In this document: piece by piece, positions 1 to 63,297 of the stretch
Layout of the letters: every line of letters begins with the position of its first letter
How positions within the stretch are numbered: position 1 is the stretch's first letter
Source: Nitratireductor sp. ZSWI3
GTDB lineage: Bacteria; Pseudomonadota; Alphaproteobacteria; Rhizobiales; Rhizobiaceae
Assembly (NCBI RefSeq): GCF_024655565.1
Contig: NZ_JANKOF010000018.1
Span: forward strand, 1 to 63,297
Direction of reading: 5' to 3'
DNA: 63,297 nt
Made by a program: the position numbers and the translations under genes
The notes under the pieces: model-generated
What the model was told of the DNA's origin: nothing
Seen by the model: the letters and a program-made list of their open reading frames with translations, nothing else
Databases searched by the model: none

Positions 1-709
1 CGAGCCGCGCGAACCGCGTCTCGTCACCCCCGTTCTTCAGGAACCAGCTTCTGAAGGTCGCGCGCTTGGTCTTCGAGCCGATCATCCCGACATAGGCTGC
101 ATCCTGCCGCGCGAGGGCCTCCGCGGTGATCATGAAATCGAGCGCATGGTCGTGGGTCAGGACGACGAAGGCGCTGCCGGGCGGTGCTTCCCGCACGGCT
201 TCCTCGGGCAGGGCCGTGAGGCGCGTCTCGACATCGTCCGGAAGACCTTCGAGAGCCTCCTTGCGCGTCTCGATCACGCTCACCCGCACCGGCAGCAGGG
301 CGAGCGCGGAGGCAAGGGCGTGCCCCACATGCCCGCCGCCGAAGAGAAGAGCCTCAGGCCGCGCCAGATCGGCCGCCTCCGCCCGCCGCTCGAGGTCGCG
401 CTGCATATCTGCATCGACGATGCCGATCTCGAGCGCCACGCGCCCTCCGCAACATTGACCGATCTCGGGGCCGAGCGGAATGTCGAGCGTTCCCTCGGCG
501 ATGTTGTCGGCGATCAGCTCGCGCGCCTTGTCGATCGCCAGGAATTCGAGCTGCCCGCCCCCGATCGTGCCCAGCGTCCTATCCGGCGCGACGAGCATCC
601 AGGCGCCTTCCTCGCGTGGCGTCGAGCCCCGAGCCCGGCGCACCTCCACCAGCGCCGCTGCGGGCACAGCCTCCAGAAAGGCTTTCAGGCGTGTGGCAAT
701 CGCACTCAT
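1..709 (-). CDS. xdhC: XdhC, xanthine dehydrogenase maturation factor (3' end off the window)
   Basis: Partial gene running off the left edge; 236 codons are visible from an ATG at 709. XdhC proteins bind the molybdenum cofactor and help load its sulfurated form into xanthine dehydrogenase. Visible: the N-terminal CoxI/XdhC block (GSTPREEGAWML, then IGGGQLEFLA), a CCGGRV Cys pair, then a Rossmann-like segment FGGGHVGHALASALALLPV and, near the visible end, MIGSKTKRATF, all typical of the family. It lies downstream of xdhB in the same direction, but a 249-bp stretch full of palindromes separates them, whereas the genes upstream overlap by 1-4 bases. It may therefore be less tightly coupled in expression. 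Family assignment is firm. Confidence 0.93.
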   Translation of the reverse strand, partial: MSAIATRLKAFLEAVPAAALVEVRRARGSTPREEGAWMLVAPDRTLGTIGGGQLEFLAIDKARELIADNIAEGTLDIPLGPEIGQCCGGRVALEIGIVDADMQRDLERRAEAADLARPEALLFGGGHVGHALASALALLPVRVSVIETRKEALEGLPDDVETRLTALPEEAVREAPPGSAFVVLTHDHALDFMITAEALARQDAAYVGMIGSKTKRATFRSWFLKNGGDETRFARL

Positions 710-720
710 GACATCCGCAG

Positions 721-947
721 TCCCTAAAGCATTTTGCAGTCAGGTGAAATCACCTGACGACCGCATAAATGCGGAAAAATAAAGAGATGGAACGGGACAG
801 CGTTTCCATGAAACGATGAACCGATCTAGTGGCCTGACCGAAACAGATGGTACCCATCTGTTTCGACAAGTCAGCCCACAAGCTATTGATCTGGTGGGGC
901 GATTTTTCCCAACAGATGGGTACCATCTGTTGGGATCGCACCACTGG
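721..947. repeat. Mosaic of palindromes between xdhB and xdhC
   Basis: Four palindromes in 230 bp. GTCAGGTGA arms around AA lie at 739-758, and CCGCAT/ATGCGG around AA at 761-774. CGAAACAGATGG arms flank TAC at 839-865. CCCAACAGATGG arms flank GTA at 908-934. The last two share the core AACAGATGG and sit inside a weak outer inverted repeat (CTAGTGG at 826, CCACTGG at 941). The outer ends recur near 48.9 kb with the middle missing. The layout is that of a non-coding rhizobial-type intergenic repeat. No gene is evident in 710-958. Confidence 0.8.
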
Positions 948-958
948 AACCGGCGGCG

Positions 959-3295
959 CTACCGCGCCGCCCGCAGCCGCTCCACCGCCATCAGCACGCG
1001 CTCGGGCGTCGCCGGCGCATCGAGGCGCGGGCAGATCCGATGACCGGCCACACTCGCCACCGCGTCGGACAAGGCGTGCAGCACCGACATGCCGAGCATG
1101 AAGGGTGGCTCTCCCACCGCCTTCGAGCGGTGTACGGTCGGCTCCGCATTCTCGGACCAGTCCGCGAGCGTGACGTTGAACACCTTCGGCCGGTCCGAGG
1201 CGAGCGGGATCTTGTAGGTCGACGGGGCATGCGTGCGCAGCCGCCCCTTGTCGTCCCAGATCAGTTCCTCCGTCGTCAGCCAGCCCATGCCCTGGATGAA
1301 GCCGCCCTCGATCTGGCCGAGGTCGATGACCCGGTTCAAAGACCGGCCGGTCTCGTGCAGGATATCCACCCGCTCGACCATGTATTCGCCGGTCAGCGTG
1401 TCGACCGAGACCTCGGCGCAGGCGGCCCCATAGGCGAAATAATAAAAGGGATGGCCGCGACCCTTCTCGCGGTCCCAATGGATCTTCGGCGTCTTGTAGA
1501 AGCCGGCCGCGGAGAGCTGCACGCGGGCCATGTAGGCCTGCTTGATCAGATCGGCGAAGGGAATTTCCTGGTTGCCGACGCGGACACGTCCGGGCAGGAA
1601 GACGACCTGGTCCTTCGGAACCTCGTAGTGTCCGGCGGCGAAATCCACCAGCCGGCCCTTGATCTGCTGTGCCGCGTTCTGTGCCGCCATCCCGTTGAGA
1701 TCGGAGCCGGAGGACGCCGCCGTCGCCGAGGTGTTCGGCACCTTGCCGGTGGTCGTCGCCGTGATCTTCACCTGGTCGATGTCGATCTGGAACTCCTCGG
1801 CCACCACCTGCGCCACCTTCACGTAAAGGCCCTGCCCCATCTCCGTGCCGCCGTGATTGAGATGCACGGAACCGTCCGTATAGACATGCACGAGGGCGCC
1901 CGCCTGATTGAAATGGGTGGCGGTGAAGGAGATGCCGAACTTGACAGGCGTCAGCGCCAGACCGCGTTTGACGATCGGGCTGTTGGCGTTGAAGGCCTCG
2001 ATCTGGCGCCTGCGCTTCCCGTAGTCCGCGCTCTGCTCCAGCTCCTCGACGATGCGCGCGATCACGTTGTCCTCCACCGTCTGGTGGTAAGGCGTGACGT
2101 TGCGCGCCGTGGTCCCGTAGATATTCTTCTTGCGGATCTCCAGCGGATCCTTGCCCACCGCGAAGGCGACCTCGTCGATGATGCGTTCCGCGCCGACCAT
2201 GCCCTGCGGGCCGCCGAAACCGCGGAAGGCGGTGTTCGAGACCGTGTTCGTGTAGAGCGGCGCCGAGACGGCGCGAACCGCCGGGTAATAGTAGGCGTTG
2301 TCGCAGTGGAACAGCGCGCGGTCGGTGACCGGACCGGACAGGTCCGATGAAAAGCCGCAGCGCGCCGCATAAGTGAAATCGGTGCCCAGGATGTTGCCGT
2401 CGTCGTCGAAGCCGACTTCATAGTCGATCAGGAAATCGTGCCGCTTTCCGGTGGCGGTCATGTCGTCGTCGCGATCCGGCCGGATCTTGACCGGACGGTT
2501 GAGGCGCTTGGCCGCCACCGCCGCGATGGCCGCGAACTGATTGCCCTGCGTTTCCTTGCCGCCAAAGCCGCCGCCCATCCTGCGCACTTCGACGGTGACG
2601 GCGTGGGAAGCCACCCCCAGCACATGGGCGACCATGTGCTGCACTTCGCTCGGATGCTGCGTCGAGGAATGGACGGTGACGTCGCCATCCTCCCCCGGCA
2701 TGGCAAAGGCGATCTGGCCCTCCAGGTAGAAATGATCCTGCCCGCCGACGCGCATCCGGCCCTTGATCCGCCGCGGTGCGTTGGCGATCGCTTCCTCGGC
2801 GCTGCCGCGTTGGAGCTTCAACGGCTTGGTGACGAGCTTCGCGCCAGCCGGCGCGTCGCCGATATCGATCAGCGCCGGCTCCTCGGCATACTCGACCTTT
2901 GCCAGGCGGCAGGCACGCCGCGCCGCCTCGCGCGTCTGCGCAATGACTGCGAAGATCGGCTGACCGAAAAACTGCACCTTGTCGGCGGCAAGGACCGGTT
3001 CGTCATGCAGCCCGGAAGGGCTGATGTCGTTTGCTCCCGGCAGGTCTTCCGCCGTCAGCACATCGACCACGCCGGGGGCCGCCCGGACGGCCTCGAGGTT
3101 CATGGACAGGATCGCGCCATGGGCGGCCTGCGACAGGCCGAGGCAGGCGTGCAACGTGCCGGCCGGCTCCGGCATATCGTCGATATACGCCGCCTCTCCG
3201 GTGACATGCTTGTGCGCGGAATCGTGTCTCTGGTCCGCGGCAACACCGCCGGTGATCTTCGCTTTGGCAAGATCCAGTGCTTCGTGCTTGGTCAT
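959..3295 (-). CDS. xdhB: Xanthine dehydrogenase, molybdopterin-binding subunit XdhB
   Basis: Large subunit (778 aa) of the XdhAB enzyme that oxidises hypoxanthine and xanthine to urate. The N-terminal aldehyde-oxidase/xanthine-dehydrogenase a/b hammerhead occupies roughly residues 20-130, and the molybdopterin-binding region follows. Cofactor and active-site signatures are present: GGGFGGKETQ, AFRGFGGPQGM, a TSATAASSGSDLNG block and the C-terminal KAVGEPPFMLG with the catalytic Glu. Length is normal for the bacterial two-subunit form. The ATG at 3295 is chosen; an in-frame GTG at 3301 overlaps the xdhA stop and is an alternative. Translationally coupled to xdhA. Produces urate for the pathway encoded on both sides of 5.2 kb. 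Confidence 0.96.
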   Translation of the reverse strand: MTKHEALDLAKAKITGGVAADQRHDSAHKHVTGEAAYIDDMPEPAGTLHACLGLSQAAHGAILSMNLEAVRAAPGVVDVLTAEDLPGANDISPSGLHDEPVLAADKVQFFGQPIFAVIAQTREAARRACRLAKVEYAEEPALIDIGDAPAGAKLVTKPLKLQRGSAEEAIANAPRRIKGRMRVGGQDHFYLEGQIAFAMPGEDGDVTVHSSTQHPSEVQHMVAHVLGVASHAVTVEVRRMGGGFGGKETQGNQFAAIAAVAAKRLNRPVKIRPDRDDDMTATGKRHDFLIDYEVGFDDDGNILGTDFTYAARCGFSSDLSGPVTDRALFHCDNAYYYPAVRAVSAPLYTNTVSNTAFRGFGGPQGMVGAERIIDEVAFAVGKDPLEIRKKNIYGTTARNVTPYHQTVEDNVIARIVEELEQSADYGKRRRQIEAFNANSPIVKRGLALTPVKFGISFTATHFNQAGALVHVYTDGSVHLNHGGTEMGQGLYVKVAQVVAEEFQIDIDQVKITATTTGKVPNTSATAASSGSDLNGMAAQNAAQQIKGRLVDFAAGHYEVPKDQVVFLPGRVRVGNQEIPFADLIKQAYMARVQLSAAGFYKTPKIHWDREKGRGHPFYYFAYGAACAEVSVDTLTGEYMVERVDILHETGRSLNRVIDLGQIEGGFIQGMGWLTTEELIWDDKGRLRTHAPSTYKIPLASDRPKVFNVTLADWSENAEPTVHRSKAVGEPPFMLGMSVLHALSDAVASVAGHRICPRLDAPATPERVLMAVERLRAAR

Positions 3296-3297
3296 GA

Positions 3298-4767
3298 TCA
3301 CGCCGCCTCGTATCGGGAAACCTGGAGGGGCACATGGCCCGCGACGCCGTCCAGGAAGAAGCGCCGAAGGAGGTTTCTGGCGGCGAGCATACGATAATCC
3401 GCCGAGGCCCGCATGTCGGTGATCGGCTTGTAGTCCTCCTCGAATGCCGACAGCGCACCCTCGATGCTCTCGGCCGTCCAGGGCTTGCCGACAAGCGCCG
3501 CCTCCACCGCCTTCGCCCGCTTCGGCGTCGCCGCCATGCCGCCATAGGCAATGCGCGCCGACGCGACTTTTCCATCGGCGATGGCGATGTTGAAGGCGCC
3601 GAGCACCGCCGTGATGTCCTCGTCGCGACGCTTGGAGATCTTCCAGACTTCAAACCGGGTTTCAGCACCGGGAACGGGCACGTTGACCGCCTCCACGAAT
3701 TCGCCAGGGGCGCGGTCCTGCTTGCCGTAGTCGATGAAGAAATCCTCCAGCGGGATCGTGCGCCGTGCACCGCCCTTGCGCAGCGTCAGCGTCGCGCCGA
3801 GGGCGATCAGCGGCGGCGGCGTGTCGCCGATGGGCGAACCGTTGGCGATGTTGCCGCCGATGGTTCCCATGTTGCGGACCTGCTCGCCGCCGATGCGATC
3901 GATCAGGTCTGCGAGCGGCGGGATGCGCCGGGCAAGCAATGCGAAAGCTTCGGTGTAGCTGACGCCGGCACCGATGCGGATCACGTTCCCGTCCTCCTCG
4001 ATCCCGTGCAATTCGTCCAATCCGCCGATGAAGACGACCGGCGCGATGTCGCGCATGAGCTTCGTCACCCATAAGCCGACATCGGTCGCCCCGGCGACGA
4101 TGGTCGCCTTGGGTTCGGCCTCGAGCACGGCCGCCAGATCGTCGAGGCTGGCGGGCACGACGAGGCGCTCCCCGCCCGAACCGATCTCGACCCGTGCGCC
4201 GTCCTTCATGGCGACAAGGCTTTTGGTCACGGCATCCCGTTCGGCTTTCAGCGGGTCGGCCGACGCATCGCCGTAGCTCGAGATCGCGTGCGCCGCCCGC
4301 ACGATCGGCTCGTACCCGGTGCAGCGGCAGAGATTGCCCTGCAGAGCCTTCTCGATGGCCCTGTCGGAAGGCTGCGGCTCGCGCATCCACAGCGCGTAGA
4401 GGGACATGACGAAGCCGGGCGTGCAGAACCCGCATTGCGAGCCGTGATAATCCACCATGGCCTGCTGAACCGGGTGCAGCCCGCCGTCCGGCCGCTTGAG
4501 ATGCTCCACCGTCACGACGTGACAGCCGTCGAGCGAGCCCACAAAGCGGATGCAGGCATTGACGCTTTCATAGACGAGCCCGCCCGCCTGCAGGCGCCCC
4601 ACCAGCACCGTGCAGGCGCCGCAATCGCCTTCCGCGCAGCCTTCCTTGGTGCCGGTCAGGCGGCGCTGGAGCCGCAGATGGTCGAGCAGGGTCTCGTCCG
4701 GCTTCACATCGCGCAGGGCGACCGCCTCGCCGTTCAGCAGGAAGCGGATTTCGTCGCGTGTTTTCAT
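3298..4767 (-). CDS. xdhA: Xanthine dehydrogenase, iron-sulfur/FAD subunit XdhA
   Basis: Small subunit (489 aa) that passes electrons from the molybdenum centre through two [2Fe-2S] clusters to FAD and NAD+. Order: plant-type ferredoxin domain (about 1-80, KEGCAEGDCGAC ligands from residue 44), second [2Fe-2S] domain (CGFCTPG and LCRCTGY, about 115-160), FAD-binding domain (about 185-355, GGNIANGSPIGDTPP) and the C-terminal CO-dehydrogenase-flavoprotein-like domain. The frame is open 72 codons further upstream, but that part lies inside uraH. The ATG at 4767 overlaps the uraH stop (TGATG), so it is taken as the start. Encoded between uraH and xdhB in one operon. Confidence 0.96.
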   Translation of the reverse strand: MKTRDEIRFLLNGEAVALRDVKPDETLLDHLRLQRRLTGTKEGCAEGDCGACTVLVGRLQAGGLVYESVNACIRFVGSLDGCHVVTVEHLKRPDGGLHPVQQAMVDYHGSQCGFCTPGFVMSLYALWMREPQPSDRAIEKALQGNLCRCTGYEPIVRAAHAISSYGDASADPLKAERDAVTKSLVAMKDGARVEIGSGGERLVVPASLDDLAAVLEAEPKATIVAGATDVGLWVTKLMRDIAPVVFIGGLDELHGIEEDGNVIRIGAGVSYTEAFALLARRIPPLADLIDRIGGEQVRNMGTIGGNIANGSPIGDTPPPLIALGATLTLRKGGARRTIPLEDFFIDYGKQDRAPGEFVEAVNVPVPGAETRFEVWKISKRRDEDITAVLGAFNIAIADGKVASARIAYGGMAATPKRAKAVEAALVGKPWTAESIEGALSAFEEDYKPITDMRASADYRMLAARNLLRRFFLDGVAGHVPLQVSRYEAA

Positions 4768-5132
4768 CAGCTTCCCCTGTAAGTGGAGTAGCCGTAGGGC
4801 GAGACAAGCAGAGGCACGTGATAATGGGCCTTTTCCGCCATCCCGAAGCGAATGGGAACCTGGTCCAGAAAGGCCGGTGCCGGCAGCCTCACGTGCTGCG
4901 CACGCAGATAATTGCCCACCTCGAACACCAGCTCGTACTGACCGATCTGGAACGCCGAACCCTCGAGCAGCGGCGCATCGCAACGCCCGTCGCCATTGGT
5001 CCTTACCGTCTTGACGTGGGTACGGCCCTCGCCTTCGATGCGGTAGAGCGCGATTTCCATCCCGGCGGCCGGGCTTCCACTGGCCGTATCCAACACATGG
5101 GTCGTCAGGCGACCCTCGCCCGCATTGCTCAT
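4767..5132 (-). CDS. uraH: 5-Hydroxyisourate hydrolase (transthyretin-like)
   Basis: 121 aa. Hydrolyses 5-hydroxyisourate, the urate oxidase product, to OHCU. The hallmarks of the family are present: the N-terminal [11 protein letters not shown] with the active-site His, the central [14 protein letters not shown] with Arg, and the C-terminal YGYSTYRGS tetrapeptide. The frame remains open upstream to about 5354, but the family starts at the ATG at 5132 ([15 protein letters not shown]). First gene of the leftward uraH-xdhA-xdhB operon and divergent from the allantoinase/OHCU decarboxylase fusion. Its position before xdhAB means HIU hydrolase is made together with the enzyme that supplies urate. 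Confidence 0.95.
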
Positions 5133-5299
5133 GCGGCCTCCCTTCCTTCTTTCGTCATCGGCTCGATTGTGCGGCAAATCCTTTGCGAGCATAAGGGGCT
5201 GCGCGGCAGATCGATAACAAAAGACTTTCAAATTTTTCGGCAAAGTGCCCACCCTATTCCTTCGACTATCTTTGGCAATGAAGATCAACGGACGAGAGC
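5133..5299. promoter_or_regulatory. Divergent promoter region of the purine operons
   Basis: A 167-bp gap between the divergent uraH and puuE-uraD genes, more AT-rich around 5210-5270 than its neighbours. It must hold both promoters. A short inverted repeat, GCAAA-TCC-TTTGC, lies at 5174-5186 and could be an operator. No regulator gene lies next to it, so the purine-responsive factor is encoded elsewhere. Confidence 0.5.
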
Positions 5300-6736
5300 A
5301 TGACCCGCTATCTGAGAAACATGATCGGCTACGGCCCGACTCCGCCCGACCCACGCTGGCCGGGTGGCGCGCAGGTGGCCGTCCAGTTCGTCGTCAACTA
5401 CGAGGAAGGCGGCGAGAACTGCATTCTGCATGGTGACGAGGCTTCCGAAGCGTTCCTGTCGGAGGTGGTGGGCGCCGCCCCATGGGTCGGCATGCGCCAC
5501 TGGAACATGGAATCGATCTATGAATACGGTTCGCGGGCCGGCTTCTGGCGGCTGCACCGCATGTTCACCGCCGCCCAGGTTCCGGTCACCGTATTCGGCG
5601 TCGCCACCGCCCTTGCCCGCAGCCCCGACCAGGTGGCGGCGATGCAGGACGCCGGCTGGGAGATCGCCTCGCACGGCCTGAAGTGGATCGACTACCGTTC
5701 GCACTCCGAGGAGAGCGAGCGCCGGGACCTCCTGGAAGCGATCCGCCTGCACACGGAGGTGGTGGGCGAGCGCCCGCGCGGCCTCTATCTCGGGCGCACC
5801 TCGGTCAATTCCGTCAAGCTCGCCATCGAGGAAGGCGGGTTCGACTGGATTTCCGACACCTATGACGACGACCTTCCCTACTGGATCGATCATGACGGCC
5901 AGGGCAATGCCACGCGGCCGCAGCTCGTCGTTCCCTACACGCTCGACGCCAACGACATGCGCTTCGCCACCCCGCAGGGGTTCAACTCCGGCGACCAGTT
6001 CTTCGCCTATCTCAAGGACGCCTTCGACACGCTCTATGCCGAGGGAGCTGCCGGACGGCCGGCGATGATGAGCATCGGCCTTCACTGCCGGCTGATCGGA
6101 CGGCCCGGGCGGGCGGCGGCGCTGCAGCGCTTCATCGACTACGTGAAGGGCCATGACCGGGTGTGGATAGCGACGCGCGGCGCCATCGCCACCCACTGGC
6201 GCGAACACCACCCCTACCAGGCACCGGCCCTGCGCCCGAGCCGCATGGGCGAGGCCGAATTCATCGAGCGCTTTGGCGGCATCTATGAGCATTCGCCGTG
6301 GATCGCCGAACGGGCGGCGAAGCTGGAGCTCGGCCCGGCGCACGACACGGCGGGCGGCCTCGCCAACGCACTGGCGCGCGTCTTCCGCTCGGCCAGCGAG
6401 GTCGAGCGTCTCGGCGTGTTGACAGCCCACCCCGACCTTGCGGGCAAGCTGGCGGCGGCGAGGCGCCTGACCGCGGAATCGACCAGGGAACAGGCCTCCG
6501 CCGGGCTCGATGCGCTGACCGACGAAGAGCGCGCGCGCTTCACGGAGCTGAACACGGCCTACACCGGCAAGTTCGGCTTCCCCTTCATCATCGCCGTCAA
6601 GGACAATACCAGGGACAGCATCCTCGAAGCGTTCCGCACGCGCCTCGAGAACAGCCGCGAAAAGGAGTTCGCCACCGCCTGCAGGCAGGTGGAGCGGATC
6701 GCCTATCTGCGGTTGAAAGACCTCCTGCCCGCGTGA
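5300..6736 (+). CDS. puuE: Fused allantoinase (PuuE type) / OHCU decarboxylase
   Basis: 478-aa fusion of two purine-catabolic enzymes. Residues 1 to about 305 are a polysaccharide-deacetylase-like (metal-independent PuuE type) allantoinase, starting [12 protein letters not shown] and continuing through [22 protein letters not shown] and [16 protein letters not shown]. From about residue 318 to the end it is an OHCU decarboxylase (UraD/PucL-N type): [27 protein letters not shown] with the catalytic His, [12 protein letters not shown] and a C-terminal SREKEF helix. The two activities are consecutive, since OHCU decarboxylation gives S-allantoin and allantoinase opens it to allantoate. The fusion order is therefore the reverse of the reaction order. 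Divergent from uraH. Confidence 0.95.
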
Positions 6737-6752
6737 GACACAGGACCCGCAA

Positions 6753-7592
6753 ATGAGCGCACGCAGCTATTACGCACCGCAAGGCGGCCACCCGCCGCAA
6801 ACCCAGCTCCTCACCGACCGCGCCGTCTTCACGGAAGCCTATGCGCTGATGCCCAGGGGCGTCATGCAGGACATCGTGACGAGCTACCTGCCCTTCTGGG
6901 AGAAGAGCCGGTGCTGGGTGATCGCCCGTCCGCTGTCGGGCTTTGCCGAGACCTTTTCGCAATACATCATGGAGGTGCAGCCGGGCGGCGGCAGCGAGCG
7001 GCCGGAACCGGACGCGGGCGCCGAGGGCGTGCTGTTCGTCGTCGAAGGCGAGTTGACGGTCGAGCTCGGCGGGCGGTCTCATCTCATGACGCCGGGCGGC
7101 TATGCTTTCCTGCCGCCGGCCAGCGGCTGGACGGCTCGCAACGCCGGAACGGCACCGGCGCGCTTCCATTGGATCCGCAAGGCCTACGAGGCCGTGCCCG
7201 GTCTCGACGCGCCGGAGCCGATCTTCGTCAACGAGGCCGAGATCGAGCCCGCGCCCATGCCGGGGACGCAGGGCAAATGGGCGACGACGCGTTTCGTCGA
7301 CCCGGGCGACCTGCGCCACGACATGCACGTGACCGTCGTCACCTTCGAGCCGGGAGCGGTCATTCCCTTCGCCGAGACCCATGTGATGGAACACGGTCTC
7401 TACGTGCTGGAGGGCAAGGCGGTCTACCGGCTCAACCGGGATTGGGTCGAGGTGGAGGCCGGCGACTTCATGTGGCTGCGCGCCTTCTGCCCGCAGGCCT
7501 GCTATGCCGGCGGCCCGGGGCGTTTCCGATACCTGCTCTACAAGGACGTGAACCGGCACGCCAAGCTTGCAGGGGGTCTCTTCCCGCGATGA
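6753..7592 (+). CDS. allE: (S)-ureidoglycine aminohydrolase, bicupin
   Basis: 279 aa. Releases ammonia from S-ureidoglycine to give S-ureidoglycolate, after allantoate amidohydrolase. Two cupin barrels are visible: about residues 60-150 (FVVEGELTVELGG, GGYAFLPP) and about 185-270 (HVMEHGLYVLEGKAVYRLN, AGDFMWLRAFCPQ). The second carries the Glu/His metal-site residues expected for the family. Starts 16 bp after the puuE-uraD fusion and overlaps allA by ATGA. Assignment rests on family and on its place directly before ureidoglycolate lyase. Confidence 0.93.
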   Translation: MSARSYYAPQGGHPPQTQLLTDRAVFTEAYALMPRGVMQDIVTSYLPFWEKSRCWVIARPLSGFAETFSQYIMEVQPGGGSERPEPDAGAEGVLFVVEGELTVELGGRSHLMTPGGYAFLPPASGWTARNAGTAPARFHWIRKAYEAVPGLDAPEPIFVNEAEIEPAPMPGTQGKWATTRFVDPGDLRHDMHVTVVTFEPGAVIPFAETHVMEHGLYVLEGKAVYRLNRDWVEVEAGDFMWLRAFCPQACYAGGPGRFRYLLYKDVNRHAKLAGGLFPR

Positions 7593-8089
7593 CCAGCATT
7601 GCCGCACAGAGGCTGACACGCCAGGCCTTCGCCCCCTTCGGCGACGTGATCGAGACCGAAGGTGCCGAAAGCTTCCTGATCAACGGGGGCAAGTGCCGCC
7701 GCTTTCATGATCTGGCGAGAGTGGAGGCCGCGGGCGACAATGCCCGCGTTCTCATCAACCTCTTCCGCGGTCAGCCCTATGACTTTCCCCTGCGGCTCGC
7801 CATGGTGGAGCGCCACCCGCTCGGCAGCCAGGCCTTCATGCCGCTCACGCCGAACCCCTTCCTGGTCGTCGTCTGCCCCGATGAGGACGGAAAGCCCGGC
7901 ATGCCGCAGGCCTTCGTCACCGGCCCCGGCCAGGGCGTGAACTATGCGCGCGGCACGTGGCACGGCGTGCTGACGCCGATCGGCGGCGAGCAGGAGTTCC
8001 TGGTCGTCGACCGCGGCGGCGACGGCGGCAACCTCGAAGAGTATTTTTTCCCCGAACCTCATCTCATCACCTTGCCGGACCCGCTATGA
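7589..8089 (+). CDS. allA: Ureidoglycolate lyase AllA
   Basis: 166 aa. Splits ureidoglycolate into glyoxylate and urea. Family features: QAFAPFGDVIE near the N terminus, INGGKCRRFHDL, VERHPLGSQAFMPL, then GVNYARGTWHGVLTPI with the conserved His, and the C-terminal NLEEYFF. The ATG at 7589 overlaps the allE stop (ATGA), and its own stop overlaps the next start in the same way, so the three genes are translationally coupled. Last recognisable step of the allantoin branch in the window; urease and glyoxylate genes are not present. Confidence 0.95.
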   Translation: MTSIAAQRLTRQAFAPFGDVIETEGAESFLINGGKCRRFHDLARVEAAGDNARVLINLFRGQPYDFPLRLAMVERHPLGSQAFMPLTPNPFLVVVCPDEDGKPGMPQAFVTGPGQGVNYARGTWHGVLTPIGGEQEFLVVDRGGDGGNLEEYFFPEPHLITLPDPL

Positions 8090-8685
8090 CGAGCACCGAT
8101 GCCGCACTGGTCAACCGCCTTCTCGACGTGGTCGAGATGGAGATCCTGCCGAAGACAGAGAATGGCGTGGCCAAGGGCAACAAACTCTTTGGCGCGGCGA
8201 TCCTGAGAAAGAGCGATCTGTCGCTGGTGCTGGCCGAGACCAACAACGAGCTGGAAAACCCGCTCTGGCACGGCGAGGTGCACACGCTGAAGCGCTTCTA
8301 CGAGATGCCGAAGGCGATACGGCCCGACACTCGCGACTGCATTTTCCTGTCGACGCACGAGCCCTGCTCGCTGTGCCTGTCGGCGATCACCTGGACCGGC
8401 TTCGACAATTTCTACTATCTCTTCAGCCACGAGGATTCGCGCGATTCCTTCGCCATTCCGCACGACCTGAAGATCCTGAAGGAGGTCTTCACGCTCGATC
8501 CCGGCGGCTACAATGCCCAGAACGCCTTCTGGAAGAGCTTTGCCATCGCCCGGCTCGCCGCCGGCCTGCCCGAGGCCGAGGCCGGTCCCGCCCTGGCGCG
8601 CATAGAGCGGCTCGCCACCGCCTATCGGGCGCTGTCCGACGCCTACCAGGCCGGCAAGGCTGAGAACGACATTCCGCTGAACTGA
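8086..8685 (+). CDS. Cytidine/guanine-deaminase-fold protein in the purine operon
   Basis: 199 aa. Zinc-dependent deaminase of the cytidine/deoxycytidylate deaminase superfamily. LWHGEVHTLKRF supplies the His-x-Glu zinc/proton-shuttle motif and STHEPCSLCLSAITW the PCxxC motif. The region after about residue 110 (FDNFYYLFSHEDSRD) is longer than in plain cytidine deaminases. Because it ends an operon for ureide and urate breakdown and overlaps allA by ATGA, a purine substrate such as guanine is the likely target, but the substrate cannot be read from the sequence. The frame is open upstream to 7957, inside allA; the ATG at 8086 is the natural start. Confidence 0.78.
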   Translation: MTSTDAALVNRLLDVVEMEILPKTENGVAKGNKLFGAAILRKSDLSLVLAETNNELENPLWHGEVHTLKRFYEMPKAIRPDTRDCIFLSTHEPCSLCLSAITWTGFDNFYYLFSHEDSRDSFAIPHDLKILKEVFTLDPGGYNAQNAFWKSFAIARLAAGLPEAEAGPALARIERLATAYRALSDAYQAGKAENDIPLN

Positions 8686-8779
8686 AGGGTGGGGTCCCGG
8701 TTTTTCTGGCTGGTGGGTGCGTTGGTCGCACCACTCTATTGTTTTTTCAGGCGCGCACCACCGCGCCCCGCCGGCCGCT

Positions 8780-8903
8780 GCCCCTCATCCGCCTGCCGGC
8801 ACCTTCTCCCCGCAAGCGGGGAGAAGGAGGATGGTCGAAATGGCGAGCCTCGACGTCTATGCCCCTTCTCCCCGTTTGCGGGGAGAAGGTGAGGATGAGG
8901 GGC
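8780..8903. repeat. RIME-like double-hairpin repeat, copy 1
   Basis: Outer inverted repeat GCCCCTCATCC (8780-8790) and GGATGAGGGGC (8893-8903). Inside are two hairpins: CCTTCTCCCCGC arms around AA at 8802-8827, and CCTTCTCCCCG arms around TTTG at 8864-8889. It lies between the convergent 3' ends of the deaminase gene and pcaF. The form agrees with the rhizobial intergenic mosaic elements I know. A second copy is at 38171-38301, also between convergent genes. It probably acts as a two-way transcription stop. Confidence 0.88.
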
Positions 8904-8943
8904 GAGCGCCAGCGGGTGCGATTGGCCGTACCGGGATAACGCG

Positions 8944-10149
8944 CTACACCCGCTCCATCGCCAGCGCGATGCCCTGGCCGACGCCGATGCACATCGTCGC
9001 CAGCGCCAGCCTGCCGCCGCGCTCGGACAGTTCGAGTGCCGCGGTGCCACAGATGCGGGCGCCGGACATGCCGAGCGGATGACCGAGCGCGATGGCACCG
9101 CCATTGGGATTCACATGCGCTGCATCCTCGGCAATGCCGAGCTCACGCAGCACCGCGATGCCCTGCGCGGCAAAGGCCTCGTTCAATTCGATGACGTCGA
9201 AATCCGCCGGCTTCAGGCCGAGCCGGGCGCAAAGCTTCCGCGTCGCCGGCGCCGGGCCGATGCCCATGATGCGCGGCGCAACGCCCGCCGTCGCGCCGCC
9301 GAGGATGCGGGCGATGGGGGTGAGCCCATATTTCTTCGCCGCCGCCTCCGAAGCGATGATCAGGGCCGCCGCGCCATCGTTGACGCCGGAAGCGTTGCCG
9401 GCCGTCACTGTGCCGCCCTCGCGGAACGGCGTCGGCAGCCTGGCCAGGGATTCGACCGTGGTGCCGGGGCGCGGATGCTCGTCCTTGTCGACCACGACCG
9501 GATCGCCCTTGCGCTGCGGGATGGTGACCGGCACGATCTCCTTGGCGAGCCGCCCGCTCTCCTGGGCGGCAACGGCCTTGTTTTGGCTGCGTACGGCGAA
9601 GGCGTCCTGATCGGCACGGCCGACGGAGAACTCTTCCGCCACGTTCTCGCCCGTCTCGGGCATCGAATCGATGCCGTACTGCTTCTTCAGCACCCGGTTG
9701 ACGAAACGCCAGCCGATGGTGGTGTCGTAAATCTCCGCATTGCGCGAGAAGGCGGTCTCGGCCTTCGGCATGACGAAGGGCGCGCGGCTCATGGATTCGA
9801 TGCCGCCCGCGATCATGATCTCCGCCTCGCCCGCCTTGATGGCACGCGCGGCGATGGTGACGGCATCCATGCCGGAACCGCACAACCGGTTGACCGTCGA
9901 GCCCGGCACGTCGATCGGAAGCCCCGCCAGGAGCACGGCCATGCGGGCGACGTTGCGGTTGTCCTCGCCCGCCTGGTTGGCGCAGCCATAAAAGACGTCG
10001 TCGAGCGCCGCCCAGTCCACCTTCGGGTTGCGCTCGACGAGCGCCTTTATAGGCGCCGCCGCCAGATCGTCGGCCCGGACCGAGGACAACACGCCGCCGA
10101 AGCGGCCGATGGGCGTGCGGATGTAATCGCAGATGAAGGCTTCAGCCAT
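8944..10149 (-). CDS. pcaF: 3-Oxoadipyl-CoA thiolase
   Basis: 401 aa, the usual thiolase length. Cleaves beta-ketoadipyl-CoA into succinyl-CoA and acetyl-CoA. Nucleophilic Cys in [11 protein letters not shown] (about residue 90), the C-terminal His in [17 protein letters not shown] and the second Cys in [11 protein letters not shown] are all present. The N terminus [19 protein letters not shown] and the segment [15 protein letters not shown] are characteristic of PcaF rather than of acetyl-CoA acetyltransferase. Follows pcaI and pcaJ in one leftward operon controlled by the divergent IclR gene. No other pca gene is in the window. Confidence 0.95.
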
Positions 10150-10167
10150 GATGCGGGGTTCTCCAGT

Positions 10168-10944
10168 TCATGCGCCCTTATGGGCCCTGTCCGTGCGTGC
10201 TTTCAAGTCACGCAATGTCGCAAGCTCGAGCTCGGTGGGTGGCGGGGTCTGGTCGAGGGCTTCGGCGAACTTCACCGTCCAGCCGCAGGTCTCCTGCACC
10301 ATCTCGCGTGTCGCGCCCGGATGCAGCGAGACGACGGTGAACTCCTTCGTCTCGGGATCCGGCTTCCACACGGCAAGATCGGTGATGAGCAGGGTCGGAC
10401 CCTTGGTGTCGATGCCGAGGCGCTTGCGGTGGTCGCCGCCCTCGCCATGGCCGAAGGAGGTGTAGAAATCGATCTTCTCGACCATCGCCCGCTTCGACTG
10501 GGCAAGCGTGATGTAGACCTCCTGCGAGGAGGAGGCGATTTCCGGCGCCCCGCCGCCGCCCGGCAGCCGCACCTTGGGGCGGGCATAGTCGCCGACCACG
10601 GTGGTGTTGATGTTGCCGAATCTGTCGATCTGCGCCGCGCCCAGGAAGCCGATGGTGATGCGCCCGCCCTGCAGCCAGTAGCGGAACATCTCCGGCACCG
10701 GCACGGTGGTGAGCGCCGTGTCGCACAATTCGCCGTCGCCGATCGACAGCGGCAGCACGTCGGGCGCGGTGCCGATGGTGCCGGATTCGTAGATCAGGGT
10801 GATGTCGGGCGCGTGCGTCAGCCGGGCGATGTTGCAGGCCGCCGACGGCGCGCCGATGCCGACGAAGCAGACGTCCTCGTTTCGCAGCGCCCGCGAGGCG
10901 GCGATGGTCATCATCTCGTTGGGGGTGAAATCGGATTTGGTCAT
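10168..10944 (-). CDS. pcaJ: 3-Oxoadipate CoA-transferase, subunit B
   Basis: 258 aa. Beta subunit of the succinyl-CoA:3-oxoadipate CoA-transferase. Family I CoA-transferase signature with the catalytic Glu in LIYESGTIGTAPDVLP. The glycine-rich FVGIGAPSAACNIA near the start and PGGGGAPEIAS in the middle are typical of this subunit. The ATG at 10944 overlaps the pcaI stop (ATGA); the open frame upstream of it is inside pcaI. Gap to pcaF is 18 bp. Confidence 0.94.
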   Translation of the reverse strand: MTKSDFTPNEMMTIAASRALRNEDVCFVGIGAPSAACNIARLTHAPDITLIYESGTIGTAPDVLPLSIGDGELCDTALTTVPVPEMFRYWLQGGRITIGFLGAAQIDRFGNINTTVVGDYARPKVRLPGGGGAPEIASSSQEVYITLAQSKRAMVEKIDFYTSFGHGEGGDHRKRLGIDTKGPTLLITDLAVWKPDPETKEFTVVSLHPGATREMVQETCGWTVKFAEALDQTPPPTELELATLRDLKARTDRAHKGA

Positions 10945-11798
10945 CGGGCCACCCTCAGCTTCTCGACGCGCCTGGCGAAATCCTCGGGCGTTGCCCGCAG
11001 CACGTTCCGTTCCATCCAGTCGCCGAACAGATCGCGGTCGGCGGCGATCCTGTCCCATTCGAGATATTCGGCGTTGTCGCGGGCGTAGTAGCCGTGCGTG
11101 TAGGACGGGTGGGCACCGCCCGGCACCACGGCGATGGCCGCCACGGTCCAGTGCGGCAGGATGGTGAGATTGGGATGCAGGCCGGAAAAGTCCTCCACCA
11201 CCTCCTCCACCGTGACCACGGCGCGCCGCGCTGCCAGCACCGCCTCCTTCTGGATGCCGACGATGCCCTCGATGAGCACGTTGCCTTTCCTGTCGGCCTT
11301 CTGCGCGTGGATGAAGGTCACGTCCGGCCGCAGCGCCGGAACCGCCGCCAGTTCCTCGCCGGTGAAGGGGCAGCGGACGAATTTGATGTTCGGATTGACA
11401 TGCGCCAGCTCCGCGCCGCGATAGCCGCGGAAAATGGCCGACGGAAGCCCCGCCGCACCCGCTTCGTAGGCATTGGCCATGGCCGCGTGGGAATGCTCCT
11501 CGATCTCGATCGGGCGCGGAAAATCATTCTCCACCGCATCGCGCAGGCGCCGCAGAAGGCCAACGCCGGGATTGCCGGCATAGGAGAAGACAAGCTTCCT
11601 CGCCATGCCCATGCCGATCATCTGATCGTACACCACATCCGGCGTCATGCGGATCAGCGTCAGGTCGCGGAAGCCCTGGCGGATGGCCTCGTGGGCGGCG
11701 GCCGTCGGGATGAGATGGGTGAACCCCTCGAAGGCGACGCTGTCGCCATCCTTGAGGTTGTCCGCGACCGCCTGCGGAAGCGGGACGAAGCGCGCCAT
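10941..11798 (-). CDS. pcaI: 3-Oxoadipate CoA-transferase, subunit A
   Basis: 285 aa. Alpha subunit partner of PcaJ; begins MARFVPLPQAVADNLKDGDSVAFEGFTHLIP, with the glycine/alanine-rich CoA-binding region. First gene of the leftward pcaIJF operon. Its promoter shares a 57-bp gap with pcaR that carries two inverted repeats. Confidence 0.94.
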   Translation of the reverse strand: MARFVPLPQAVADNLKDGDSVAFEGFTHLIPTAAAHEAIRQGFRDLTLIRMTPDVVYDQMIGMGMARKLVFSYAGNPGVGLLRRLRDAVENDFPRPIEIEEHSHAAMANAYEAGAAGLPSAIFRGYRGAELAHVNPNIKFVRCPFTGEELAAVPALRPDVTFIHAQKADRKGNVLIEGIVGIQKEAVLAARRAVVTVEEVVEDFSGLHPNLTILPHWTVAAIAVVPGGAHPSYTHGYYARDNAEYLEWDRIAADRDLFGDWMERNVLRATPEDFARRVEKLRVAR

Positions 11799-11813
11799 GA
11801 TTCCTCCTCCAAA

Positions 11814-11828
11814 GTTCGCATTGCGAAC
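11814..11828. promoter_or_regulatory. Perfect 15-bp palindrome, probable PcaR operator
   Basis: GTTCGCA and TGCGAAC arms around a central T. It lies between pcaI and pcaR. GTTCG-rich palindromes are known targets of PcaR/PobR-type IclR regulators, so this is the leading operator candidate for both promoters. Confidence 0.7.
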
Positions 11829-11830
11829 AT

Positions 11831-11850
11831 AAGTATTGTATGTGATACTT
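11831..11850. promoter_or_regulatory. Second inverted repeat before pcaR
   Basis: AAGTAT (11831-11836) and ATACTT (11845-11850) flank eight bases, ending five bases before the pcaR ATG. Two bases separate it from the GTTCGCA palindrome. It could be a second regulator site or part of the -10 region of either promoter. Confidence 0.45.
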
Positions 11851-11855
11851 ATTAG

Positions 11856-12656
11856 ATGGAGATCGAAAACGAGTCAAACCCGCCCGCAGCCGCAGGCCGC
11901 GATCTGGTGGGATCGCTCGCCAAGGGGCTTGGCGTGGTGGAGATCCTGGCGGAAGCGCCCGGCGGCATGACGCTGACCGAGGTGGCGGCTGCCGCCGGGC
12001 TGACGCGCGCCGGCGCGCGCCGGCTGCTGCTCACGCTGGTGGCAAGCGGCTTCGCCCGCCAGGAGGAGCGGCGCTTCGTTCTGTCGGCCAGGCTCTTGTC
12101 GCTGACGCGGGCATGGCTGGGCGGCGCCTCGGCCTCTCTGTGGCGTTATGCCGAGCCGATCATGCGCGAGGTCTCCGAGGCGCTTGGCGAATCCTGCTCG
12201 GCGGCCGTTCTGGAAGGCGAGGACGTCGTCTATGTGGCGCGCGTGGCGGGACGGCGCATCGTCTCGGTGGCGCTGCATGTGGGCGCGCGGCTGCCCGCCC
12301 ATTGCACCTCGATGGGCCGCGTGCTGCTGTCAGACCTGGATTCGGCTGAACTCACCCGTTTTCTCGCGCATGCGTCTATCGGCGCCAAGACTGCGAAAAC
12401 GGTGACGGACAAGGCCGCCCTCGCCGCCAAGGTGGCGCTGGCGCGCCAGCAGGGCTATGCCGTCGTCGACGAGGAACTGGAGCTCGGCCTGCGCTCGATT
12501 GCGGTTCCCGTGCGGGACAAATTCGGCCGCATCGTCGCGGCGCTCAACGTCTCCACCCAGTCGGCGCGCTTCACCTGCCCGCAGATGGAGCGGATCCTTC
12601 TGCCGCCGCTGCTCGATGCGGCCCGCAAGCTGGAAGACTTTCTGGCGCTGCAATAG
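11856..12656 (+). CDS. pcaR: IclR-family regulator of the pca operon
   Basis: 266 aa. N-terminal winged helix-turn-helix (about 20-80: SLAKGLGVVEILAEAPGGMTL, LTRAGARRLLLTLVASGF) and C-terminal IclR effector domain (about 95-265) with SMGRVLLSDL and the closing SIAVPVRDKFGRIVAALNVS typical of PcaR/PcaU/PobR proteins. Divergent from pcaIJF with a shared operator region, so control of that operon and of itself is expected, with beta-ketoadipate as the usual effector in this group. Starts at the ATG at 11856. Confidence 0.9.
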   Translation: MEIENESNPPAAAGRDLVGSLAKGLGVVEILAEAPGGMTLTEVAAAAGLTRAGARRLLLTLVASGFARQEERRFVLSARLLSLTRAWLGGASASLWRYAEPIMREVSEALGESCSAAVLEGEDVVYVARVAGRRIVSVALHVGARLPAHCTSMGRVLLSDLDSAELTRFLAHASIGAKTAKTVTDKAALAAKVALARQQGYAVVDEELELGLRSIAVPVRDKFGRIVAALNVSTQSARFTCPQMERILLPPLLDAARKLEDFLALQ

Positions 12657-12685
12657 CGGCATGTGCAGCAGGCGGGCGGTCTCGC

Positions 12686-12928
12686 TCATGCCGCGCTCCG
12701 TGACGTTTTCGGCTGCTCGATCGCCTCGCGCATGCGGCGCGCCAGGCGTGCCTGCAGGCGGACGGACAGCACATGGTCGAGCACATCGCGCGCTTCCACG
12801 GCAGCCTGCCCGCCGGCCACGGCGAACAGGGAATCGACGATGGAGGCCTCCTCCTGCGGCGACAGGAGAGCCTCGATCCGCGCATCGGCTTCGGCGTCCG
12901 CACGGGCGGTGTGAATCGGTGTGTTCAT
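12686..12928 (-). CDS. Small hypothetical protein
   Basis: 80 aa (MNTPIHTARADAEADARIEALL...). Not recognised. Predicted mostly helical, charged, without signal peptide or membrane segment; contains QARLARRMREAIEQ near the C terminus. A GGGAGAG-like ribosome site lies about 9 bases before the ATG, which favours a real gene. It is convergent with pcaR and 122 bp downstream of the LysR gene in the same direction. Alternative: a chance frame in GC-rich DNA. Confidence 0.45.
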   Translation of the reverse strand: MNTPIHTARADAEADARIEALLSPQEEASIVDSLFAVAGGQAAVEARDVLDHVLSVRLQARLARRMREAIEQPKTSRSAA

Positions 12929-13009
12929 GGCTCGGAATCTCTCCCGCGATCCTGACGGGAAGGAGGCGGGCGGATGAATTTTTGACGACAGTTTCTAGGC
13001 ATGACCACG

Positions 13010-13031
13010 CCGCGCAGAAGGCTGCGCGGCG
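13010..13031 (-). terminator. GC-rich stem-loop after the LysR gene
   Basis: GCCGCGCAG and CTGCGCGGC arms of nine bases around a four-base loop, starting 20 bases after the LysR stop. There is no T-run, so intrinsic termination is possible but not certain. Confidence 0.5.
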
Positions 13032-13050
13032 GCGGTTGCAGGGCCAAGAA

Positions 13051-13959
13051 TTACTGATGGGCGAGGCTGTGGCGGGGAAAGGCCGGCGGCGGCGGCGTCA
13101 TGCGATGCAATTCGCCCTGGAGCAGCTCGAAGATGTCGAGCGCCATGCGCAGGTTGAAGCGTTTGTCGTCGAAGAACATGCCGTAGCGCATCTCGAGCCC
13201 GCCCGGCAGAACCTCGACGCAATCCCCCAGCACGCCCACCTGCCCGTCGAAGACGAAGCTTGGCAGCGGAGACACGGCGACGCCGGACGACACCAGCCGG
13301 ATGGCCGTGGCGATGTCGTCGACCTCGCCCAGGACGTCGTAGGAGACCTGGCGCTGCCGCAGCCATTCGCGGGCGGCCATGCCGAGGGGCGACTGCGCGT
13401 TGGTCAGCACCACGGGAACCGCCCCTGCAGCGCGCTTCCACTGCTCGGCGATGTCGCGCGAGCCGATCCAGCGCAAAGTGTGGTCGGCGATCAGGTCCGG
13501 CCCCATCTCGGAAGGGTAGAGGGCACGAAAGACGGCGTCGATCTGGCCGAGATCGTACATCTCCTCCAGACGACGGGAATCGGCGATGCGCCAGCTCACC
13601 GTCTCCCTGATCTTGCCGAGACGGCCCATGCCGCTGAGCAGGAGCGGTGCACAATAGGTGCAAACGCCGACCTTCAGCTTGGAAACGTTCTTTTCGTAGC
13701 CCACCGTGCGCAGCCGCCGTTCCAGATCGAGCATCTGGCGGATCAGGCCGGAGATCTCCTCCTTGACGATGATGCGGTTGCCGAGCTTCTTGATCAGCGG
13801 TGTGCCGATCGCCTTCTCCAGGCGGCCGAGATGCATGCTGACGGCAGGCTGGCTGATGCCCAGCTTCTGCGCCGCGCCCGTCAGGCTGCGCGTGTCGATG
13901 ACCGCCTCGGCGGCCCGCAATGTCGCAAACGAAAGTCCATCCTGTTTGTGCATACCCAT
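13051..13959 (-). CDS. LysR-family transcriptional regulator
   Basis: 302 aa. N-terminal LysR helix-turn-helix (SFATLRAAEAVIDTRSLTGA, LGISQPAVSMHLGRLEKAIG, about 9-70) followed by a periplasmic-binding-protein-like effector domain from about residue 90. The ATG at 13959 is preceded at about ten bases by GAGG; a second ATG at 13953 is less well placed, and the frame is open much further upstream without resemblance to the family. No target gene lies directly beside it: upstream is a 545-bp gene-free stretch, downstream the small hypothetical gene. Effector and target unknown. Confidence 0.88.
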   Translation of the reverse strand: MGMHKQDGLSFATLRAAEAVIDTRSLTGAAQKLGISQPAVSMHLGRLEKAIGTPLIKKLGNRIIVKEEISGLIRQMLDLERRLRTVGYEKNVSKLKVGVCTYCAPLLLSGMGRLGKIRETVSWRIADSRRLEEMYDLGQIDAVFRALYPSEMGPDLIADHTLRWIGSRDIAEQWKRAAGAVPVVLTNAQSPLGMAAREWLRQRQVSYDVLGEVDDIATAIRLVSSGVAVSPLPSFVFDGQVGVLGDCVEVLPGGLEMRYGMFFDDKRFNLRMALDIFELLQGELHRMTPPPPAFPRHSLAHQ

Positions 13960-14504
13960 AGGTTGTGCGCCTCGCTCTTCAAGAGGTGAAACATGAGACC
14001 CGACTGACGATGCCGCCGGAACGGCACGCAACTGCCCGGAGGGATGGGACAACCGGCCCCGCCCTGCCGCCACGCGTTCATCGCGCAAGGCAGGTTCGCG
14101 CGGCGAATGCCTCGCCGCCCGTCGCAGGGCGCCAGACGCGCCTGCCAAAACGCCTACTCTTCAAAGGCAGGACCCACCGGGTTCCCGGCCTCCGATCACC
14201 GCGGCGCCGTACAGATGTCCGCTGAAACTCTCCCACCCCCAAGGTGACTGGAAAGCGACCTGTCTCGATACAACTTCTGCACGATAGCGGATTCGTTTTC
14301 GATATACAACCTATAATAGATTATGTGGATATCTATACAATTTTAGGGATGTAAACGATTACGCATACTGATTTTTCGTCATTAAAATCAAATGGATGTG
14401 CCTCGCCATCAAAGACGCGGCCTAAACGGCTGATACAACCCATAGGTTTATTCCTGCAACCGAAAGGCGCCGGCGCGCGGAACAGCCGCCCGGAACCGCA
14501 CCGA
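13960..14504. other. Gene-free stretch upstream of the LysR gene
   Basis: No convincing gene. The part 14270-14410 is clearly AT-rich against its neighbours. It contains ATAGAT/ATCTAT arms around nine bases at 14316-14336, a LysR-style spacing. ACCCATAGGTT occurs identically at 13954-13964 (over the LysR start) and 14438-14448, and the related ACAACCTATA is at 14306-14315. The stretch also receives the 3' end of the P-type ATPase gene. It may be the LysR control region or the scar of a lost gene. Confidence 0.5.
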
Positions 14505-16700
14505 TCAGCGCGCCGCGCGGAAGCCGAGGAGGCGCAGCGCGTTGAGGGTGACGAGCACGGTGGCGCCCGTATCCGCCATGACGGCGATCCACAGGCCGGT
14601 GAGGCCGAGCACCGTCGTGACGAGGAACACCGCCTTCAGGCCAAGGGCGATGACGATGTTCTGACGGATGTTCGCCATGGTCGCCCGCGCCAGCCGCAAC
14701 AGGGCGGCGACATCCCTCACCCGGTTTCCGAGCAGCGCGGCATCGGCCGTCTCCAGCGCCACATCGGTGCCCGAGCCCATCGCCACGCCGATATGCGCGG
14801 CGGCGAGCGCCGGGGCATCGTTGATGCCGTCGCCGACCATCATGACGGCCTGCCGGCCGGTGAGCTCGCGGATCGCGGCCACCTTGTCGTCGGGCAGCAG
14901 GCCCGCCCGGTGCTCCATCGACAGGCCGCCGGCCACGGCCGCCGCGGTGCGCTCGTTGTCGCCCGTCAGCATCAGGGAGCGGACGCCGAGGGCGGAGAGC
15001 TCCTCGACGGCCTTTCGAGCATCCTCGCGCGGTTCGTCGCGCAGCGCGATGACGCCGGCCAGCGCCTCGGCGCGGAAGACGGCGGCAACGGTCTTGCCCT
15101 CCTCTTCCAGCATCTCGATCTTCCGTTTCGCAGCGGGCGTCATAACCCCTTGTTCCTCGGCATAGCGCGGAGAGCCGACAAAGGCGGTCTCGCCGTCGAC
15201 CTGCGCTTCCACACCGCGGCCGGCGATGGCGCGCGCCCCGCGCCCCGCCCTGGGCCTGATGCCGCGCGCGGTGGCATGCCGGACGATCGCCTCGGCCAGC
15301 GGATGGCTCGAGCCCGCCTCGACCCCCGCGGCGAGCGCCAGCGTTTGCTCATCACCACCGTCGGCGCTCCACACGTCGGTGACCATGGGTCTGCCGACCG
15401 TCAGCGTGCCGGTCTTGTCGAAGGCGACGAGATCGGTGCGCGCGGCGGCCTCGATCACCGCCCCGCCCTTCATCAGGAGGCCGCGGCGCGCCCCGGCCGA
15501 CAGCGACGAGGCGATCGAGGCCGGCACGGAGATGACAAGCGCACAGGGGCAGCCGATGAGAAGCAGCGCCAGCGCACGGTAGATCCAGGTGTCCCAGGCA
15601 GCCCCCGCGAACAGCGGCGGAACGAGGGCCACCAGCACCGCCAGCCCGACGATGGCGGGCATGTAGTAGCGGCTGAAGCGGTCGATGAAGCGTTCGGTGG
15701 GCGCGCGCGCCTCCTGCGCCTCCTCCACGAGGCGGATGATGCGGGCGATGGTGTTGTCTTGCGGGGTGCGCGTGACGCGGATGCGCAGCAGCGCATCGGT
15801 GCTGATCGAGCCTGCGAACACCTCCTCGCCGACGCCCTTGGTCTTCGGCACGGATTCGCCCGTCACCGGCGCCTCGTCGATGCCGGCGGTGCCCTCGACA
15901 ATCGCCCCGTCGGCGGGAATCCGGTCGCCGGGACGAACGAGAACGGTCTGGCCGATGCGCAGCTCGGCCGCCTGCACCTGGCGGGTGGCGCCATCCTCTT
16001 CCAGCAAAGCCGTCTTCGGCACCAGATCGCCCAGGGCGCGAATGCCGGCGCGCGCGCGGTCGGCGGCAACGCCTTCCAGCACCTCGCCGACGGCGAACAG
16101 GAAGACGACCAGCGCCGCCTCCTCGGCCGCTCCGATGAGCAGCGCTCCGGCGGCGGCGATTGTCATCAGCATCTCGATGGTGAAGGGCATGCCGGCGGAA
16201 AGGGCGGCGAATGCCCGCCGCGCCACCGGCAGAACGCCGATCAGGCAGGCAATTGTGAAGGCCCAGGGGGAAAGCGGGCCCGGAGCCAGGAGTTCGATCG
16301 CCCAGGCCGCGGCAAGCAGCAAGCCGGTGACGACCACCAGACGGCCCTTGCCGGTCTGGTACCAGCGCTTGTCCCGCTCGGCTTCATCGTGACCGCCCGC
16401 AGGGGCATGGCCGCCGCAACAGGCTCCCTCCCCCGCCTGATCGACCGCGACCGGCCCCTTCACGTCGCGCGGAGCGATCCCGTAGCCCAGCCGCTTGACG
16501 GTGCGCTCCACCGCCTCGGGCGCCGTCTCCCGCTCGTCGAGCGACAGCGCAAGCGTCTCGGCCATCACCGAGATCTCGACGTCGCCGACGCCCGGCAGCC
16601 GCTCGACCGCACCGCGGATCTTGGTGGCGCAGCTCGCGCAATCCATGCCGCTCACCGTCCAGGTGAGCGCGCGGGCCGCATTTTCCTGATTCGAAGACAC
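14505..16700 (-). CDS. Zn/Cd/Pb-type heavy-metal P1B-ATPase
   Basis: 731 aa. Exports soft divalent metal ions across the inner membrane. Domains in order: HMA metal-binding domain with GMDCASC (residues 18-24), a Cys/His-rich linker (CCGGHAPAGGHD), transmembrane helices, actuator loop with TGES, the CPC ion-site motif in LLIGCPCAL, the phosphorylation site DKTGTLT, an SSHPLAEA nucleotide-domain motif and the hinge GDGINDAP. CPC with this linker fits ZntA/CadA rather than copper exporters. Start: GTG at 16700 has AAGGAG six bases upstream; an ATG at 16724 and a TTG at 16733 lie at or before the expected transcript start and are rejected. A MerR-type promoter precedes it. Confidence 0.92.
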   Translation of the reverse strand: MSSNQENAARALTWTVSGMDCASCATKIRGAVERLPGVGDVEISVMAETLALSLDERETAPEAVERTVKRLGYGIAPRDVKGPVAVDQAGEGACCGGHAPAGGHDEAERDKRWYQTGKGRLVVVTGLLLAAAWAIELLAPGPLSPWAFTIACLIGVLPVARRAFAALSAGMPFTIEMLMTIAAAGALLIGAAEEAALVVFLFAVGEVLEGVAADRARAGIRALGDLVPKTALLEEDGATRQVQAAELRIGQTVLVRPGDRIPADGAIVEGTAGIDEAPVTGESVPKTKGVGEEVFAGSISTDALLRIRVTRTPQDNTIARIIRLVEEAQEARAPTERFIDRFSRYYMPAIVGLAVLVALVPPLFAGAAWDTWIYRALALLLIGCPCALVISVPASIASSLSAGARRGLLMKGGAVIEAAARTDLVAFDKTGTLTVGRPMVTDVWSADGGDEQTLALAAGVEAGSSHPLAEAIVRHATARGIRPRAGRGARAIAGRGVEAQVDGETAFVGSPRYAEEQGVMTPAAKRKIEMLEEEGKTVAAVFRAEALAGVIALRDEPREDARKAVEELSALGVRSLMLTGDNERTAAAVAGGLSMEHRAGLLPDDKVAAIRELTGRQAVMMVGDGINDAPALAAAHIGVAMGSGTDVALETADAALLGNRVRDVAALLRLARATMANIRQNIVIALGLKAVFLVTTVLGLTGLWIAVMADTGATVLVTLNALRLLGFRAAR

Positions 16701-16731
16701 TTGTTTCTCCTTGCGATCTGCCATCAGCCGC

Positions 16732-16762
16732 AAGGTAGGATCTCTAGTTACTAGAGCTTCAA
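16732..16762 (-). promoter_or_regulatory. MerR-type metal-responsive promoter
   Basis: Reading leftward: -35 TTGAAG (16762-16757), a 19-bp spacer and -10 TACCTT (16737-16732). The spacer holds a perfect 15-bp palindrome with arms CTCTAGT/ACTAGAG at 16742-16756. A stretched 19-bp spacer filled by a dyad is the hallmark of ZntR/CadR/CueR-controlled promoters. No merR-type gene is in the window, so the regulator acts in trans. Confidence 0.88.
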
Positions 16763-16808
16763 GAGGAAAATCGCATTTTCTGCAAAGGGTACCGGCTCGC
16801 CAGGAAAA

Positions 16809-17975
16809 TCAGGCGCTCGATGCTTCGAACACGACCCGTCCGCCAATCCAGGTGGCGGCAACCGCGAGCGCGTCCGTCAGCTCGACGAAATCCGCGTCTG
16901 CGCCAGCGAAAAGGCCGCCCTTGGCGCCGTCCAGGCCGATCGCCTCGGCGGGATAGAGGCTTGCCATGCGCAGCGCCTCCTCGAGCGGCAGGCCGACCGA
17001 GCGATGCAGATTGGCGACGGTCGAGATCATGTCGATATCGGCGCCGGCAAGCGTGCCGTCGGCGAGCGTCAGCCGCCCGTCACGCCGCTCGATGGTGCGG
17101 CCGTTGAGGGTGAAGGAGGTCAGATCGGTGCCGATGGTCGACATCGCGTCGGTGACGGCGAAGATGCGCGCCGGGCCCGTCTTGGCCTTGAGCACGGCGC
17201 GCATGGCCACCGGATCGACATGGATGCCGTCGGCGATGATCCCGGTCCACAAGCTGCCGCTTTCGAGCGCCGCGCCGACCAGCCCCGGCTCGCGGTGGCC
17301 GAGCGGGCTCATGGCATTGAAGAGATGGGTGACGAGGGATGCGCCGGCATCCGCATAGGCGAGCGCCGTGCGGCAATCCGTATCGGTGTGGCCGAGGCTG
17401 ACCCGGACACCGCCGGCGGTGAGGGCCTGGACCTGCTCGACGGTCACGTTTTCGGGGGCCAGCGTCACCATCAGCACCGGCAGATGCCGTTGCGCCTCGA
17501 TCAGGGCGGCGAGATCCTCATCGGTCATGGGGCGGATCAGCGACGGGTCGTGCGCGCCCTTTCTGGCCAGCGACAGATGCGGGCCTTCGAGATGCAGGCC
17601 GAGGAAGCCGGGAACGCCGGACCGCGCCGCCTCGATGCCGGCGGCGATCGTCGCGGCCGTTCCCTCCTTCGTATCGGTGATCAGCGTCGGCAGGAGCCCG
17701 GTGGTGCCGAACCTGGCATGCGCCCGGCAGATCGTTTCCAGCCCGCCGACCCCGCTCTGCCCGTCGAGCAGCACGCCGCCGCCGCCATTGACCTGCAGGT
17801 CGACGAACCCCGGCACGATGACCGTGCCGGCAGCCTTGCGCACCGCCTGCCCGGGCGCCAGGGAGGCATCCGGGACGAGACCCGCAACCTTGCCGTCCTC
17901 GACGAGGAGCGCGTGGCCGTCATGCCACTTTTCGCCGTCGAAGATACGCGCGCCGGTAACTGCCTGAGAGGTCAT
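16809..17975 (-). CDS. nagA: N-acetylglucosamine-6-phosphate deacetylase
   Basis: 388 aa. Removes acetate from GlcNAc-6-phosphate. Amidohydrolase family: LHLEGPHLS metal/substrate motif, SLGHTDTDC, THLFNAMSPLGHREPG, IIADGIHVDP and the catalytic Asp in FAVTDAMS, ending with the usual GGLFAGADADFVELT block. Last gene of the leftward kinase-gntR-nagA unit (25-bp gap to gntR). Glucosamine-6-phosphate deaminase (nagB) is not in the window. Confidence 0.95.
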   Translation of the reverse strand: MTSQAVTGARIFDGEKWHDGHALLVEDGKVAGLVPDASLAPGQAVRKAAGTVIVPGFVDLQVNGGGGVLLDGQSGVGGLETICRAHARFGTTGLLPTLITDTKEGTAATIAAGIEAARSGVPGFLGLHLEGPHLSLARKGAHDPSLIRPMTDEDLAALIEAQRHLPVLMVTLAPENVTVEQVQALTAGGVRVSLGHTDTDCRTALAYADAGASLVTHLFNAMSPLGHREPGLVGAALESGSLWTGIIADGIHVDPVAMRAVLKAKTGPARIFAVTDAMSTIGTDLTSFTLNGRTIERRDGRLTLADGTLAGADIDMISTVANLHRSVGLPLEEALRMASLYPAEAIGLDGAKGGLFAGADADFVELTDALAVAATWIGGRVVFEASSA

Positions 17976-18000
17976 GCCGTTGGGTCCAATGCTTCGTTTG

Positions 18001-18759
18001 TCAGTGCTCGGGTATCTTCAGTTCGGCGACGAAATCATAGGCGTCGCCGCGATAGATGGAGCGGGTGAATTCGATGACCCTGCCGTTGGGCAGGTAGGAG
18101 ACGCGCTCGATATAGAGGGCGGCCTCGCCGGGCGCGACCTTGAGGAGCGCCGCCTCGCGCTCGTCGACATTGCGCGCCGAGATGCGCTGGGTGGCGCGGC
18201 TCGGCCGGGCGGAGCGCTTTTCCAGCGCGTCATAGAGGGATTCCGTCACCGACTGGGGGTCCGGCAGGAAGGCGCCGATGATCGAGGCGCGCTCGATCGC
18301 CATCGGCACGTCGTCGGCGATGCGCAGGCGCTCCAGGCGGGACACTTTGTCACCGACCGACAGGCCCAGCACCATCATCTCGTCGGGCGACGGGGCGACG
18401 ACGACGCGCTCCAGCCATTCGGAGCGGGCCGACAGGCCGCGCCGCGCCATGTCCTCGGTGAAGGAAGTCAGCAGGGACAGCGACTGCTCGACGCGCGACA
18501 CGGAGGGCGCGACGAAGGTTCCCGAGCCGTGACGGCGGATCAGCCGGCCCTGCTTGACCAGATCGTCCACCGCGCGGCGCACCGTGACGCGGCTCAGATC
18601 GGCAAGGTCGGCGATGTCGCGCTCCGTCGGCAGCGCCTCGCCCTCTTTCAGCACACCGGCCGCGATGGCCTCTTCCAGCAAGCGGCGCAGGCGCATGTAG
18701 AGCGGCCCCGGGCCCATGGCCGCCACGCGGTCCGGCTTGAAGAGATCGACGGCGTTCAT
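18001..18759 (-). CDS. GntR-family (HutC/UTRA) regulator of the amino-sugar genes
   Basis: 252 aa. N-terminal GntR winged helix (about 20-85: PLYMRLRRLLEEAI, LPTERDIADLADLSRVTVRRAVDDLVKQGRLIRRHGSGTFV) and C-terminal UTRA effector domain (about 105-245, ending VIEFTRSIYRGDAYDFVAEL). Such regulators next to nagA usually bind GlcNAc-6-P or GlcN-6-P. Start overlaps the kinase stop (ATGA). Probable operators are the GGTAT-type sites at 19666-19682 and 19803-19815. Confidence 0.88.
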   Translation of the reverse strand: MNAVDLFKPDRVAAMGPGPLYMRLRRLLEEAIAAGVLKEGEALPTERDIADLADLSRVTVRRAVDDLVKQGRLIRRHGSGTFVAPSVSRVEQSLSLLTSFTEDMARRGLSARSEWLERVVVAPSPDEMMVLGLSVGDKVSRLERLRIADDVPMAIERASIIGAFLPDPQSVTESLYDALEKRSARPSRATQRISARNVDEREAALLKVAPGEAALYIERVSYLPNGRVIEFTRSIYRGDAYDFVAELKIPEH

Positions 18760-19646
18760 CCGTTCTCCGCTCCCTCTGACTGCGCCAGGAAGGCACGCCT
18801 TGCGAGCTGGACGGCCCCGGCGAGTGCGTCGCCCTCCGGCGCGCGCAGGATAGCGCGATGGCGCGGTGCCAGCCGCCTGCCATAATTCTCGCCGAGGCCG
18901 CCGAGCAGGCAGAGCCGCTCGCAGCCCTCGAACACCACCGCATCGAGCGCTTCGGTGATGTCGCGCACGGCGTCGTCGAGGATCCTGCGCGCCAGCGGAT
19001 CGCCGCTCGCATCGAACTCGAAGATCATCGGCGCATGGGCGCCGTAATCGGCAGGCTTGGCCGACAGGGTGAATTCGACGACGTTCTCCGGATTGCCGTC
19101 GAAGCGCTCCAGCACCGCGCGGCCGAGCGGCGTCAGCGGATGGATCCCGTCATGGGCGAGCAGCACCTGCTGCAGGAGCGTGCGCCCGATGACCGCGCCG
19201 CTTGCCTGATCGCCGACCATGAAGCCCCAACCGCCGATGCTGCGGATCTCCCCGCCCTTGCGGGCCACATAGGCCGAGCCCGTGCCGAGAATGGCGATCA
19301 CGCCCTCGGCATCGCCCAACGCCCCCTGGAGGGCGATGATGCCGTCATGCACGAAACGCGTGTCGGGAAACGGCAGAGCTGCGGCCAGTGTCTCCTGGCG
19401 CATGCCGACATTGAGGCCGGCAAGGCCGAAGAAAGCGGGAATCTGCGACAGGAGAGCGGGCTCGAGCCCCGCATCTTCGAGGGCCGCGGTGGATGCGGCG
19501 AGGATGCTGTCGGCAATGGCGTCGGAGCGGGAAAAGATGTTGGCGGCGCCGCGCGTGCCGCGCCCCAGCACCCGGCCATGCCGATCGGCCAGCGCCGCCC
19601 GGCAACTCGTCCCTCCACCATCGATGGCGATAACATAATTGCTCAT
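18756..19646 (-). CDS. BadF/BadG-type N-acetylglucosamine kinase
   Basis: 296 aa. ASKHA-fold sugar kinase: phosphate-1 loop AIDGGGTSCRAALAD at residues 6-20, ILGTGSAYVARKGG with the GTGS adenosine-site motif, GGWGFMVGDQASGAVIG, and a C-terminal LLGGLGENYG loop. Members of this family phosphorylate N-acetylglucosamine or related amino sugars, consistent with nagA two genes downstream. The frame is open to 19712, but family alignment and the position of the glycine-rich loop favour the ATG at 19646. First gene of the leftward unit. Confidence 0.86.
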   Translation of the reverse strand: MSNYVIAIDGGGTSCRAALADRHGRVLGRGTRGAANIFSRSDAIADSILAASTAALEDAGLEPALLSQIPAFFGLAGLNVGMRQETLAAALPFPDTRFVHDGIIALQGALGDAEGVIAILGTGSAYVARKGGEIRSIGGWGFMVGDQASGAVIGRTLLQQVLLAHDGIHPLTPLGRAVLERFDGNPENVVEFTLSAKPADYGAHAPMIFEFDASGDPLARRILDDAVRDITEALDAVVFEGCERLCLLGGLGENYGRRLAPRHRAILRAPEGDALAGAVQLARRAFLAQSEGAENG

Positions 19647-19665
19647 GAACACTCCTCCCACACAT

Positions 19666-19682
19666 GATACCAAAAAGATACC
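19666..19682. promoter_or_regulatory. Candidate GntR operator near the kinase gene
   Basis: GATACC occurs twice, 11 bases apart (19666-19671 and 19677-19682). Read on the minus strand this gives GGTATCTTTTTGG, which matches the site at 19803-19815 in 12 of 13 bases. It begins 20 bases upstream of the kinase ATG. Confidence 0.55.
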
Positions 19683-20058
19683 TTTGGGAAACCGCAAAAA
19701 ATGCGCACGCACAAAAGATGGACATTTCCCTGAAACGGATGGCTTTTCCCCTTCGATTCGGCACTTCGGCAGTGACTGTCGCGGAATCTCCTCTGGACAA
19801 ATGGTATTTTTTTGGCCTTAAATCGCCGGGTGGAGGTCTTACGATCCGCACCGCACGAAAAACGGCACAGGCATCCCACAGGGGCAGGAGCCCGAGGCCG
19901 GTTTCCGCGACGGTCGGAAGGTCTCCCGCGCTCGACGGCGCGGGTAACCGGCAGAAGAAGAATTCCCCACACCGGAACAAGAGGCGGCACTGCCGCGCTC
20001 TCGGCGCATCGACCGCCCGCATGGCGGACGCACTGTCGAGGCAAACAGGGAGAAGAAC
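19683..20058. promoter_or_regulatory. Divergent control region of the amino-sugar operons
   Basis: With 19647-19682 this forms a 412-bp gap between the divergent kinase and first binding-protein genes. The part up to about 19830 is AT-rich; the rest is GC-rich leader to the ABC operon. GGTATTTTTTTGG at 19803-19815 is the second GntR-like site, in opposite orientation to the first. GGGAGAAGAAC before 20059 is the ribosome site. No gene seen. Confidence 0.55.
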
Positions 20059-21315
20059 ATGACGAAGAGACTGAGACTGGCGCTCTTAGCCGCCACGGTC
20101 CTCGCCCCGGCCTCCACGGCCCTGGCGCAGGACACGACCCTGACTATCGAAAGCTGGCGTAACGACGACCTGACCATTTGGCAGGAAAAGCTGATCCCTG
20201 CCTTCGAGGCGGCCCATCCCGGCATCAAGGTGAAGTTCACCCCCTCGGCGCCGACCGAATACAACGCCGTCCTGAACTCCAAGCTGGAAGCGGGTACCGC
20301 CGGCGACCTGATCACCTGCCGCCCCTTCGACGCCTCGCTCAGCCTCTACGAGAAGGGCTATCTCGCGCCGGTCCAGGACCTGGAAGGCATGAAAAATTTC
20401 GGCGACGTCGCAAAATCCGGCTGGAGCACGGATGACGGCTCGGCCACCTTCTGCGTGCCGATGGCCTCGGTCATCCATGGCTTCATCTACAATGCGGATG
20501 CGTTCGCCGAACTGGGCGTCGAACCGCCGGCGACGGTCGACGCGTTCTTCGCCCTGCTCGACAAGATCAAGGAGGACGGCACCTACGTTCCCATGGCCAT
20601 GGGCACAAACGACCAGTGGGAAGCCGCCACCATGGGCTACCAGAACATCGGTCCCACCTACTGGAAAGGCGAGGAAGGCCGTCTGGCGCTCATCAAAGGC
20701 GAGCAGAAGCTGACCGACGAGCCCTGGGTGGAGCCGTTCCGCCAGCTTGCCCGGTGGAAGGACTATCTGGGCGACGGCTATGAGGCGCAGACCTATCCCG
20801 ACAGCCAGAACCTCTTCACGCTCGGCCGCGCGGCGATCTATCCGGCCGGCTCATGGGAGATCTCGGTGTTCAACGAGCAGGCCGACTTCAAGATGGGCGC
20901 CTTCCCGCCGCCGGTCGCTGCCGCGGGCGACGAATGCTACATCTCCGACCATGTCGACATCGCCATGGGCATGAACGCCAAGGGCAAGAACCAGGAGGCC
21001 GCCAAGACCTTCCTCAACTGGGTCGGCTCGGCCGAGTTTGCGAGCCTTTACGCCAACGCCCTGCCCGGCTTCTTCTCGCTCTCCGACCACGACGTGAAGA
21101 TGGAGGATCCGCTGGCGCAGGAATTCGTCTCCTGGCGCGGCAAGTGCAAATCGACCATCCGCTCGACCTACCAGATCCTGTCGCGCGGCACGCCGAACCT
21201 GGAAAACGAGACCTGGAACGCCTCGGCCAACGTCGTCAAGGGCACCGAGACGCCGGAAGCCGCCGCCGCGCGGCTGCAAGAGGGCCTTGCCGGCTGGTAC
21301 GAACCGCAGAAATAG
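20059..21315 (+). CDS. ABC sugar-binding protein, tandem copy 1
   Basis: 418 aa. Periplasmic substrate-binding protein of the carbohydrate (family 1) type. Signal peptide of about 23 residues ending ALAQ, then LTIESWRNDDLTIWQEKLIPAF. A second copy, well over 80% alike, follows after 119 bp. Both belong to the importer whose permeases and ATPase lie downstream; next to nagA and an amino-sugar kinase the likely ligand is an amino sugar or short oligosaccharide. Several long stretches (for example 20200-20294 and 20662-20777) are almost identical to the partner at DNA level while intervening parts differ. Confidence 0.9.
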   Translation: MTKRLRLALLAATVLAPASTALAQDTTLTIESWRNDDLTIWQEKLIPAFEAAHPGIKVKFTPSAPTEYNAVLNSKLEAGTAGDLITCRPFDASLSLYEKGYLAPVQDLEGMKNFGDVAKSGWSTDDGSATFCVPMASVIHGFIYNADAFAELGVEPPATVDAFFALLDKIKEDGTYVPMAMGTNDQWEAATMGYQNIGPTYWKGEEGRLALIKGEQKLTDEPWVEPFRQLARWKDYLGDGYEAQTYPDSQNLFTLGRAAIYPAGSWEISVFNEQADFKMGAFPPPVAAAGDECYISDHVDIAMGMNAKGKNQEAAKTFLNWVGSAEFASLYANALPGFFSLSDHDVKMEDPLAQEFVSWRGKCKSTIRSTYQILSRGTPNLENETWNASANVVKGTETPEAAAARLQEGLAGWYEPQK

Positions 21316-21335
21316 AGACGATCGGGCGAACGGCA

Positions 21336-21358
21336 CGCCGGGGCAGCGCGCCCCGGCG
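21336..21358 (+). terminator. Intercistronic stem-loop after binding protein 1
   Basis: CGCCGGGGC and GCCCCGGCG arms with a five-base loop, 20 bases after the stop. No T-run. Such stem-loops behind binding-protein genes usually protect the upstream mRNA and limit read-through. Confidence 0.6.
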
Positions 21359-21434
21359 CAGCGTTTCGGCTGCCCGCGCGCCTGCGGGCGCCGCCGAACA
21401 TGGACTTCATCAAGCATTCAACAGGGAGAAGGGA

Positions 21435-22697
21435 ATGACTTTCAAACACATGAAGCTGGCGCTTCTGGCAGCGACGATGCTCGCCCCGGCCTCCGCGGCC
21501 CTGGCGCAGGACGTCACGCTGACCATCGAGAGCTGGCGCAACGACGACCTGACCATCTGGCAGGAGAAGCTGATCCCCGCCTTCGAGGCGGCCCATCCCG
21601 GCATCAAGGTGAAGTTCACCCCCTCGGCGCCGACCGAATACAACGCCGTCCTGAACTCCAAGCTGGAAGCGGGCACCGCCGGCGACCTGATCACCTGCCG
21701 TCCCTTCGACGCCTCGCTCAGCCTCTATGAAAAGGGCCAGCTGGCGGCGATCCAGGACCTGGAGAACATGAAGAACTTCGGCGATGTGGCGACGGCCGCC
21801 TGGAGCACTGACGACGGCTCGGCCACCTTCTGCGTGCCGATGGCCTCGGTCATCCACGGCTTCATCTACAATGCCGAGGTCTTCGAGGAGCTGGGCCTCA
21901 CGCCACCGAAGACCAATGACGAGTTCTTCGCCCTGCTCGACAAGATCAAGGAGGACGGCACCTACGTTCCCATGGCCATGGGCGCCAAGGACCAGTGGGA
22001 AGCCGCCACCATGGGCTACACCAACATCGGCCCCAACTACTGGAAAGGCGAGGAAGGCCGTCTGGCGCTCATCAAAGGTGAGCAGAAGCTGACCGACGAG
22101 CCCTGGGTGGAGCCGTTCCGCCAGCTTGCCCGGTGGAAGGACTATCTGGGCGACGGTTACGAGGCGCAGGCCTATCCCGACAGCCAGAATCTCTTCACGC
22201 TCGGCCGCGCGGCGATCTTTCCGGCCGGCTCCTGGGAGATCTCGATCTTCAACGAGCAGGCCGACTTCGAGATGGGCGCCTTCGCGCCGCCGGTGCAGAA
22301 TGCCGGCGACGAGTGCTACATCTCCGACCACACCGACATCGGCATCGGCATGAACGCCAAGTCGGCCAATCCGGAGGCTGCCCGCACCTTCCTCAACTGG
22401 GTCGGCTCGGCCGAATTCGCCACGCTCTACGCCAACTCGCTGCCGGGCTTCTTCTCGCTCTCCAACGAGACGGTGGAGATGGAAGACCCGCTCGCCAAGG
22501 AGTTCGTCTCCTGGCGCGAGAGCTGCAAGTCGACCATCCGCCCGGCGCACCAGATCCTGTCGCGCGGCACGCCGAACCTGTGGAACGAGATGTGGAACGT
22601 GTCAGCCAACGTGCTGCGCGGCGCGCAGACGCCCGAAGAAGGCGCCGCGACCCTGCAGAAGGGCCTGGCGAGCTGGTACGAGCCGCAGCAGAAGTAA
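21435..22697 (+). CDS. ABC sugar-binding protein, tandem copy 2
   Basis: 420 aa, starting MTFKHMKLALLAATMLAP after a GGGAGAAGGGA ribosome site; signal peptide ending ALAQ. Collinear with copy 1 over its whole length. Differences cluster at about residues 98-160 (helix EVFEELGLTPPKTNDE against DAFAELGVEPPATVDA) and in the C-terminal third (SNETVEMEDPLAKEF, LWNEMWNVSANVLRGA). The predicted ligand cleft residues are largely shared, so the pair may tune ligand range or dosage rather than serve unrelated ligands. Confidence 0.9.
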   Translation: MTFKHMKLALLAATMLAPASAALAQDVTLTIESWRNDDLTIWQEKLIPAFEAAHPGIKVKFTPSAPTEYNAVLNSKLEAGTAGDLITCRPFDASLSLYEKGQLAAIQDLENMKNFGDVATAAWSTDDGSATFCVPMASVIHGFIYNAEVFEELGLTPPKTNDEFFALLDKIKEDGTYVPMAMGAKDQWEAATMGYTNIGPNYWKGEEGRLALIKGEQKLTDEPWVEPFRQLARWKDYLGDGYEAQAYPDSQNLFTLGRAAIFPAGSWEISIFNEQADFEMGAFAPPVQNAGDECYISDHTDIGIGMNAKSANPEAARTFLNWVGSAEFATLYANSLPGFFSLSNETVEMEDPLAKEFVSWRESCKSTIRPAHQILSRGTPNLWNEMWNVSANVLRGAQTPEEGAATLQKGLASWYEPQQK

Positions 22698-22713
22698 CAT
22701 CTGCTCGATCATG

Positions 22714-22742
22714 CTGCCGGGCGCGGCACGCCCGCCCGGCAG
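22714..22742 (+). terminator. Intercistronic stem-loop after binding protein 2
   Basis: CTGCCGGGC (22714-22722) and GCCCGGCAG (22734-22742). Lies between the second binding protein and the first permease and has no T-run; a likely mRNA-stability or partial-stop structure that favours binding-protein expression. Confidence 0.6.
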
Positions 22743-22764
22743 CCATCGAAGTGAAGGGGCATCC

Positions 22765-23694
22765 ATGGCCGCAGAGCAACCCAAAAGACCCGCCATCCGG
22801 TGGCATATCGCCGTGTTCCTGGCGCCGGCGGTGCTGGTCTACACCGCCGTCATGATCCTGCCGCTGTTCAACACGCTGAAACTGTCGCTCTACACGGATG
22901 TCGCCAACAGCCAGGTCTTCATCGGCCTCGACAATTTCCGGCTGCTGTTCGGCGATCCACGCTGGGCCGGGCAGTTCTGGAACGCGCTCGGCAACAATGT
23001 CTGGTTCTTCGTCATCCACATGCTGGTGCAGAACCCGATCGGCATCCTGCTGGCGGCCCTGCTCAGCAATCCCAGGCTGCGCATGCGCGCCTTCTATCGC
23101 ACGGCGATCTTCATCCCGACGATCCTCTCCTTCGTCATCGCCGGCTTCGCCTGGAAGCTGATCCTCAGCCCGCTGTGGGGCGTGGCGCCGAACCTGCTCG
23201 ACCTCGTCGGCCTGAAGAGCCTGTTCCAGCCCTGGCTCGGCAAGGAGGCCTATGCGCTGACGACGCTGGCGCTGATCTCGGTGTGGCAGTTCGTCGGCAT
23301 CCCCATGATGCTGATCTACGCGGCGCTGCTGTCGATCCCCGACGAGTTGCTGGAGGCGGCCGAATGCGACGGCGTCACCGGCATGGCGCAGTTCTGGAAG
23401 ATCAAGCTGCCGCTCGTGCTGCCGGCCATCGGCATCATCTCGATCCTCACCTTCGTCGGCAATTTCAACGCCTTCGACCTGATCTACTCGACACAAGGGG
23501 CGCTTGCCGGACCGGATTTCTCGACCGACATCCTCGGCACCTTCCTCTACCGCACCTTCTTCGGTTTCCAGTTGCAGCTCGGCGATCCGAACCTCGGCGC
23601 GGCGATCGCCACGGCGATGTTCGCGATCATCCTGATCGGCGTGTCGATCTATCTGTTCGGCATCCAGCGGCGCCTGCGCCGGTATCAGTTCTGA
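22765..23694 (+). CDS. ABC sugar transporter permease 1 (MalF type)
   Basis: 309 aa. Inner-membrane permease with six predicted helices, first WHIAVFLAPAVLVYTAVMILPL. The cytoplasmic EAA loop is EAAECDGVTGMAQFWKIKLP, the contact point with the ATPase. The frame is open from 22711, but the ATG at 22765 follows GAAGGGGC and begins a normal cytoplasmic tail. Ten bases separate it from the second permease. Confidence 0.93.
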   Translation: MAAEQPKRPAIRWHIAVFLAPAVLVYTAVMILPLFNTLKLSLYTDVANSQVFIGLDNFRLLFGDPRWAGQFWNALGNNVWFFVIHMLVQNPIGILLAALLSNPRLRMRAFYRTAIFIPTILSFVIAGFAWKLILSPLWGVAPNLLDLVGLKSLFQPWLGKEAYALTTLALISVWQFVGIPMMLIYAALLSIPDELLEAAECDGVTGMAQFWKIKLPLVLPAIGIISILTFVGNFNAFDLIYSTQGALAGPDFSTDILGTFLYRTFFGFQLQLGDPNLGAAIATAMFAIILIGVSIYLFGIQRRLRRYQF

Positions 23695-23704
23695 GGGGGC
23701 AGAC

Positions 23705-24544
23705 ATGAGCACCGCAAGACACTCCCCCGCCCATTCGATCGCCGCCCACGCGATCCTCATCGCCTATACGGTGATCGCGCTGTTTCCGGTGGTGGTCATC
23801 GTCATCAACGCCTTCAAGTCGCGCAAGGCGATCTTCCGCGCGCCGCTGTCGCTGCCCGATGCCGACAGCTTCAGCCTGATCGGCTTCGAGACGGTGCTCA
23901 AGCAGGGCGATTTCCTGCTCTACTTCCAGAACAGCCTGATCGTCACCATCGTCTCGCTGTTCCTCGTGCTCCTGTTCGGCGCGATGGCGGCCTTCGCGCT
24001 GTCGGAATACCGCTTCAGGGGCAACACGCTGATGGGGCTCTACCTGGCGCTCGGCATCATGATCCCGATCCGACTCGGCACCGTGGCGATCCTGCAGATG
24101 ATGGTGGCCTCGAACCTCGTCAACACGCGCACGGCGCTGATCCTCGTCTACACCGCACAGGGCCTGCCGCTGGCGGTCTTCATCCTGTCGGAATTCATGC
24201 GCCAGGTCTCCGACGACCTGAAGAACGCCGGCCGCATCGACGGGCTGAGCGAATACCGTATCTTCTTCCGCCTCGTCCTGCCGCTCGTCAGGCCGGCCAT
24301 GGCGACGGTCGCCGTCTTCACCATGATCCCGATCTGGAACGACCTGTGGTTCCCGCTGATCCTGGCGCCGGCCGAGGAGACCAAGACCGTCACGCTCGGC
24401 GCGCAGGTCTTCATCGGCCAGTTCGTGACCAACTGGAACGCGGTGCTGGCCGCCCTGTCGCTCGCCATCCTTCCGGTGCTGATCCTCTACCTGATCTTCT
24501 CGCGCCAGCTGATCCGCGGCATCACCTCGGGAGCGGTCAAATGA
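23705..24544 (+). CDS. ABC sugar transporter permease 2 (MalG type)
   Basis: 279 aa, six predicted helices, first HAILIAYTVIALFPVVVIVINAF-type segment after a short tail. EAA-like loop KNAGRIDGLSEYRIFFRLVLP. Partner of the preceding permease. Its stop overlaps the start of the oxidoreductase gene (ATGA). Confidence 0.93.
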   Translation: MSTARHSPAHSIAAHAILIAYTVIALFPVVVIVINAFKSRKAIFRAPLSLPDADSFSLIGFETVLKQGDFLLYFQNSLIVTIVSLFLVLLFGAMAAFALSEYRFRGNTLMGLYLALGIMIPIRLGTVAILQMMVASNLVNTRTALILVYTAQGLPLAVFILSEFMRQVSDDLKNAGRIDGLSEYRIFFRLVLPLVRPAMATVAVFTMIPIWNDLWFPLILAPAEETKTVTLGAQVFIGQFVTNWNAVLAALSLAILPVLILYLIFSRQLIRGITSGAVK

Positions 24545-25605
24545 GCGGCAGCGCGCCACCCGTCCGCGTGCTGGTTGCCGGCCTCGGCAATATGGGCCGC
24601 AGTCATGCGCTGTCCTATCATGCAAATCCGGGCTTCGAGATCGTCGGCCTCGTCAACCGCTCGCGGCCGGCCCTGCCGGAAGCGCTCGGTTCCTATCCAC
24701 TGACGGGCGACTATCTCGAGGCGCTTCAACGGCTGCAACCAGACCTGGTGTCGGTCAACACCTATTCCGACAGCCATGCCGACTATGCGGTGGCGGCCCT
24801 CGAACGGGGCGCCCATGTGTTCGTCGAAAAGCCGCTGGCGACCAATGTCGCCGACGCCCGCCGCGTCGTCGACGCGGCGAAGGCCAACGGGCGCAAGCTC
24901 GTCATCGGCTATATCCTGCGTCATCATCCGTCCTGGATACGCCTGATCGAGGAAGCGCGGGCGCTGGGCGGCCCTTACGTGTTTCGCCTCAACCTCAACC
25001 AGCAATCCTCCGGCCCCACCTGGCGCACCCACAAGCAACTGATGGAGACCACGCCACCCATCGTCGACTGCGGCGTGCACTATGTGGACGTGATGTGCCA
25101 GATCACCGACGCCAAGCCGGTCAAGGTGCGCGGCATGGGCCTGCGCCTTTCCGACGAGATCGCGCCGGCCATGTACAATTACGGTCATTTCCAGGTGCTG
25201 TTCGAGGATGGCTCGCTCGGCTGGTACGAGGCCGGCTGGGGTCCGATGATGTCGGAGACCGCCTTCTTCGTGAAGGACATCGTCTCGCCGAAAGGCTGCG
25301 TCTCCATCGTCATGGCCGAGGGCGCGCGCTCGGACGACATCGACACCCACACCAGGACATCCACCATCCGCATCCATCATGCGGAGACCACGGACGGCGG
25401 CGGCTTCGCCCATCCCGACACGCTTTTGTCGATGCAGGACGAGCCCGGCCACCAGGAGCTGTGCGACCGCGAACAGGCCTTCGTGCTGAAGGCGATCCGC
25501 GAGGACATCGACCTTTCCCGGCACATGGAAGACGCGGTCCAATCCCTCAACATCTGCCTCGCAGCCGACGAAAGCGTGCGAAGCGGCAAGGAAATAGAAT
25601 TGTAG
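24541..25605 (+). CDS. Gfo/Idh/MocA-family oxidoreductase
   Basis: 354 aa. N-terminal Rossmann fold (VLVAGLGNMGRSHALSYH, residues 9-26) and the conserved EKP of VFVEKPLATN near residue 98, followed by the C-terminal alpha/beta domain with DCGVHYVDVM (catalytic His/Asp region). NAD(P)-dependent dehydrogenases or glycosidase-like enzymes of this family act on sugars, so it probably modifies the imported amino sugar before or after phosphorylation. Sits between permease and ATPase genes in the operon, ATGA-coupled to the former. Substrate not determinable. Confidence 0.88.
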   Translation: MSGSAPPVRVLVAGLGNMGRSHALSYHANPGFEIVGLVNRSRPALPEALGSYPLTGDYLEALQRLQPDLVSVNTYSDSHADYAVAALERGAHVFVEKPLATNVADARRVVDAAKANGRKLVIGYILRHHPSWIRLIEEARALGGPYVFRLNLNQQSSGPTWRTHKQLMETTPPIVDCGVHYVDVMCQITDAKPVKVRGMGLRLSDEIAPAMYNYGHFQVLFEDGSLGWYEAGWGPMMSETAFFVKDIVSPKGCVSIVMAEGARSDDIDTHTRTSTIRIHHAETTDGGGFAHPDTLLSMQDEPGHQELCDREQAFVLKAIREDIDLSRHMEDAVQSLNICLAADESVRSGKEIEL

Positions 25606-25614
25606 GAAGAACAA

Positions 25615-26616
<1,002 letters not shown>

Positions 26617-26709
26617 CGGCAGCCCGGTGGGCGACCGATCCCGCCACCGAGACACTTGCGCGAGAAGCAAACTCCCCGTACTCGACCCTGCAGCGAAAGA
26701 CAAAGAAAT

Positions 26710-26740
26710 AGAGCGTCCTTTGCGTCCAAAAGGACGCTCT
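26710..26740 (+). terminator. Strong hairpin between the ATPase and GntR genes
   Basis: AGAGCGTCCTTT and AAAGGACGCTCT arms of twelve bases with a seven-base loop. It ends one base before the GGGGAGG ribosome site of the next gene and has no T-run. It may act as a weak stop of the ABC operon, or fold to affect translation of the regulator; it is also a possible operator. Confidence 0.65.
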
Positions 26741-26753
26741 GGGGAGGCAGACA

Positions 26754-27437
26754 GTGCATCAGAGCGACTTTGTTCCGGTTTCATCGCGCGTGACGATCCA
26801 GGACGGTGTCTACCGCCAGTTGCGCGACGCCCTGATGACCGGCCGCTTCGATCCCGAGCAGGTGCTGACCATCGCGTCGCTGGCCGAGAGCTTCGGCACC
26901 AGCCACATGCCGGTCCGCGAGGCCCTGCGCCGGCTGGCCGCCGAGAACGCCCTGGAGATCGCGCCGAATGGTTCGGCGCGGGTGCCCGCCGTCAGCAAGG
27001 CGCGGCTCGATGACCTTTGCCGCGCCCGCATGGCGGTGGAGGGCCTGGCGGCGGAGCTTGCCGCCGACAATCTCGGCGCCGACGATATCCGCGAGCTGGA
27101 GCGCCTGGTCGCCGCGCATGAAGCCTCCGGACGCGACGAAAGCGTCTATGCGATGCTCGCCAGGAACCGCGAGTTTCATTTCGCTCTCTACGAGGGCTCG
27201 CGCTCGGACGTGCTGATCCAGCTCGCCGAGACGCTGTGGCTGCGTTTCGGCCCCTATATGCGCATGCTGACGCGCAATGTGGAACCGATCCTGCAGTCGC
27301 GGGAGGGCGAGACCTACACGCGCCATCACCACGCGGCCATCGCGGCCCTGCGCAGGCGCGACGCGGCCGGTGTGCGGCAGGCCATCGTCGATGACATCGC
27401 CGCGACACAGGACCTGCTGCGCCCGTTCTGCGACTGA
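26754..27437 (+). CDS. GntR-family regulator, FadR/FCD type
   Basis: 227 aa. GntR winged helix (about 10-75: VYRQLRDALMTGRFD, SLAESFGTSHMPVREALRRLAAENALEI) and FCD all-helical effector domain (about 85-220) with the metal/ligand residues spread in DDLCRARMAVEG, NREFHFALYEGSRSD and HHHAAIAAL. GTG start at 26754 with GGGGAGGCAG upstream. Second GntR-type regulator near the amino-sugar operon; it may respond to a downstream acid or act on other targets. Confidence 0.88.
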   Translation: MHQSDFVPVSSRVTIQDGVYRQLRDALMTGRFDPEQVLTIASLAESFGTSHMPVREALRRLAAENALEIAPNGSARVPAVSKARLDDLCRARMAVEGLAAELAADNLGADDIRELERLVAAHEASGRDESVYAMLARNREFHFALYEGSRSDVLIQLAETLWLRFGPYMRMLTRNVEPILQSREGETYTRHHHAAIAALRRRDAAGVRQAIVDDIAATQDLLRPFCD

Positions 27438-27558
27438 CCCCGGCACAAGGCACGACGCCGCATGGGCCGGGAGACGGTGTCTGGAACCATGTCAGGAGCG
27501 TTGAAATAAACGCCCGATTTTCGGCGGCGGGCGAACGGCTTTGCGCTACTGTCCGCCC

Positions 27559-28638
27559 ATGCTGTTCCAACGCCCCGACGACGACCATCTCTATCAGGCG
27601 CTGATCGCCCGCGACGCGGCCCTCGACGGCTTCGTCTATGCGGGCGTGACGACCACCGGCATCTTTTGCCGCATCACCTGCCCGGCCCGCAAGCCGAGGC
27701 GCGAGAACGTCGTCTTCTACGACACGGTCGCGCAATGTTTCGAGGCGGGTCTGAGGCCATGCAAGCGCTGCCGGCCCCTGGCCCGCGCCGGCGAGGCCGA
27801 TCCGCTCGTCGGCGACCTCCTCGCGCGGCTGGAGGCGGAACCCGAAAGACGCTGGTCGGAGACGGATGTTGTCCGGCTGGGTCACGACCCCTCGACCGTG
27901 CGCCGCGCCTTCAAGCGACGCTTCGGCCTCAGCTTCCTGGAGATGGCGCGGCTGCGGCGCGTCGGCCAGGCGGTGGAGAACCTTGCCGGCGGCGCCAGCG
28001 TGATCGAGGCGCAGCAGGAGGCGGGCTTTGCCTCCGGCAGTGGCTTTCGCAATGCGGTGACACGGCTTCTCGGCGAAGCGCCCGCCGGCATGCGTCGCCG
28101 CCCGCTGCTGTTGGCCGACTGGATCGAGACGCCGATCGGCGCAATGGTCGCGGTCGCCGACGGCCACGCGCTGCACCTCCTCGAATTTCTCGAACGCACG
28201 GCCCTGCCGGCCGAGATCCGCAAGCTGCAAAAAGCGACCGGCTCGGCGATCGCCATGGGGCGCAACGCGCCCATCGGACAGATCGCCGCCGAGCTCGACG
28301 CCTATTTCGCCGGCCGCTCGGCCCGCTTCGAGACGCGGCTCGCCGGCCACGGAACGCCCTTCGAGCGCGACGTCTGGCGTGCCTTGCGGAAGATCCCGCC
28401 GGGCGCGGCGCGCAGTTATTCGCAGCTTGCCGCAGAGCTCGACCGCCCGGATGCCACGCGTGCCGTGGCGCGGGCCAACGGAACCAACCAGATCGCCATC
28501 GTCATCCCCTGCCACCGGGTGCTCGCCGCTGATGGCGGCCTGACCGGATATGGCGGCGGTCTGTGGCGCAAGCGATGGCTGCTCGAACATGAAAGAGTGA
28601 TGTTTTCAGGAACCGGAGGACACCATGAGCCAGAGTGA
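27559..28638 (+). CDS. ada: Ada: methylphosphotriester sensor and O6-methylguanine methyltransferase
   Basis: 359 aa, full Ada architecture. Metal-binding N-Ada domain (about 1-80) with the methyl-acceptor Cys region FCRITCPARKP and the CKRCRP pair, an AraC-type DNA-binding domain (about 85-185), and the C-terminal methyltransferase (about 190-355) with IPCHRVLAADGGLTGYGGG. Self-methylation activates the adaptive response to alkylation. ATG at 27559; an in-frame TTG at 27541 is less likely. Its last 14 bases overlap the next gene. Confidence 0.95.
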   Translation: MLFQRPDDDHLYQALIARDAALDGFVYAGVTTTGIFCRITCPARKPRRENVVFYDTVAQCFEAGLRPCKRCRPLARAGEADPLVGDLLARLEAEPERRWSETDVVRLGHDPSTVRRAFKRRFGLSFLEMARLRRVGQAVENLAGGASVIEAQQEAGFASGSGFRNAVTRLLGEAPAGMRRRPLLLADWIETPIGAMVAVADGHALHLLEFLERTALPAEIRKLQKATGSAIAMGRNAPIGQIAAELDAYFAGRSARFETRLAGHGTPFERDVWRALRKIPPGAARSYSQLAAELDRPDATRAVARANGTNQIAIVIPCHRVLAADGGLTGYGGGLWRKRWLLEHERVMFSGTGGHHEPE

Positions 28639-29389
28639 CAAAACCCACGCCTTCGCCGCCCTGCACGTCAAGGGCGACCCGCTGATCCTCTACAATGTCT
28701 GGGATGCGGGTTCGGCAAAGGCCGTCGCCGGGGGCGGCGCGAAGGCGCTCGCCACCGGAAGCTGGTCGGTCGCCGCCGCCCATGGCTATGGCGACGGCGA
28801 GAAGATACCGCTCGCCGTGCTCACCGCCGTCGCGGAGCGCATCGCGCAAACGGTGGACCTGCCGCTCTCCGTGGATTTCGAGGGCGCTTACGCGACCGAA
28901 TCGCAACAAGCCGCCGAAAACGTTGCCCGCCTGCTCGACGCTGGCGCGATCGGCATCAATTTCGAGGACCAGATCGTCGGCGGAGACGGATTGCACGCTA
29001 TTGCCGACCAGGCGGCGCGCATCGCCGCCATCCGGGCCATGGCCGAAAGGAAGGGCGTGGCGCTTTTCATCAACGCGCGGACCGACCTCTTCCTCAAGGA
29101 AAGCGACCGCAGCCGGCACGCGGCGCTGCTGGCCGAGGCGAAGGAACGCGCGCGAGCCTATGAGGAGGCCGGCGCCAGCGGCTTCTTCGCGCCAGCGCTG
29201 GTCGATGAGGGACTGATCGGCGAGCTTTGCGACGCGACAGCGCTGCCGGTCAACATCATGGCCATGAAGGATGCACCGGACGCCGGCCGTCTCGGCGCGC
29301 TGGGCGTGGCGCGGATCAGCCACGGTCCCGGCCCCTACCGGGCGGCGATGGCCCGCCTGCAGGAAGCCGCGGCGGCGATCTACGGGTAG
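28625..29389 (+). CDS. PEP mutase / isocitrate lyase family protein
   Basis: 254 aa. TIM-barrel enzyme of the PEP-mutase/methylisocitrate-lyase superfamily: LYNVWDAGSAKAVAGGGAKA, LSVDFEGAYA with the Mg-binding acidic residues, GAIGINFEDQI, FINARTDLFL and RISHGPGPYR. The canonical lyase KKCGH loop is not present, so it is probably a lyase or phosphonate-type enzyme of unknown substrate. It overlaps ada by 14 bases and starts after GGAACCGGAGGAC; coexpression with ada may be incidental. Confidence 0.82.
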   Translation: MSQSDKTHAFAALHVKGDPLILYNVWDAGSAKAVAGGGAKALATGSWSVAAAHGYGDGEKIPLAVLTAVAERIAQTVDLPLSVDFEGAYATESQQAAENVARLLDAGAIGINFEDQIVGGDGLHAIADQAARIAAIRAMAERKGVALFINARTDLFLKESDRSRHAALLAEAKERARAYEEAGASGFFAPALVDEGLIGELCDATALPVNIMAMKDAPDAGRLGALGVARISHGPGPYRAAMARLQEAAAAIYG

Positions 29390-29409
29390 CGGTTCTGCTT
29401 GGCGCGGCA

Positions 29410-30258
29410 TCAGCCGGCAGCGGGCTTGTTCCAGTGGATGTGCTCCAGCGCCTGGATGCGGCTGCGCGAGGCATCCCAGTTCCTGTGGGTGACCCGGTCG
29501 ATGATGGCTTCCGCCAGCGCGATGAGCGCCACACTGGAATCCCAGGTGCGGCCCGCATCGATGGCGCAGGGCAGGACCACCTTCGCATAGCGCGAGATGG
29601 GTGACAGCCAGCTGTCGGTGATGAGCACGATGCGCGCCCTGCGCTCGCCGAGCAGTTCACTCAGATGAACGAGATCGCGCTGGTAGCGGCGGATGTCGAA
29701 CAGCACCACCACATCGCCCGCCCGGATGTCGAGCAACTGGTCGTCCCAGGTGGAGGTCTGGTCCTGGAAGCGGCGCACATTGGGCCGCACGATGCGCAAA
29801 TGCGCCGCCATGTAGCGCGCGACGGCATCGCTGAAGCGCCCGCCGAGCAGGTAGCAGGCCGCCTTGTGATCGGACAGGAGCAGGCAGGCGGCCTCGAACT
29901 CGCTCTCCGGGATGGCGCCCAGCGTCGCGGCGAGATTGGCCTCGGCGCGGGCGAAATACGCCCCGAGCGCCGACCCGTCGGCACTGCGCGCCGAGGAGGT
30001 TTCGCCCTTTTCGAGCGGCGAGAGAAGCTCGGCCTGGATCTCCGTCCTCAGCGCCCGCTGAAACTCGGGATAGCCGGAATAGCCAAGGCGCGAGACGAAG
30101 CGCAAGACGGTGGGAGCGCTCGTGCCGGCACGGTCGGCGAATTCGGCCACCGTCGACAGGCCGCTGCTCGGATAGTTGGCAAGGAAGGCATGCGCGACCT
30201 TCCGCTCCGCGTCGGTCATGTGACCGAGCGCTTCGTGCACCTGTTCCTTGGTTCCCAA
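29410..30258 (-). CDS. RpiR/MurR-family regulator of the TRAP operon
   Basis: 282 aa. N-terminal RpiR helix-turn-helix (about 1-75: LSTVAEFADRAGTSAPTVLRFVSRLGYSGYPEFQ) and C-terminal SIS sugar-isomerase-fold sensor (about 115-250; CYLLGGRFSDAVARYMA, RIVLITDSWLSPISRYA). The SIS domain usually binds a phosphosugar, but members near catabolic operons also sense amines and acids. Divergent from the amidohydrolase-TRAP operon; two 14-bp GTAAT-type sites in the gap are probable binding sites. Confidence 0.88.
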   Translation of the reverse strand: MGTKEQVHEALGHMTDAERKVAHAFLANYPSSGLSTVAEFADRAGTSAPTVLRFVSRLGYSGYPEFQRALRTEIQAELLSPLEKGETSSARSADGSALGAYFARAEANLAATLGAIPESEFEAACLLLSDHKAACYLLGGRFSDAVARYMAAHLRIVRPNVRRFQDQTSTWDDQLLDIRAGDVVVLFDIRRYQRDLVHLSELLGERRARIVLITDSWLSPISRYAKVVLPCAIDAGRTWDSSVALIALAEAIIDRVTHRNWDASRSRIQALEHIHWNKPAAG

Positions 30259-30296
30259 ACGAGACTCCCCATTGGCGGACGGCTGCGGACCGCTTC

Positions 30297-30310
30297 GTAA
30301 TAAAAATTAC
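30297..30310. promoter_or_regulatory. Candidate RpiR operator 1
   Basis: GTAAT-AAAA-ATTAC perfect palindrome, 38 bases after the RpiR start codon on the divergent side. The shape recalls known RpiR/HexR sites (GTAAT arms with an A/T centre). Confidence 0.65.
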
Positions 30311-30314
30311 ACGA

Positions 30315-30348
30315 TTGACAAAAGTGTCGCAATGCTAATCAATATTAC
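30315..30348 (+). promoter_or_regulatory. TTGACA promoter element and candidate RpiR operator 2
   Basis: A consensus -35 TTGACA lies at 30315-30320. CTAAT-CAAT-ATTAC at 30335-30348 repeats the first site with a C for the leading G and lies where the -10 region should be. The sites start 38 bases apart, flanking the -35, an arrangement suited to repression of the amidohydrolase-TRAP operon. Confidence 0.55.
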
Positions 30349-30375
30349 AAACGACGCCGCAAGGGGAACGGTCCG

Positions 30376-31233
30376 GTGGAACTCGGACACACGGCGACCA
30401 AAGGGGCTTGCGAGGAGATCTTCCTGGTGGCGAAGGCATTGCTCGAACCGTCTGAGGGTTCACCTGTCGCGATCGAGCGGCGGGAGGGGCGCTCGCCGGT
30501 CGTGCTCGTCTGCGAACACGCCTCCAGGACGATCCCGCTGGCGCTCGGCACGCTCGGCGCCGAACCCGAGACGCTGGACAGCCATGCGGCCTGGGACATC
30601 GGCGCACTGGCCGTCGCCCGCGGACTTTCCGAACGCCTCGACGCGCCGCTCGTCTTCCAGCGCTTCTCGCGCCTCGTCTATGACTGCAACCGGCCACCCG
30701 AAGCGCCGGATGCCATCCCGGAGACAAGCGAGATCCATCGGGTTCCGGGCAATCGCAACCTCGATGCCGCGATGCGGCAGCAACGCGCCGACGCGCTTTA
30801 TCATCCATTTCACGCCGCCATAGGCGCCCTCATCGAAACGCGACTTGCCGCCGGCAGCCGCCCGGTGCTGGTGACGGTCCATTCCTTCACGCCGGTCTAT
30901 TTCGGCAAGATGCGCGAGGGCGGCCTCGGCATATTGCACGACGCCGACCGGGAGCTGGGCGATGCAATGCTGGCGGCGGCCGAAGAGATCGGCCTTGCCG
31001 GCGTGCGGCGCAACTATCCCTATGGCCCCGCCGATGGAGTGACGCACACGCTGAAGCGCCACGGGCTCGCCCGCGGCATCCCTAACGTGATGCTCGAGAT
31101 CCGCAACGACCTGATTTCCGGACCGCAGGGCCAGGCGGAATGGGCCGATCGCGTCGCCGGTCTCCTGGCCCGCGCCCTGCCCCTTTTCGAGAAGGAGGAC
31201 GCCGGCATGCCTCAGAAGGAGCCGAAAGCATGA
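30376..31233 (+). CDS. N-formylglutamate amidohydrolase family enzyme
   Basis: 285 aa. Zinc-dependent amidohydrolase of the N-formylglutamate deformylase family (HutG2 type): VVLVCEHASRTIP, HAAWDIGA, DCNRPPEAP, the HSFTP motif in LVTVHSFTPVYFG and NVMLEIRNDLI. No hut gene is near, so histidine catabolism is unlikely. It is the first gene of an operon with TRAP transporter, GS-like ligase and two dehydrogenases and overlaps dctQ by ATGA, so it probably cleaves an acyl- or glutamyl-amide of the imported amine. GTG start at 30376 after AAGGGGAAC. Confidence 0.85.
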   Translation: MELGHTATKGACEEIFLVAKALLEPSEGSPVAIERREGRSPVVLVCEHASRTIPLALGTLGAEPETLDSHAAWDIGALAVARGLSERLDAPLVFQRFSRLVYDCNRPPEAPDAIPETSEIHRVPGNRNLDAAMRQQRADALYHPFHAAIGALIETRLAAGSRPVLVTVHSFTPVYFGKMREGGLGILHDADRELGDAMLAAAEEIGLAGVRRNYPYGPADGVTHTLKRHGLARGIPNVMLEIRNDLISGPQGQAEWADRVAGLLARALPLFEKEDAGMPQKEPKA

Positions 31234-31757
31234 AGGCTCTCGCCGCCTATGTCCGCATCGTCGACCGCTTCAACCGGCGGATCGGGCGTTTCGCGATGTA
31301 TCTGATCTTCGCCATGATGGGGGTGCTCCTGTGGTCGTCGATCTCGAAGTTTGCCGGCTCGCCCGCCCTGTGGACGCTGGAGATGGCGCAGTTCATCATG
31401 GTCGGCTACTACATACTGGGCGGGCCCTATTCGATGCAGCTCGGCGACCATGTGCGCATGGATCTCCTCTATTCGGGCTGGTCGCACCGGCGCAAATCGG
31501 CCGTCGACGCGATCACCGTCCTGTTCCTGATCTTCTACCTCTTCATCCTTCTCTACGGTGGTGTCTCGAGCACGACCTACGCCCTCGAATTCGGCGAGCG
31601 CGCCCATTCGGTCTGGCGGCCCTACATGTGGCCCGTCAAGCTGGTCGCCACAACCGGGATCCTGCTCATGCTGATGCAGGCCCTGGCCGAGCTTTTCCGA
31701 GACGTTCTTTATCTGCGCGGCATCAATGTCGACCACCCGCATGAGGCAGGCCTGTGA
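31230..31757 (+). CDS. TRAP transporter small permease (DctQ)
   Basis: 175 aa, four predicted membrane helices, first FAMYLIFAMMGVLLWSSI. GPYSMQLGDHVRMDLLYSGW is the conserved DctQ loop. Works with the large permease and the binding protein that follow. ATG at 31230 overlaps the amidohydrolase stop; the stop overlaps the GTG of the large permease. Confidence 0.9.
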   Translation: MKALAAYVRIVDRFNRRIGRFAMYLIFAMMGVLLWSSISKFAGSPALWTLEMAQFIMVGYYILGGPYSMQLGDHVRMDLLYSGWSHRRKSAVDAITVLFLIFYLFILLYGGVSSTTYALEFGERAHSVWRPYMWPVKLVATTGILLMLMQALAELFRDVLYLRGINVDHPHEAGL

Positions 31758-33088
31758 GCTACGAGCTGATCGCATTGTTCATGTTCGCCTCGATGATGGC
31801 GCTGCTGATCACCGGGCAGCGCGTTTTCGGCGTCATCGGCGCAGTGGCCGTGCTGGCGGCGCTGCCGCTGTGGGGCACCGGCGGCGTGGAGATCGCCTTC
31901 GCCCAGTCGATCAAGCTGATGAAATGGTATCCGCTGCTGACGCTGCCGATGTTCATCTTCATGGGCTACATGCTGTCGGAAAGCCGGATCGCCGACGATC
32001 TCTACCGCATGTTCCATGTCTGGTTCGGCCCCGTGCCCGGCGGCCTGGCGATCGGCACCATCGGCCTGATGGTCGTCATCTCCGCGATGAACGGGCTGTC
32101 GGTGGCCGGCATGGCCATCGGCGCGACGATTGCCCTGCCCGAGCTCCTGCGGCGCGGCTACGACAAGCAGATGATCACCGGCGTCGTCCAGGGCGGATCG
32201 AGCCTCGGCATCCTGATCCCGCCTTCGGTCGTGCTCGTGCTCTACGGCATGATCGCCCGCCAGCCGGTCAGCCAGCTCTGGCTTGCCGGCGCGATGCCGG
32301 GTTTCCTGATGGCGGGCCTGTTCGTCGCCTACATCGCCATCCGCTGCTATTTCCAACCGCATCTCGGGCCGGCGCTGACGCGCGAGGAGCGCGCCGCCAT
32401 CACCTGGGGCGAGCGGATTGCCCTTCTGCGCGCGGGCATCCTGCCCTTCATGATCTTCTTCTTCATGAACGGCCTGTTCCTGATGGGCGTCACCAGCCTC
32501 GTGGAAAGCTCTGCTGTGGGTGCGCTGTCCGCCATGGCGGCGGCCATCATCAAAGGACGCCTGACGCGCGAGGTCTTCGAGAACACGGTCCGCAAGACGC
32601 TCGGCATCTCCTGCATGTTCATGTGGATCATCCTCGCCGCCCTGTGCTTCGGTGCCGTCTTCGACGGGCTGGGCGCCGTCAAGGCGATCGAGGGCTTTTT
32701 TCTCGACCGCCTCGGCCTCGATCGCTGGCAGGTGCTCATCCTGATGCAGCTCAGCTTCCTGCTGATGGGCACCTTCCTCGACGACACGGCGATGCTGGTC
32801 ATCGTGGCGCCGCTTTACGTGCCGCTGGTCAAGGCGCTCGAGTTCGATCTGGTCTGGTACGGCGTTCTCTACACGATCACCTGCCAGATCGCGTATATGA
32901 CGCCACCCTTCGGCTACAACCTGTTCCTGATGCGCGCCATGGCGCCACCCGACATCCGGCTGCGCGACATCTACCTTTCGGTCATTCCGTTTGTCTTTGT
33001 GATGATCATCACTCTCATCATCGTGATGGTGTACCCGCAGCTCGCACTGTGGCTCCCGGGCCAGTTCCAGGGGAAGCTTCAAGGCTGA
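31754..33088 (+). CDS. TRAP transporter large permease (DctM)
   Basis: 444 aa, about twelve predicted helices, usual length. Recognisable DctM segments: LPMFIFMGYMLSESRIADDLYRM, GGSSLGILIPPSVVLVLYG, LMGTFLDDTAMLVIVAPLY and MTPPFGYNLFLMRAMAP. GTG start overlapping the small-permease stop. Sodium-driven uptake of the substrate delivered by the binding protein. Confidence 0.94.
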   Translation: MSYELIALFMFASMMALLITGQRVFGVIGAVAVLAALPLWGTGGVEIAFAQSIKLMKWYPLLTLPMFIFMGYMLSESRIADDLYRMFHVWFGPVPGGLAIGTIGLMVVISAMNGLSVAGMAIGATIALPELLRRGYDKQMITGVVQGGSSLGILIPPSVVLVLYGMIARQPVSQLWLAGAMPGFLMAGLFVAYIAIRCYFQPHLGPALTREERAAITWGERIALLRAGILPFMIFFFMNGLFLMGVTSLVESSAVGALSAMAAAIIKGRLTREVFENTVRKTLGISCMFMWIILAALCFGAVFDGLGAVKAIEGFFLDRLGLDRWQVLILMQLSFLLMGTFLDDTAMLVIVAPLYVPLVKALEFDLVWYGVLYTITCQIAYMTPPFGYNLFLMRAMAPPDIRLRDIYLSVIPFVFVMIITLIIVMVYPQLALWLPGQFQGKLQG

Positions 33089-33130
33089 AGCCAATGAAAA
33101 CGAAGAAAACCACCAGAGAAGGAGAGCAGC

Positions 33131-34177
33131 ATGTTTAGCAGACGACAATTCCTCACCAAGGCCGGGGCCGCCGGCGCGGCAGCCGGAACCGCATTGGCCG
33201 CTCCTCCCGTCATCGCGCAGGAGCCGATCCGCTGGCGCATGCAGACCTATGCCGGCGCCACGCTCGGGCAGTTCGTCACCCAGCCCTTCGTCGATGCCTT
33301 CAACAAGGCGGCGAACGGCGAGATGGTGATCGAGCTGTTCTTCGCCGATCAGATCGTTCCGACCGGCGAGCTCTTCCGCGCCATGCAGGCGGGAACCATC
33401 GACGCCGTGCATTCCGACGACGATTCCATGGCCGCTCCCGTAGAGATCAGCATTTTCGGCGGCTATTTCCCGTTCGCGACGCGCTCCATCGTCGACGTGC
33501 CGGTGCTTTTCACGCAATACGGGCTCGCCGACATCTGGCGCGATGCCTATGCCAAGGCCGGCGGCGTCGTATGGCTGTCGGCTGCCGGGCAGGATCCGTG
33601 CAACTTCAACACCAAGAAGGAGATCAAGAGCCTTGCCGACCTGTCGGGCCTCAAGCTCTACACCTTCCCGACCGCCGGACGCTTCCTCACCCAGTTCGGC
33701 GTGGTGCCGGTCTCGATCCCCTACGAGGATGCCGAAGTGGCCGTCCAGACCGGCGAACTCGACGGCATGGCCTGGTCGGGCATCACCGAGGATTATACGG
33801 TGGGCTGGGCCAACGTGACCGACTACTTCCTCACCAATAACATCTCCGGCGCCTGGATCGGCTCCTGGTTTGCCAATGAGAAGAAGTGGGCGGACCTGCC
33901 TGACCACCTGAAGCAGATCTACATGTCCTGCATGGAGGCAAGCCACACCTTCCGCAACCAGTGGTACTGGGGCGGCGAGGCCAAGCTGCGGGCCACCGGA
34001 GACAAACTCAAGCTGCGCTCCGTTCCCGCGGCGGAATGGAAGCAGGTCGAGGATGCGGCGGTGAAGTTCTGGGAGGAGATCGCCGCCGAGAGCGAAACCA
34101 AGGCGAAGGTGATCGAGATCTTCAAGCAGTACAACGGCGTCATCAACAACGCCGGCTTCCCGTACAGCCAGACCTGA
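33131..34177 (+). CDS. TRAP transporter substrate-binding protein (DctP family)
   Basis: 348 aa with a twin-arginine-type signal (SRRQFLTKAGAAGAAAG, cleavage likely after PPVIAQ). Mature part begins EPIRWRMQTYAGATLGQF and keeps the DctP block GLKLYTFPTAGRFLTQFG, where the second conserved residue region that binds a substrate carboxylate usually sits. The TakP/mannitol-type family binds acids; an amino acid or acid derivative is therefore as likely as an amine. Followed by a short stem-loop. Confidence 0.9.
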   Translation: MFSRRQFLTKAGAAGAAAGTALAAPPVIAQEPIRWRMQTYAGATLGQFVTQPFVDAFNKAANGEMVIELFFADQIVPTGELFRAMQAGTIDAVHSDDDSMAAPVEISIFGGYFPFATRSIVDVPVLFTQYGLADIWRDAYAKAGGVVWLSAAGQDPCNFNTKKEIKSLADLSGLKLYTFPTAGRFLTQFGVVPVSIPYEDAEVAVQTGELDGMAWSGITEDYTVGWANVTDYFLTNNISGAWIGSWFANEKKWADLPDHLKQIYMSCMEASHTFRNQWYWGGEAKLRATGDKLKLRSVPAAEWKQVEDAAVKFWEEIAAESETKAKVIEIFKQYNGVINNAGFPYSQT

Positions 34178-34195
34178 TCCCGCAACCGACGACCA

Positions 34196-34225
34196 CGCCG
34201 CCCCGGCCACAGGCTGCGGGCGGCG
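34196..34225 (+). terminator. Stem-loop between the binding-protein and ligase genes
   Basis: CGCCGCCC (34196-34203) and GGGCGGCG (34218-34225) with a 14-base loop. No T-run. A likely mRNA-stabilising structure separating transporter from enzyme genes. Confidence 0.5.
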
Positions 34226-34254
34226 CCTGAACAACTTTTCCAGGATCCCCTTTC

Positions 34255-35622
34255 ATGGCCGGACACCTTTCCATTCAAGATCTCGAGACGGCCGCAAGCC
34301 GCGGTGAGATCGACACCGTTCTGGTGGCGCTGGTCGACATGCAGGGCCGCCTGATGGGCAAGCGCTTCCATGTCGATTTCTTCCTCGAAAGCGCCTTCGA
34401 GGAAACGCACAGCTGCAACTATCTGCTCGCCACCGACCTCGAGATGTATACGGTCGAAGGCTACAAGGCGACCAGTTGGGAAGCCGGCTACGGCGACTAC
34501 ACGATGAAGCCCGACCTGTCGACGCTGCGCCGCGTGCCGTGGCTGGAAGGGACCGCGCTGGTGCTTTGCGACGTGCTCGACCACCACACGCACGCCGAGG
34601 TGCCGCATTCGCCGCGCGCCGTCCTGAAGAAGCAGATCGCCCGGCTGGAAGCGATGGGCATGAAGGCCATGATGGCCTCCGAGCTGGAATTCTTCCTGTT
34701 CCGCGACTCCTTCGAGGAAGTCCACGCCAAGGGCTATCGCGGGCTGGAGCGCATCAGCGCCTACAACGAGGACTACCACATCTTCCAGACCACCAAGGAG
34801 GAGGATGTGATGCGCGCCATCCGCAACGGGCTGAACGGCGCCGACATCCCGGTCGAGAACTCCAAGGGCGAGGCCGATGCCGGCCAGGAGGAGATCAACG
34901 TCCGCTATGCCGACGCGCTGACCATGGCCGACCGGCACGCCATCATCAAGAACGGCTGCAAGGAGATCGCCTGGCAGAAGGGCCGCGCCGTCAGCTTCAT
35001 GGCGAAATGGGACAACCAGGCCGCCGGCAGTTCCTCCCACGTCCATCAGTCGCTCTGGTCGGCCGACGGCAAGCCGCTGTTCTTCGATACCGCCGGCGAG
35101 CACGGCATGTCGCAAACCATGCGCCATTACCTCGCCGGGCTTCTGACCCATGCCGGCGAGATCACCTATTTCCTCGCCCCCTATATCAACTCCTACAAGC
35201 GCTTTGCCGCCGGCACCTTCGCGCCGACCAAGGCCATCTGGTCGTTCGACAACCGCACAGCGGGCTACCGCGTGTGCGGCGCCGACACGAAGGCGGTGCG
35301 CGTGGAATGCCGCGTCGGCGGGGCCGACCTCAACCCTCATCTTGCCTTCGCGGCGTTGATCGCCGCCGGGCTCGATGGCATCGAAAACAAGAGAGAGCTC
35401 GAGCCGGCCTTCACCGGCGACGCGTATCATGAAACGGGAATCCGCGAGATCCCGTCCACGCTGCGCGACGCCGCCGCCGCCCTCGACGGCTCGCAAATGC
35501 TGCGCAAGGCCTTCGGTGATGCGGTGGTCGATCACTATGTCCACGCGGCCCGTTGGGAACAGACCGAATATGACCGCCGCGTCACCGACTGGGAGCTGAG
35601 GCGCGGCTTCGAGAGAGCATGA
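34255..35622 (+). CDS. Glutamine-synthetase-like gamma-glutamyl-amine ligase
   Basis: 455 aa. GS-family (type III GlnA/PuuA-like): N-terminal beta-Grasp (about 15-110) and catalytic domain with ASELEFFLF, AGQEEINVRYADAL, GSSSHVHQSLW, YINSYKRFAAGTFAP, RTAGYRV and VECRVGGADLNPHLAFAAL. Ammonia-site residues differ enough, and the adenylylation Tyr segment of GlnA is absent, so gamma-glutamylation of an amine is the likely reaction. Its neighbours, two dehydrogenases and an amidohydrolase, supply the further steps. ATG at 34255 after CCAGGATCCCC. Confidence 0.87.
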   Translation: MAGHLSIQDLETAASRGEIDTVLVALVDMQGRLMGKRFHVDFFLESAFEETHSCNYLLATDLEMYTVEGYKATSWEAGYGDYTMKPDLSTLRRVPWLEGTALVLCDVLDHHTHAEVPHSPRAVLKKQIARLEAMGMKAMMASELEFFLFRDSFEEVHAKGYRGLERISAYNEDYHIFQTTKEEDVMRAIRNGLNGADIPVENSKGEADAGQEEINVRYADALTMADRHAIIKNGCKEIAWQKGRAVSFMAKWDNQAAGSSSHVHQSLWSADGKPLFFDTAGEHGMSQTMRHYLAGLLTHAGEITYFLAPYINSYKRFAAGTFAPTKAIWSFDNRTAGYRVCGADTKAVRVECRVGGADLNPHLAFAALIAAGLDGIENKRELEPAFTGDAYHETGIREIPSTLRDAAAALDGSQMLRKAFGDAVVDHYVHAARWEQTEYDRRVTDWELRRGFERA

Positions 35623-35623
35623 G

Positions 35624-37012
35624 ATGACAAAGACTTTGCAATGTATTTCCCCCATCGACGGCTCGGTCTATGCCGAGCGTCCCGTCATGGATCCGGACAA
35701 GGCGGCCGCCCTGCTGGGGCGTGCGAGGCACGCCCAGAAGGCCTGGGCCAGACGCCCGCTCGACGAGCGCATCGCGCTGGTCAACGCCGGCGTCGCGCGC
35801 CTCAACGAGATGGCCGACGAGGTGGTGCCGGAGCTTGCCCACATGATGGGCCGGCCGGTGCGCTATGGCGGCGAGTTCGGCGGCATGAACGAGCGCTCAG
35901 CCTATATGGCCGGGATCGCCGCGCGCGCCCTCGCCCCCATCGTGATCGAGGATTCGGAGACCTTCGACCGGCACATCCAGCGCCAGCCGCATGGCGTGGT
36001 CGGCGTCATCGCGCCGTGGAACTATCCCTATATGACGGCGATGAACACCATCGTGCCCGGCCTGATCGCCGGCAATGCGGTGGCCGTCAAGCACGCCACC
36101 CAGACGCTGCTCGTCGGCGAGCGCATCGTGCGCGCCTTCCATGAGGCGGGCATTCCGGAAGAGCTGTTCGTCAACCTGTTCCTCGACCATCAGGGCACCG
36201 AGGCCCTGATCGGCGCGCGCGCCTTCGACTTCGTCAACTTCACCGGTTCCGTCGGTGGCGGTCGGGCCATCGAGCGGGCCGCCGCCGGCACCTTCACCGG
36301 CCTCGGGCTGGAGCTCGGCGGCAAGGACCCCGGCTATGTCATGGAGGACGCCGACCTCGACTGGGCGGTCGATGTGCTGATGGACGGTGCGATGTACAAT
36401 GCCGGCCAGTGCTGCTGCGGCATCGAGCGCATCTATGTGGCCGCGCCGCTGTTCGACGCCTTCGTCGAGAAGTCCGTCGACTGGGTGTCGAAGCTGAAGC
36501 TCGGCAACCCGCTGTCGCAGGAAACCACGATCGGGCCGATGGCCAACCGGCGCTTTGCCGACATGGTGCGCTCGCAGACCGGGGATGCCGTCGCGCAAGG
36601 GGCGAGGCCGCTGGTCGATCCGAAACTGTTTCCTGAGGACGACGGCGGCACCTATCTGATGCCGCAGATCCTGGTCGACGTGAACCACCAGATGCGTGTG
36701 ATGCGCGAGGAGACCTTTGGTCCCCTGGTCGGCATCATGCCGGTCAAGGACGATGCCGAGGCTCTGACCCTGATGAACGACTGCGAGTTCGGCCTCACCG
36801 CCTCGCTGTGGACCGCCGATCCCGAGCGCGCGGCGCGTCTCGGCGCCGAGATCGAGACCGGCACCGTGTTCATGAACCGCGCCGACTATCTCGACCCTGC
36901 CCTCTGCTGGACCGGCTGCAAGAACACCGGCCGCGGCGGCGCGCTGTCGGAGATCGGCTACCACAACCTGACCCGTCCGAAATCCTATCACCTCAGGAAG
37001 AAGCAAGCATGA
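35624..37012 (+). CDS. NAD(P)+ aldehyde dehydrogenase of the ligase cluster
   Basis: 462 aa. Oxidises an aldehyde to acid. ALDH fold: IAPWNYPYMTAMNTIVPG, LELGGKDPGYV with the general-base Glu, nucleophile Cys in NAGQCCCGIERIYVA, and C-terminal EETFGPLVGIMPV. Length slightly short of the usual 480-500. Two bases after the ligase stop; overlaps the alcohol dehydrogenase by ATGA. Expected to receive the aldehyde formed by the next enzyme. Confidence 0.93.
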   Translation: MTKTLQCISPIDGSVYAERPVMDPDKAAALLGRARHAQKAWARRPLDERIALVNAGVARLNEMADEVVPELAHMMGRPVRYGGEFGGMNERSAYMAGIAARALAPIVIEDSETFDRHIQRQPHGVVGVIAPWNYPYMTAMNTIVPGLIAGNAVAVKHATQTLLVGERIVRAFHEAGIPEELFVNLFLDHQGTEALIGARAFDFVNFTGSVGGGRAIERAAAGTFTGLGLELGGKDPGYVMEDADLDWAVDVLMDGAMYNAGQCCCGIERIYVAAPLFDAFVEKSVDWVSKLKLGNPLSQETTIGPMANRRFADMVRSQTGDAVAQGARPLVDPKLFPEDDGGTYLMPQILVDVNHQMRVMREETFGPLVGIMPVKDDAEALTLMNDCEFGLTASLWTADPERAARLGAEIETGTVFMNRADYLDPALCWTGCKNTGRGGALSEIGYHNLTRPKSYHLRKKQA

Positions 37013-38154
37013 CACTCGTCGCCAACTGGTCCTACCCGACATCGATCCGCTTCGGCGCCGGACGCATCAAGGAGCTGGCGGAAGCCTGCAGGGCCGCCGG
37101 CATCGAACGACCCCTGCTCGTCACCGACCGCGGCCTGGCCGGCATGGAGATCACCGCGACCGCGCTCGACGTGCTGGAGGCGGCGGGCCTCGGCCGCGCC
37201 ATGTTCTCCGATGTCGACCCGAACCCGAACGAGAACAACCTCAAAGCCGGCATCAGGACGTTCAAGGACGGCGGCCATGACGGCGTCGTCGCCTTTGGCG
37301 GCGGCTCCGGCCTCGACCTCGGCAAGCTCGTCGCCTTCATGGCCGGCCAGAGCCGGCCCGTGTGGGACTTCGAGGACATCGGCGACTGGTGGACCCGCGC
37401 CGATGCCGCCAGGATCGCCCCCAACGTCGCCGTGCCGACGACCGCCGGCACCGGCTCGGAGGTGGGCCGCGCCGGCGTCCTGACCAATTCGGCGACGCAT
37501 GTGAAGAAGATCATCTTCCATCCGAAGATCCTGCCCTCCGTGGTGATCTGCGATCCCGAGCTGACGGTCGGCATGCCCAGGGCGATCACCGCCGGCACCG
37601 GCATGGACGCCTTCGCCCACTGCCTGGAGGCCTATTCCTCGCCCTTCTACCATCCGATGAGCCAGGGCATCGCGCTCGAGGGCATGCGGCTGGTGAAGGC
37701 ATATCTGCCGCGCGCCTATGCGGACGGGGCGGACATCGAGGCTCGCGCCCAGATGATGAGCGCAGCCGCCATGGGCGCCGTCGCCTTCCAGAAAGGGCTC
37801 GGCGCCATCCACGCCCTGTCGCACCCGGTCGGAGCGCTCTACAACACCCATCACGGCACGACCAACGCCGTGGTGATGCCGCCGGTGCTGAGGCTCAACC
37901 GGCCGGCGATCGAGGATCGCATCGCCGCCGCCGCCGCCTATCTCGGCATTTCCGGCGGCTTCGACGGCTTCTACGATTTCGTCATCGGCCTGCGCGCCGA
38001 GCTCGGCATCCCCGACAAGCTCTCGGCGCTCGGCGTCGGCACCGACCGCATCGACGAGATGGTGGCAATGGCGCTGGAAGATCCAAGCGCCGGAGGCAAC
38101 CCGGTCAAGATGACGGCGGAGAATACGAAGGCGTTGTTTGAGGCGTGTATTTGA
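37009..38154 (+). CDS. Iron-containing alcohol dehydrogenase
   Basis: 381 aa, group III metal-dependent alcohol dehydrogenase. NAD-binding FGGGSGLDLGKLVAFM and TTAGTGSEVGRAGVLT; iron ligands in GTGMDAFAHCLEAYSSPFYHP and ALSHPVGALYNTHHGTTNAVVMP. Likely oxidises the primary alcohol function of the glutamylated or free substrate. Last gene of the operon, followed by a RIME-like repeat. Confidence 0.93.
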   Translation: MTLVANWSYPTSIRFGAGRIKELAEACRAAGIERPLLVTDRGLAGMEITATALDVLEAAGLGRAMFSDVDPNPNENNLKAGIRTFKDGGHDGVVAFGGGSGLDLGKLVAFMAGQSRPVWDFEDIGDWWTRADAARIAPNVAVPTTAGTGSEVGRAGVLTNSATHVKKIIFHPKILPSVVICDPELTVGMPRAITAGTGMDAFAHCLEAYSSPFYHPMSQGIALEGMRLVKAYLPRAYADGADIEARAQMMSAAAMGAVAFQKGLGAIHALSHPVGALYNTHHGTTNAVVMPPVLRLNRPAIEDRIAAAAAYLGISGGFDGFYDFVIGLRAELGIPDKLSALGVGTDRIDEMVAMALEDPSAGGNPVKMTAENTKALFEACI

Positions 38155-38170
38155 GGAGAGCCTTGCGCCC

Positions 38171-38301
38171 GCCCCTCATCCGCCTGCCGGCACCTTCTCC
38201 CCGCCTGCGGGGAGAAGGAAGCTGGTTGATACGCCGCGGAATACCCGCCAACGTGCAAGCCCCCTCTCCCCGTTCACGGGGAGAGGGTAAGGGTGAGGGG
38301 C
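38171..38301. repeat. RIME-like double-hairpin repeat, copy 2
   Basis: GCCCCTCATCC at 38171-38181 pairs with GGGTGAGGGGC at 38291-38301 with one mismatch. Internal hairpins: CCTTCTCCCCGC arms around CT at 38193-38218, and CCCTCTCCCCG arms around TTCA at 38262-38287. The first 47 bases nearly equal those of copy 1 at 8.8 kb; the middle differs. Again located between convergent gene ends. Confidence 0.88.
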
Positions 38302-38320
38302 GATCTCCCGACGCCACCAT

Positions 38321-40999
38321 CTACAACGCCAGCGACACCGTGATCACCCCCGCCTCGCTGCCGCCTTCCTTGACCTCGAAGCCGAACTCCCGGCACATGT
38401 TCAGCATCTTCGTGTTGTCGGACAGAACGATGCCCTCGATGGCGCCGATGCCTTCCGCCTTGCCGTAATCGATGAGCTGCTTCAGCAGCGCGAAGCCGAG
38501 GCCGTGGCCCTGCAGGTCGGTGCGCACCAGAAGGCCGTATTCGGCCACCTCCTTGTCCGGATCGGACGACAGGCGGCCGATGCCCGCCATCTCGCCGTCC
38601 TCGGCCCGGAGCGCGATGAAAGCCATGTCGCGCTCGTAGTCGAGCTGGGTCAGCCGCAGCAGCATCTCGTCCGGGAAATGCTTGCGCGGCGCGAGGAAGC
38701 GGAAGCGGATGTCCTCCGGTGAGACGCGGGCGAGAAAATCCGGGAACAGGGCCACATCCGCCGGCTTGATGGGCCGCAGATGATAGGGATGGCCTTCGAG
38801 GTCGACGTCCTTCTCCCAGCCGTCTGGATAGGGCCTGATGGCGATGTCCGGGTTCGGCCCCTTGCGATCGATCTGCGAAGGCTCGATCTCGAGGCGCGCG
38901 TCGAGCGCCACGACGCCCTCGCTGTCGGCGATCAGCGGATTGATGTCCATGCCCTTGATGCAGGGGAAATCGACGATCATCTGCGACATGGCGTTGAGCG
39001 CCCCGATAATCGCCTCGCGATCGGCCGGCGCGCGGTCGCGATAGCCGGCGAGCAGCTTGCCGATGCGCGTCGAGGCCAGAAGATCGCCGGCCAGCACGTC
39101 GTCGAGCGGCGGCAGGGCGATGGCCGTGTCGTCGACCACCTCGACCGAGGTGCCGCCGGCGCCGAACAGCACCACCGGGCCGAAGACGGGATCCTGGCTG
39201 ACGCCGAGGATCAGCTCATGCGCATGCTTGCGCGAGACCATCGGCTGCACGACGAACCCTTCGAGCGCCGCTTCGGAGCCCGCCTCCTGCAGGCGCCGCA
39301 CGATCGCTTCGGCAGCAGCCGTGGCCGCTTCCGGCGTCTTCAGATCGAGCGCCACGCCGCCCACATCCGATTTGTGGCTGATCGTCTTCGACAGCAGTTT
39401 GACGACCACGCGGGCCGACGTTTCGAGGAGCTTTCCGGCGGCCCCGCCGACAGCCTGCGGCGTCTCGACCACGACAGTCTCCGGCACCGGAATGCCGTAG
39501 GCGGCGATCGCCGCCTTCGCCTCGGGCTCGGTCAGCATGCGCCGCCCCTCGGCGGCCGCCTGGCGCAGAATCGACGCCAGCGCCTCGCGATCGCCCCGCA
39601 CATCCTCGCTGCGGCTGGACGGCACACGGGTCAGCGCCTTCTGCGCCCGCGACCACTCGCCGAGATAGGAGAGCGCCGCGGTGGCGCTCGACGGCGTGCT
39701 GAAATTCGCAATGCCGGCATCCTGCAGGATGCGTCGCCCCTCGCGCGCTTTCTCCTCGCCCAGCCAGCAGGTGATCAGCGGCTTGCCATTGACCTTGCCG
39801 CGATCGGCCAGGGCGGCGACCGCCCGCGCCGCATCCGAGGGCGAGGCAAGGCCGGTCGGACAGTTGAACACCAGAACCGCATCCGTGTTCTGGTCGTCGG
39901 CGACCGCCAGGACGGCCTCGCTGTAGCGTTCCGCCGGCGCGTCGCCGATGATGTCGGCCGGATTGGCGTGCGACCAGTTGGGCGGCAGCGCGCGGTCGAG
40001 CCGCTCCAGCGTGTGCGGTGTGAATTCGGCCAGCGCACCGTTGAGGTCTATCAGCCGGTCGACGGCGAGCACCCCGGCACCGCCGCCATTGCTGACGATG
40101 CCCACCTGCGAGCGCTGCAGCGGCGCGAAGCGGGCGAGGATCTCGGCCGCATCGAACAGCTCGCCGAGATCGATGACGCGCAGGATGCCGGCACGCCGCA
40201 GCGCCGCCTCCACCACGCGATCGGCGCCCGACAGCGCCCCGGTGTGCGTGGCCGCCGCCTTGGCCGCCTCGGCATGCCGGCCGGCCTTGATGGCGATGAC
40301 CGGCTTGAGACGCGCCGCCGCGCGCGCCGCGGTCATGAATTTGCGCGGGCTGGGGACGGTCTCCAGATACATCAGGATGCCGCGCGTCCGGCCGTCGCCG
40401 GCGAGCATCTCCAGATAATCGCCGACATCGACGTCGGCCATGTCACCGAGCGAGACGATGTGCGAGAAGCCTATCCCCTCCGCCGCCGCCCAATCGACGA
40501 GAGAGGTGGCGATGGCGCCGGATTGGGAAAGCAGGGCCAGCCCGCCGGATTTCGGCTGCATATGGGCGAAGCTGGCATTGAACTTCATCGGCGGCACCAT
40601 CAGCCCGACCGTGTTCGGCCCGATGATGCGGAAGAGATACGGCTTGGCGGCGTCGAGCATCGCCTGCCGCAGGCCGTTCTCGCGCGTCAGCCCGGCGGTG
40701 ATGACCACCGCGGCGCGCGTTCCCTTCTTGCCGAGTTCGCCGATAAGGCCCGGCACGGCTTGCGGCGGCGTGAGGATGACGGCGAGGTCCGGCACGGCGG
40801 GAATGTCGCGTACCCTGCGATAGCAACGCCGGCCGGCGACCTCGGTGTATTTCGGATTGACCGGCCAGATCTCCCCCTCGAAGCCTCCGACGAGGAGATT
40901 CTGCATGACGATTTGGCCCACCGCGCCCGGCCGGTTGGACGCGCCGAGCACGGCGACCGAGGTCGGGCGGGCGGCGAACTCGAGATTGCGGATCGTCAT
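38321..40999 (-). CDS. Pat-type protein lysine acetyltransferase (NDP-acyl-CoA-synthetase-like + GNAT)
   Basis: 892 aa. N-terminal CoA-binding and succinyl-CoA-ligase-like domains (about 1-460; SVAVLGASNRPGAVGQIV, GRHAEAAKAAATHTGALSGAD), an ATP-grasp domain (about 480-700; TEPEAKAAIAAYGIPVPET, VVVKLLSKTISHKSDVGGV) and a C-terminal GNAT domain (about 730-890; GLLVRTDLQGHGLGFALLKQLIDYGKAEGI). This order is that of PatZ/Pka, which acetylates acetyl-CoA synthetase and other central enzymes with acyl-CoA. Convergent with the alcohol dehydrogenase operon. Whether the ligase part is active cannot be told here; the His of THTGALSG is retained. Confidence 0.93.
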   Translation of the reverse strand: MTIRNLEFAARPTSVAVLGASNRPGAVGQIVMQNLLVGGFEGEIWPVNPKYTEVAGRRCYRRVRDIPAVPDLAVILTPPQAVPGLIGELGKKGTRAAVVITAGLTRENGLRQAMLDAAKPYLFRIIGPNTVGLMVPPMKFNASFAHMQPKSGGLALLSQSGAIATSLVDWAAAEGIGFSHIVSLGDMADVDVGDYLEMLAGDGRTRGILMYLETVPSPRKFMTAARAAARLKPVIAIKAGRHAEAAKAAATHTGALSGADRVVEAALRRAGILRVIDLGELFDAAEILARFAPLQRSQVGIVSNGGGAGVLAVDRLIDLNGALAEFTPHTLERLDRALPPNWSHANPADIIGDAPAERYSEAVLAVADDQNTDAVLVFNCPTGLASPSDAARAVAALADRGKVNGKPLITCWLGEEKAREGRRILQDAGIANFSTPSSATAALSYLGEWSRAQKALTRVPSSRSEDVRGDREALASILRQAAAEGRRMLTEPEAKAAIAAYGIPVPETVVVETPQAVGGAAGKLLETSARVVVKLLSKTISHKSDVGGVALDLKTPEAATAAAEAIVRRLQEAGSEAALEGFVVQPMVSRKHAHELILGVSQDPVFGPVVLFGAGGTSVEVVDDTAIALPPLDDVLAGDLLASTRIGKLLAGYRDRAPADREAIIGALNAMSQMIVDFPCIKGMDINPLIADSEGVVALDARLEIEPSQIDRKGPNPDIAIRPYPDGWEKDVDLEGHPYHLRPIKPADVALFPDFLARVSPEDIRFRFLAPRKHFPDEMLLRLTQLDYERDMAFIALRAEDGEMAGIGRLSSDPDKEVAEYGLLVRTDLQGHGLGFALLKQLIDYGKAEGIGAIEGIVLSDNTKMLNMCREFGFEVKEGGSEAGVITVSLAL

Positions 41000-41030
41000 G
41001 GGCGGAACCTCCGGTGGCCGCTAGATCGCG

Positions 41031-41061
41031 ATGATTTTGGATTGATTCAATCCAAAATCAT
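41031..41061. repeat. 15-bp-arm palindrome upstream of the acetyltransferase
   Basis: Arms ATGATTTTGGATTGA and TCAATCCAAAATCAT around a single T, perfect. It begins 32 bases before the acetyltransferase start and is far more AT-rich than the surroundings. Resembles the intergenic palindromes common in Rhizobiales; an operator role for the acetyltransferase promoter is also possible. Confidence 0.75.
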
Positions 41062-41083
41062 AAACGCGAACGCTTTCGAGAAG

Positions 41084-41138
41084 TTAGAGCGGGATGCGGG
41101 CGGAAAACCGCTTCACACTTTTCCTCATCCCGCTCTAA
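41084..41138. repeat. TTAGAGCGGG intergenic inverted repeat
   Basis: TTAGAGCGGG (41084-41093) and CCCGCTCTAA (41129-41138) enclose a GCGG/CCGC inner pair. I know this AGAGCGGGATG-type element as a frequent intergenic repeat of rhizobia. With the palindrome 23 bp away it makes one mosaic in the gap between the acetyltransferase and TauE genes. Confidence 0.75.
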
Positions 41139-41218
41139 GTGCGCAACGCACTATAGCCGCAACCCGCAAGAGGAATGCAAGTCGCCGAGCGCAGTTCCCG
41201 ATCAAACGCAGTCAGGAC

Positions 41219-42055
41219 CTATGAGGTGAGCATCCTGATCGCCGTGATGGCCAGGAACAGCGCGAAGACGCGCTTCAGGTTCTTCGCGTCGAGGGCGTGC
41301 GCCAGCCGCGTGCCGAGCGGGGCGAAGAGATAGCTGACGGGAGCGATGATCAAGGCCGCGGGCAGGCTCACATAGCCGAGGCTGCCCGGCGGCAGCCCTT
41401 CGACGCCGAGCCCGGCATAGAGAAAGCCGGCGACGCCCGGCACGGCGATCAGCAACCCCATCGCCGCTGCCGTACCGACGGCGCGGTGGGCCGGGAAGGA
41501 GAAGGCGGAAAGCGTCGGCACCGACAGGGTGCCGCCGCCAATGCCCATCAGCGAGGAGATGATGCCGATGACGCCCGCGATCAGCCGGTTGATCCATTTG
41601 CTGACCGGCAGCGCTTCGGACACGACCAGGGTTTTCGGCAGGGCCATGTTGACGGCGACCAGCAGGCCGACGACGCCGAAAATGGCGCGCAGGCTGTCGC
41701 CGGAGACGACCTTCGCCAGACCGCCGCCGATCAATGCCCCGACGAACACCGCCGGCCCCCACAGCCTGAGAAGACTGCGATCGACCGTACCCCGCTTGGC
41801 GTGCGAGCGCATGGAGGAGATCGACGTCGGTATGATGGTCGCCAGCGACGTGGCGACCGCCAGGTGGCTCGCGTGTTCGGGCGCGATCCTGAAGGTGTGC
41901 AGCACCCAGAAGAGCACGGGCACGATGACGATGCCGCCGCCCACGCCGAGCAGGCCCGCCAGGATGCCGCCGATCATGCCGGTGACCGCCATGCCGGCTA
42001 TCAGCACCGCAATGGTCGTGGCATCGAAGGTGGAGGGATCGAATGCGAGTTCCAA
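41219..42055 (-). CDS. TauE/SafE-family (sulfite/organic anion exporter) permease
   Basis: 278 aa, about eight predicted helices in two repeats (GMIGGILAGLLGVGGGIVIVPV and GIISSLMGIGGGTLSVPTL), which are the paired family signatures. Exports sulfite, sulfoacetate or similar anions in studied members. It stands alone, convergent to nothing close, with no sulfonate enzyme beside it; substrate unknown. Confidence 0.9.
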   Translation of the reverse strand: MELAFDPSTFDATTIAVLIAGMAVTGMIGGILAGLLGVGGGIVIVPVLFWVLHTFRIAPEHASHLAVATSLATIIPTSISSMRSHAKRGTVDRSLLRLWGPAVFVGALIGGGLAKVVSGDSLRAIFGVVGLLVAVNMALPKTLVVSEALPVSKWINRLIAGVIGIISSLMGIGGGTLSVPTLSAFSFPAHRAVGTAAAMGLLIAVPGVAGFLYAGLGVEGLPPGSLGYVSLPAALIIAPVSYLFAPLGTRLAHALDAKNLKRVFALFLAITAIRMLTS

Positions 42056-42283
42056 AACTGTCCGTCCTTGTGATGGGATTGCACCGCCGGCCGCATGGAT
42101 AGCCGCCGACAGCGGCCGCGTCGAGAGAATATGAACGACCGCGCATCGCGGCGCCCACCTCCCTTGGTATTAACCCTTCGGCGTATTGACAGACGCGGCG
42201 CCGACGGCAGACTTGCGAGGAACCGCTATCGGCCCCGGACCGGGAAAGTGGAGAAGCAAGAGAAGGGCCGCGGGAGGAAAAAC

Positions 42284-43243
42284 ATGGACGGACGCAGTCT
42301 TCTGCACCATTCAGACAGGGTTCTTGCGGCGATCGATGCCAACCGGTCGGCCAGATCGGCGCTCGTCGCCTCCTGGCAGCGCTCGTGCAGGCTGCACCAG
42401 CTCGACCCGGCGGAGCGCCGGGCGCCGCGCCGCATCTCCGATCGCGAGCTGGCGGAGGCGCGGCAGCGGCTGGAGCCTTTGATCCGCTCGGCCCAGGCCG
42501 CGCTCGACCAGCTCTTCCTCGCCGTCGGCGGCGTCGGCTGCTGCGTCCTTCTGGCCGACCGCGAGGGCATTCCTCTCGAACGCCGCGGCGCCCCCGGCGA
42601 TGACGAGACCTTCCGCCAGTGGGGCCTGTGGACCGGCACGGTGTGGAGCGAGGAGAGCGAAGGCACCAACGGCATCGGCACCTGCCTGGTGGAACGCCGC
42701 ACGCTGACGATCCACCGCGACCAGCACTTCCATTCGCGCAACACGCTGCTCTCCTGCACCACCGCGCCCGTGCACGATCATGAGGGCCGGCTGGCCGGCG
42801 CGCTCGACGTCTCGTCCTGCCGCGCCGACCTGACCGAGGGCTTCGTCAGCCTGATCGCCACGGCGGCCGGCGACGCGGCCCGCCGTATCGAGGCGGAGAG
42901 CCTTCGCCTGGCCTATCCGAAAGCACGGATCATGCTCCTGCCGTCGGCCGACGCCGGCGCGCTGATCGCAGTGGACGGGGACGATCTGGTGATCGGCGCC
43001 ACCCGCACGGCGCGCGGTGCCCTCGGGCTTGCTGCCGGGCCGCTCGACCCGTTTCCTGCCGCCGAGGTGCTGGGCGGCCGGGAGCGAGCCGGCATCTGTC
43101 TTTCGGACGCCGAGCGCGGCGCCTTGCTGCGCGCCCTGGCAAGCGCCGGCGGCAACGTCTCGCAGGCCGCCCGCAGGCTCGGCATCTCGCGCGCCACGAT
43201 GCATCGGAAGATGGCGCGGCTCGGGATCCGGCGCCCTCACTGA
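42284..43243 (+). CDS. AcoR-like regulator lacking the AAA+ domain
   Basis: 319 aa. N-terminal AcoR/GAF sensor part (about 10-215: SALVASWQRSCRLHQLDPAE, GTVWSEESEGTNGIGTCL, CTTAPVHDHEGRLAGALDVS) joined directly to a Fis-type helix-turn-helix at the end (GNVSQAARRLGISRATMHRKMARLGI). The sigma-54-activating AAA+ module present in AcoR is missing, so no GAFTGA loop exists. GGGAGGAAAAAC precedes the ATG at 42284. It lies upstream of an aldehyde dehydrogenase and DUF779 pair, and a perfect palindrome sits 15 bases after its stop. Confidence 0.88.
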   Translation: MDGRSLLHHSDRVLAAIDANRSARSALVASWQRSCRLHQLDPAERRAPRRISDRELAEARQRLEPLIRSAQAALDQLFLAVGGVGCCVLLADREGIPLERRGAPGDDETFRQWGLWTGTVWSEESEGTNGIGTCLVERRTLTIHRDQHFHSRNTLLSCTTAPVHDHEGRLAGALDVSSCRADLTEGFVSLIATAAGDAARRIEAESLRLAYPKARIMLLPSADAGALIAVDGDDLVIGATRTARGALGLAAGPLDPFPAAEVLGGRERAGICLSDAERGALLRALASAGGNVSQAARRLGISRATMHRKMARLGIRRPH

Positions 43244-43258
43244 CGTTTTCGGCATCGA

Positions 43259-43280
43259 CCTGTCGCAGTTCTGCGACAGG
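43259..43280. promoter_or_regulatory. Perfect palindrome before the aldehyde dehydrogenase gene
   Basis: CCTGTCGCAG and CTGCGACAGG arms around TT, 99 bases before the ATG at 43380. TGTCGCA...TGCGACA dyads fit binding sites of Fis-type AcoR regulators. No T-run follows, so an operator is preferred over a terminator. Confidence 0.65.
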
Positions 43281-43379
43281 TGCGCCGGGCGCGCTCTCTT
43301 CCCCTGGCTGACAGCACCGCCTTTCCCTCCCATCCTTCCTTCATGCCGCAGGAGGCGGCGTTGAAATCGGGAGGTCTTC

Positions 43380-44897
<1,518 letters not shown>

Positions 44898-44971
44898 TCC
44901 GCCTCCCCTCCCAGGACGGACGGTGGCGCGGGGCAGTCTCCCGCGCCGCCACGCGTCAGCCGGAGAAGACC

Positions 44972-45316
44972 ATGCATGACAAGGTTTCCGCGACGCCGGC
45001 AGCGCTGGCGCTTCTGGGCGAGATCATCGCCGACCACGGGCCGGTGCTCTTCCACCAGTCGGGCGGCTGCTGCGACGGCTCCTCGCCCATGTGCTATCCG
45101 AGAGGCGACTTCATCGTCGGCGAACAGGACGTGCTGCTCGGCGCCATCGGCGACACGCCCGTCTACATCAGCGCCGCGCAGTTCGAAGCCTGGAAGCACA
45201 CCGATCTGGTCATCGACGTGGTGCCGGGGCGTGGCGGGATGTTCTCCCTCGACAATGGACGCGAACAGCGCTTCCTGACGCGCTCACGCGTGTGCCAGGT
45301 TCCACCTCACAGATAG
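44972..45316 (+). CDS. DUF779 protein
   Basis: 114 aa, starts at the ATG at 44972 after CGGAGAAG. DUF779 family: FHQSGGCCDGSSPMCYPRGDF with four Cys-type positions, probably a metal or iron-sulfur site, and LVIDVVPGRGGMFSLDNG. The family regularly follows ExaC/AcoD-type aldehyde dehydrogenases, suggesting a helper or electron-transfer role; function unproven. Its last ten bases overlap the convergent XRE-cupin gene. Confidence 0.88.
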   Translation: MHDKVSATPAALALLGEIIADHGPVLFHQSGGCCDGSSPMCYPRGDFIVGEQDVLLGAIGDTPVYISAAQFEAWKHTDLVIDVVPGRGGMFSLDNGREQRFLTRSRVCQVPPHR

Positions 45317-45888
45317 GGCGGCGTGCAGGCGGAAACGACCACGGTTCGGCGGTCTGAAAGATTGCGGAAACGATGCGGGATGCGGCTGTCGAAAAGATAG
45401 GCCTCGCCCGCCGTCAGGATACGGAACTGATCGCCGACATTGAGCGCCAGCTCCCCCTCCACCACATAGCCCCCCTCGCTCGAGGCATGCTGCAGCATGG
45501 ATTCGCCCGTGTCCGCACCCGGCTCATAGACCTCATGCAGGATCTGCAGATTGTGCAGCCGCGCATCGCCAATCTGGCGCAGGATCTCGAGACCGGCTCC
45601 CGAGACGCCGGGATTGATCGCCACGCGCGACGTCAGGTCGACCAGTTCGTCGGCCGAAAAATAGGGCCCCGGCTTGAGCTGCCGCTCGGGCTCGAAGAAA
45701 TCGGCCATGCTGACGCCCATGCCGCCGAGCACCTTGCGCAGCGTGGCGATGGAGGGGCTGATCTTGTTCTTCTCGATATTGGAAATCTGCGCATGCGGCA
45801 CGCCGGCCTGCTCGGCAAGCTGCCGCTGCGACAGCTTGCTGGCGCTGCGCATCGCCTTCAGGCGTATTCCGATATCGAAATCTTCCAT
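45307..45888 (-). CDS. XRE-cupin regulator (PuuR-like)
   Basis: 193 aa. N-terminal XRE helix-turn-helix (about 8-62: LKAMRSASKLSQRQLAEQAGVPHAQISNIEKNK) and C-terminal cupin (about 110-190: EGGYVVEGELALNVGDQFRILTAGEAYLFDSRIPHRF). This architecture is that of PuuR and related repressors of polyamine and amine catabolism. Divergent from the aminotransferase-ABC operon, whose control is its likely job. Overlaps the DUF779 gene at the 3' end. Confidence 0.88.
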   Translation of the reverse strand: MEDFDIGIRLKAMRSASKLSQRQLAEQAGVPHAQISNIEKNKISPSIATLRKVLGGMGVSMADFFEPERQLKPGPYFSADELVDLTSRVAINPGVSGAGLEILRQIGDARLHNLQILHEVYEPGADTGESMLQHASSEGGYVVEGELALNVGDQFRILTAGEAYLFDSRIPHRFRNLSDRRTVVVSACTPPYL

Positions 45889-46276
45889 GCCTCTCCCGAT
45901 CGTCGTCCGGCCCGGCCGCGGCTCCCCCTGCAGCGGCAGAAGACTCTCGCACGATTTGCGAGGCGAGCCTAGCCGGCGGCAGGAAATTTGCTCAAGAAAT
46001 CAGAAGAGAATGGCGCAGATACGGGCCATGCTTTCATCGCGGTCAGCTCGTCCTAATATAAATTTTTCCATTAAAAATCATATAGTTAGTCGAATCAAAC
46101 ATTTACTCTAAATGGAAAGCCCTGAGGACCAAAATCGCTCAAAATATTGAGCGCCAGATTGCCTCGACCGGAAATGGGTGCTACGCATTTCGGACTGCGC
46201 ATAATCGATCGGCGACCGGCACGATCCGGACCTCCGGCGCTGAAAGTCTACAGTCATTTCCAAGCAGGACAAGCCG
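45889..46276. promoter_or_regulatory. Divergent control region of the polyamine-type operon
   Basis: 388 bp without a gene. AT-rich segment at 46052-46115. A CGCTCAA/TTGAGCG inverted repeat around AATA at 46136-46153 is the best operator candidate for the XRE-cupin regulator. Confidence 0.55.
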
Positions 46277-47662
46277 ATGAACGACAAACCCAACTCCATC
46301 GAAGCCCGCGATATCGCCTATCACCTGCATTCCTACACGAATGCGAAAAAGCATCTGGAGACGGGTCCGCTGGTGATCGACCGTGGCGAAGGCATCTACG
46401 TCTACGACAACAACGGCAGGAAATACATCGAGGCCATGGCCGGCCTGTGGAGCGTCGGCGTCGGCTTCAACGAGCAGCGGCTGGTGAAGGCGGCCACCGA
46501 GCAGATGCAGAAGCTGCCCTACTACCACACCTTCACGCACAAGTCGCACGGGCCGGTGATCGAGCTGGCGGAGAAGCTGGTCGGCCTTGCGCCGGTGCCC
46601 ATGAGCAAGGCGTTCTTCACCAATTCCGGCTCGGAGGCGATCGACACGGCGCTGAAGCTGATCTGGTACCGCTCCAACGCGCTCGGCAAGCACGAGAAGA
46701 AGAAGATCATCGTGCGCAACCGCGCCTATCACGGCGTGACGATCGCCGGCGCCTGCCTGACCAGCCTGCCGGCGAACCACAAGTCGTTCGATCTGATCGT
46801 GCCGAACGTTCTGCGCATGACCTGCCCGCATCACTGGCGCGAGGCGATGCCCGGCGAAAGCGAGGAGGCGTTCGCCACCCGCCTTGCCAAGGAGCTGGAG
46901 GACGCCATCCTGGCCGAAGGCCCCGAGACGGTCGCCGCCATGTTCGCGGAACCGGTGCAGGGCGCCGGCGGCGTCGTCGTGCCGCCCGCCACCTATTGGG
47001 AGAAGGTGCAGGCGGTGTTGAAGAAATACGACGTGCTGCTGGTCGCCGACGAGGTGATCTGCGGCTTCGGCCGCACGGGCACGATGTTCGGCTCCACCAC
47101 CTTCGGCATCGAGCCCGACATCATGGTGATGTCGAAGCAGCTTTCCTCCTCCTACATGCCGGCCTCGGCCCTGATGATCAACGACAAGGTCTTCGAGCCG
47201 ATCATGGAGGAGAGCAACAGGATCGGCACGCTCGGCCACGGCTACACGGCGAGCGGCCACCCGGTGGCGGCCGCCGTGGCGCTGGAGAACCTGAAGATCA
47301 TCGAGGAACGCGACCTGGTCGGCAACGCCGCGGCGATGGGCGAGCGGCTGAGAAGCGGCCTTGCCGCGCTTGCCGATCATCCTCTGGTCGGCGAAGTGCG
47401 CGGCGTCGGCCTGATCGCCGCCGTGGAGCTGGTCACCGACAAGGCGGCCAAAAAGGCGCTGGAGGCGCCGGGAGCGCTGGGCGCGCTGGTCAACGGCCAC
47501 CTGCAGGAAGTCGGCGTGATCAGCCGCGCCATGACCGATGCCGTGGCCTTCTGCCCGCCGCTCATCATCACGGCTTCCGAGGTGGACGACCTGCTCGCCC
47601 GCTTCAAGACCGGGCTGGACAACGCGCTTTCCGCACTACCGAAGGACGCCGTCCCGGCATAG
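46277..47662 (+). CDS. Class III aminotransferase (putrescine/GABA-pyruvate type)
   Basis: 461 aa. PLP enzyme moving an omega-amino group to pyruvate or a keto acid. Motifs: MAGLWSVGVGFNE, FFTNSGSEAIDTALKLIWY, PVQGAGGVVVPP, LVADEVICGFGRTG (PLP Asp) and the Schiff-base Lys in MSKQLSSSYMPASALM. Sequence style is that of SpuC-type putrescine aminotransferases. Downstream lie genes of a PotFGHI-like importer in the same direction; products would feed to GABA and succinate semialdehyde. Confidence 0.9.
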   Translation: MNDKPNSIEARDIAYHLHSYTNAKKHLETGPLVIDRGEGIYVYDNNGRKYIEAMAGLWSVGVGFNEQRLVKAATEQMQKLPYYHTFTHKSHGPVIELAEKLVGLAPVPMSKAFFTNSGSEAIDTALKLIWYRSNALGKHEKKKIIVRNRAYHGVTIAGACLTSLPANHKSFDLIVPNVLRMTCPHHWREAMPGESEEAFATRLAKELEDAILAEGPETVAAMFAEPVQGAGGVVVPPATYWEKVQAVLKKYDVLLVADEVICGFGRTGTMFGSTTFGIEPDIMVMSKQLSSSYMPASALMINDKVFEPIMEESNRIGTLGHGYTASGHPVAAAVALENLKIIEERDLVGNAAAMGERLRSGLAALADHPLVGEVRGVGLIAAVELVTDKAAKKALEAPGALGALVNGHLQEVGVISRAMTDAVAFCPPLIITASEVDDLLARFKTGLDNALSALPKDAVPA

Positions 47663-47733
47663 GATACGGTGGGCGCGCCGTTCAGGAAATGCGATCGGAA
47701 ACGCAATCAAAAGAAGCAAAAACGGAGGGTGAC

Positions 47734-48786
47734 ATGCGTTTGAAGACGAAGACGTGGTTATGCATCGGGGCACTTGCCGCCGCGACGGGGCTTGCCGGCG
47801 TCCCGGCCGGCGCGCGCGACCTGACGGTCGTCTCCTGGGGAGGCACCTATCAGGACGCGCAGCGCGACATCTACTTCAAGCCGTTTTCCGAAAAGCTCGG
47901 AAAGCCGGTGCTCGACGAGGCCTGGAACGGCGGCTACGGCGTGCTGCAGGCGAAAGTGAAGGCCGGCGCGCCCAACTGGGACGTCGTGCAGGTGGAGGCC
48001 GAGGAGCTGGAACTCGGCTGCGGCGACGGCCTCTTCGAGCCCATTGATTGGGACAAGCTCGGCGGCGAGGACAAGTTCCTCGACAGCGCCGTGAACGAAT
48101 GCGGCGTCGGCGCCATCGTCTGGTCGACGGCCATCGCCTATGACGCTGACAAGCTGGCCGACGGGCCGCAATCCTGGGCCGATTTCTGGGACACGGCGAA
48201 GTTCCCCGGCAAGCGCTCGCTCCGCAAGGGGCCGAAATACACGCTCGAATTCGCCCTGCTGGCCGACGGCGTGAGCGCCGAAGAGCTCTACGACGTGCTT
48301 TCCACGCCCGAAGGCGTGGACCGCGCCTTCGCCAAGCTCGAGGAGATCCGCGACGATATCGTGTGGTGGGAAGCCGGCGCCCAGCCGCTGCAGTTCCTCG
48401 CTTCCGGGGAAGTGGTGATGGCCTCCGCCTATAACGGCCGCATCACCGGCATCAACCGCTCGGAAGGCCGCAATTTCAAGGTCGTCTGGCCTGGCAGCAT
48501 CTATGCCGTCGACAGCTGGGTGATCCTGAAGGACGCCGAGAACAAGGACGCCGGCATGGATTTCATCGCCTTTGCCAGCGAGCCGGAAAACCAGAAGAAG
48601 CTGCCGGAATTCGTCGCCTACGGCCTGCCGAACAAGGAAGCGGCCGGCATGGTGAGCGAGGAGTATGAGGCGGACCTTCCGACGACCGAGAAGAATCTCG
48701 AAGGCGCCATCTCGCTCGACGTGGATTTCTGGATCGACAATTCCGAAGCCCTTACCGAGCGCTTCAACGCCTGGCTCGCCCAGTAA
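47734..48786 (+). CDS. Polyamine-type ABC substrate-binding protein (PotD/PotF family)
   Basis: 350 aa, signal peptide of about 28 residues ending AGVPAGA. Mature start RDLTVVSWGGTYQDAQRDIYFKPF is family-typical. The rest includes WDVVQVEAEELELGCGDGLFEPID and VWWEAGAQPLQFLASGEV. Ligand probably a polyamine or related amine. Followed by two stem-loops and a repeat element before the ATPase gene, so it is probably expressed more than the rest. Confidence 0.9.
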   Translation: MRLKTKTWLCIGALAAATGLAGVPAGARDLTVVSWGGTYQDAQRDIYFKPFSEKLGKPVLDEAWNGGYGVLQAKVKAGAPNWDVVQVEAEELELGCGDGLFEPIDWDKLGGEDKFLDSAVNECGVGAIVWSTAIAYDADKLADGPQSWADFWDTAKFPGKRSLRKGPKYTLEFALLADGVSAEELYDVLSTPEGVDRAFAKLEEIRDDIVWWEAGAQPLQFLASGEVVMASAYNGRITGINRSEGRNFKVVWPGSIYAVDSWVILKDAENKDAGMDFIAFASEPENQKKLPEFVAYGLPNKEAAGMVSEEYEADLPTTEKNLEGAISLDVDFWIDNSEALTERFNAWLAQ

Positions 48787-48797
48787 CCCCTTCGGCC

Positions 48798-48863
48798 GGC
48801 GCATCGGACGGAGCGGCTTGCCGCCCATTCGATGCGCCCTCTCGGCCGGGCGCGCGCCCGGCC
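48798..48863 (+). terminator. Two stem-loops after the binding-protein gene
   Basis: GGCGCATCG (48798-48806) pairs with CGATGCGCC (48830-48838). A perfect 20-bp palindrome with half GGCCGGGCGC follows at 48844-48863. No T-run. Together with the element at 48880 they form three successive structures between binding protein and ATPase. Confidence 0.65.
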
Positions 48864-48879
48864 TCCCAGGAACACAACA

Positions 48880-48930
48880 CCAGTGGTGCGATCCCAACAG
48901 ATGGGTACCATCTGTTTCGGTCAGACCACC
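48880..48930. repeat. Single-hairpin derivative of the 0.8-0.95-kb repeat
   Basis: Begins CCAGTGGTGCGATCCC, then AACAGATGG, GTA and CCATCTGTT, then TCGGTCAGACCAC. Its two flanks equal the two outer flanks of the double-palindrome element at 826-947 (read on the minus strand). The 70-odd bases between the two cores of that element are missing. It ends 22 bases before the ATPase start. Confidence 0.85.
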
Positions 48931-48952
48931 AGGACAGCCACGGGAGAGGCTC

Positions 48953-50020
48953 TTGAGCGACTTGCGCATCCGCTTCGACCATGTGACCAAGTTCTATGGC
49001 TCGCTGTGCGTCGTCGACGATCTCGACCTCAACATCGCCAAGGGCGAATTCGTCAGCCTCCTCGGCCCCTCGGGATCCGGCAAGACCACGCTGCTGATGA
49101 TGCTCGCCGGCTTCGAGCGGCCGACCAAAGGAAGGATCCTGGTCGATGGCGAGGTGGTCGACGACACCCCCACATACAAGCGCGACATGGGCGTGGTCTT
49201 CCAGAGCTATGCGCTTTTCCCCCACATGACGGTGGGCGGCAATGTCGCCTTTCCGCTTGAGATGCGCGGTGTCGGCAAGGCCGAGATCGCCGAGCGAGTG
49301 GCGAAGGTGCTCGACATGGTCCAGCTCAGCGCCATGCGCGACCGCTGGCCGGCACAGCTCTCCGGCGGACAGCAGCAGCGCGTGGCCCTTGCCCGCGCCC
49401 TCGTTTTCGAGCCGCGCGTGGTGCTGATGGACGAGCCGCTCGGCGCGCTCGACAAGAATTTGCGCGAACAGATGCAGCTCGACATCCGCGCGCTGCACAA
49501 CCGGCTGGGGCTGACGATCGTCTTCGTCACGCACGACCAGTCGGAGGCCTTGACCATGTCCGACAGGATCGCCGTCTTCAACAAGGGCAAGATCGAGCAG
49601 ATCGGCACACCGCAGGAGATCTACGACCATCCGCAGACCCGCTTCGTGGCGAGCTTCATCGGCGAAACGAACCTGCTGGAAGGGGTCATCGACGGCAGCG
49701 CAGGAAACAGCCTGCGGGTGCGGCTGCCGGATGGACGGCAGATTGCCGCCGCCGCCTCGCAGGCCCTTTCCACCGGCGAAAACGTGCTCGTGTCGATCCG
49801 CCCTGAGCGCATCCGCCTCGATGATCTGCACGGCGGGGAGAACATGCTTTCGGCGCGGGTGGCCGACAGCGTCTACCAGGGCAATCACCTGCGCATCCAG
49901 CTCGACCAGGGCGCCCACAATTTCGTCGTCCATCTCGACCGCAAGGCCGAGCAGCATCCGCCGGGCGCGGATGTCGTGGCCCGCTTTCAGCCCGATGATT
50001 GCTGGGTCATCCGCGCATGA
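48953..50020 (+). CDS. Polyamine-type ABC transporter ATPase (PotA/PotG family)
   Basis: 355 aa. Walker A GPSGSGKTT, Q-loop VFQSYALFPH, signature LSGGQQQRVA, Walker B VVLMDEP, switch His in VTHDQSEAL, and a C-terminal TOBE domain (VSIRPERIRL). Starts with TTG at 48953 (GGGAGAGGC six bases before); the frame is open upstream through the repeat, without resemblance to the family. Coupled to the permease by ATGA. Confidence 0.93.
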   Translation: MSDLRIRFDHVTKFYGSLCVVDDLDLNIAKGEFVSLLGPSGSGKTTLLMMLAGFERPTKGRILVDGEVVDDTPTYKRDMGVVFQSYALFPHMTVGGNVAFPLEMRGVGKAEIAERVAKVLDMVQLSAMRDRWPAQLSGGQQQRVALARALVFEPRVVLMDEPLGALDKNLREQMQLDIRALHNRLGLTIVFVTHDQSEALTMSDRIAVFNKGKIEQIGTPQEIYDHPQTRFVASFIGETNLLEGVIDGSAGNSLRVRLPDGRQIAAAASQALSTGENVLVSIRPERIRLDDLHGGENMLSARVADSVYQGNHLRIQLDQGAHNFVVHLDRKAEQHPPGADVVARFQPDDCWVIRA

Positions 50021-51192
50021 GCGGCACGGACAGGAAGAAGCATCTGGGCAGTCTGGCACTGATCGCGCCGCTGCTCGTCTTCATCGCCGTGTTCTTCCTG
50101 TGGCCTCTGGCGACGATGATGTCGCAGGCCGTTTCCGACACGGCCGTGCTCAAGCTTCTGCCGCAGACGGCGGCGGCATCGCGCGGATGGGATCCCGAAA
50201 CACCGCCGACGGCAGAGATGAAGGCCGCTCTGGCAGCCGATCTGCAGGCCGTCGACGACCGGCAGGCGCTTGGCGACATGACCCGGCGCCTGAACAGCGC
50301 GCAGGCCGGCTTCCGCACGCTGATGTCGCGCACCACCCGGGCGCTGCGCAGCGAACAGGTTCCCGATCTCGGTGAGATCGACGAGCGCTGGGACGATCCG
50401 CGCTACTGGCAGGCGATCGTCGGCGCGCTGTCGCCGACCACGGATCGCTATCTCCTCGCCGCCGTCGATCTCGAGCGTGACGTCTCGGGCGAGATCGTCG
50501 CCATGCCGGAGACGGCGTCGGCGAACCGGGCCATCATGCTCAGGACCTTCTGGGTCGCCGCGCTGGTGACGGTCGCCTGCCTTGCCATCGGCTTTCCCTA
50601 CGCCATGCTGATCGCCTCCACCGACGGCTGGAAGCGCCAGGTTCTGCTCGCCGCCGTGCTGCTGCCCTTATGGACCTCGCTTCTGGTGCGCACGGCGGCA
50701 TGGTTCATCATCCTGCAGGACAACGGGCTGATCAACACGATCCTCGTCGGCCTCGGTCTCACCGGTGGGCCTGTGCCGTTGATCTTCAACCGCACCGGCG
50801 TCGTGATTGCCATGACGCATGTGCTGCTGCCCTTCATGGTGCTGCCGATCTACAGCGTCCTCGTCTCGATCCCGGACAATCTGATGCGCGCCGCCGCCTC
50901 GCTCGGCGCGCATCCCATGCGGGCCTTCCTGCGCGTGCTCCTGCCGCTCAGCCTGCGCGGCATCGCCTCCGGTTCGCTGCTCGTCTTCATGACCGCCATC
51001 GGCTACTACATCACACCCGCCCTGATCGGCGGCGCCGGCGACCAGATGATCAGCTCCGTCATCGCCTTCTACGCAACGGGCTCGGCGAACTGGGGCATGG
51101 CCGGTGCCCTCGGCATCGTCCTGCTCATAGTCACCATCCTGCTCTATGCGATCTACGGCCGGCTTTCCTCGGCCGAGGAAAGGAGGGGCTGA
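50017..51192 (+). CDS. Polyamine-type ABC permease 1 with long periplasmic insert
   Basis: 391 aa. First helix LIAPLLVFIAVFFLWPLATM, then about 130 hydrophilic, helical residues (about 38-170: QTAAASRGWDPETPPTAEMK, RRLNSAQAGFRTLMSRTTRAL) before helix 2, then the usual five-helix core with EAA-type loop (RAAASLGAHPMRAFLRVLLP). PotB/PotH proteins have a much shorter first loop; a long insert occurs in part of the family in alphaproteobacteria. It may touch the binding protein. Stop is two bases before the next ATG. Confidence 0.9.
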   Translation: MSGTDRKKHLGSLALIAPLLVFIAVFFLWPLATMMSQAVSDTAVLKLLPQTAAASRGWDPETPPTAEMKAALAADLQAVDDRQALGDMTRRLNSAQAGFRTLMSRTTRALRSEQVPDLGEIDERWDDPRYWQAIVGALSPTTDRYLLAAVDLERDVSGEIVAMPETASANRAIMLRTFWVAALVTVACLAIGFPYAMLIASTDGWKRQVLLAAVLLPLWTSLLVRTAAWFIILQDNGLINTILVGLGLTGGPVPLIFNRTGVVIAMTHVLLPFMVLPIYSVLVSIPDNLMRAAASLGAHPMRAFLRVLLPLSLRGIASGSLLVFMTAIGYYITPALIGGAGDQMISSVIAFYATGSANWGMAGALGIVLLIVTILLYAIYGRLSSAEERRG

Positions 51193-51193
51193 G

Positions 51194-51979
51194 ATGTTCC
51201 AGGGGCTGCGCCTGTCCTTCGGCGTCCTGGCAGTGGTCTTCCTGATCGCGCCGCTCGTCGCCATCCTACCGCTGGCCTTCACCTCCAGCCTGTTCCTCAC
51301 CTATCCGATCCCGCAGCTCTCGCTGCGCTGGTTCGATGAATTGTTCACCGCCGCCTCGTGGAAACGGGCGATCTTCAACAGTCTCGTCATCGGCGGCGGC
51401 ACCACGCTCCTGGCCACCGTGCTCGGCACCATGGCCGCCCTTGGGCTCAGAAGCTGGCGCCTGCCCTTCAAGGGCACAGTGCGCACGCTGTTCCTGCTCC
51501 CGATGGTGGTTCCGGCCGTGGTGATGGGCGTCGGCATGCAGGTGCTGTTCGTACGGCTCGGCATCGCCTCGAGCTATCTCGGCGTCATCGTCGCCCATAC
51601 GGTGGTGGCCATTCCCTTCGTGGTCGTCAGCGTGATCGGCGGGCTCGGCGGCATCGACCAACGCGTCGAGCTCGCCGCAGCCAGCCTCGGCGCCTCGCCG
51701 CTCACCGTGTTTCGCCGGGTGACCCTGCCGCTCGCCATGCCGGGAATCCTGTCGGGCGCCGTCCTCGCCTTCGCCACCTCGCTCGACGAGGTGGTGCTGA
51801 CCCTGTTCGTCGCAGGGCCGAATCAGCGCACGCTGGCGCGGCAGATGTTCGCCACCATCCGCGAGAACATCAGCCCCGCCATCGCGGCGGCGGCTTTCCT
51901 GTTCATCGTCGGCACGATCCTTCTTGCAGCCATCGGGCTCCTGATACGCGCGCGAATCAAGGCGCGCCGCGGCGTCTGA
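51194..51979 (+). CDS. Polyamine-type ABC permease 2 (PotC/PotI family)
   Basis: 261 aa, six predicted helices, first FGVLAVVFLIAPLVAILPLAF. EAA loop is ELAAASLGASPLTVFRRVTLP. Family C-terminal FATSLDEVVLTLFVAGPNQRTL is present. Starts at the ATG at 51194; last gene of the importer. Confidence 0.92.
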   Translation: MFQGLRLSFGVLAVVFLIAPLVAILPLAFTSSLFLTYPIPQLSLRWFDELFTAASWKRAIFNSLVIGGGTTLLATVLGTMAALGLRSWRLPFKGTVRTLFLLPMVVPAVVMGVGMQVLFVRLGIASSYLGVIVAHTVVAIPFVVVSVIGGLGGIDQRVELAAASLGASPLTVFRRVTLPLAMPGILSGAVLAFATSLDEVVLTLFVAGPNQRTLARQMFATIRENISPAIAAAAFLFIVGTILLAAIGLLIRARIKARRGV

Positions 51980-52570
51980 GCGGACTTGGCCCGGTATCCG
52001 GAGCGCAAGCATCGCGAAAGTTTTAAGCGCCATGACCGAGTGACTTTCACGCGGCTTTCCGGTATATGCAGGTTTTCAGCAAGAGCATTCTCAAAACACT
52101 TTTTAGAACCTTTGAAGCACAACCACGGAAGATAACCCAGGCGTGCATCGAACAACGTCAGGACTTCGACCGTGAAGGAAATTCGCCCATTGGAGTTGAG
52201 CAACGTCCCGCGCCGCGCCTTCGGCGCAGCCGGCGCATCGGCATCGGCGCGGCGCTTGCGGCCGTTACGGTTTGCAGGGCTTCTCCGCCGGTTTCCTCGC
52301 GGGGCCGGCGGCAAGCCGCGTCCCCGCTGCTATTGCGCCTCCAAGGCCCTGTTACGGCCGCAGCGCTTTTGCCGTATCCATTCCTCTAGCCGCGCCTTTT
52401 TCAGGGCCGGTTTCGAGCGGCCATATGCCGTCTTCTCACGGCGTTGCCGCCTGGCGCGCCCGGCCGCCTTCATCGACAGTCTTTCCACGCAGATCTGGCA
52501 AGGGAGCTCGCCCGCGCGTGCACGGCAGCAGGGCGCGCTGTGCCTCTCGCAGATCGTCCGGAGGATCCGC
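51980..52570. other. 591-bp gap before the acyl carrier protein gene
   Basis: I see no recognisable gene. The first 200 bases are moderately AT-rich (52060-52180) and probably contain the promoter for the next operon. The rest is GC-rich and stays open in the ACP frame from a GTG at 52172, but the encoded residues are Arg/Ala-rich and look non-coding. GGAGGATCCGC before 52571 is the ribosome site of the ACP. Confidence 0.5.
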
Positions 52571-52909
52571 ATGCCCAATTCCGTCAACACCGAGATCCGC
52601 AGCTTTATCGTCGAGACCTTCCTGCTCGGCGACCACAGCCAGCTTCCCGACGACGATGTGTCGCTGACCGACCGCGACATCGTCGATTCGGCGGGCATCC
52701 TGGAACTCGTGTCCTTCCTGGAAGAACATTTCGACATCCCCGTTGCCGATCCGGAGATCGTGCCGGAGAATTTCGACACCATCGCCCGCCTCGCTGCCTT
52801 CATCACCGGCAAGCTCGCTCAGCAAGGCTGCAGCAGGGGCAAGGCTCCGGCCGCGAGCGGCAGAACGGGCGGCAACCACGCCGCGAAGAAGGCCTCGTGG
52901 GTGCCATGA
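52571..52909 (+). CDS. Acyl carrier protein
   Basis: 112 aa. Four-helix ACP with the phosphopantetheine Ser in DRDIVDSAGILELVSFLEE (residues 36-54) and the C-terminal helix ENFDTIARLAAFI. The last 30 residues form a basic, Gly/Ala-rich tail beyond the ACP fold (GKAPAASGRTGGNHAAKKA). Not fatty-acid AcpP by sequence; this D-S-A type carries acyl groups for dedicated pathways. Directly upstream of a NadE-family gene with ATGA overlap and a strong GGAGGA ribosome site. Confidence 0.88.
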   Translation: MPNSVNTEIRSFIVETFLLGDHSQLPDDDVSLTDRDIVDSAGILELVSFLEEHFDIPVADPEIVPENFDTIARLAAFITGKLAQQGCSRGKAPAASGRTGGNHAAKKASWVP

Positions 52910-53895
52910 CCGGTATCGGGAAGCGCTTCTGCGAGAAGGCGCTGAGGCTGAACGCGACCGCGGAGGTCGAGCGCATCGCCCGCTGGCTGCGCACCGAGCT
53001 GCGCCAGGTCCTGCGCAAGCGCGGCTTCGTCATCGGCCTTTCCGGCGGCATCGATTCCAGCGTCTGCGCGGCGCTGGCGGCGCGTGCCGTCGGCCCCGAG
53101 CGGGTCTTCTGCCTGCTCATGCCGGAGCGCGAATCCGACCCGGAGAGCTTGCATCTGGGCAAGTGCCTTGCCGGGGCGCTCGGGCTCGACGGCGCGATCG
53201 AGGACATCAGCCCGACCCTGGAAGCGATGGGCTGCTATGAGCGGCGCGACGCCTTCATCCGCCAGGCGGTTCCCGATTACGGCGAAGGCTGGGCCTCGAA
53301 GATCGTCATCAACACCGCGCTGACCACAAGGGCCTACAACATCTCTTCGCTGGTCGTGCGCCGGCCCGACCGTACGATCCAGAAGCATCGGCTCGCGCCG
53401 CACGTCTATCTCGGCATCGTCGCCGCCACCAACATGAAGCAGCGCACGCGCAAGCAGCTCGAATACTATCATGCCGACCGGCTCAACTATGCGGTCATCG
53501 GCACGCAGAACCGGCTCGAGCACGACCAGGGTTTCTTCGTGAAGAACGGCGACGGGGCCGCGGACGTGAAGCCCATCGCCCACCTGTACAAGTCGCAGGT
53601 CTACCAATTGGCGAACCATCTGGGCATTCCCAGACGGATCTGCTGTCGCACGCCCACGACCGACACCTACTCCCTGTCGCAAACCCATGAAGAGTTTTTC
53701 TTCGCGCTGCCCTACCGCGAGATGGACCTGTGCCTCTACGGCCTGGAGCACGACATTCCGGCCGGCGAGGTGGCGGCGGCAACCGGCCTCAGCGAGCGGC
53801 AGGTCGGCCTGGTCTGGCGCGACATGGTCGCCAAGCGCAAAGCCGGAAATTATCTGCACCAACCGGCGCGGATGATCCCGCAGGCCGGCTATTGA
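52906..53895 (+). CDS. NAD-synthetase-family (NadE-like) amide ligase
   Basis: 329 aa. ATP-pyrophosphatase (PP-loop) domain with LSGGIDSSVCAALAAR at residues 44-60, then NMKQRTRKQLEYYHADRLNYAVIGTQN, FFVKNGDGAADVKPIAHLYKSQVY and PTTDTYSLSQTHEEFF, which correspond to the NadE motifs GTDxxE, KYGDGGAD and PTADLxxxxxxQxDE but differ at several conserved points. No glutaminase domain. Translation-coupled to an ACP, which is not the setting of ordinary nadE. It probably amidates a carrier-bound or small carboxylate after adenylation. Its end overlaps the convergent IclR gene by 7 bases. Confidence 0.82.
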   Translation: MTGIGKRFCEKALRLNATAEVERIARWLRTELRQVLRKRGFVIGLSGGIDSSVCAALAARAVGPERVFCLLMPERESDPESLHLGKCLAGALGLDGAIEDISPTLEAMGCYERRDAFIRQAVPDYGEGWASKIVINTALTTRAYNISSLVVRRPDRTIQKHRLAPHVYLGIVAATNMKQRTRKQLEYYHADRLNYAVIGTQNRLEHDQGFFVKNGDGAADVKPIAHLYKSQVYQLANHLGIPRRICCRTPTTDTYSLSQTHEEFFFALPYREMDLCLYGLEHDIPAGEVAAATGLSERQVGLVWRDMVAKRKAGNYLHQPARMIPQAGY

Positions 53896-54719
53896 TCTTC
53901 CGCCACCGGTCGTCCTGAGGAGCGGCTGATGTCCTGACCGGAAGCCAGGGACGCCACGAGCGGCATCAACTCGTCGATGATCGCTGCGAACGTCTCTTCG
54001 GGAAGATGCCTGGCCGGCGCAGCGCAGGTGATCGACATCGCTCCGCCGAGCGCGGAGGAGCGCAGCGGGATGGCGACGGCGTTGATATCGGGATGCCAGC
54101 CCCCCAGCGACCGTATCGTGCCGGTCTCGGCGGCCTCCTCCAGGGCCCTTTCGAGGCCTGCGAAAAGCGCCGGCCAGGTTTCGCGATCGCGCGCTTTGAG
54201 GAGGGGCATGATCCCCTTGCGTTCGGCTTCGCTGAGGGTGGCGAGGATCGCATGGCCGGTCGCCGTACCCAGAAGGGGGATGCGCGAGCCGACCTCGAGT
54301 CGCAATGTCAGCAGCGTCGAGGCGCTGTGACAGACTTCCAGGCATAAGGCATCCGTCCCTTCCAGAACCGCCAGGGAAACATGCACCCGATGACGGTCGG
54401 CGAGGCTCTGCAGAAGCGGTCGCATGGCGGCGATGAAGCGCGTCTCCCGGTGCACGCCGCAGCCGAGCGTCAGCACCCTGGCGCCCAGCCGAAAACGCCG
54501 GTGGGTGGAACTGTAGTGGAGCAGGCCCATCGCCCGCAGTGACTTCGCCAGCCGCGCGACGGTCGGCGCCGGCAGGCCGGTGCGCGCCGTGAGATCGGAG
54601 TTGGACAGCCAGACCGGCGCTTCGGCAAAGGCGGCAAGCAGGCTCAGCCCGCGCGACAAGGCCGTGGAAATCGACATGTCCCTGTCGCCATGCAAGCCTC
54701 GTTGCCGGGCACTTGCCAC
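53889..54719 (-). CDS. IclR-family regulator
   Basis: 276 aa. Winged helix-turn-helix (about 15-80: ALSRGLSLLAAFAEAPVWLSN, GLPAPTVARLAKSLRAMGLL) and IclR effector domain (about 90-260, LGTATGHAILATL, AVAIPLRSSALGGAMSITCAA). GTG start at 54719 has GGGGG about eight bases before; the ATG at 54677 (MSISTALSRG) is the alternative. Target unknown; neighbours are the NadE-like gene and ornithine cyclodeaminase. Confidence 0.86.
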   Translation of the reverse strand: MASARQRGLHGDRDMSISTALSRGLSLLAAFAEAPVWLSNSDLTARTGLPAPTVARLAKSLRAMGLLHYSSTHRRFRLGARVLTLGCGVHRETRFIAAMRPLLQSLADRHRVHVSLAVLEGTDALCLEVCHSASTLLTLRLEVGSRIPLLGTATGHAILATLSEAERKGIMPLLKARDRETWPALFAGLERALEEAAETGTIRSLGGWHPDINAVAIPLRSSALGGAMSITCAAPARHLPEETFAAIIDELMPLVASLASGQDISRSSGRPVAEDQ

Positions 54720-54841
54720 TCAAACCCCCGTCCCGCATCCGATACCACCGCCGTCAATTTAGCAGCCGAGCCCCGATGCCTGCAACCAATGACGCTTGCA
54801 CCGCCGGCCGGAGCAGCCGCGCCTTGCTCCGCATGCCAGGG

Positions 54842-55927
54842 TCAGGCGCTCCGGCGCGCTGCCAGAAGCGACGAACCGGGGAAGCGCAGCAGCATGCCGA
54901 AGAGATCGCGCGGCTCGTCGGGGTCGGCGAGAAGATCGAGATCGACATAGTGGCTGGTGCCGGCCAGCCGGTCCCGGACATAGCGCAGGGCGGAAAAGTC
55001 CTCCGTGGCGAAGCCGACGGAATCGAACAGCGTGATCTGCCGCGCATCGCGCCGCCCGCCGGCCTTGCCGGCGATCACCCGCCAGAGCTCCTCGACGGGA
55101 TGATCGGCATCGAGCTGCTGGATCTCGCCCTCGATGCGCGTCTGCGGCGGATATTCGACGAAGATGTCGGAGCGCAGCAGGATGTCGCGGTGCAATTCGG
55201 TCTTGCCGGGGCAGTCGCCGCCCACCGCGTTGATATGGACGCCGGAGCCGACCATGTTGTCGGTGAGGATGGTCGCATACTGCTTGTCGGCGGTGACTGT
55301 GGTGATGATGTCGGCTCCTTCGACCGCCTCCTGCGCGGTCGAACAGGCCGTCATGTCGAAGCCGAGGCCGGCAAGGTTGCGCAGGCACTTCTGCGTCGCC
55401 TGGCGATCGATGTCGAAGAAGCGCAGCCGGTCGATGCCGAGCAGCGCCTTGAAGGCCATCGCCTGGAATTCGGCCTGGGCGCCGTTGCCGATGATGGCCA
55501 TGCATCGCGCGCCCTCGGGCGCCAGATATTTCGCCGCCAGCGCCGAGGTGGCGGCCGTGCGCAGCGCCGTCAGGATGGTCATCTCGGAAATGAGCAGCGG
55601 GTAGCCGGTGCCGACATCGGCGTAGACGCCGAAGGCCGTCACCGTCTGCCGCCCCTCACGCGTGTTCTTCGGATGACCGTTCACATACTTGAAGCCGTAG
55701 TGCCTGCCGTCGCTGGTCGGCATCAGCTCGATCACGCCCTCGCGGCTGTGCGAGGCGACGCGCGGCGTCTTGTCGAAATCCTCCCAGCGGCGAAAATCCT
55801 CCTCGATATAGGCGGCAAGCTCCGTCAGGAACCGCTCGACGCCGATCTCCAGCACCAGTTCCATCATATGGTGGACGCTGACGAAGGGAACGAGATTCAG
55901 GTGACGGTCGGCGAGATCGGCGGTCAT
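54842..55927 (-). CDS. Ornithine cyclodeaminase
   Basis: 361 aa. Converts L-ornithine to L-proline and ammonia with bound NAD. Mu-crystallin/OCD fold: MPTSDGRHYGFKYVNGHPKN with the Lys/Asp substrate residues, the Rossmann loop IIGNGAQAEFQAMAF, GSGVHINAVGGDCPGKTELH, and a C-terminal tail. The ATG at 55927 is chosen; TTG at 55936 overlaps the arginase stop. Follows arginase in one leftward operon, giving arginine to ornithine to proline. Confidence 0.93.
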   Translation of the reverse strand: MTADLADRHLNLVPFVSVHHMMELVLEIGVERFLTELAAYIEEDFRRWEDFDKTPRVASHSREGVIELMPTSDGRHYGFKYVNGHPKNTREGRQTVTAFGVYADVGTGYPLLISEMTILTALRTAATSALAAKYLAPEGARCMAIIGNGAQAEFQAMAFKALLGIDRLRFFDIDRQATQKCLRNLAGLGFDMTACSTAQEAVEGADIITTVTADKQYATILTDNMVGSGVHINAVGGDCPGKTELHRDILLRSDIFVEYPPQTRIEGEIQQLDADHPVEELWRVIAGKAGGRRDARQITLFDSVGFATEDFSALRYVRDRLAGTSHYVDLDLLADPDEPRDLFGMLLRFPGSSLLAARRSA

Positions 55928-55932
55928 GGCGG

Positions 55933-56856
55933 TCAATGGCTCCTTGTCGGGCGATCCATGATGCGCCGGCCCATCAGGCTGGCGGTCAGGTCGACGAGCA
56001 GGATCGCGGTGCGTCCGCGCTCGTCGAGGAACGGGTTGAGTTCCACCAGGTCGAGGCTGGTGACGAGGCCGGCGTCGTGCAGCATCTCCATGGCCAGGTG
56101 AGCCTCGCGGAAGGTGGCGCCGCCCGGCACGGTGGTGCCGACCGCCGGGGCGATCGACGGATCCAGGAAATCGACGTCGAGGCTGACATGCAGCATGCCG
56201 TTCTCCGCCGCCACCCGCTCCAGGAAGGCGCGCAGAAGCGGCGCGATGCCGTGCTCGTCGATGGCGCGCATGTCGTGGATGGTGACGCCCGCCCTCATGA
56301 GCGCCTCCCGCTCGGCCGGATCGACGCTGCGCAGGCCGAGCGTGCAGATGCGGCCTGGATCGACGGGCGCCGCAAGTTTCGGGAAATAGCCCTCGAAGCC
56401 CTGCTGGCCGGCCGCATAGGCCAGCGGCACACCGTGCAGATTGCCGCTGGCGGTGGTTTCAAGTGTATGGAAATCGGGATGCGCATCGAGCCACAGGACG
56501 AACAGCGGCCGGCCTGTCTCGGCGGCGCGCCGGGCTATCCCCGAGACGGAGCCGGCCGACAGGCTGTGGTCGCCGCCGAGAAAGATCGGCATCGCGTCGG
56601 CACTGGCGGTATAGGCCGCTTCGGCGATCGCTTCCGTCCAGGCGACGATCTCCGGCAGCGCCTTGAGCGCCATGTTGCCGTGCGCCATCGGCCGCATCGC
56701 TGCCGCCGGCGTGACGGCACCCATGTCGCTCACCGTATGGCCGAGCTCGTGCAGCGCCGAGATCAGGCCGGCAGCGCGCAGGGCGCTCGGCCCCATGTCG
56801 CATCCCATGCGGCCCGCACCGTCCTGCACGCCCGCTCCGAGTATCCTGCAACGCAT
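55933..56856 (-). CDS. rocF: Arginase
   Basis: 307 aa. Hydrolyses arginine to ornithine and urea. Ureohydrolase motifs: FLGGDHSLSAG, VLWLDAHPDFHT, SGNLHGVPLAY and VSLDVDFLDPSIAPAVGT, with all Mn ligands except that the second Asp motif reads DAHPDFH where DAHADIN is common. The frame is open to 56937, but the ATG at 56856 begins the family-typical MRCRILGAGVQDGAGRMGCD. Divergent from the Lrp-type regulator. Confidence 0.93.
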   Translation of the reverse strand: MRCRILGAGVQDGAGRMGCDMGPSALRAAGLISALHELGHTVSDMGAVTPAAAMRPMAHGNMALKALPEIVAWTEAIAEAAYTASADAMPIFLGGDHSLSAGSVSGIARRAAETGRPLFVLWLDAHPDFHTLETTASGNLHGVPLAYAAGQQGFEGYFPKLAAPVDPGRICTLGLRSVDPAEREALMRAGVTIHDMRAIDEHGIAPLLRAFLERVAAENGMLHVSLDVDFLDPSIAPAVGTTVPGGATFREAHLAMEMLHDAGLVTSLDLVELNPFLDERGRTAILLVDLTASLMGRRIMDRPTRSH

Positions 56857-56980
56857 CGCCCGACCCCGTTTGTTCGATGCAGCTATTCGAGCGCAGGATG
56901 GCGGCGGAATGAACAATGCATTTTGCCATATTCGCAAATTTAATTTATCGTTTTGACATTATCCTATAGCGAAATGGACA

Positions 56981-57418
56981 ATGGATCAGCTGGACGAACG
57001 ACTCATCACCTTGCTGAGACATGACGGGCGGCGCGGCATTTCCGATCTGGCGCTCGATCTCGGCGTGTCGCGCGCGACCGTGCGCAGCCGCATGGCGCGC
57101 CTCGAGCGATCGGGCGCCATCCTCGGCTACACGGTGATCCTGCGCGCCGATGCGGTGGACGCGCCGGTGCGCGGCATCATGATGGTGGAAATCGAGGGAC
57201 GGGTGGCCGATCGGGTCGTCCATGCGCTGAGCGGCTTTGCCGAAGTGTCGGCGATCCACACCACCAACGGACGCTGGGACATCATCGTCGAGCTCGCGGC
57301 GGCAACGCTGACGGATCTCGATGCGGTGCTGCGCCGCATCCGGCTGATCCCCGGCATCATGGCGAGCGAGACCAGCCTGCTGCTCGCCACCCCGCACAGC
57401 ACGAGGGCGCGGCTTTGA
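56981..57418 (+). CDS. Lrp/AsnC-family regulator
   Basis: 145 aa. N-terminal AsnC helix-turn-helix (LDERLITLLRHDGRRGISDLALDLGVSRATVRSRMARLE, about 3-45) and C-terminal RAM ligand domain (about 65-140; VRGIMMVEIEGR, GRWDIIVELAAATL). Divergent from arginase with a 124-bp gap; probably an arginine- or ornithine-responsive activator of the rocF-OCD operon. Confidence 0.88.
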   Translation: MDQLDERLITLLRHDGRRGISDLALDLGVSRATVRSRMARLERSGAILGYTVILRADAVDAPVRGIMMVEIEGRVADRVVHALSGFAEVSAIHTTNGRWDIIVELAAATLTDLDAVLRRIRLIPGIMASETSLLLATPHSTRARL

Positions 57419-57477
57419 ACCGCGCCCCCTGAATGTGAAGGCCGCACGTCCGGGGGACGAGCGGTGTTGTGCGAAAA

Positions 57478-58926
57478 TCAGACCGACTGCGAGACGAACT
57501 TGGTGACGAGGTAAGCCTCGATCGCCTCGGAACCGCCTTCCGTGCCATGGCCGGAATCCTTGATGCCGCCGAACGGCACTTCCGGCAGCGCCAGACCGTT
57601 GTGGTTGATCGTCGTCATGCCGGCCTCGATGCGCAGGCCGAGCTGCTGCGCCGTGTCGGCCGAACCGGTGAAGGCATAGCTCGCCAGGCCGAAGGGCAGC
57701 CGGTTCGATTCCGCGATCACCTCGTCCAGCGTCGAGAAGCGGTTGAACACCGCCACGGGACCGAAAGGTTCCTCATTCATGATGCGCGCCGTCTTCGGCA
57801 CGTTGGAGATCACGGTCGGCTCAAAGAAATTGCCCTTGTTGCCGATGCGGCGTCCGCCGGTCTTGAGGTCGGCGCCGGCCGCCACGGCATCGGCGATCAG
57901 TTCCTCCAGCGCGCTGACGCGACGCTCGTTGGCGAGGGGGCCCATCTGCGTGCCCTCTTCGAGGCCGTTGCCGACCTTGATGCTCTGTGCCGCCGCGGTG
58001 AACGCATCGAGGAATTCGTCATGCACGCCGTCCTGGATCAGGAAGCGGGTCGGCGAAACGCAGACCTGGCCGGCATTGCGGAACTTCGACGCGGCCAGCA
58101 CCTTCACGGCCTTGCCGACATCCGCATCGTCGAACACGATCGCCGGAGCATGGCCGCCCAGCTCCATGGTAGCGCGCTTCATATGCTGGCCCGCCAGCGC
58201 GGACAGATGCTTGCCGACCGGCGTCGAACCCGTGAAGGAGATCTTGCGGATCACCGGATGCGCAATGAGGTATTCCGAAATCTCGGCCGGCACGCCATAG
58301 ACCAGGTTGACGACGCCTGCCGGGACGCCGGCATCCACGAAGGCGCGGATCAGCTCGGCGGGAGACGCAGGCGTCTCTTCCGGCGCCTTGACGATGATCG
58401 AGCAGCCGGCCGCCAGCGCGCCCGAGAGCTTGCGCACCACCTGGTTGATTGGGAAGTTCCAGGGCGTGAAGGCGGCGACCGGACCGACCGGCAGCTTGAT
58501 CGCCATCTGCATGACGCCGGGCACACGGGCCGGGATGATCTGGCCATAGGTGCGGCGCGCCTCTTCGGCGAACCAGTCGATGATATCGGCCGCCGCCATG
58601 GTTTCCACCTTGGCCTCCGCCACCGGCTTGCCCTGCTCGCGCGTCATGATGCCGGCGATGGCGTCGGCCCGTTCGCGCAGGAGATTGGCCGCCTTGCGCA
58701 TGATCTTGGACCGCTCATAGGCCGAGGTGCCGCTCCACACCTTGAAGCCCTTGTCGACGGCGGCGAGGGCCGCGTCGAGATCCTGCCGCGTCGCATGGGC
58801 GACCACGCCGATCTTGTCGCCCGTCGCCGGGTCGACCACATCGATCGACTTGCCTTCGACGCCATCGCGCCATGCGCCGTCGATCAAGAGCTTGGTGGAT
58901 GGATAGCTGCCGCTCATGCTGGTCAC
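57478..58926 (-). CDS. gabD: NAD(P)+ succinate-semialdehyde dehydrogenase type ALDH
   Basis: 482 aa. Oxidises succinate semialdehyde to succinate, the end of polyamine and GABA use. [38 protein letters not shown] and the nucleophile in [15 protein letters not shown] are GabD-typical. GTG at 58926 has GAGGAG seven bases upstream; ATG at 58917 is 16 bases from it. The open frame further upstream, to 59094, is not family-like. Could also act on glutarate semialdehyde. Confidence 0.88.
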
Positions 58927-59077
58927 GGTTGGACTCCTCTCACTATGGCTTGGAAGCAATTTGACCTGGATGTCGGTCGCTGAGCCGCGACCCGCGTGGC
59001 AAGGAGGTAGGCCGCTCCGGCGAGTTGCGCAAGCCCGCAACGGCAAACGGAGCGCATATAATAGTTTCAATTTTTCG

Positions 59078-59095
59078 ATTGCATTTTTTTGCAAT
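59078..59095. promoter_or_regulatory. Candidate BigR operator
   Basis: ATTGCA and TGCAAT arms around six T in the AT-rich core of the gap between the divergent gabD and ArsR-type genes. ATATAAT-like box at 59057-59062. BigR-type repressors bind AT-rich dyads at their own promoter. Confidence 0.55.
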
Positions 59096-59183
59096 TATCT
59101 GTTTGATCCTTCCGGATGAACTGCGAAGACGCCATGCCGAGAACAGCTCGCCCGCCTGTGTTCCTGTCAGCGGGGCAAAACCG

Positions 59184-59531
59184 ATGAACCGTATGCTCTC
59201 CTGTGAAGCCGCCGGCATGAAGGATCATGTCGACGAGGCTTCCGGATTCCTGAAGAAGCTCTCGAATCCGGATCGGCTGCTCATCTGCTGCGCCCTGTCG
59301 GACGGCGAGTGCTCGGTGGGCCGCCTCGAGGAGTTGCTGGACATCCGCCAGCCCGGCCTGTCGCAGCAGATCGGCGCCCTCAGGGAGGCCGGGCTGATCG
59401 CCGGACGCAAGGAGGGCAAGCAGGTCTTCTACAGGCTGGCCGACCCGCGCATCCGCCTGTTCATCTCGACCATGCATCGGCTGTTCTGCGGGCAGGATGC
59501 AACGCCGGCATCAGCCGCGATCGACGCATGA
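59184..59531 (+). CDS. BigR-like ArsR-family repressor (sulfide/persulfide sensor)
   Basis: 115 aa, ATG at 59184. ArsR winged helix: LKKLSNPDRLLICCALSDGE, RQPGLSQQIGALREAGLIAGRKEGKQVFYRLAD. Cysteines at LICCALSDGEC and near the C terminus in MHRLFCG match the redox pair by which BigR/SqrR-type sensors detect persulfide. Directly upstream of a Blh/ETHE1-type dioxygenase, its usual target. The 257-bp gap before it holds a dyad. Confidence 0.85.
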   Translation: MNRMLSCEAAGMKDHVDEASGFLKKLSNPDRLLICCALSDGECSVGRLEELLDIRQPGLSQQIGALREAGLIAGRKEGKQVFYRLADPRIRLFISTMHRLFCGQDATPASAAIDA

Positions 59532-59628
59532 TCCCATGTCCTTCGCGTATCCGCACAAATCAGGCCGACCATTGCGGCCATATTCATAGGTCCTGACCCT
59601 AATTTCGATACCAGTTCCGGAGACCAGA

Positions 59629-60525
59629 ATGTCCGACCCGCTTCCGTTCACCCCCGATCTCGCGGTCAAGCCCGAAGTCGTGGCGTTCTTCGACGAGCCG
59701 ACCAACACGATCAGCTACATCGTCCGCGATCCCGCTTCGAAAGCCTGCGCGGTGATCGATTCCGTGATGGACATCGACTACGCGGCCGGCCGGATCACGC
59801 ATGAGGGAGCGGAGCGGATCATTGCCCACATCCGCCGCGAGGGCTGGGAGCTCGAGTGGCTGATCGAGACCCATGTGCACGCCGACCACCTGTCGGGGGC
59901 GCCCTACATCCAGCAGACGCTGGGCGGCAAGCTGGGCATCGGCGAGAACATCACCATCGTCCAGGAAACGTTCGGCAAGGTCTTCAACGAGGGAACCGAG
60001 TTCCAGCGCGACGGGTCGCAATTCGACCGGCTGTTCAGGGATGGCGACAGCTACCGGATCGGCGCGATGACGGCGCATGTGATGCACACGCCGGGGCACA
60101 CGCCGGCCTGCATGACCCATATGATCGGCGATGCGGCCTTCGTCGGCGACACGCTCTTCATGCCCGACGGCGGCTCGGCACGCGCCGACTTTCCCGGCGG
60201 CGACGCCCGCACCCTCTACCGCTCGATCCAGCGCGTGCTTTCGCTGCCAGGCGAGACGCGGCTCTTCATGTGCCACGACTACGGTCCGAACGGGCGCGAG
60301 ATCCGCTGGGAGACCACCGTCGCGGAAGAGAAGGAGCACAACATCCATGTCGGCGGCGGCGTCAGCGAGGACGAGTTCGTGACGATGCGCGAGGAGCGTG
60401 ACGCGACCTTGTCGATGCCGAAGCTGATCATCCCCTCGCTGCAGGTCAACATGCGGGCCGGCAAGCTGCCGCCCAAGGACGCGGACGGCCGGACCTTCCT
60501 CAAGGTGCCCGTCAACACCCTGTGA
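59629..60525 (+). CDS. blh: Metallo-beta-lactamase-fold persulfide dioxygenase (Blh/ETHE1 type)
   Basis: 298 aa. Non-haem iron enzyme that oxidises glutathione persulfide. THVHADHLSGA (iron/zinc ligands), HTPGHTPACMTHM, VGDTLFMPDGGSARADFPGG and LFMCHDYGPNGR are all in place. The extended C-terminal part after about 230 is typical of Blh proteins. Follows the BigR-like repressor by 97 bp and precedes a SulP permease, so the set detoxifies sulfide and exports or exchanges sulfate/sulfite. Confidence 0.92.
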   Translation: MSDPLPFTPDLAVKPEVVAFFDEPTNTISYIVRDPASKACAVIDSVMDIDYAAGRITHEGAERIIAHIRREGWELEWLIETHVHADHLSGAPYIQQTLGGKLGIGENITIVQETFGKVFNEGTEFQRDGSQFDRLFRDGDSYRIGAMTAHVMHTPGHTPACMTHMIGDAAFVGDTLFMPDGGSARADFPGGDARTLYRSIQRVLSLPGETRLFMCHDYGPNGREIRWETTVAEEKEHNIHVGGGVSEDEFVTMREERDATLSMPKLIIPSLQVNMRAGKLPPKDADGRTFLKVPVNTL

Positions 60526-60550
60526 ACCGAACAGCACAAGCAGGGTCGCC

Positions 60551-62341
60551 ATGACCGGCATCGCCAGACACCTTCCCATCCTCGAATGGGGCCGGCACTA
60601 CGACCGTGCCGTGCTCGCCAGCGACCTGGTGGCGGCGGTGATTGTGACCATCATGCTGATCCCGCAATCGCTGGCCTATGCGATGCTGGCCGGCCTGCCC
60701 CCGCAGATCGGGCTCTACGCATCGATCCTGCCCCTGGTGGCCTACGGCCTGTTCGGCACCAGCCGCACGCTGGCGGTCGGCCCCGTCGCCGTTGTCTCCC
60801 TGATGACGGCCTCCGCCGTCGGCCAGATCGCGGCCCAGGGCACCGCAGACTATCTGACGGCCGCCATCGTTCTGGCGCTCCTGTCCGGCCTCATGCTGAC
60901 GCTGATGGGTGTCTTCAGGCTCGGCTTTCTCGCCAACTTCCTCAGCCATCCGGTGATCTCAGGCTTCATCACCGCATCGGCGCTGCTGATCGCCTCCAGC
61001 CAGCTCAAGCATATTCTCGGCGTTTCGGTGCAGGGCGACACGCTGCCGGAGATCCTGAGCGGACTCGTCGGCAGCGCCGGAAAAGCCAATCCCATCACGG
61101 CCGCTATCGGCCTCGGGGCGATCCTCTTCCTCTACGTCGCCCGCACGCGGATGAAACGGGCGCTGACCGGCATCGGTCTTGCGGCACGTCCGGCCGACAT
61201 CCTCACCAAGGCCGCTCCGATACTGGCGGTCGCCGTTACGGTGTTCCTGGCGAATGCGTTCGATCTCGGCGCACGTGGCGTGAAGCTCGTCGGCGACATT
61301 CCGCGCGGCCTGCCGGTGCCCGGCCTGCCCACCGTCTCTCTGGAGCTGATCGCGACGCTGGCGATGCCGGCTTTCCTGATCAGCGTCATCGGCTTCGTCG
61401 AGTCCGTTTCCGTGGCGCAGACGCTCGCTTCGAAGCGCCGTCAGCGGATCGTGCCCGACCAGGAACTGATCGGCCTCGGCGCAGCCAACATCGCCTCCGG
61501 CCTGTCATCGGGCTATCCCGTCACCGGCGGCCTCGCCCGCTCGGTGGTGAATTTCGACGCCGGCGCGCAAACGCCGGCCGCCGGCATGTTCACGGCGGTG
61601 GGCATCGCGCTGGCAACCCTGTTCCTGACCCCGCTCCTGATGGACCTGCCGCAGGCGACGCTTGCCGCGACGGTGATCGTCGCGGTGCTGTCGCTGGTGG
61701 ATTTCAAGGCGATCCGGCGCATCCACGACTACTCCCGGGCCGATTTCGCCGCCATGGTGGCGACGGTTCTCGTCACCCTCCTCTGGGGCGTCGAGCCCGG
61801 CGTCGTCTCCGGCGTCCTCCTGTCGCTCGCCCTCTTCCTCTACCGCACCAGCAAGCCGCATATGGCCGTGGTGGGGCAGGTTCCCGGCACCGAGCATTTC
61901 CGCAACATCGACCGCCACGACGTCATCACCGACCCGGCGATCCTGTCGGTTCGCGTCGATGAGAGCCTCTATTTCGCCAACAGCCGTTATCTGGAGGACC
62001 GCATCGCCAAGCTGGTGGCCGACTGCCCCAACCTCAAGCATGTCGTCCTGATGTGCCCGGCCGTCAACGCCATCGACGCCAGTGCGCTGGAAAGCCTGGA
62101 GGAGATCAACCACCGTCTGAAGGATGCCGGCATCACGTTTCACCTGAGCGAGATCAAGGGGCCCGTGATGGACCGGCTGAGGAAGACGGACTTCCTGGAC
62201 CAGCTCACGGGCAGGGTCTTCCTCAGCCAGTTCGAAGCGGTCTCGGCGCTTCGCAATCGGAACGACGCCGGGCATACGCAGCCCACGCAGCGCACCGATG
62301 CGGGCAAGATGCCGCTCGATCCGAGCCCCTCGCTTCCGTAA
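60551..62341 (+). CDS. SulP-family sulfate permease with STAS domain
   Basis: 596 aa. N-terminal transporter core of ten or more helices (LVAAVIVTIMLIPQSLAYAMLAGLPPQIGLYASILP, GFVESVSVAQTLAS) and a C-terminal STAS domain (about 440-560) with NAIDASALESLEEI. Exchanges sulfate or another anion, or bicarbonate. 25 bases after the dioxygenase, so probably moves the sulfite/sulfate made from persulfide. Confidence 0.92.
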   Translation: MTGIARHLPILEWGRHYDRAVLASDLVAAVIVTIMLIPQSLAYAMLAGLPPQIGLYASILPLVAYGLFGTSRTLAVGPVAVVSLMTASAVGQIAAQGTADYLTAAIVLALLSGLMLTLMGVFRLGFLANFLSHPVISGFITASALLIASSQLKHILGVSVQGDTLPEILSGLVGSAGKANPITAAIGLGAILFLYVARTRMKRALTGIGLAARPADILTKAAPILAVAVTVFLANAFDLGARGVKLVGDIPRGLPVPGLPTVSLELIATLAMPAFLISVIGFVESVSVAQTLASKRRQRIVPDQELIGLGAANIASGLSSGYPVTGGLARSVVNFDAGAQTPAAGMFTAVGIALATLFLTPLLMDLPQATLAATVIVAVLSLVDFKAIRRIHDYSRADFAAMVATVLVTLLWGVEPGVVSGVLLSLALFLYRTSKPHMAVVGQVPGTEHFRNIDRHDVITDPAILSVRVDESLYFANSRYLEDRIAKLVADCPNLKHVVLMCPAVNAIDASALESLEEINHRLKDAGITFHLSEIKGPVMDRLRKTDFLDQLTGRVFLSQFEAVSALRNRNDAGHTQPTQRTDAGKMPLDPSPSLP

Positions 62342-62426
62342 GCCAGGCGAGCAACCGGCCGCTTCCCGCCCTCCGGCGCCGCGACAAATCGGCCGGTTGA
62401 CGCCCGTTGCGGCGCGCATACATAAG

Positions 62427-62450
62427 TTTCAGAAATTTCTGAAATTTCAG
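62427..62450. promoter_or_regulatory. Operator-like palindrome before the GbsR/MarR gene
   Basis: TTTCAGAAATTTCTGAAA is a perfect 18-bp palindrome (62427-62444), and a third half-site TTTCAG follows at 62445-62450. It ends 15 bases before the ATG at 62465, an autoregulatory position. Confidence 0.7.
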
Positions 62451-62464
62451 ACAAAGCCGCAATC

Positions 62465-63037
62465 ATGAACCTGCCACCGCTGATTCAATCCTTCGTCCTC
62501 CATTTCGGCGAAATGGGGAGCCGCTGGGGCATCAACCGCACCGTCGGCCAGATCTACGCCCTGCTCTATGCCTCCTCGGGGCCGCTCTGCGCCGACGACA
62601 TCGTCGAGGCGCTGGCCATCTCCCGATCCAACGTGTCCATGAGCCTGCGCGAACTGCAGGCCTGGAACCTGGTGATCTTGCGGCATATTCCAGGAGACCG
62701 GCGGGATTTCTTCACCACGCCTGATGATGTCTGGCAGATTCTGAGAACTCTTGCGGAAGAGCGGAAGAAACGCGAAGTTGATCCCACACTTTCTGTGCTG
62801 CGAGAGCTCCTGATGCAGAAGCCTGGAAACGAGCAGGAACGTTACGCGCAATCCCGGCTGGCCGAGATGAACGCGCTGATCGAGCAGTTGACCAACTGGT
62901 ACGACGACGTGAAGCGGCTCGACACGGAAAGGCTGGCGACGCTGTTGAGCCTCGGCGCGAAGGTGACCAAGCTGCTCGACGCCAAGGACCGCATCGTCTC
63001 CATCGGCCGCAAACGCACGGAGCCCGGCAAGCCATGA
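62465..63037 (+). CDS. GbsR/MarR-family transcriptional regulator
   Basis: 190 aa. GbsR-type winged helix (about 25-90: GQIYALLYASSGPLCADDIVEALAISRSNVSMSLRELQAWNLV) with a helical C-terminal dimerisation part. Its stop overlaps the ATG of the next gene (ATGA). In several alphaproteobacteria this regulator precedes the cydDCAB operon. Confidence 0.88.
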   Translation: MNLPPLIQSFVLHFGEMGSRWGINRTVGQIYALLYASSGPLCADDIVEALAISRSNVSMSLRELQAWNLVILRHIPGDRRDFFTTPDDVWQILRTLAEERKKREVDPTLSVLRELLMQKPGNEQERYAQSRLAEMNALIEQLTNWYDDVKRLDTERLATLLSLGAKVTKLLDAKDRIVSIGRKRTEPGKP

Positions 63038-63297
63038 CGCTCGAGGCTGCCATCGGAAGGCACCGGGCACGCACCGCCGGCCTGCCGGCTGTCGGCAAGA
63101 CTTCGGCCAGCAAACCGATGGCGCGGATCGGCGCCCTCCCCGTGGCGTTGCAATCGGCCGCGTCCCTCATGTGGATCCCCCAGGCGGCGCTTCTGGCGCT
63201 GGCGGTCGGCGGCATCGCCGCCGGCGAAGGCGCCGCGGCGGCCATTGCGCCCGCCCTCGGCATCCTGCTGATCGGTGCGGCACGGGCGATGGCCGAG
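63034..63297 (+). CDS. Probable CydD, N-terminal fragment (runs off the window)
   Basis: 88 codons visible (MTLEAAIGRHRARTAGLPAV...). Two hydrophobic segments at about 40-65 and 70-88 (LMWIPQAALLALAVGGIA, AAIAPALGILLIGAARAM) fit the first helices of the CydD half-transporter, which exports glutathione/cysteine for cytochrome bd assembly. Identification leans on the preceding GbsR regulator and on recollection of rhizobial CydD starts; no ATPase part is in view. Confidence 0.5.
   Translation, partial: MTLEAAIGRHRARTAGLPAVGKTSASKPMARIGALPVALQSAASLMWIPQAALLALAVGGIAAGEGAAAAIAPALGILLIGAARAMAE

Follow-up and report, generated by a model that had tools for sequence, protein, structure and literature searches.

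What does this stretch of DNA encode around the preliminary description's putative operon? The window, by which we mean the whole stretch of 63,297 nucleotides analysed from Nitratireductor sp. ZSWI3, carries eight open reading frames at 29410-38154 (ORF list and Pfam scan). A divergent rpiR is followed by seven collinear genes on the plus strand. Together with two upstream elements, these are:

29410..30258, minus strand: RpiR-family regulator (HTH_6 + SIS), divergent; Pfam HTH_6 50.6 bits, SIS 70.8 bits
30297..30310, no strand assigned: inverted repeat GTAATAAAAATTAC, arms GTAAT-N4-ATTAC; candidate RpiR operator, function inferred
30315..30349, plus strand: candidate promoter; TTGACA at 30315-30320, TAATCA-A/T-TATTACA at 30336-30349
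30376..31233, plus strand, GTG start: FGase-family amidohydrolase, probable gamma-glutamylglycine amidohydrolase (GGAH); PF05013, 149 bits
31230..31757, plus strand: TRAP small permease DctQ (EtoV); PF04290, 69 bits; position that of EtoV in PMC10132767
31754..33088, plus strand: TRAP large permease DctM (EtoW); PF06808, 216 bits
33131..34177, plus strand: TRAP ethanolamine-binding protein DctP (EtoX), predicted by homology; Pfam DctP, 80 bits; best PDB match 4uab/4xf5
34255..35622, plus strand: GS-like ligase, probable ethanolamine gamma-glutamylase (gamma-glutamylethanolamide synthetase); PF00120 (Gln-synt_C), 341 bits
35624..37012, plus strand: ALDH, probable gamma-glutamylacetaldehyde-amide dehydrogenase; PF00171 (Aldedh), 367 bits; position that of MED193_10051 (PMC10132767)
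37009..38154, plus strand: Fe-ADH, probable gamma-glutamylethanolamide dehydrogenase; PF00465, 155 bits, and PF25137, 140 bits; position that of MED193_10056 (PMC10132767)

All Pfam matches of the eight proteins lie above the curated cut-offs. The DctQ and Fe-ADH frames open further upstream in the mechanical ORF list (at 31140 and 36808); we prefer the internal ATGs at 31230 and 37009. With these starts, neighbouring genes are joined by three 4-base overlaps or separated by gaps of 1, 42 and 77 bases. The preliminary description had read an FGase, a complete TRAP importer, a GS-like ligase, an ALDH and an Fe-ADH as one set of seven genes, and this reading holds: the genes are intact, on the plus strand, overlapping or close, supported by Pfam and kept in order in relatives. 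The start it gave, 30297, belongs to no gene: the inverted repeat begins at this base. From the gene arrangement, GS-like ligase, Fe-ADH, ALDH and FGase-family hydrolase fall together in one predicted operon, in the order given in PMC10132767.

How far is this arrangement kept in relatives? The loci compared throughout are the best 80 of at least 594 confirmed relatives of the GS, and counts among them describe close relatives. Order and strand of all eight genes, RpiR-FGase-DctQ-DctM-DctP-GS-ALDH-FeADH, are kept in 22 of these 80, while 44 have RpiR-FGase-GS-ALDH-FeADH and a transporter other than TRAP in its slot; because of these two counts we do not attribute the arrangement to chance. The preliminary description had proposed looking for conservation as a block, and a block is what these 66 of the 80 loci carry. 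In the remaining 14 the set is incomplete, and several of these loci sit on a short contig or at the end of one. A divergent RpiR homologue stands at 67 of the 80. The GS-like ligase can occur apart from such an operon, since two loci (L011, 8001-9365, and L025, 5361-6725) encode a GS 80% and 78% identical to that of the window and have no partner genes in their long flanks. A GS match at E <= 1e-120, counted for the GS alone and irrespective of gene context, was found in 41 of 61 genomes of the family.

On either side of the set lies a further gene. A PEP-mutase-family gene (PF13714, 249 bits) at 28625-29389 adjoins the regulator, and a large minus-strand gene occupies 38321-40999, downstream of the Fe-ADH. 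We take the product of the latter to be an ADP-forming acyl-CoA synthetase with a C-terminal acetyltransferase-like part. Both were considered as operon members and rejected: their homologues occur in four of the 80 loci (L004-L007), all of them Nitratireductor. On this count, the two are neighbours of the operon and no more.

Which reactions might the enzymes catalyse? None of the operon enzymes exceeds a curated NCBIfam equivalog cut-off. The GS-like ligase scores 257.9 bits against a cut-off of 429.15 for GlnA (TIGR00653), 244 against 470 for GS type III, and 206.3 against 650 for gamma-glutamylputrescine synthetase (NF045547). Its best PDB matches are 5dm3 (E 3.5e-192) and 11zs (E 1.3e-188). 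The whole genome has three PF00120 matches and four FGase matches, one of each inside the window. The highest-scoring GS of the genome (L001) is presumed to be GlnA; the Asp of its DGSS motif, which we take to be the ammonium-site residue of GlnA, aligns with a Glu in the window ligase. This substitution and the TIGR00653 score led us to reject the ligase as an ordinary glutamine synthetase, and the NF045547 score to reject it as a PuuA-type enzyme.

The operon FGase was likewise rejected as HutG, the N-formylglutamate deformylase of the histidine pathway. It reaches 22.6 bits on a model with a cut-off of 278.75 (TIGR02017), while another FGase of the genome (L085) passes at 395 bits and is preceded by a reading frame that reads by eye as HutH. 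The sole PDB match of the operon FGase is 2odf (Atu2144; E 4.1e-84). For the Fe-ADH, the best among the scored NCBIfam models is 4-hydroxybutyrate dehydrogenase, at 355 of 500 bits, again under the cut-off. By family names alone, a GS-like enzyme beside an FGase could belong to a PuuA-type pathway for a polyamine or other amine, or to histidine breakdown through N-formylglutamate. Given the putrescine and HutG scores, a HutG over the cut-off elsewhere in the genome beside the HutH-like frame, and a binding protein nearest to the ethanolamine-bound structure 4uab, we consider either pathway extremely improbable. The Eut ethanolamine ammonia-lyase pathway was also rejected: EutB gave no match in the 99.99% complete genome, and the E. 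coli control was positive.

If the enzymes point away from these pathways, what does the importer carry? Searched against PDB chain sequences, DctP has one match that stands far above the rest, 4uab/4xf5 (E 1.3e-144, 485 bits); the runner-up stands at E 2.8e-18. Entry 4UAB shows Csal_0678, a protein of Chromohalobacter salexigens, in complex with ethanolamine, whose amine and hydroxyl are coordinated by Glu220 (PMC12410723). The aligned acidic platform residue of the window DctP, Glu220 of a GITEDY motif, is Glu in all 32 TRAP loci among the best 80; the Glu to which it aligns has chain index 217 in 4uab and corresponds to the published Glu220 only if the two numberings are offset by 3. Csal_0678 is described as being without the Arg typical of carboxylate-binding TRAP proteins (PMC4646407). 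Tyr177 of the window DctP aligns with an Arg of 4yzz, here taken as the equivalent of Arg-147 in PMC4646407; at this position, taken as the carboxylate-binding one, neither the window protein nor any of the 32 TRAP loci has Arg (Phe in 30, Tyr in 2). By alignment we place the window DctP in the Csal_0678/EtoX group, for which PMC10132767 used a threshold of e-60 by another method, against the E of 1.3e-144 for the window protein and 4uab. Ethanolamine has been called a surprising ligand for a TRAP protein (PMC5812351). The N-terminus of the window DctP has a twin-arginine-type signal (TAT_signal_seq 24.3 bits, cut-off 16.7), and an EtoX match was found in each of the 10 Nitratireductor genomes searched, the window's own included.

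The chemistry might nevertheless serve, unchanged, some other short amino alcohol, for instance 2-amino-1-propanol or serinol, with alanine or serine in place of glycine as the product. The 4uab sequence is shared with a second PDB entry, 4xf5, which we take to be the complex with (S)-2-amino-1-propanol. The window TRAP genes are, in addition, unlike those of near relatives, EtoX sharing 66-67% identity with its Nitratireductor pacificus counterpart, against 90% for the GS. The evidence from Phaeobacter sp. MED193 speaks for ethanolamine: its purified EtoX binds this ligand with a Kd of 7.9 ± 1.9 µM, and five of its proteins (10026, 10041, 10046, 10051 and 10056) are up on phosphorylethanolamine (PMC10132767). 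The same EtoX is also up without any phosphorus source, and the analogues that the accessible text of the paper names as tested on it include no other amino alcohols (PMC10132767).

What occupies the place of TRAP in the 44 loci that have none? In every one of these 44, among the best 80, the TRAP slot between FGase and GS holds a permease; by record name the loci are largely Rhizobium, Sinorhizobium/Ensifer, Neorhizobium and Agrobacterium. Thirty-six of the permeases resemble that of L019, for which the nearest model is TIGR00907 (206.8 of 598.3 bits), and eight resemble that of L069, nearest to TIGR00908, ethanolamine permease, and under its cut-off (360.6 of 381.75 bits). Four slot permeases (L019, L054, L032 and L069) were scanned against NCBIfam, and the other 40 were assigned by their tblastn likeness to L019 or L069. 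The L019-type permease does not itself point to ethanolamine. The ethanolamine-permease-like proteins that fill the slot in eight loci do tell against a preference for another amino alcohol, a preference that, with the MED193 data, we think very unlikely. Ethanolamine stays the most probable substrate.

The TRAP genes of the window have a history of their own. Trees were built for DctP and GS from 33 rows, the 32 DctP-bearing loci among the best 80 and the window. The window DctP groups with Nitratireductor luteus (support 100/100), and the GS with N. pacificus (98/89). Among the best 80 loci, N. pacificus (L004) is the nearer one for RpiR, FGase, GS, ALDH and Fe-ADH, and N. luteus (L008) the nearest for the TRAP genes at 31230-34177. 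Identities to N. luteus and N. pacificus are, respectively, 74% and 55% for DctQ, 83% and 79% for DctM (a small difference), and 36% and 90% for RpiR. The conflict between the two trees and the unequal identities therefore suggest that the TRAP genes were exchanged within the operon. A broader proposal would make the transporter an exchangeable cassette (TRAP, ethanolamine-permease-like or other APC-like permease) in an otherwise fixed operon, with TRAP here swapped by recombination for N. luteus-like genes, possibly with changed affinity or preference among amino alcohols; we find the case for and against it evenly balanced. That a single slot takes different transporters suggests a unit defined by its enzymes rather than by its importer.

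What might control the operon? The regulator likely to do so is the divergent RpiR, and an RpiR (MED193_10021) belongs to the published operon (PMC10132767). Upstream of the FGase gene, the arms GTAAT-N4-ATTAC (GTAATNNNNATTAC) recur in four of 68 intergenic regions, those of the window, L004, L005 and L006; in L007 one arm base is changed. Extended by the C before it to a 15-base pattern, the repeat matches once in its own genome at up to 1 mismatch, and the reversed-pattern control gives no match. This inverted repeat, conserved in Nitratireductor, offers a handle on what RpiR binds. An operator common to all loci was sought and rejected, the top word in a count of exact palindromes occurring in only six of the 68 regions. 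A loose TGAA...TTCA pattern is found in 56 of the 68, a count that has no control behind it and that we do not claim as an operator. The window and L004-L007 share the TTGACA and a conserved stretch that reaches 30349; a consensus promoter scan of the upstream region returned no sites, and the promoter at 30315-30349 is a candidate proposed from conservation only.

How would these parts work together? We consider it very probable that the operon is under RpiR control and serves the uptake of ethanolamine, which arises when cell membranes are broken down, and its catabolism through gamma-glutamylated intermediates. Because the enzymes fall below the GlnA, PuuA and HutG cut-offs and no EutB was found, ethanolamine is most likely the substrate, and glycine and glutamate the products. 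Periplasmic ethanolamine would be caught by EtoX (DctP) and imported by EtoV-EtoW (DctQM). The GS-like ligase would then join it to glutamate at the expense of ATP, giving gamma-glutamylethanolamide, the alcohol of which the Fe-ADH would oxidize to an aldehyde. From this aldehyde the ALDH would make gamma-glutamylglycine, and the FGase-family amidohydrolase would split it into glycine and glutamate, the latter to be recycled. The glutamyl cap, by blocking the amine, would keep free aminoacetaldehyde from forming. We infer by homology what the substrate is, which reaction each enzyme catalyses, what the cap is good for and what part RpiR plays. The chemistry of the preliminary description (an amino alcohol is imported, gamma-glutamylated, oxidized twice and hydrolysed to an amino acid) fits a published pathway (PMC10132767), and for the window the reactions stand as predictions.

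How does the operon compare with known systems? The PuuA-PuuD putrescine pathway works on the same principle: an amine is capped with glutamate, oxidized and freed of the cap by hydrolysis. It differs in its substrate, hydrolase family, oxidases and importer, and the window ligase lies under the cut-off of the PuuA-type model. For the GlnA4 ethanolamine pathway of Streptomyces coelicolor the steps proposed are those proposed here, through a gamma-glutamylethanolamide synthetase, two dehydrogenases and an FGase-family amidohydrolase; the later ones are given as predictions, and the accessible text names no TRAP importer (PMC6529630).

The pathway linked to Csal_0678 has a close binding protein (PMC12410723), the same four protein families, PF00120, PF00465, PF00171 and PF05013, tabulated for ethanolamine in C. 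salexigens (PMC9397018), and a putative glutamine synthetase, Csal0679, whose locus number adjoins that of Csal_0678 (PMC5299690). It differs in belonging to a gammaproteobacterium (PMC5812351). Citing Vetting et al. 2015, PMC10132767 states that related genes have been demonstrated both in C. salexigens and in A. tumefaciens C58; in PMC6529630, by contrast, the C. salexigens pathway counts as predicted in silico.

The closest counterpart is that of Phaeobacter sp. MED193, whose operon runs from RpiR (10021) through gamma-glutamylglycine amidohydrolase (GGAH, 10026), EtoV/EtoW/EtoX (10031-10041), ethanolamine gamma-glutamylase (ETAGA, 10046) and gamma-glutamylacetaldehyde-amide dehydrogenase (GAADDH, 10051) to gamma-glutamylethanolamide dehydrogenase (GETADH, 10056) (PMC10132767). 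Compared by locus tag, the set of eight genes and their order agree with those of the window, from RpiR to the last dehydrogenase. The organism is another, and the ethanolamine data are those of MED193, the window copy being known from its sequence. The preliminary description had supposed the unit to be undescribed; with eight genes in like order already published for MED193 (PMC10132767), that supposition falls. We conclude that the window operon is a copy of the already known glutamylation-type ethanolamine operon of the EtoVWX type, and that it adds a Nitratireductor-type copy to the known glutamylation route from ethanolamine to glycine.
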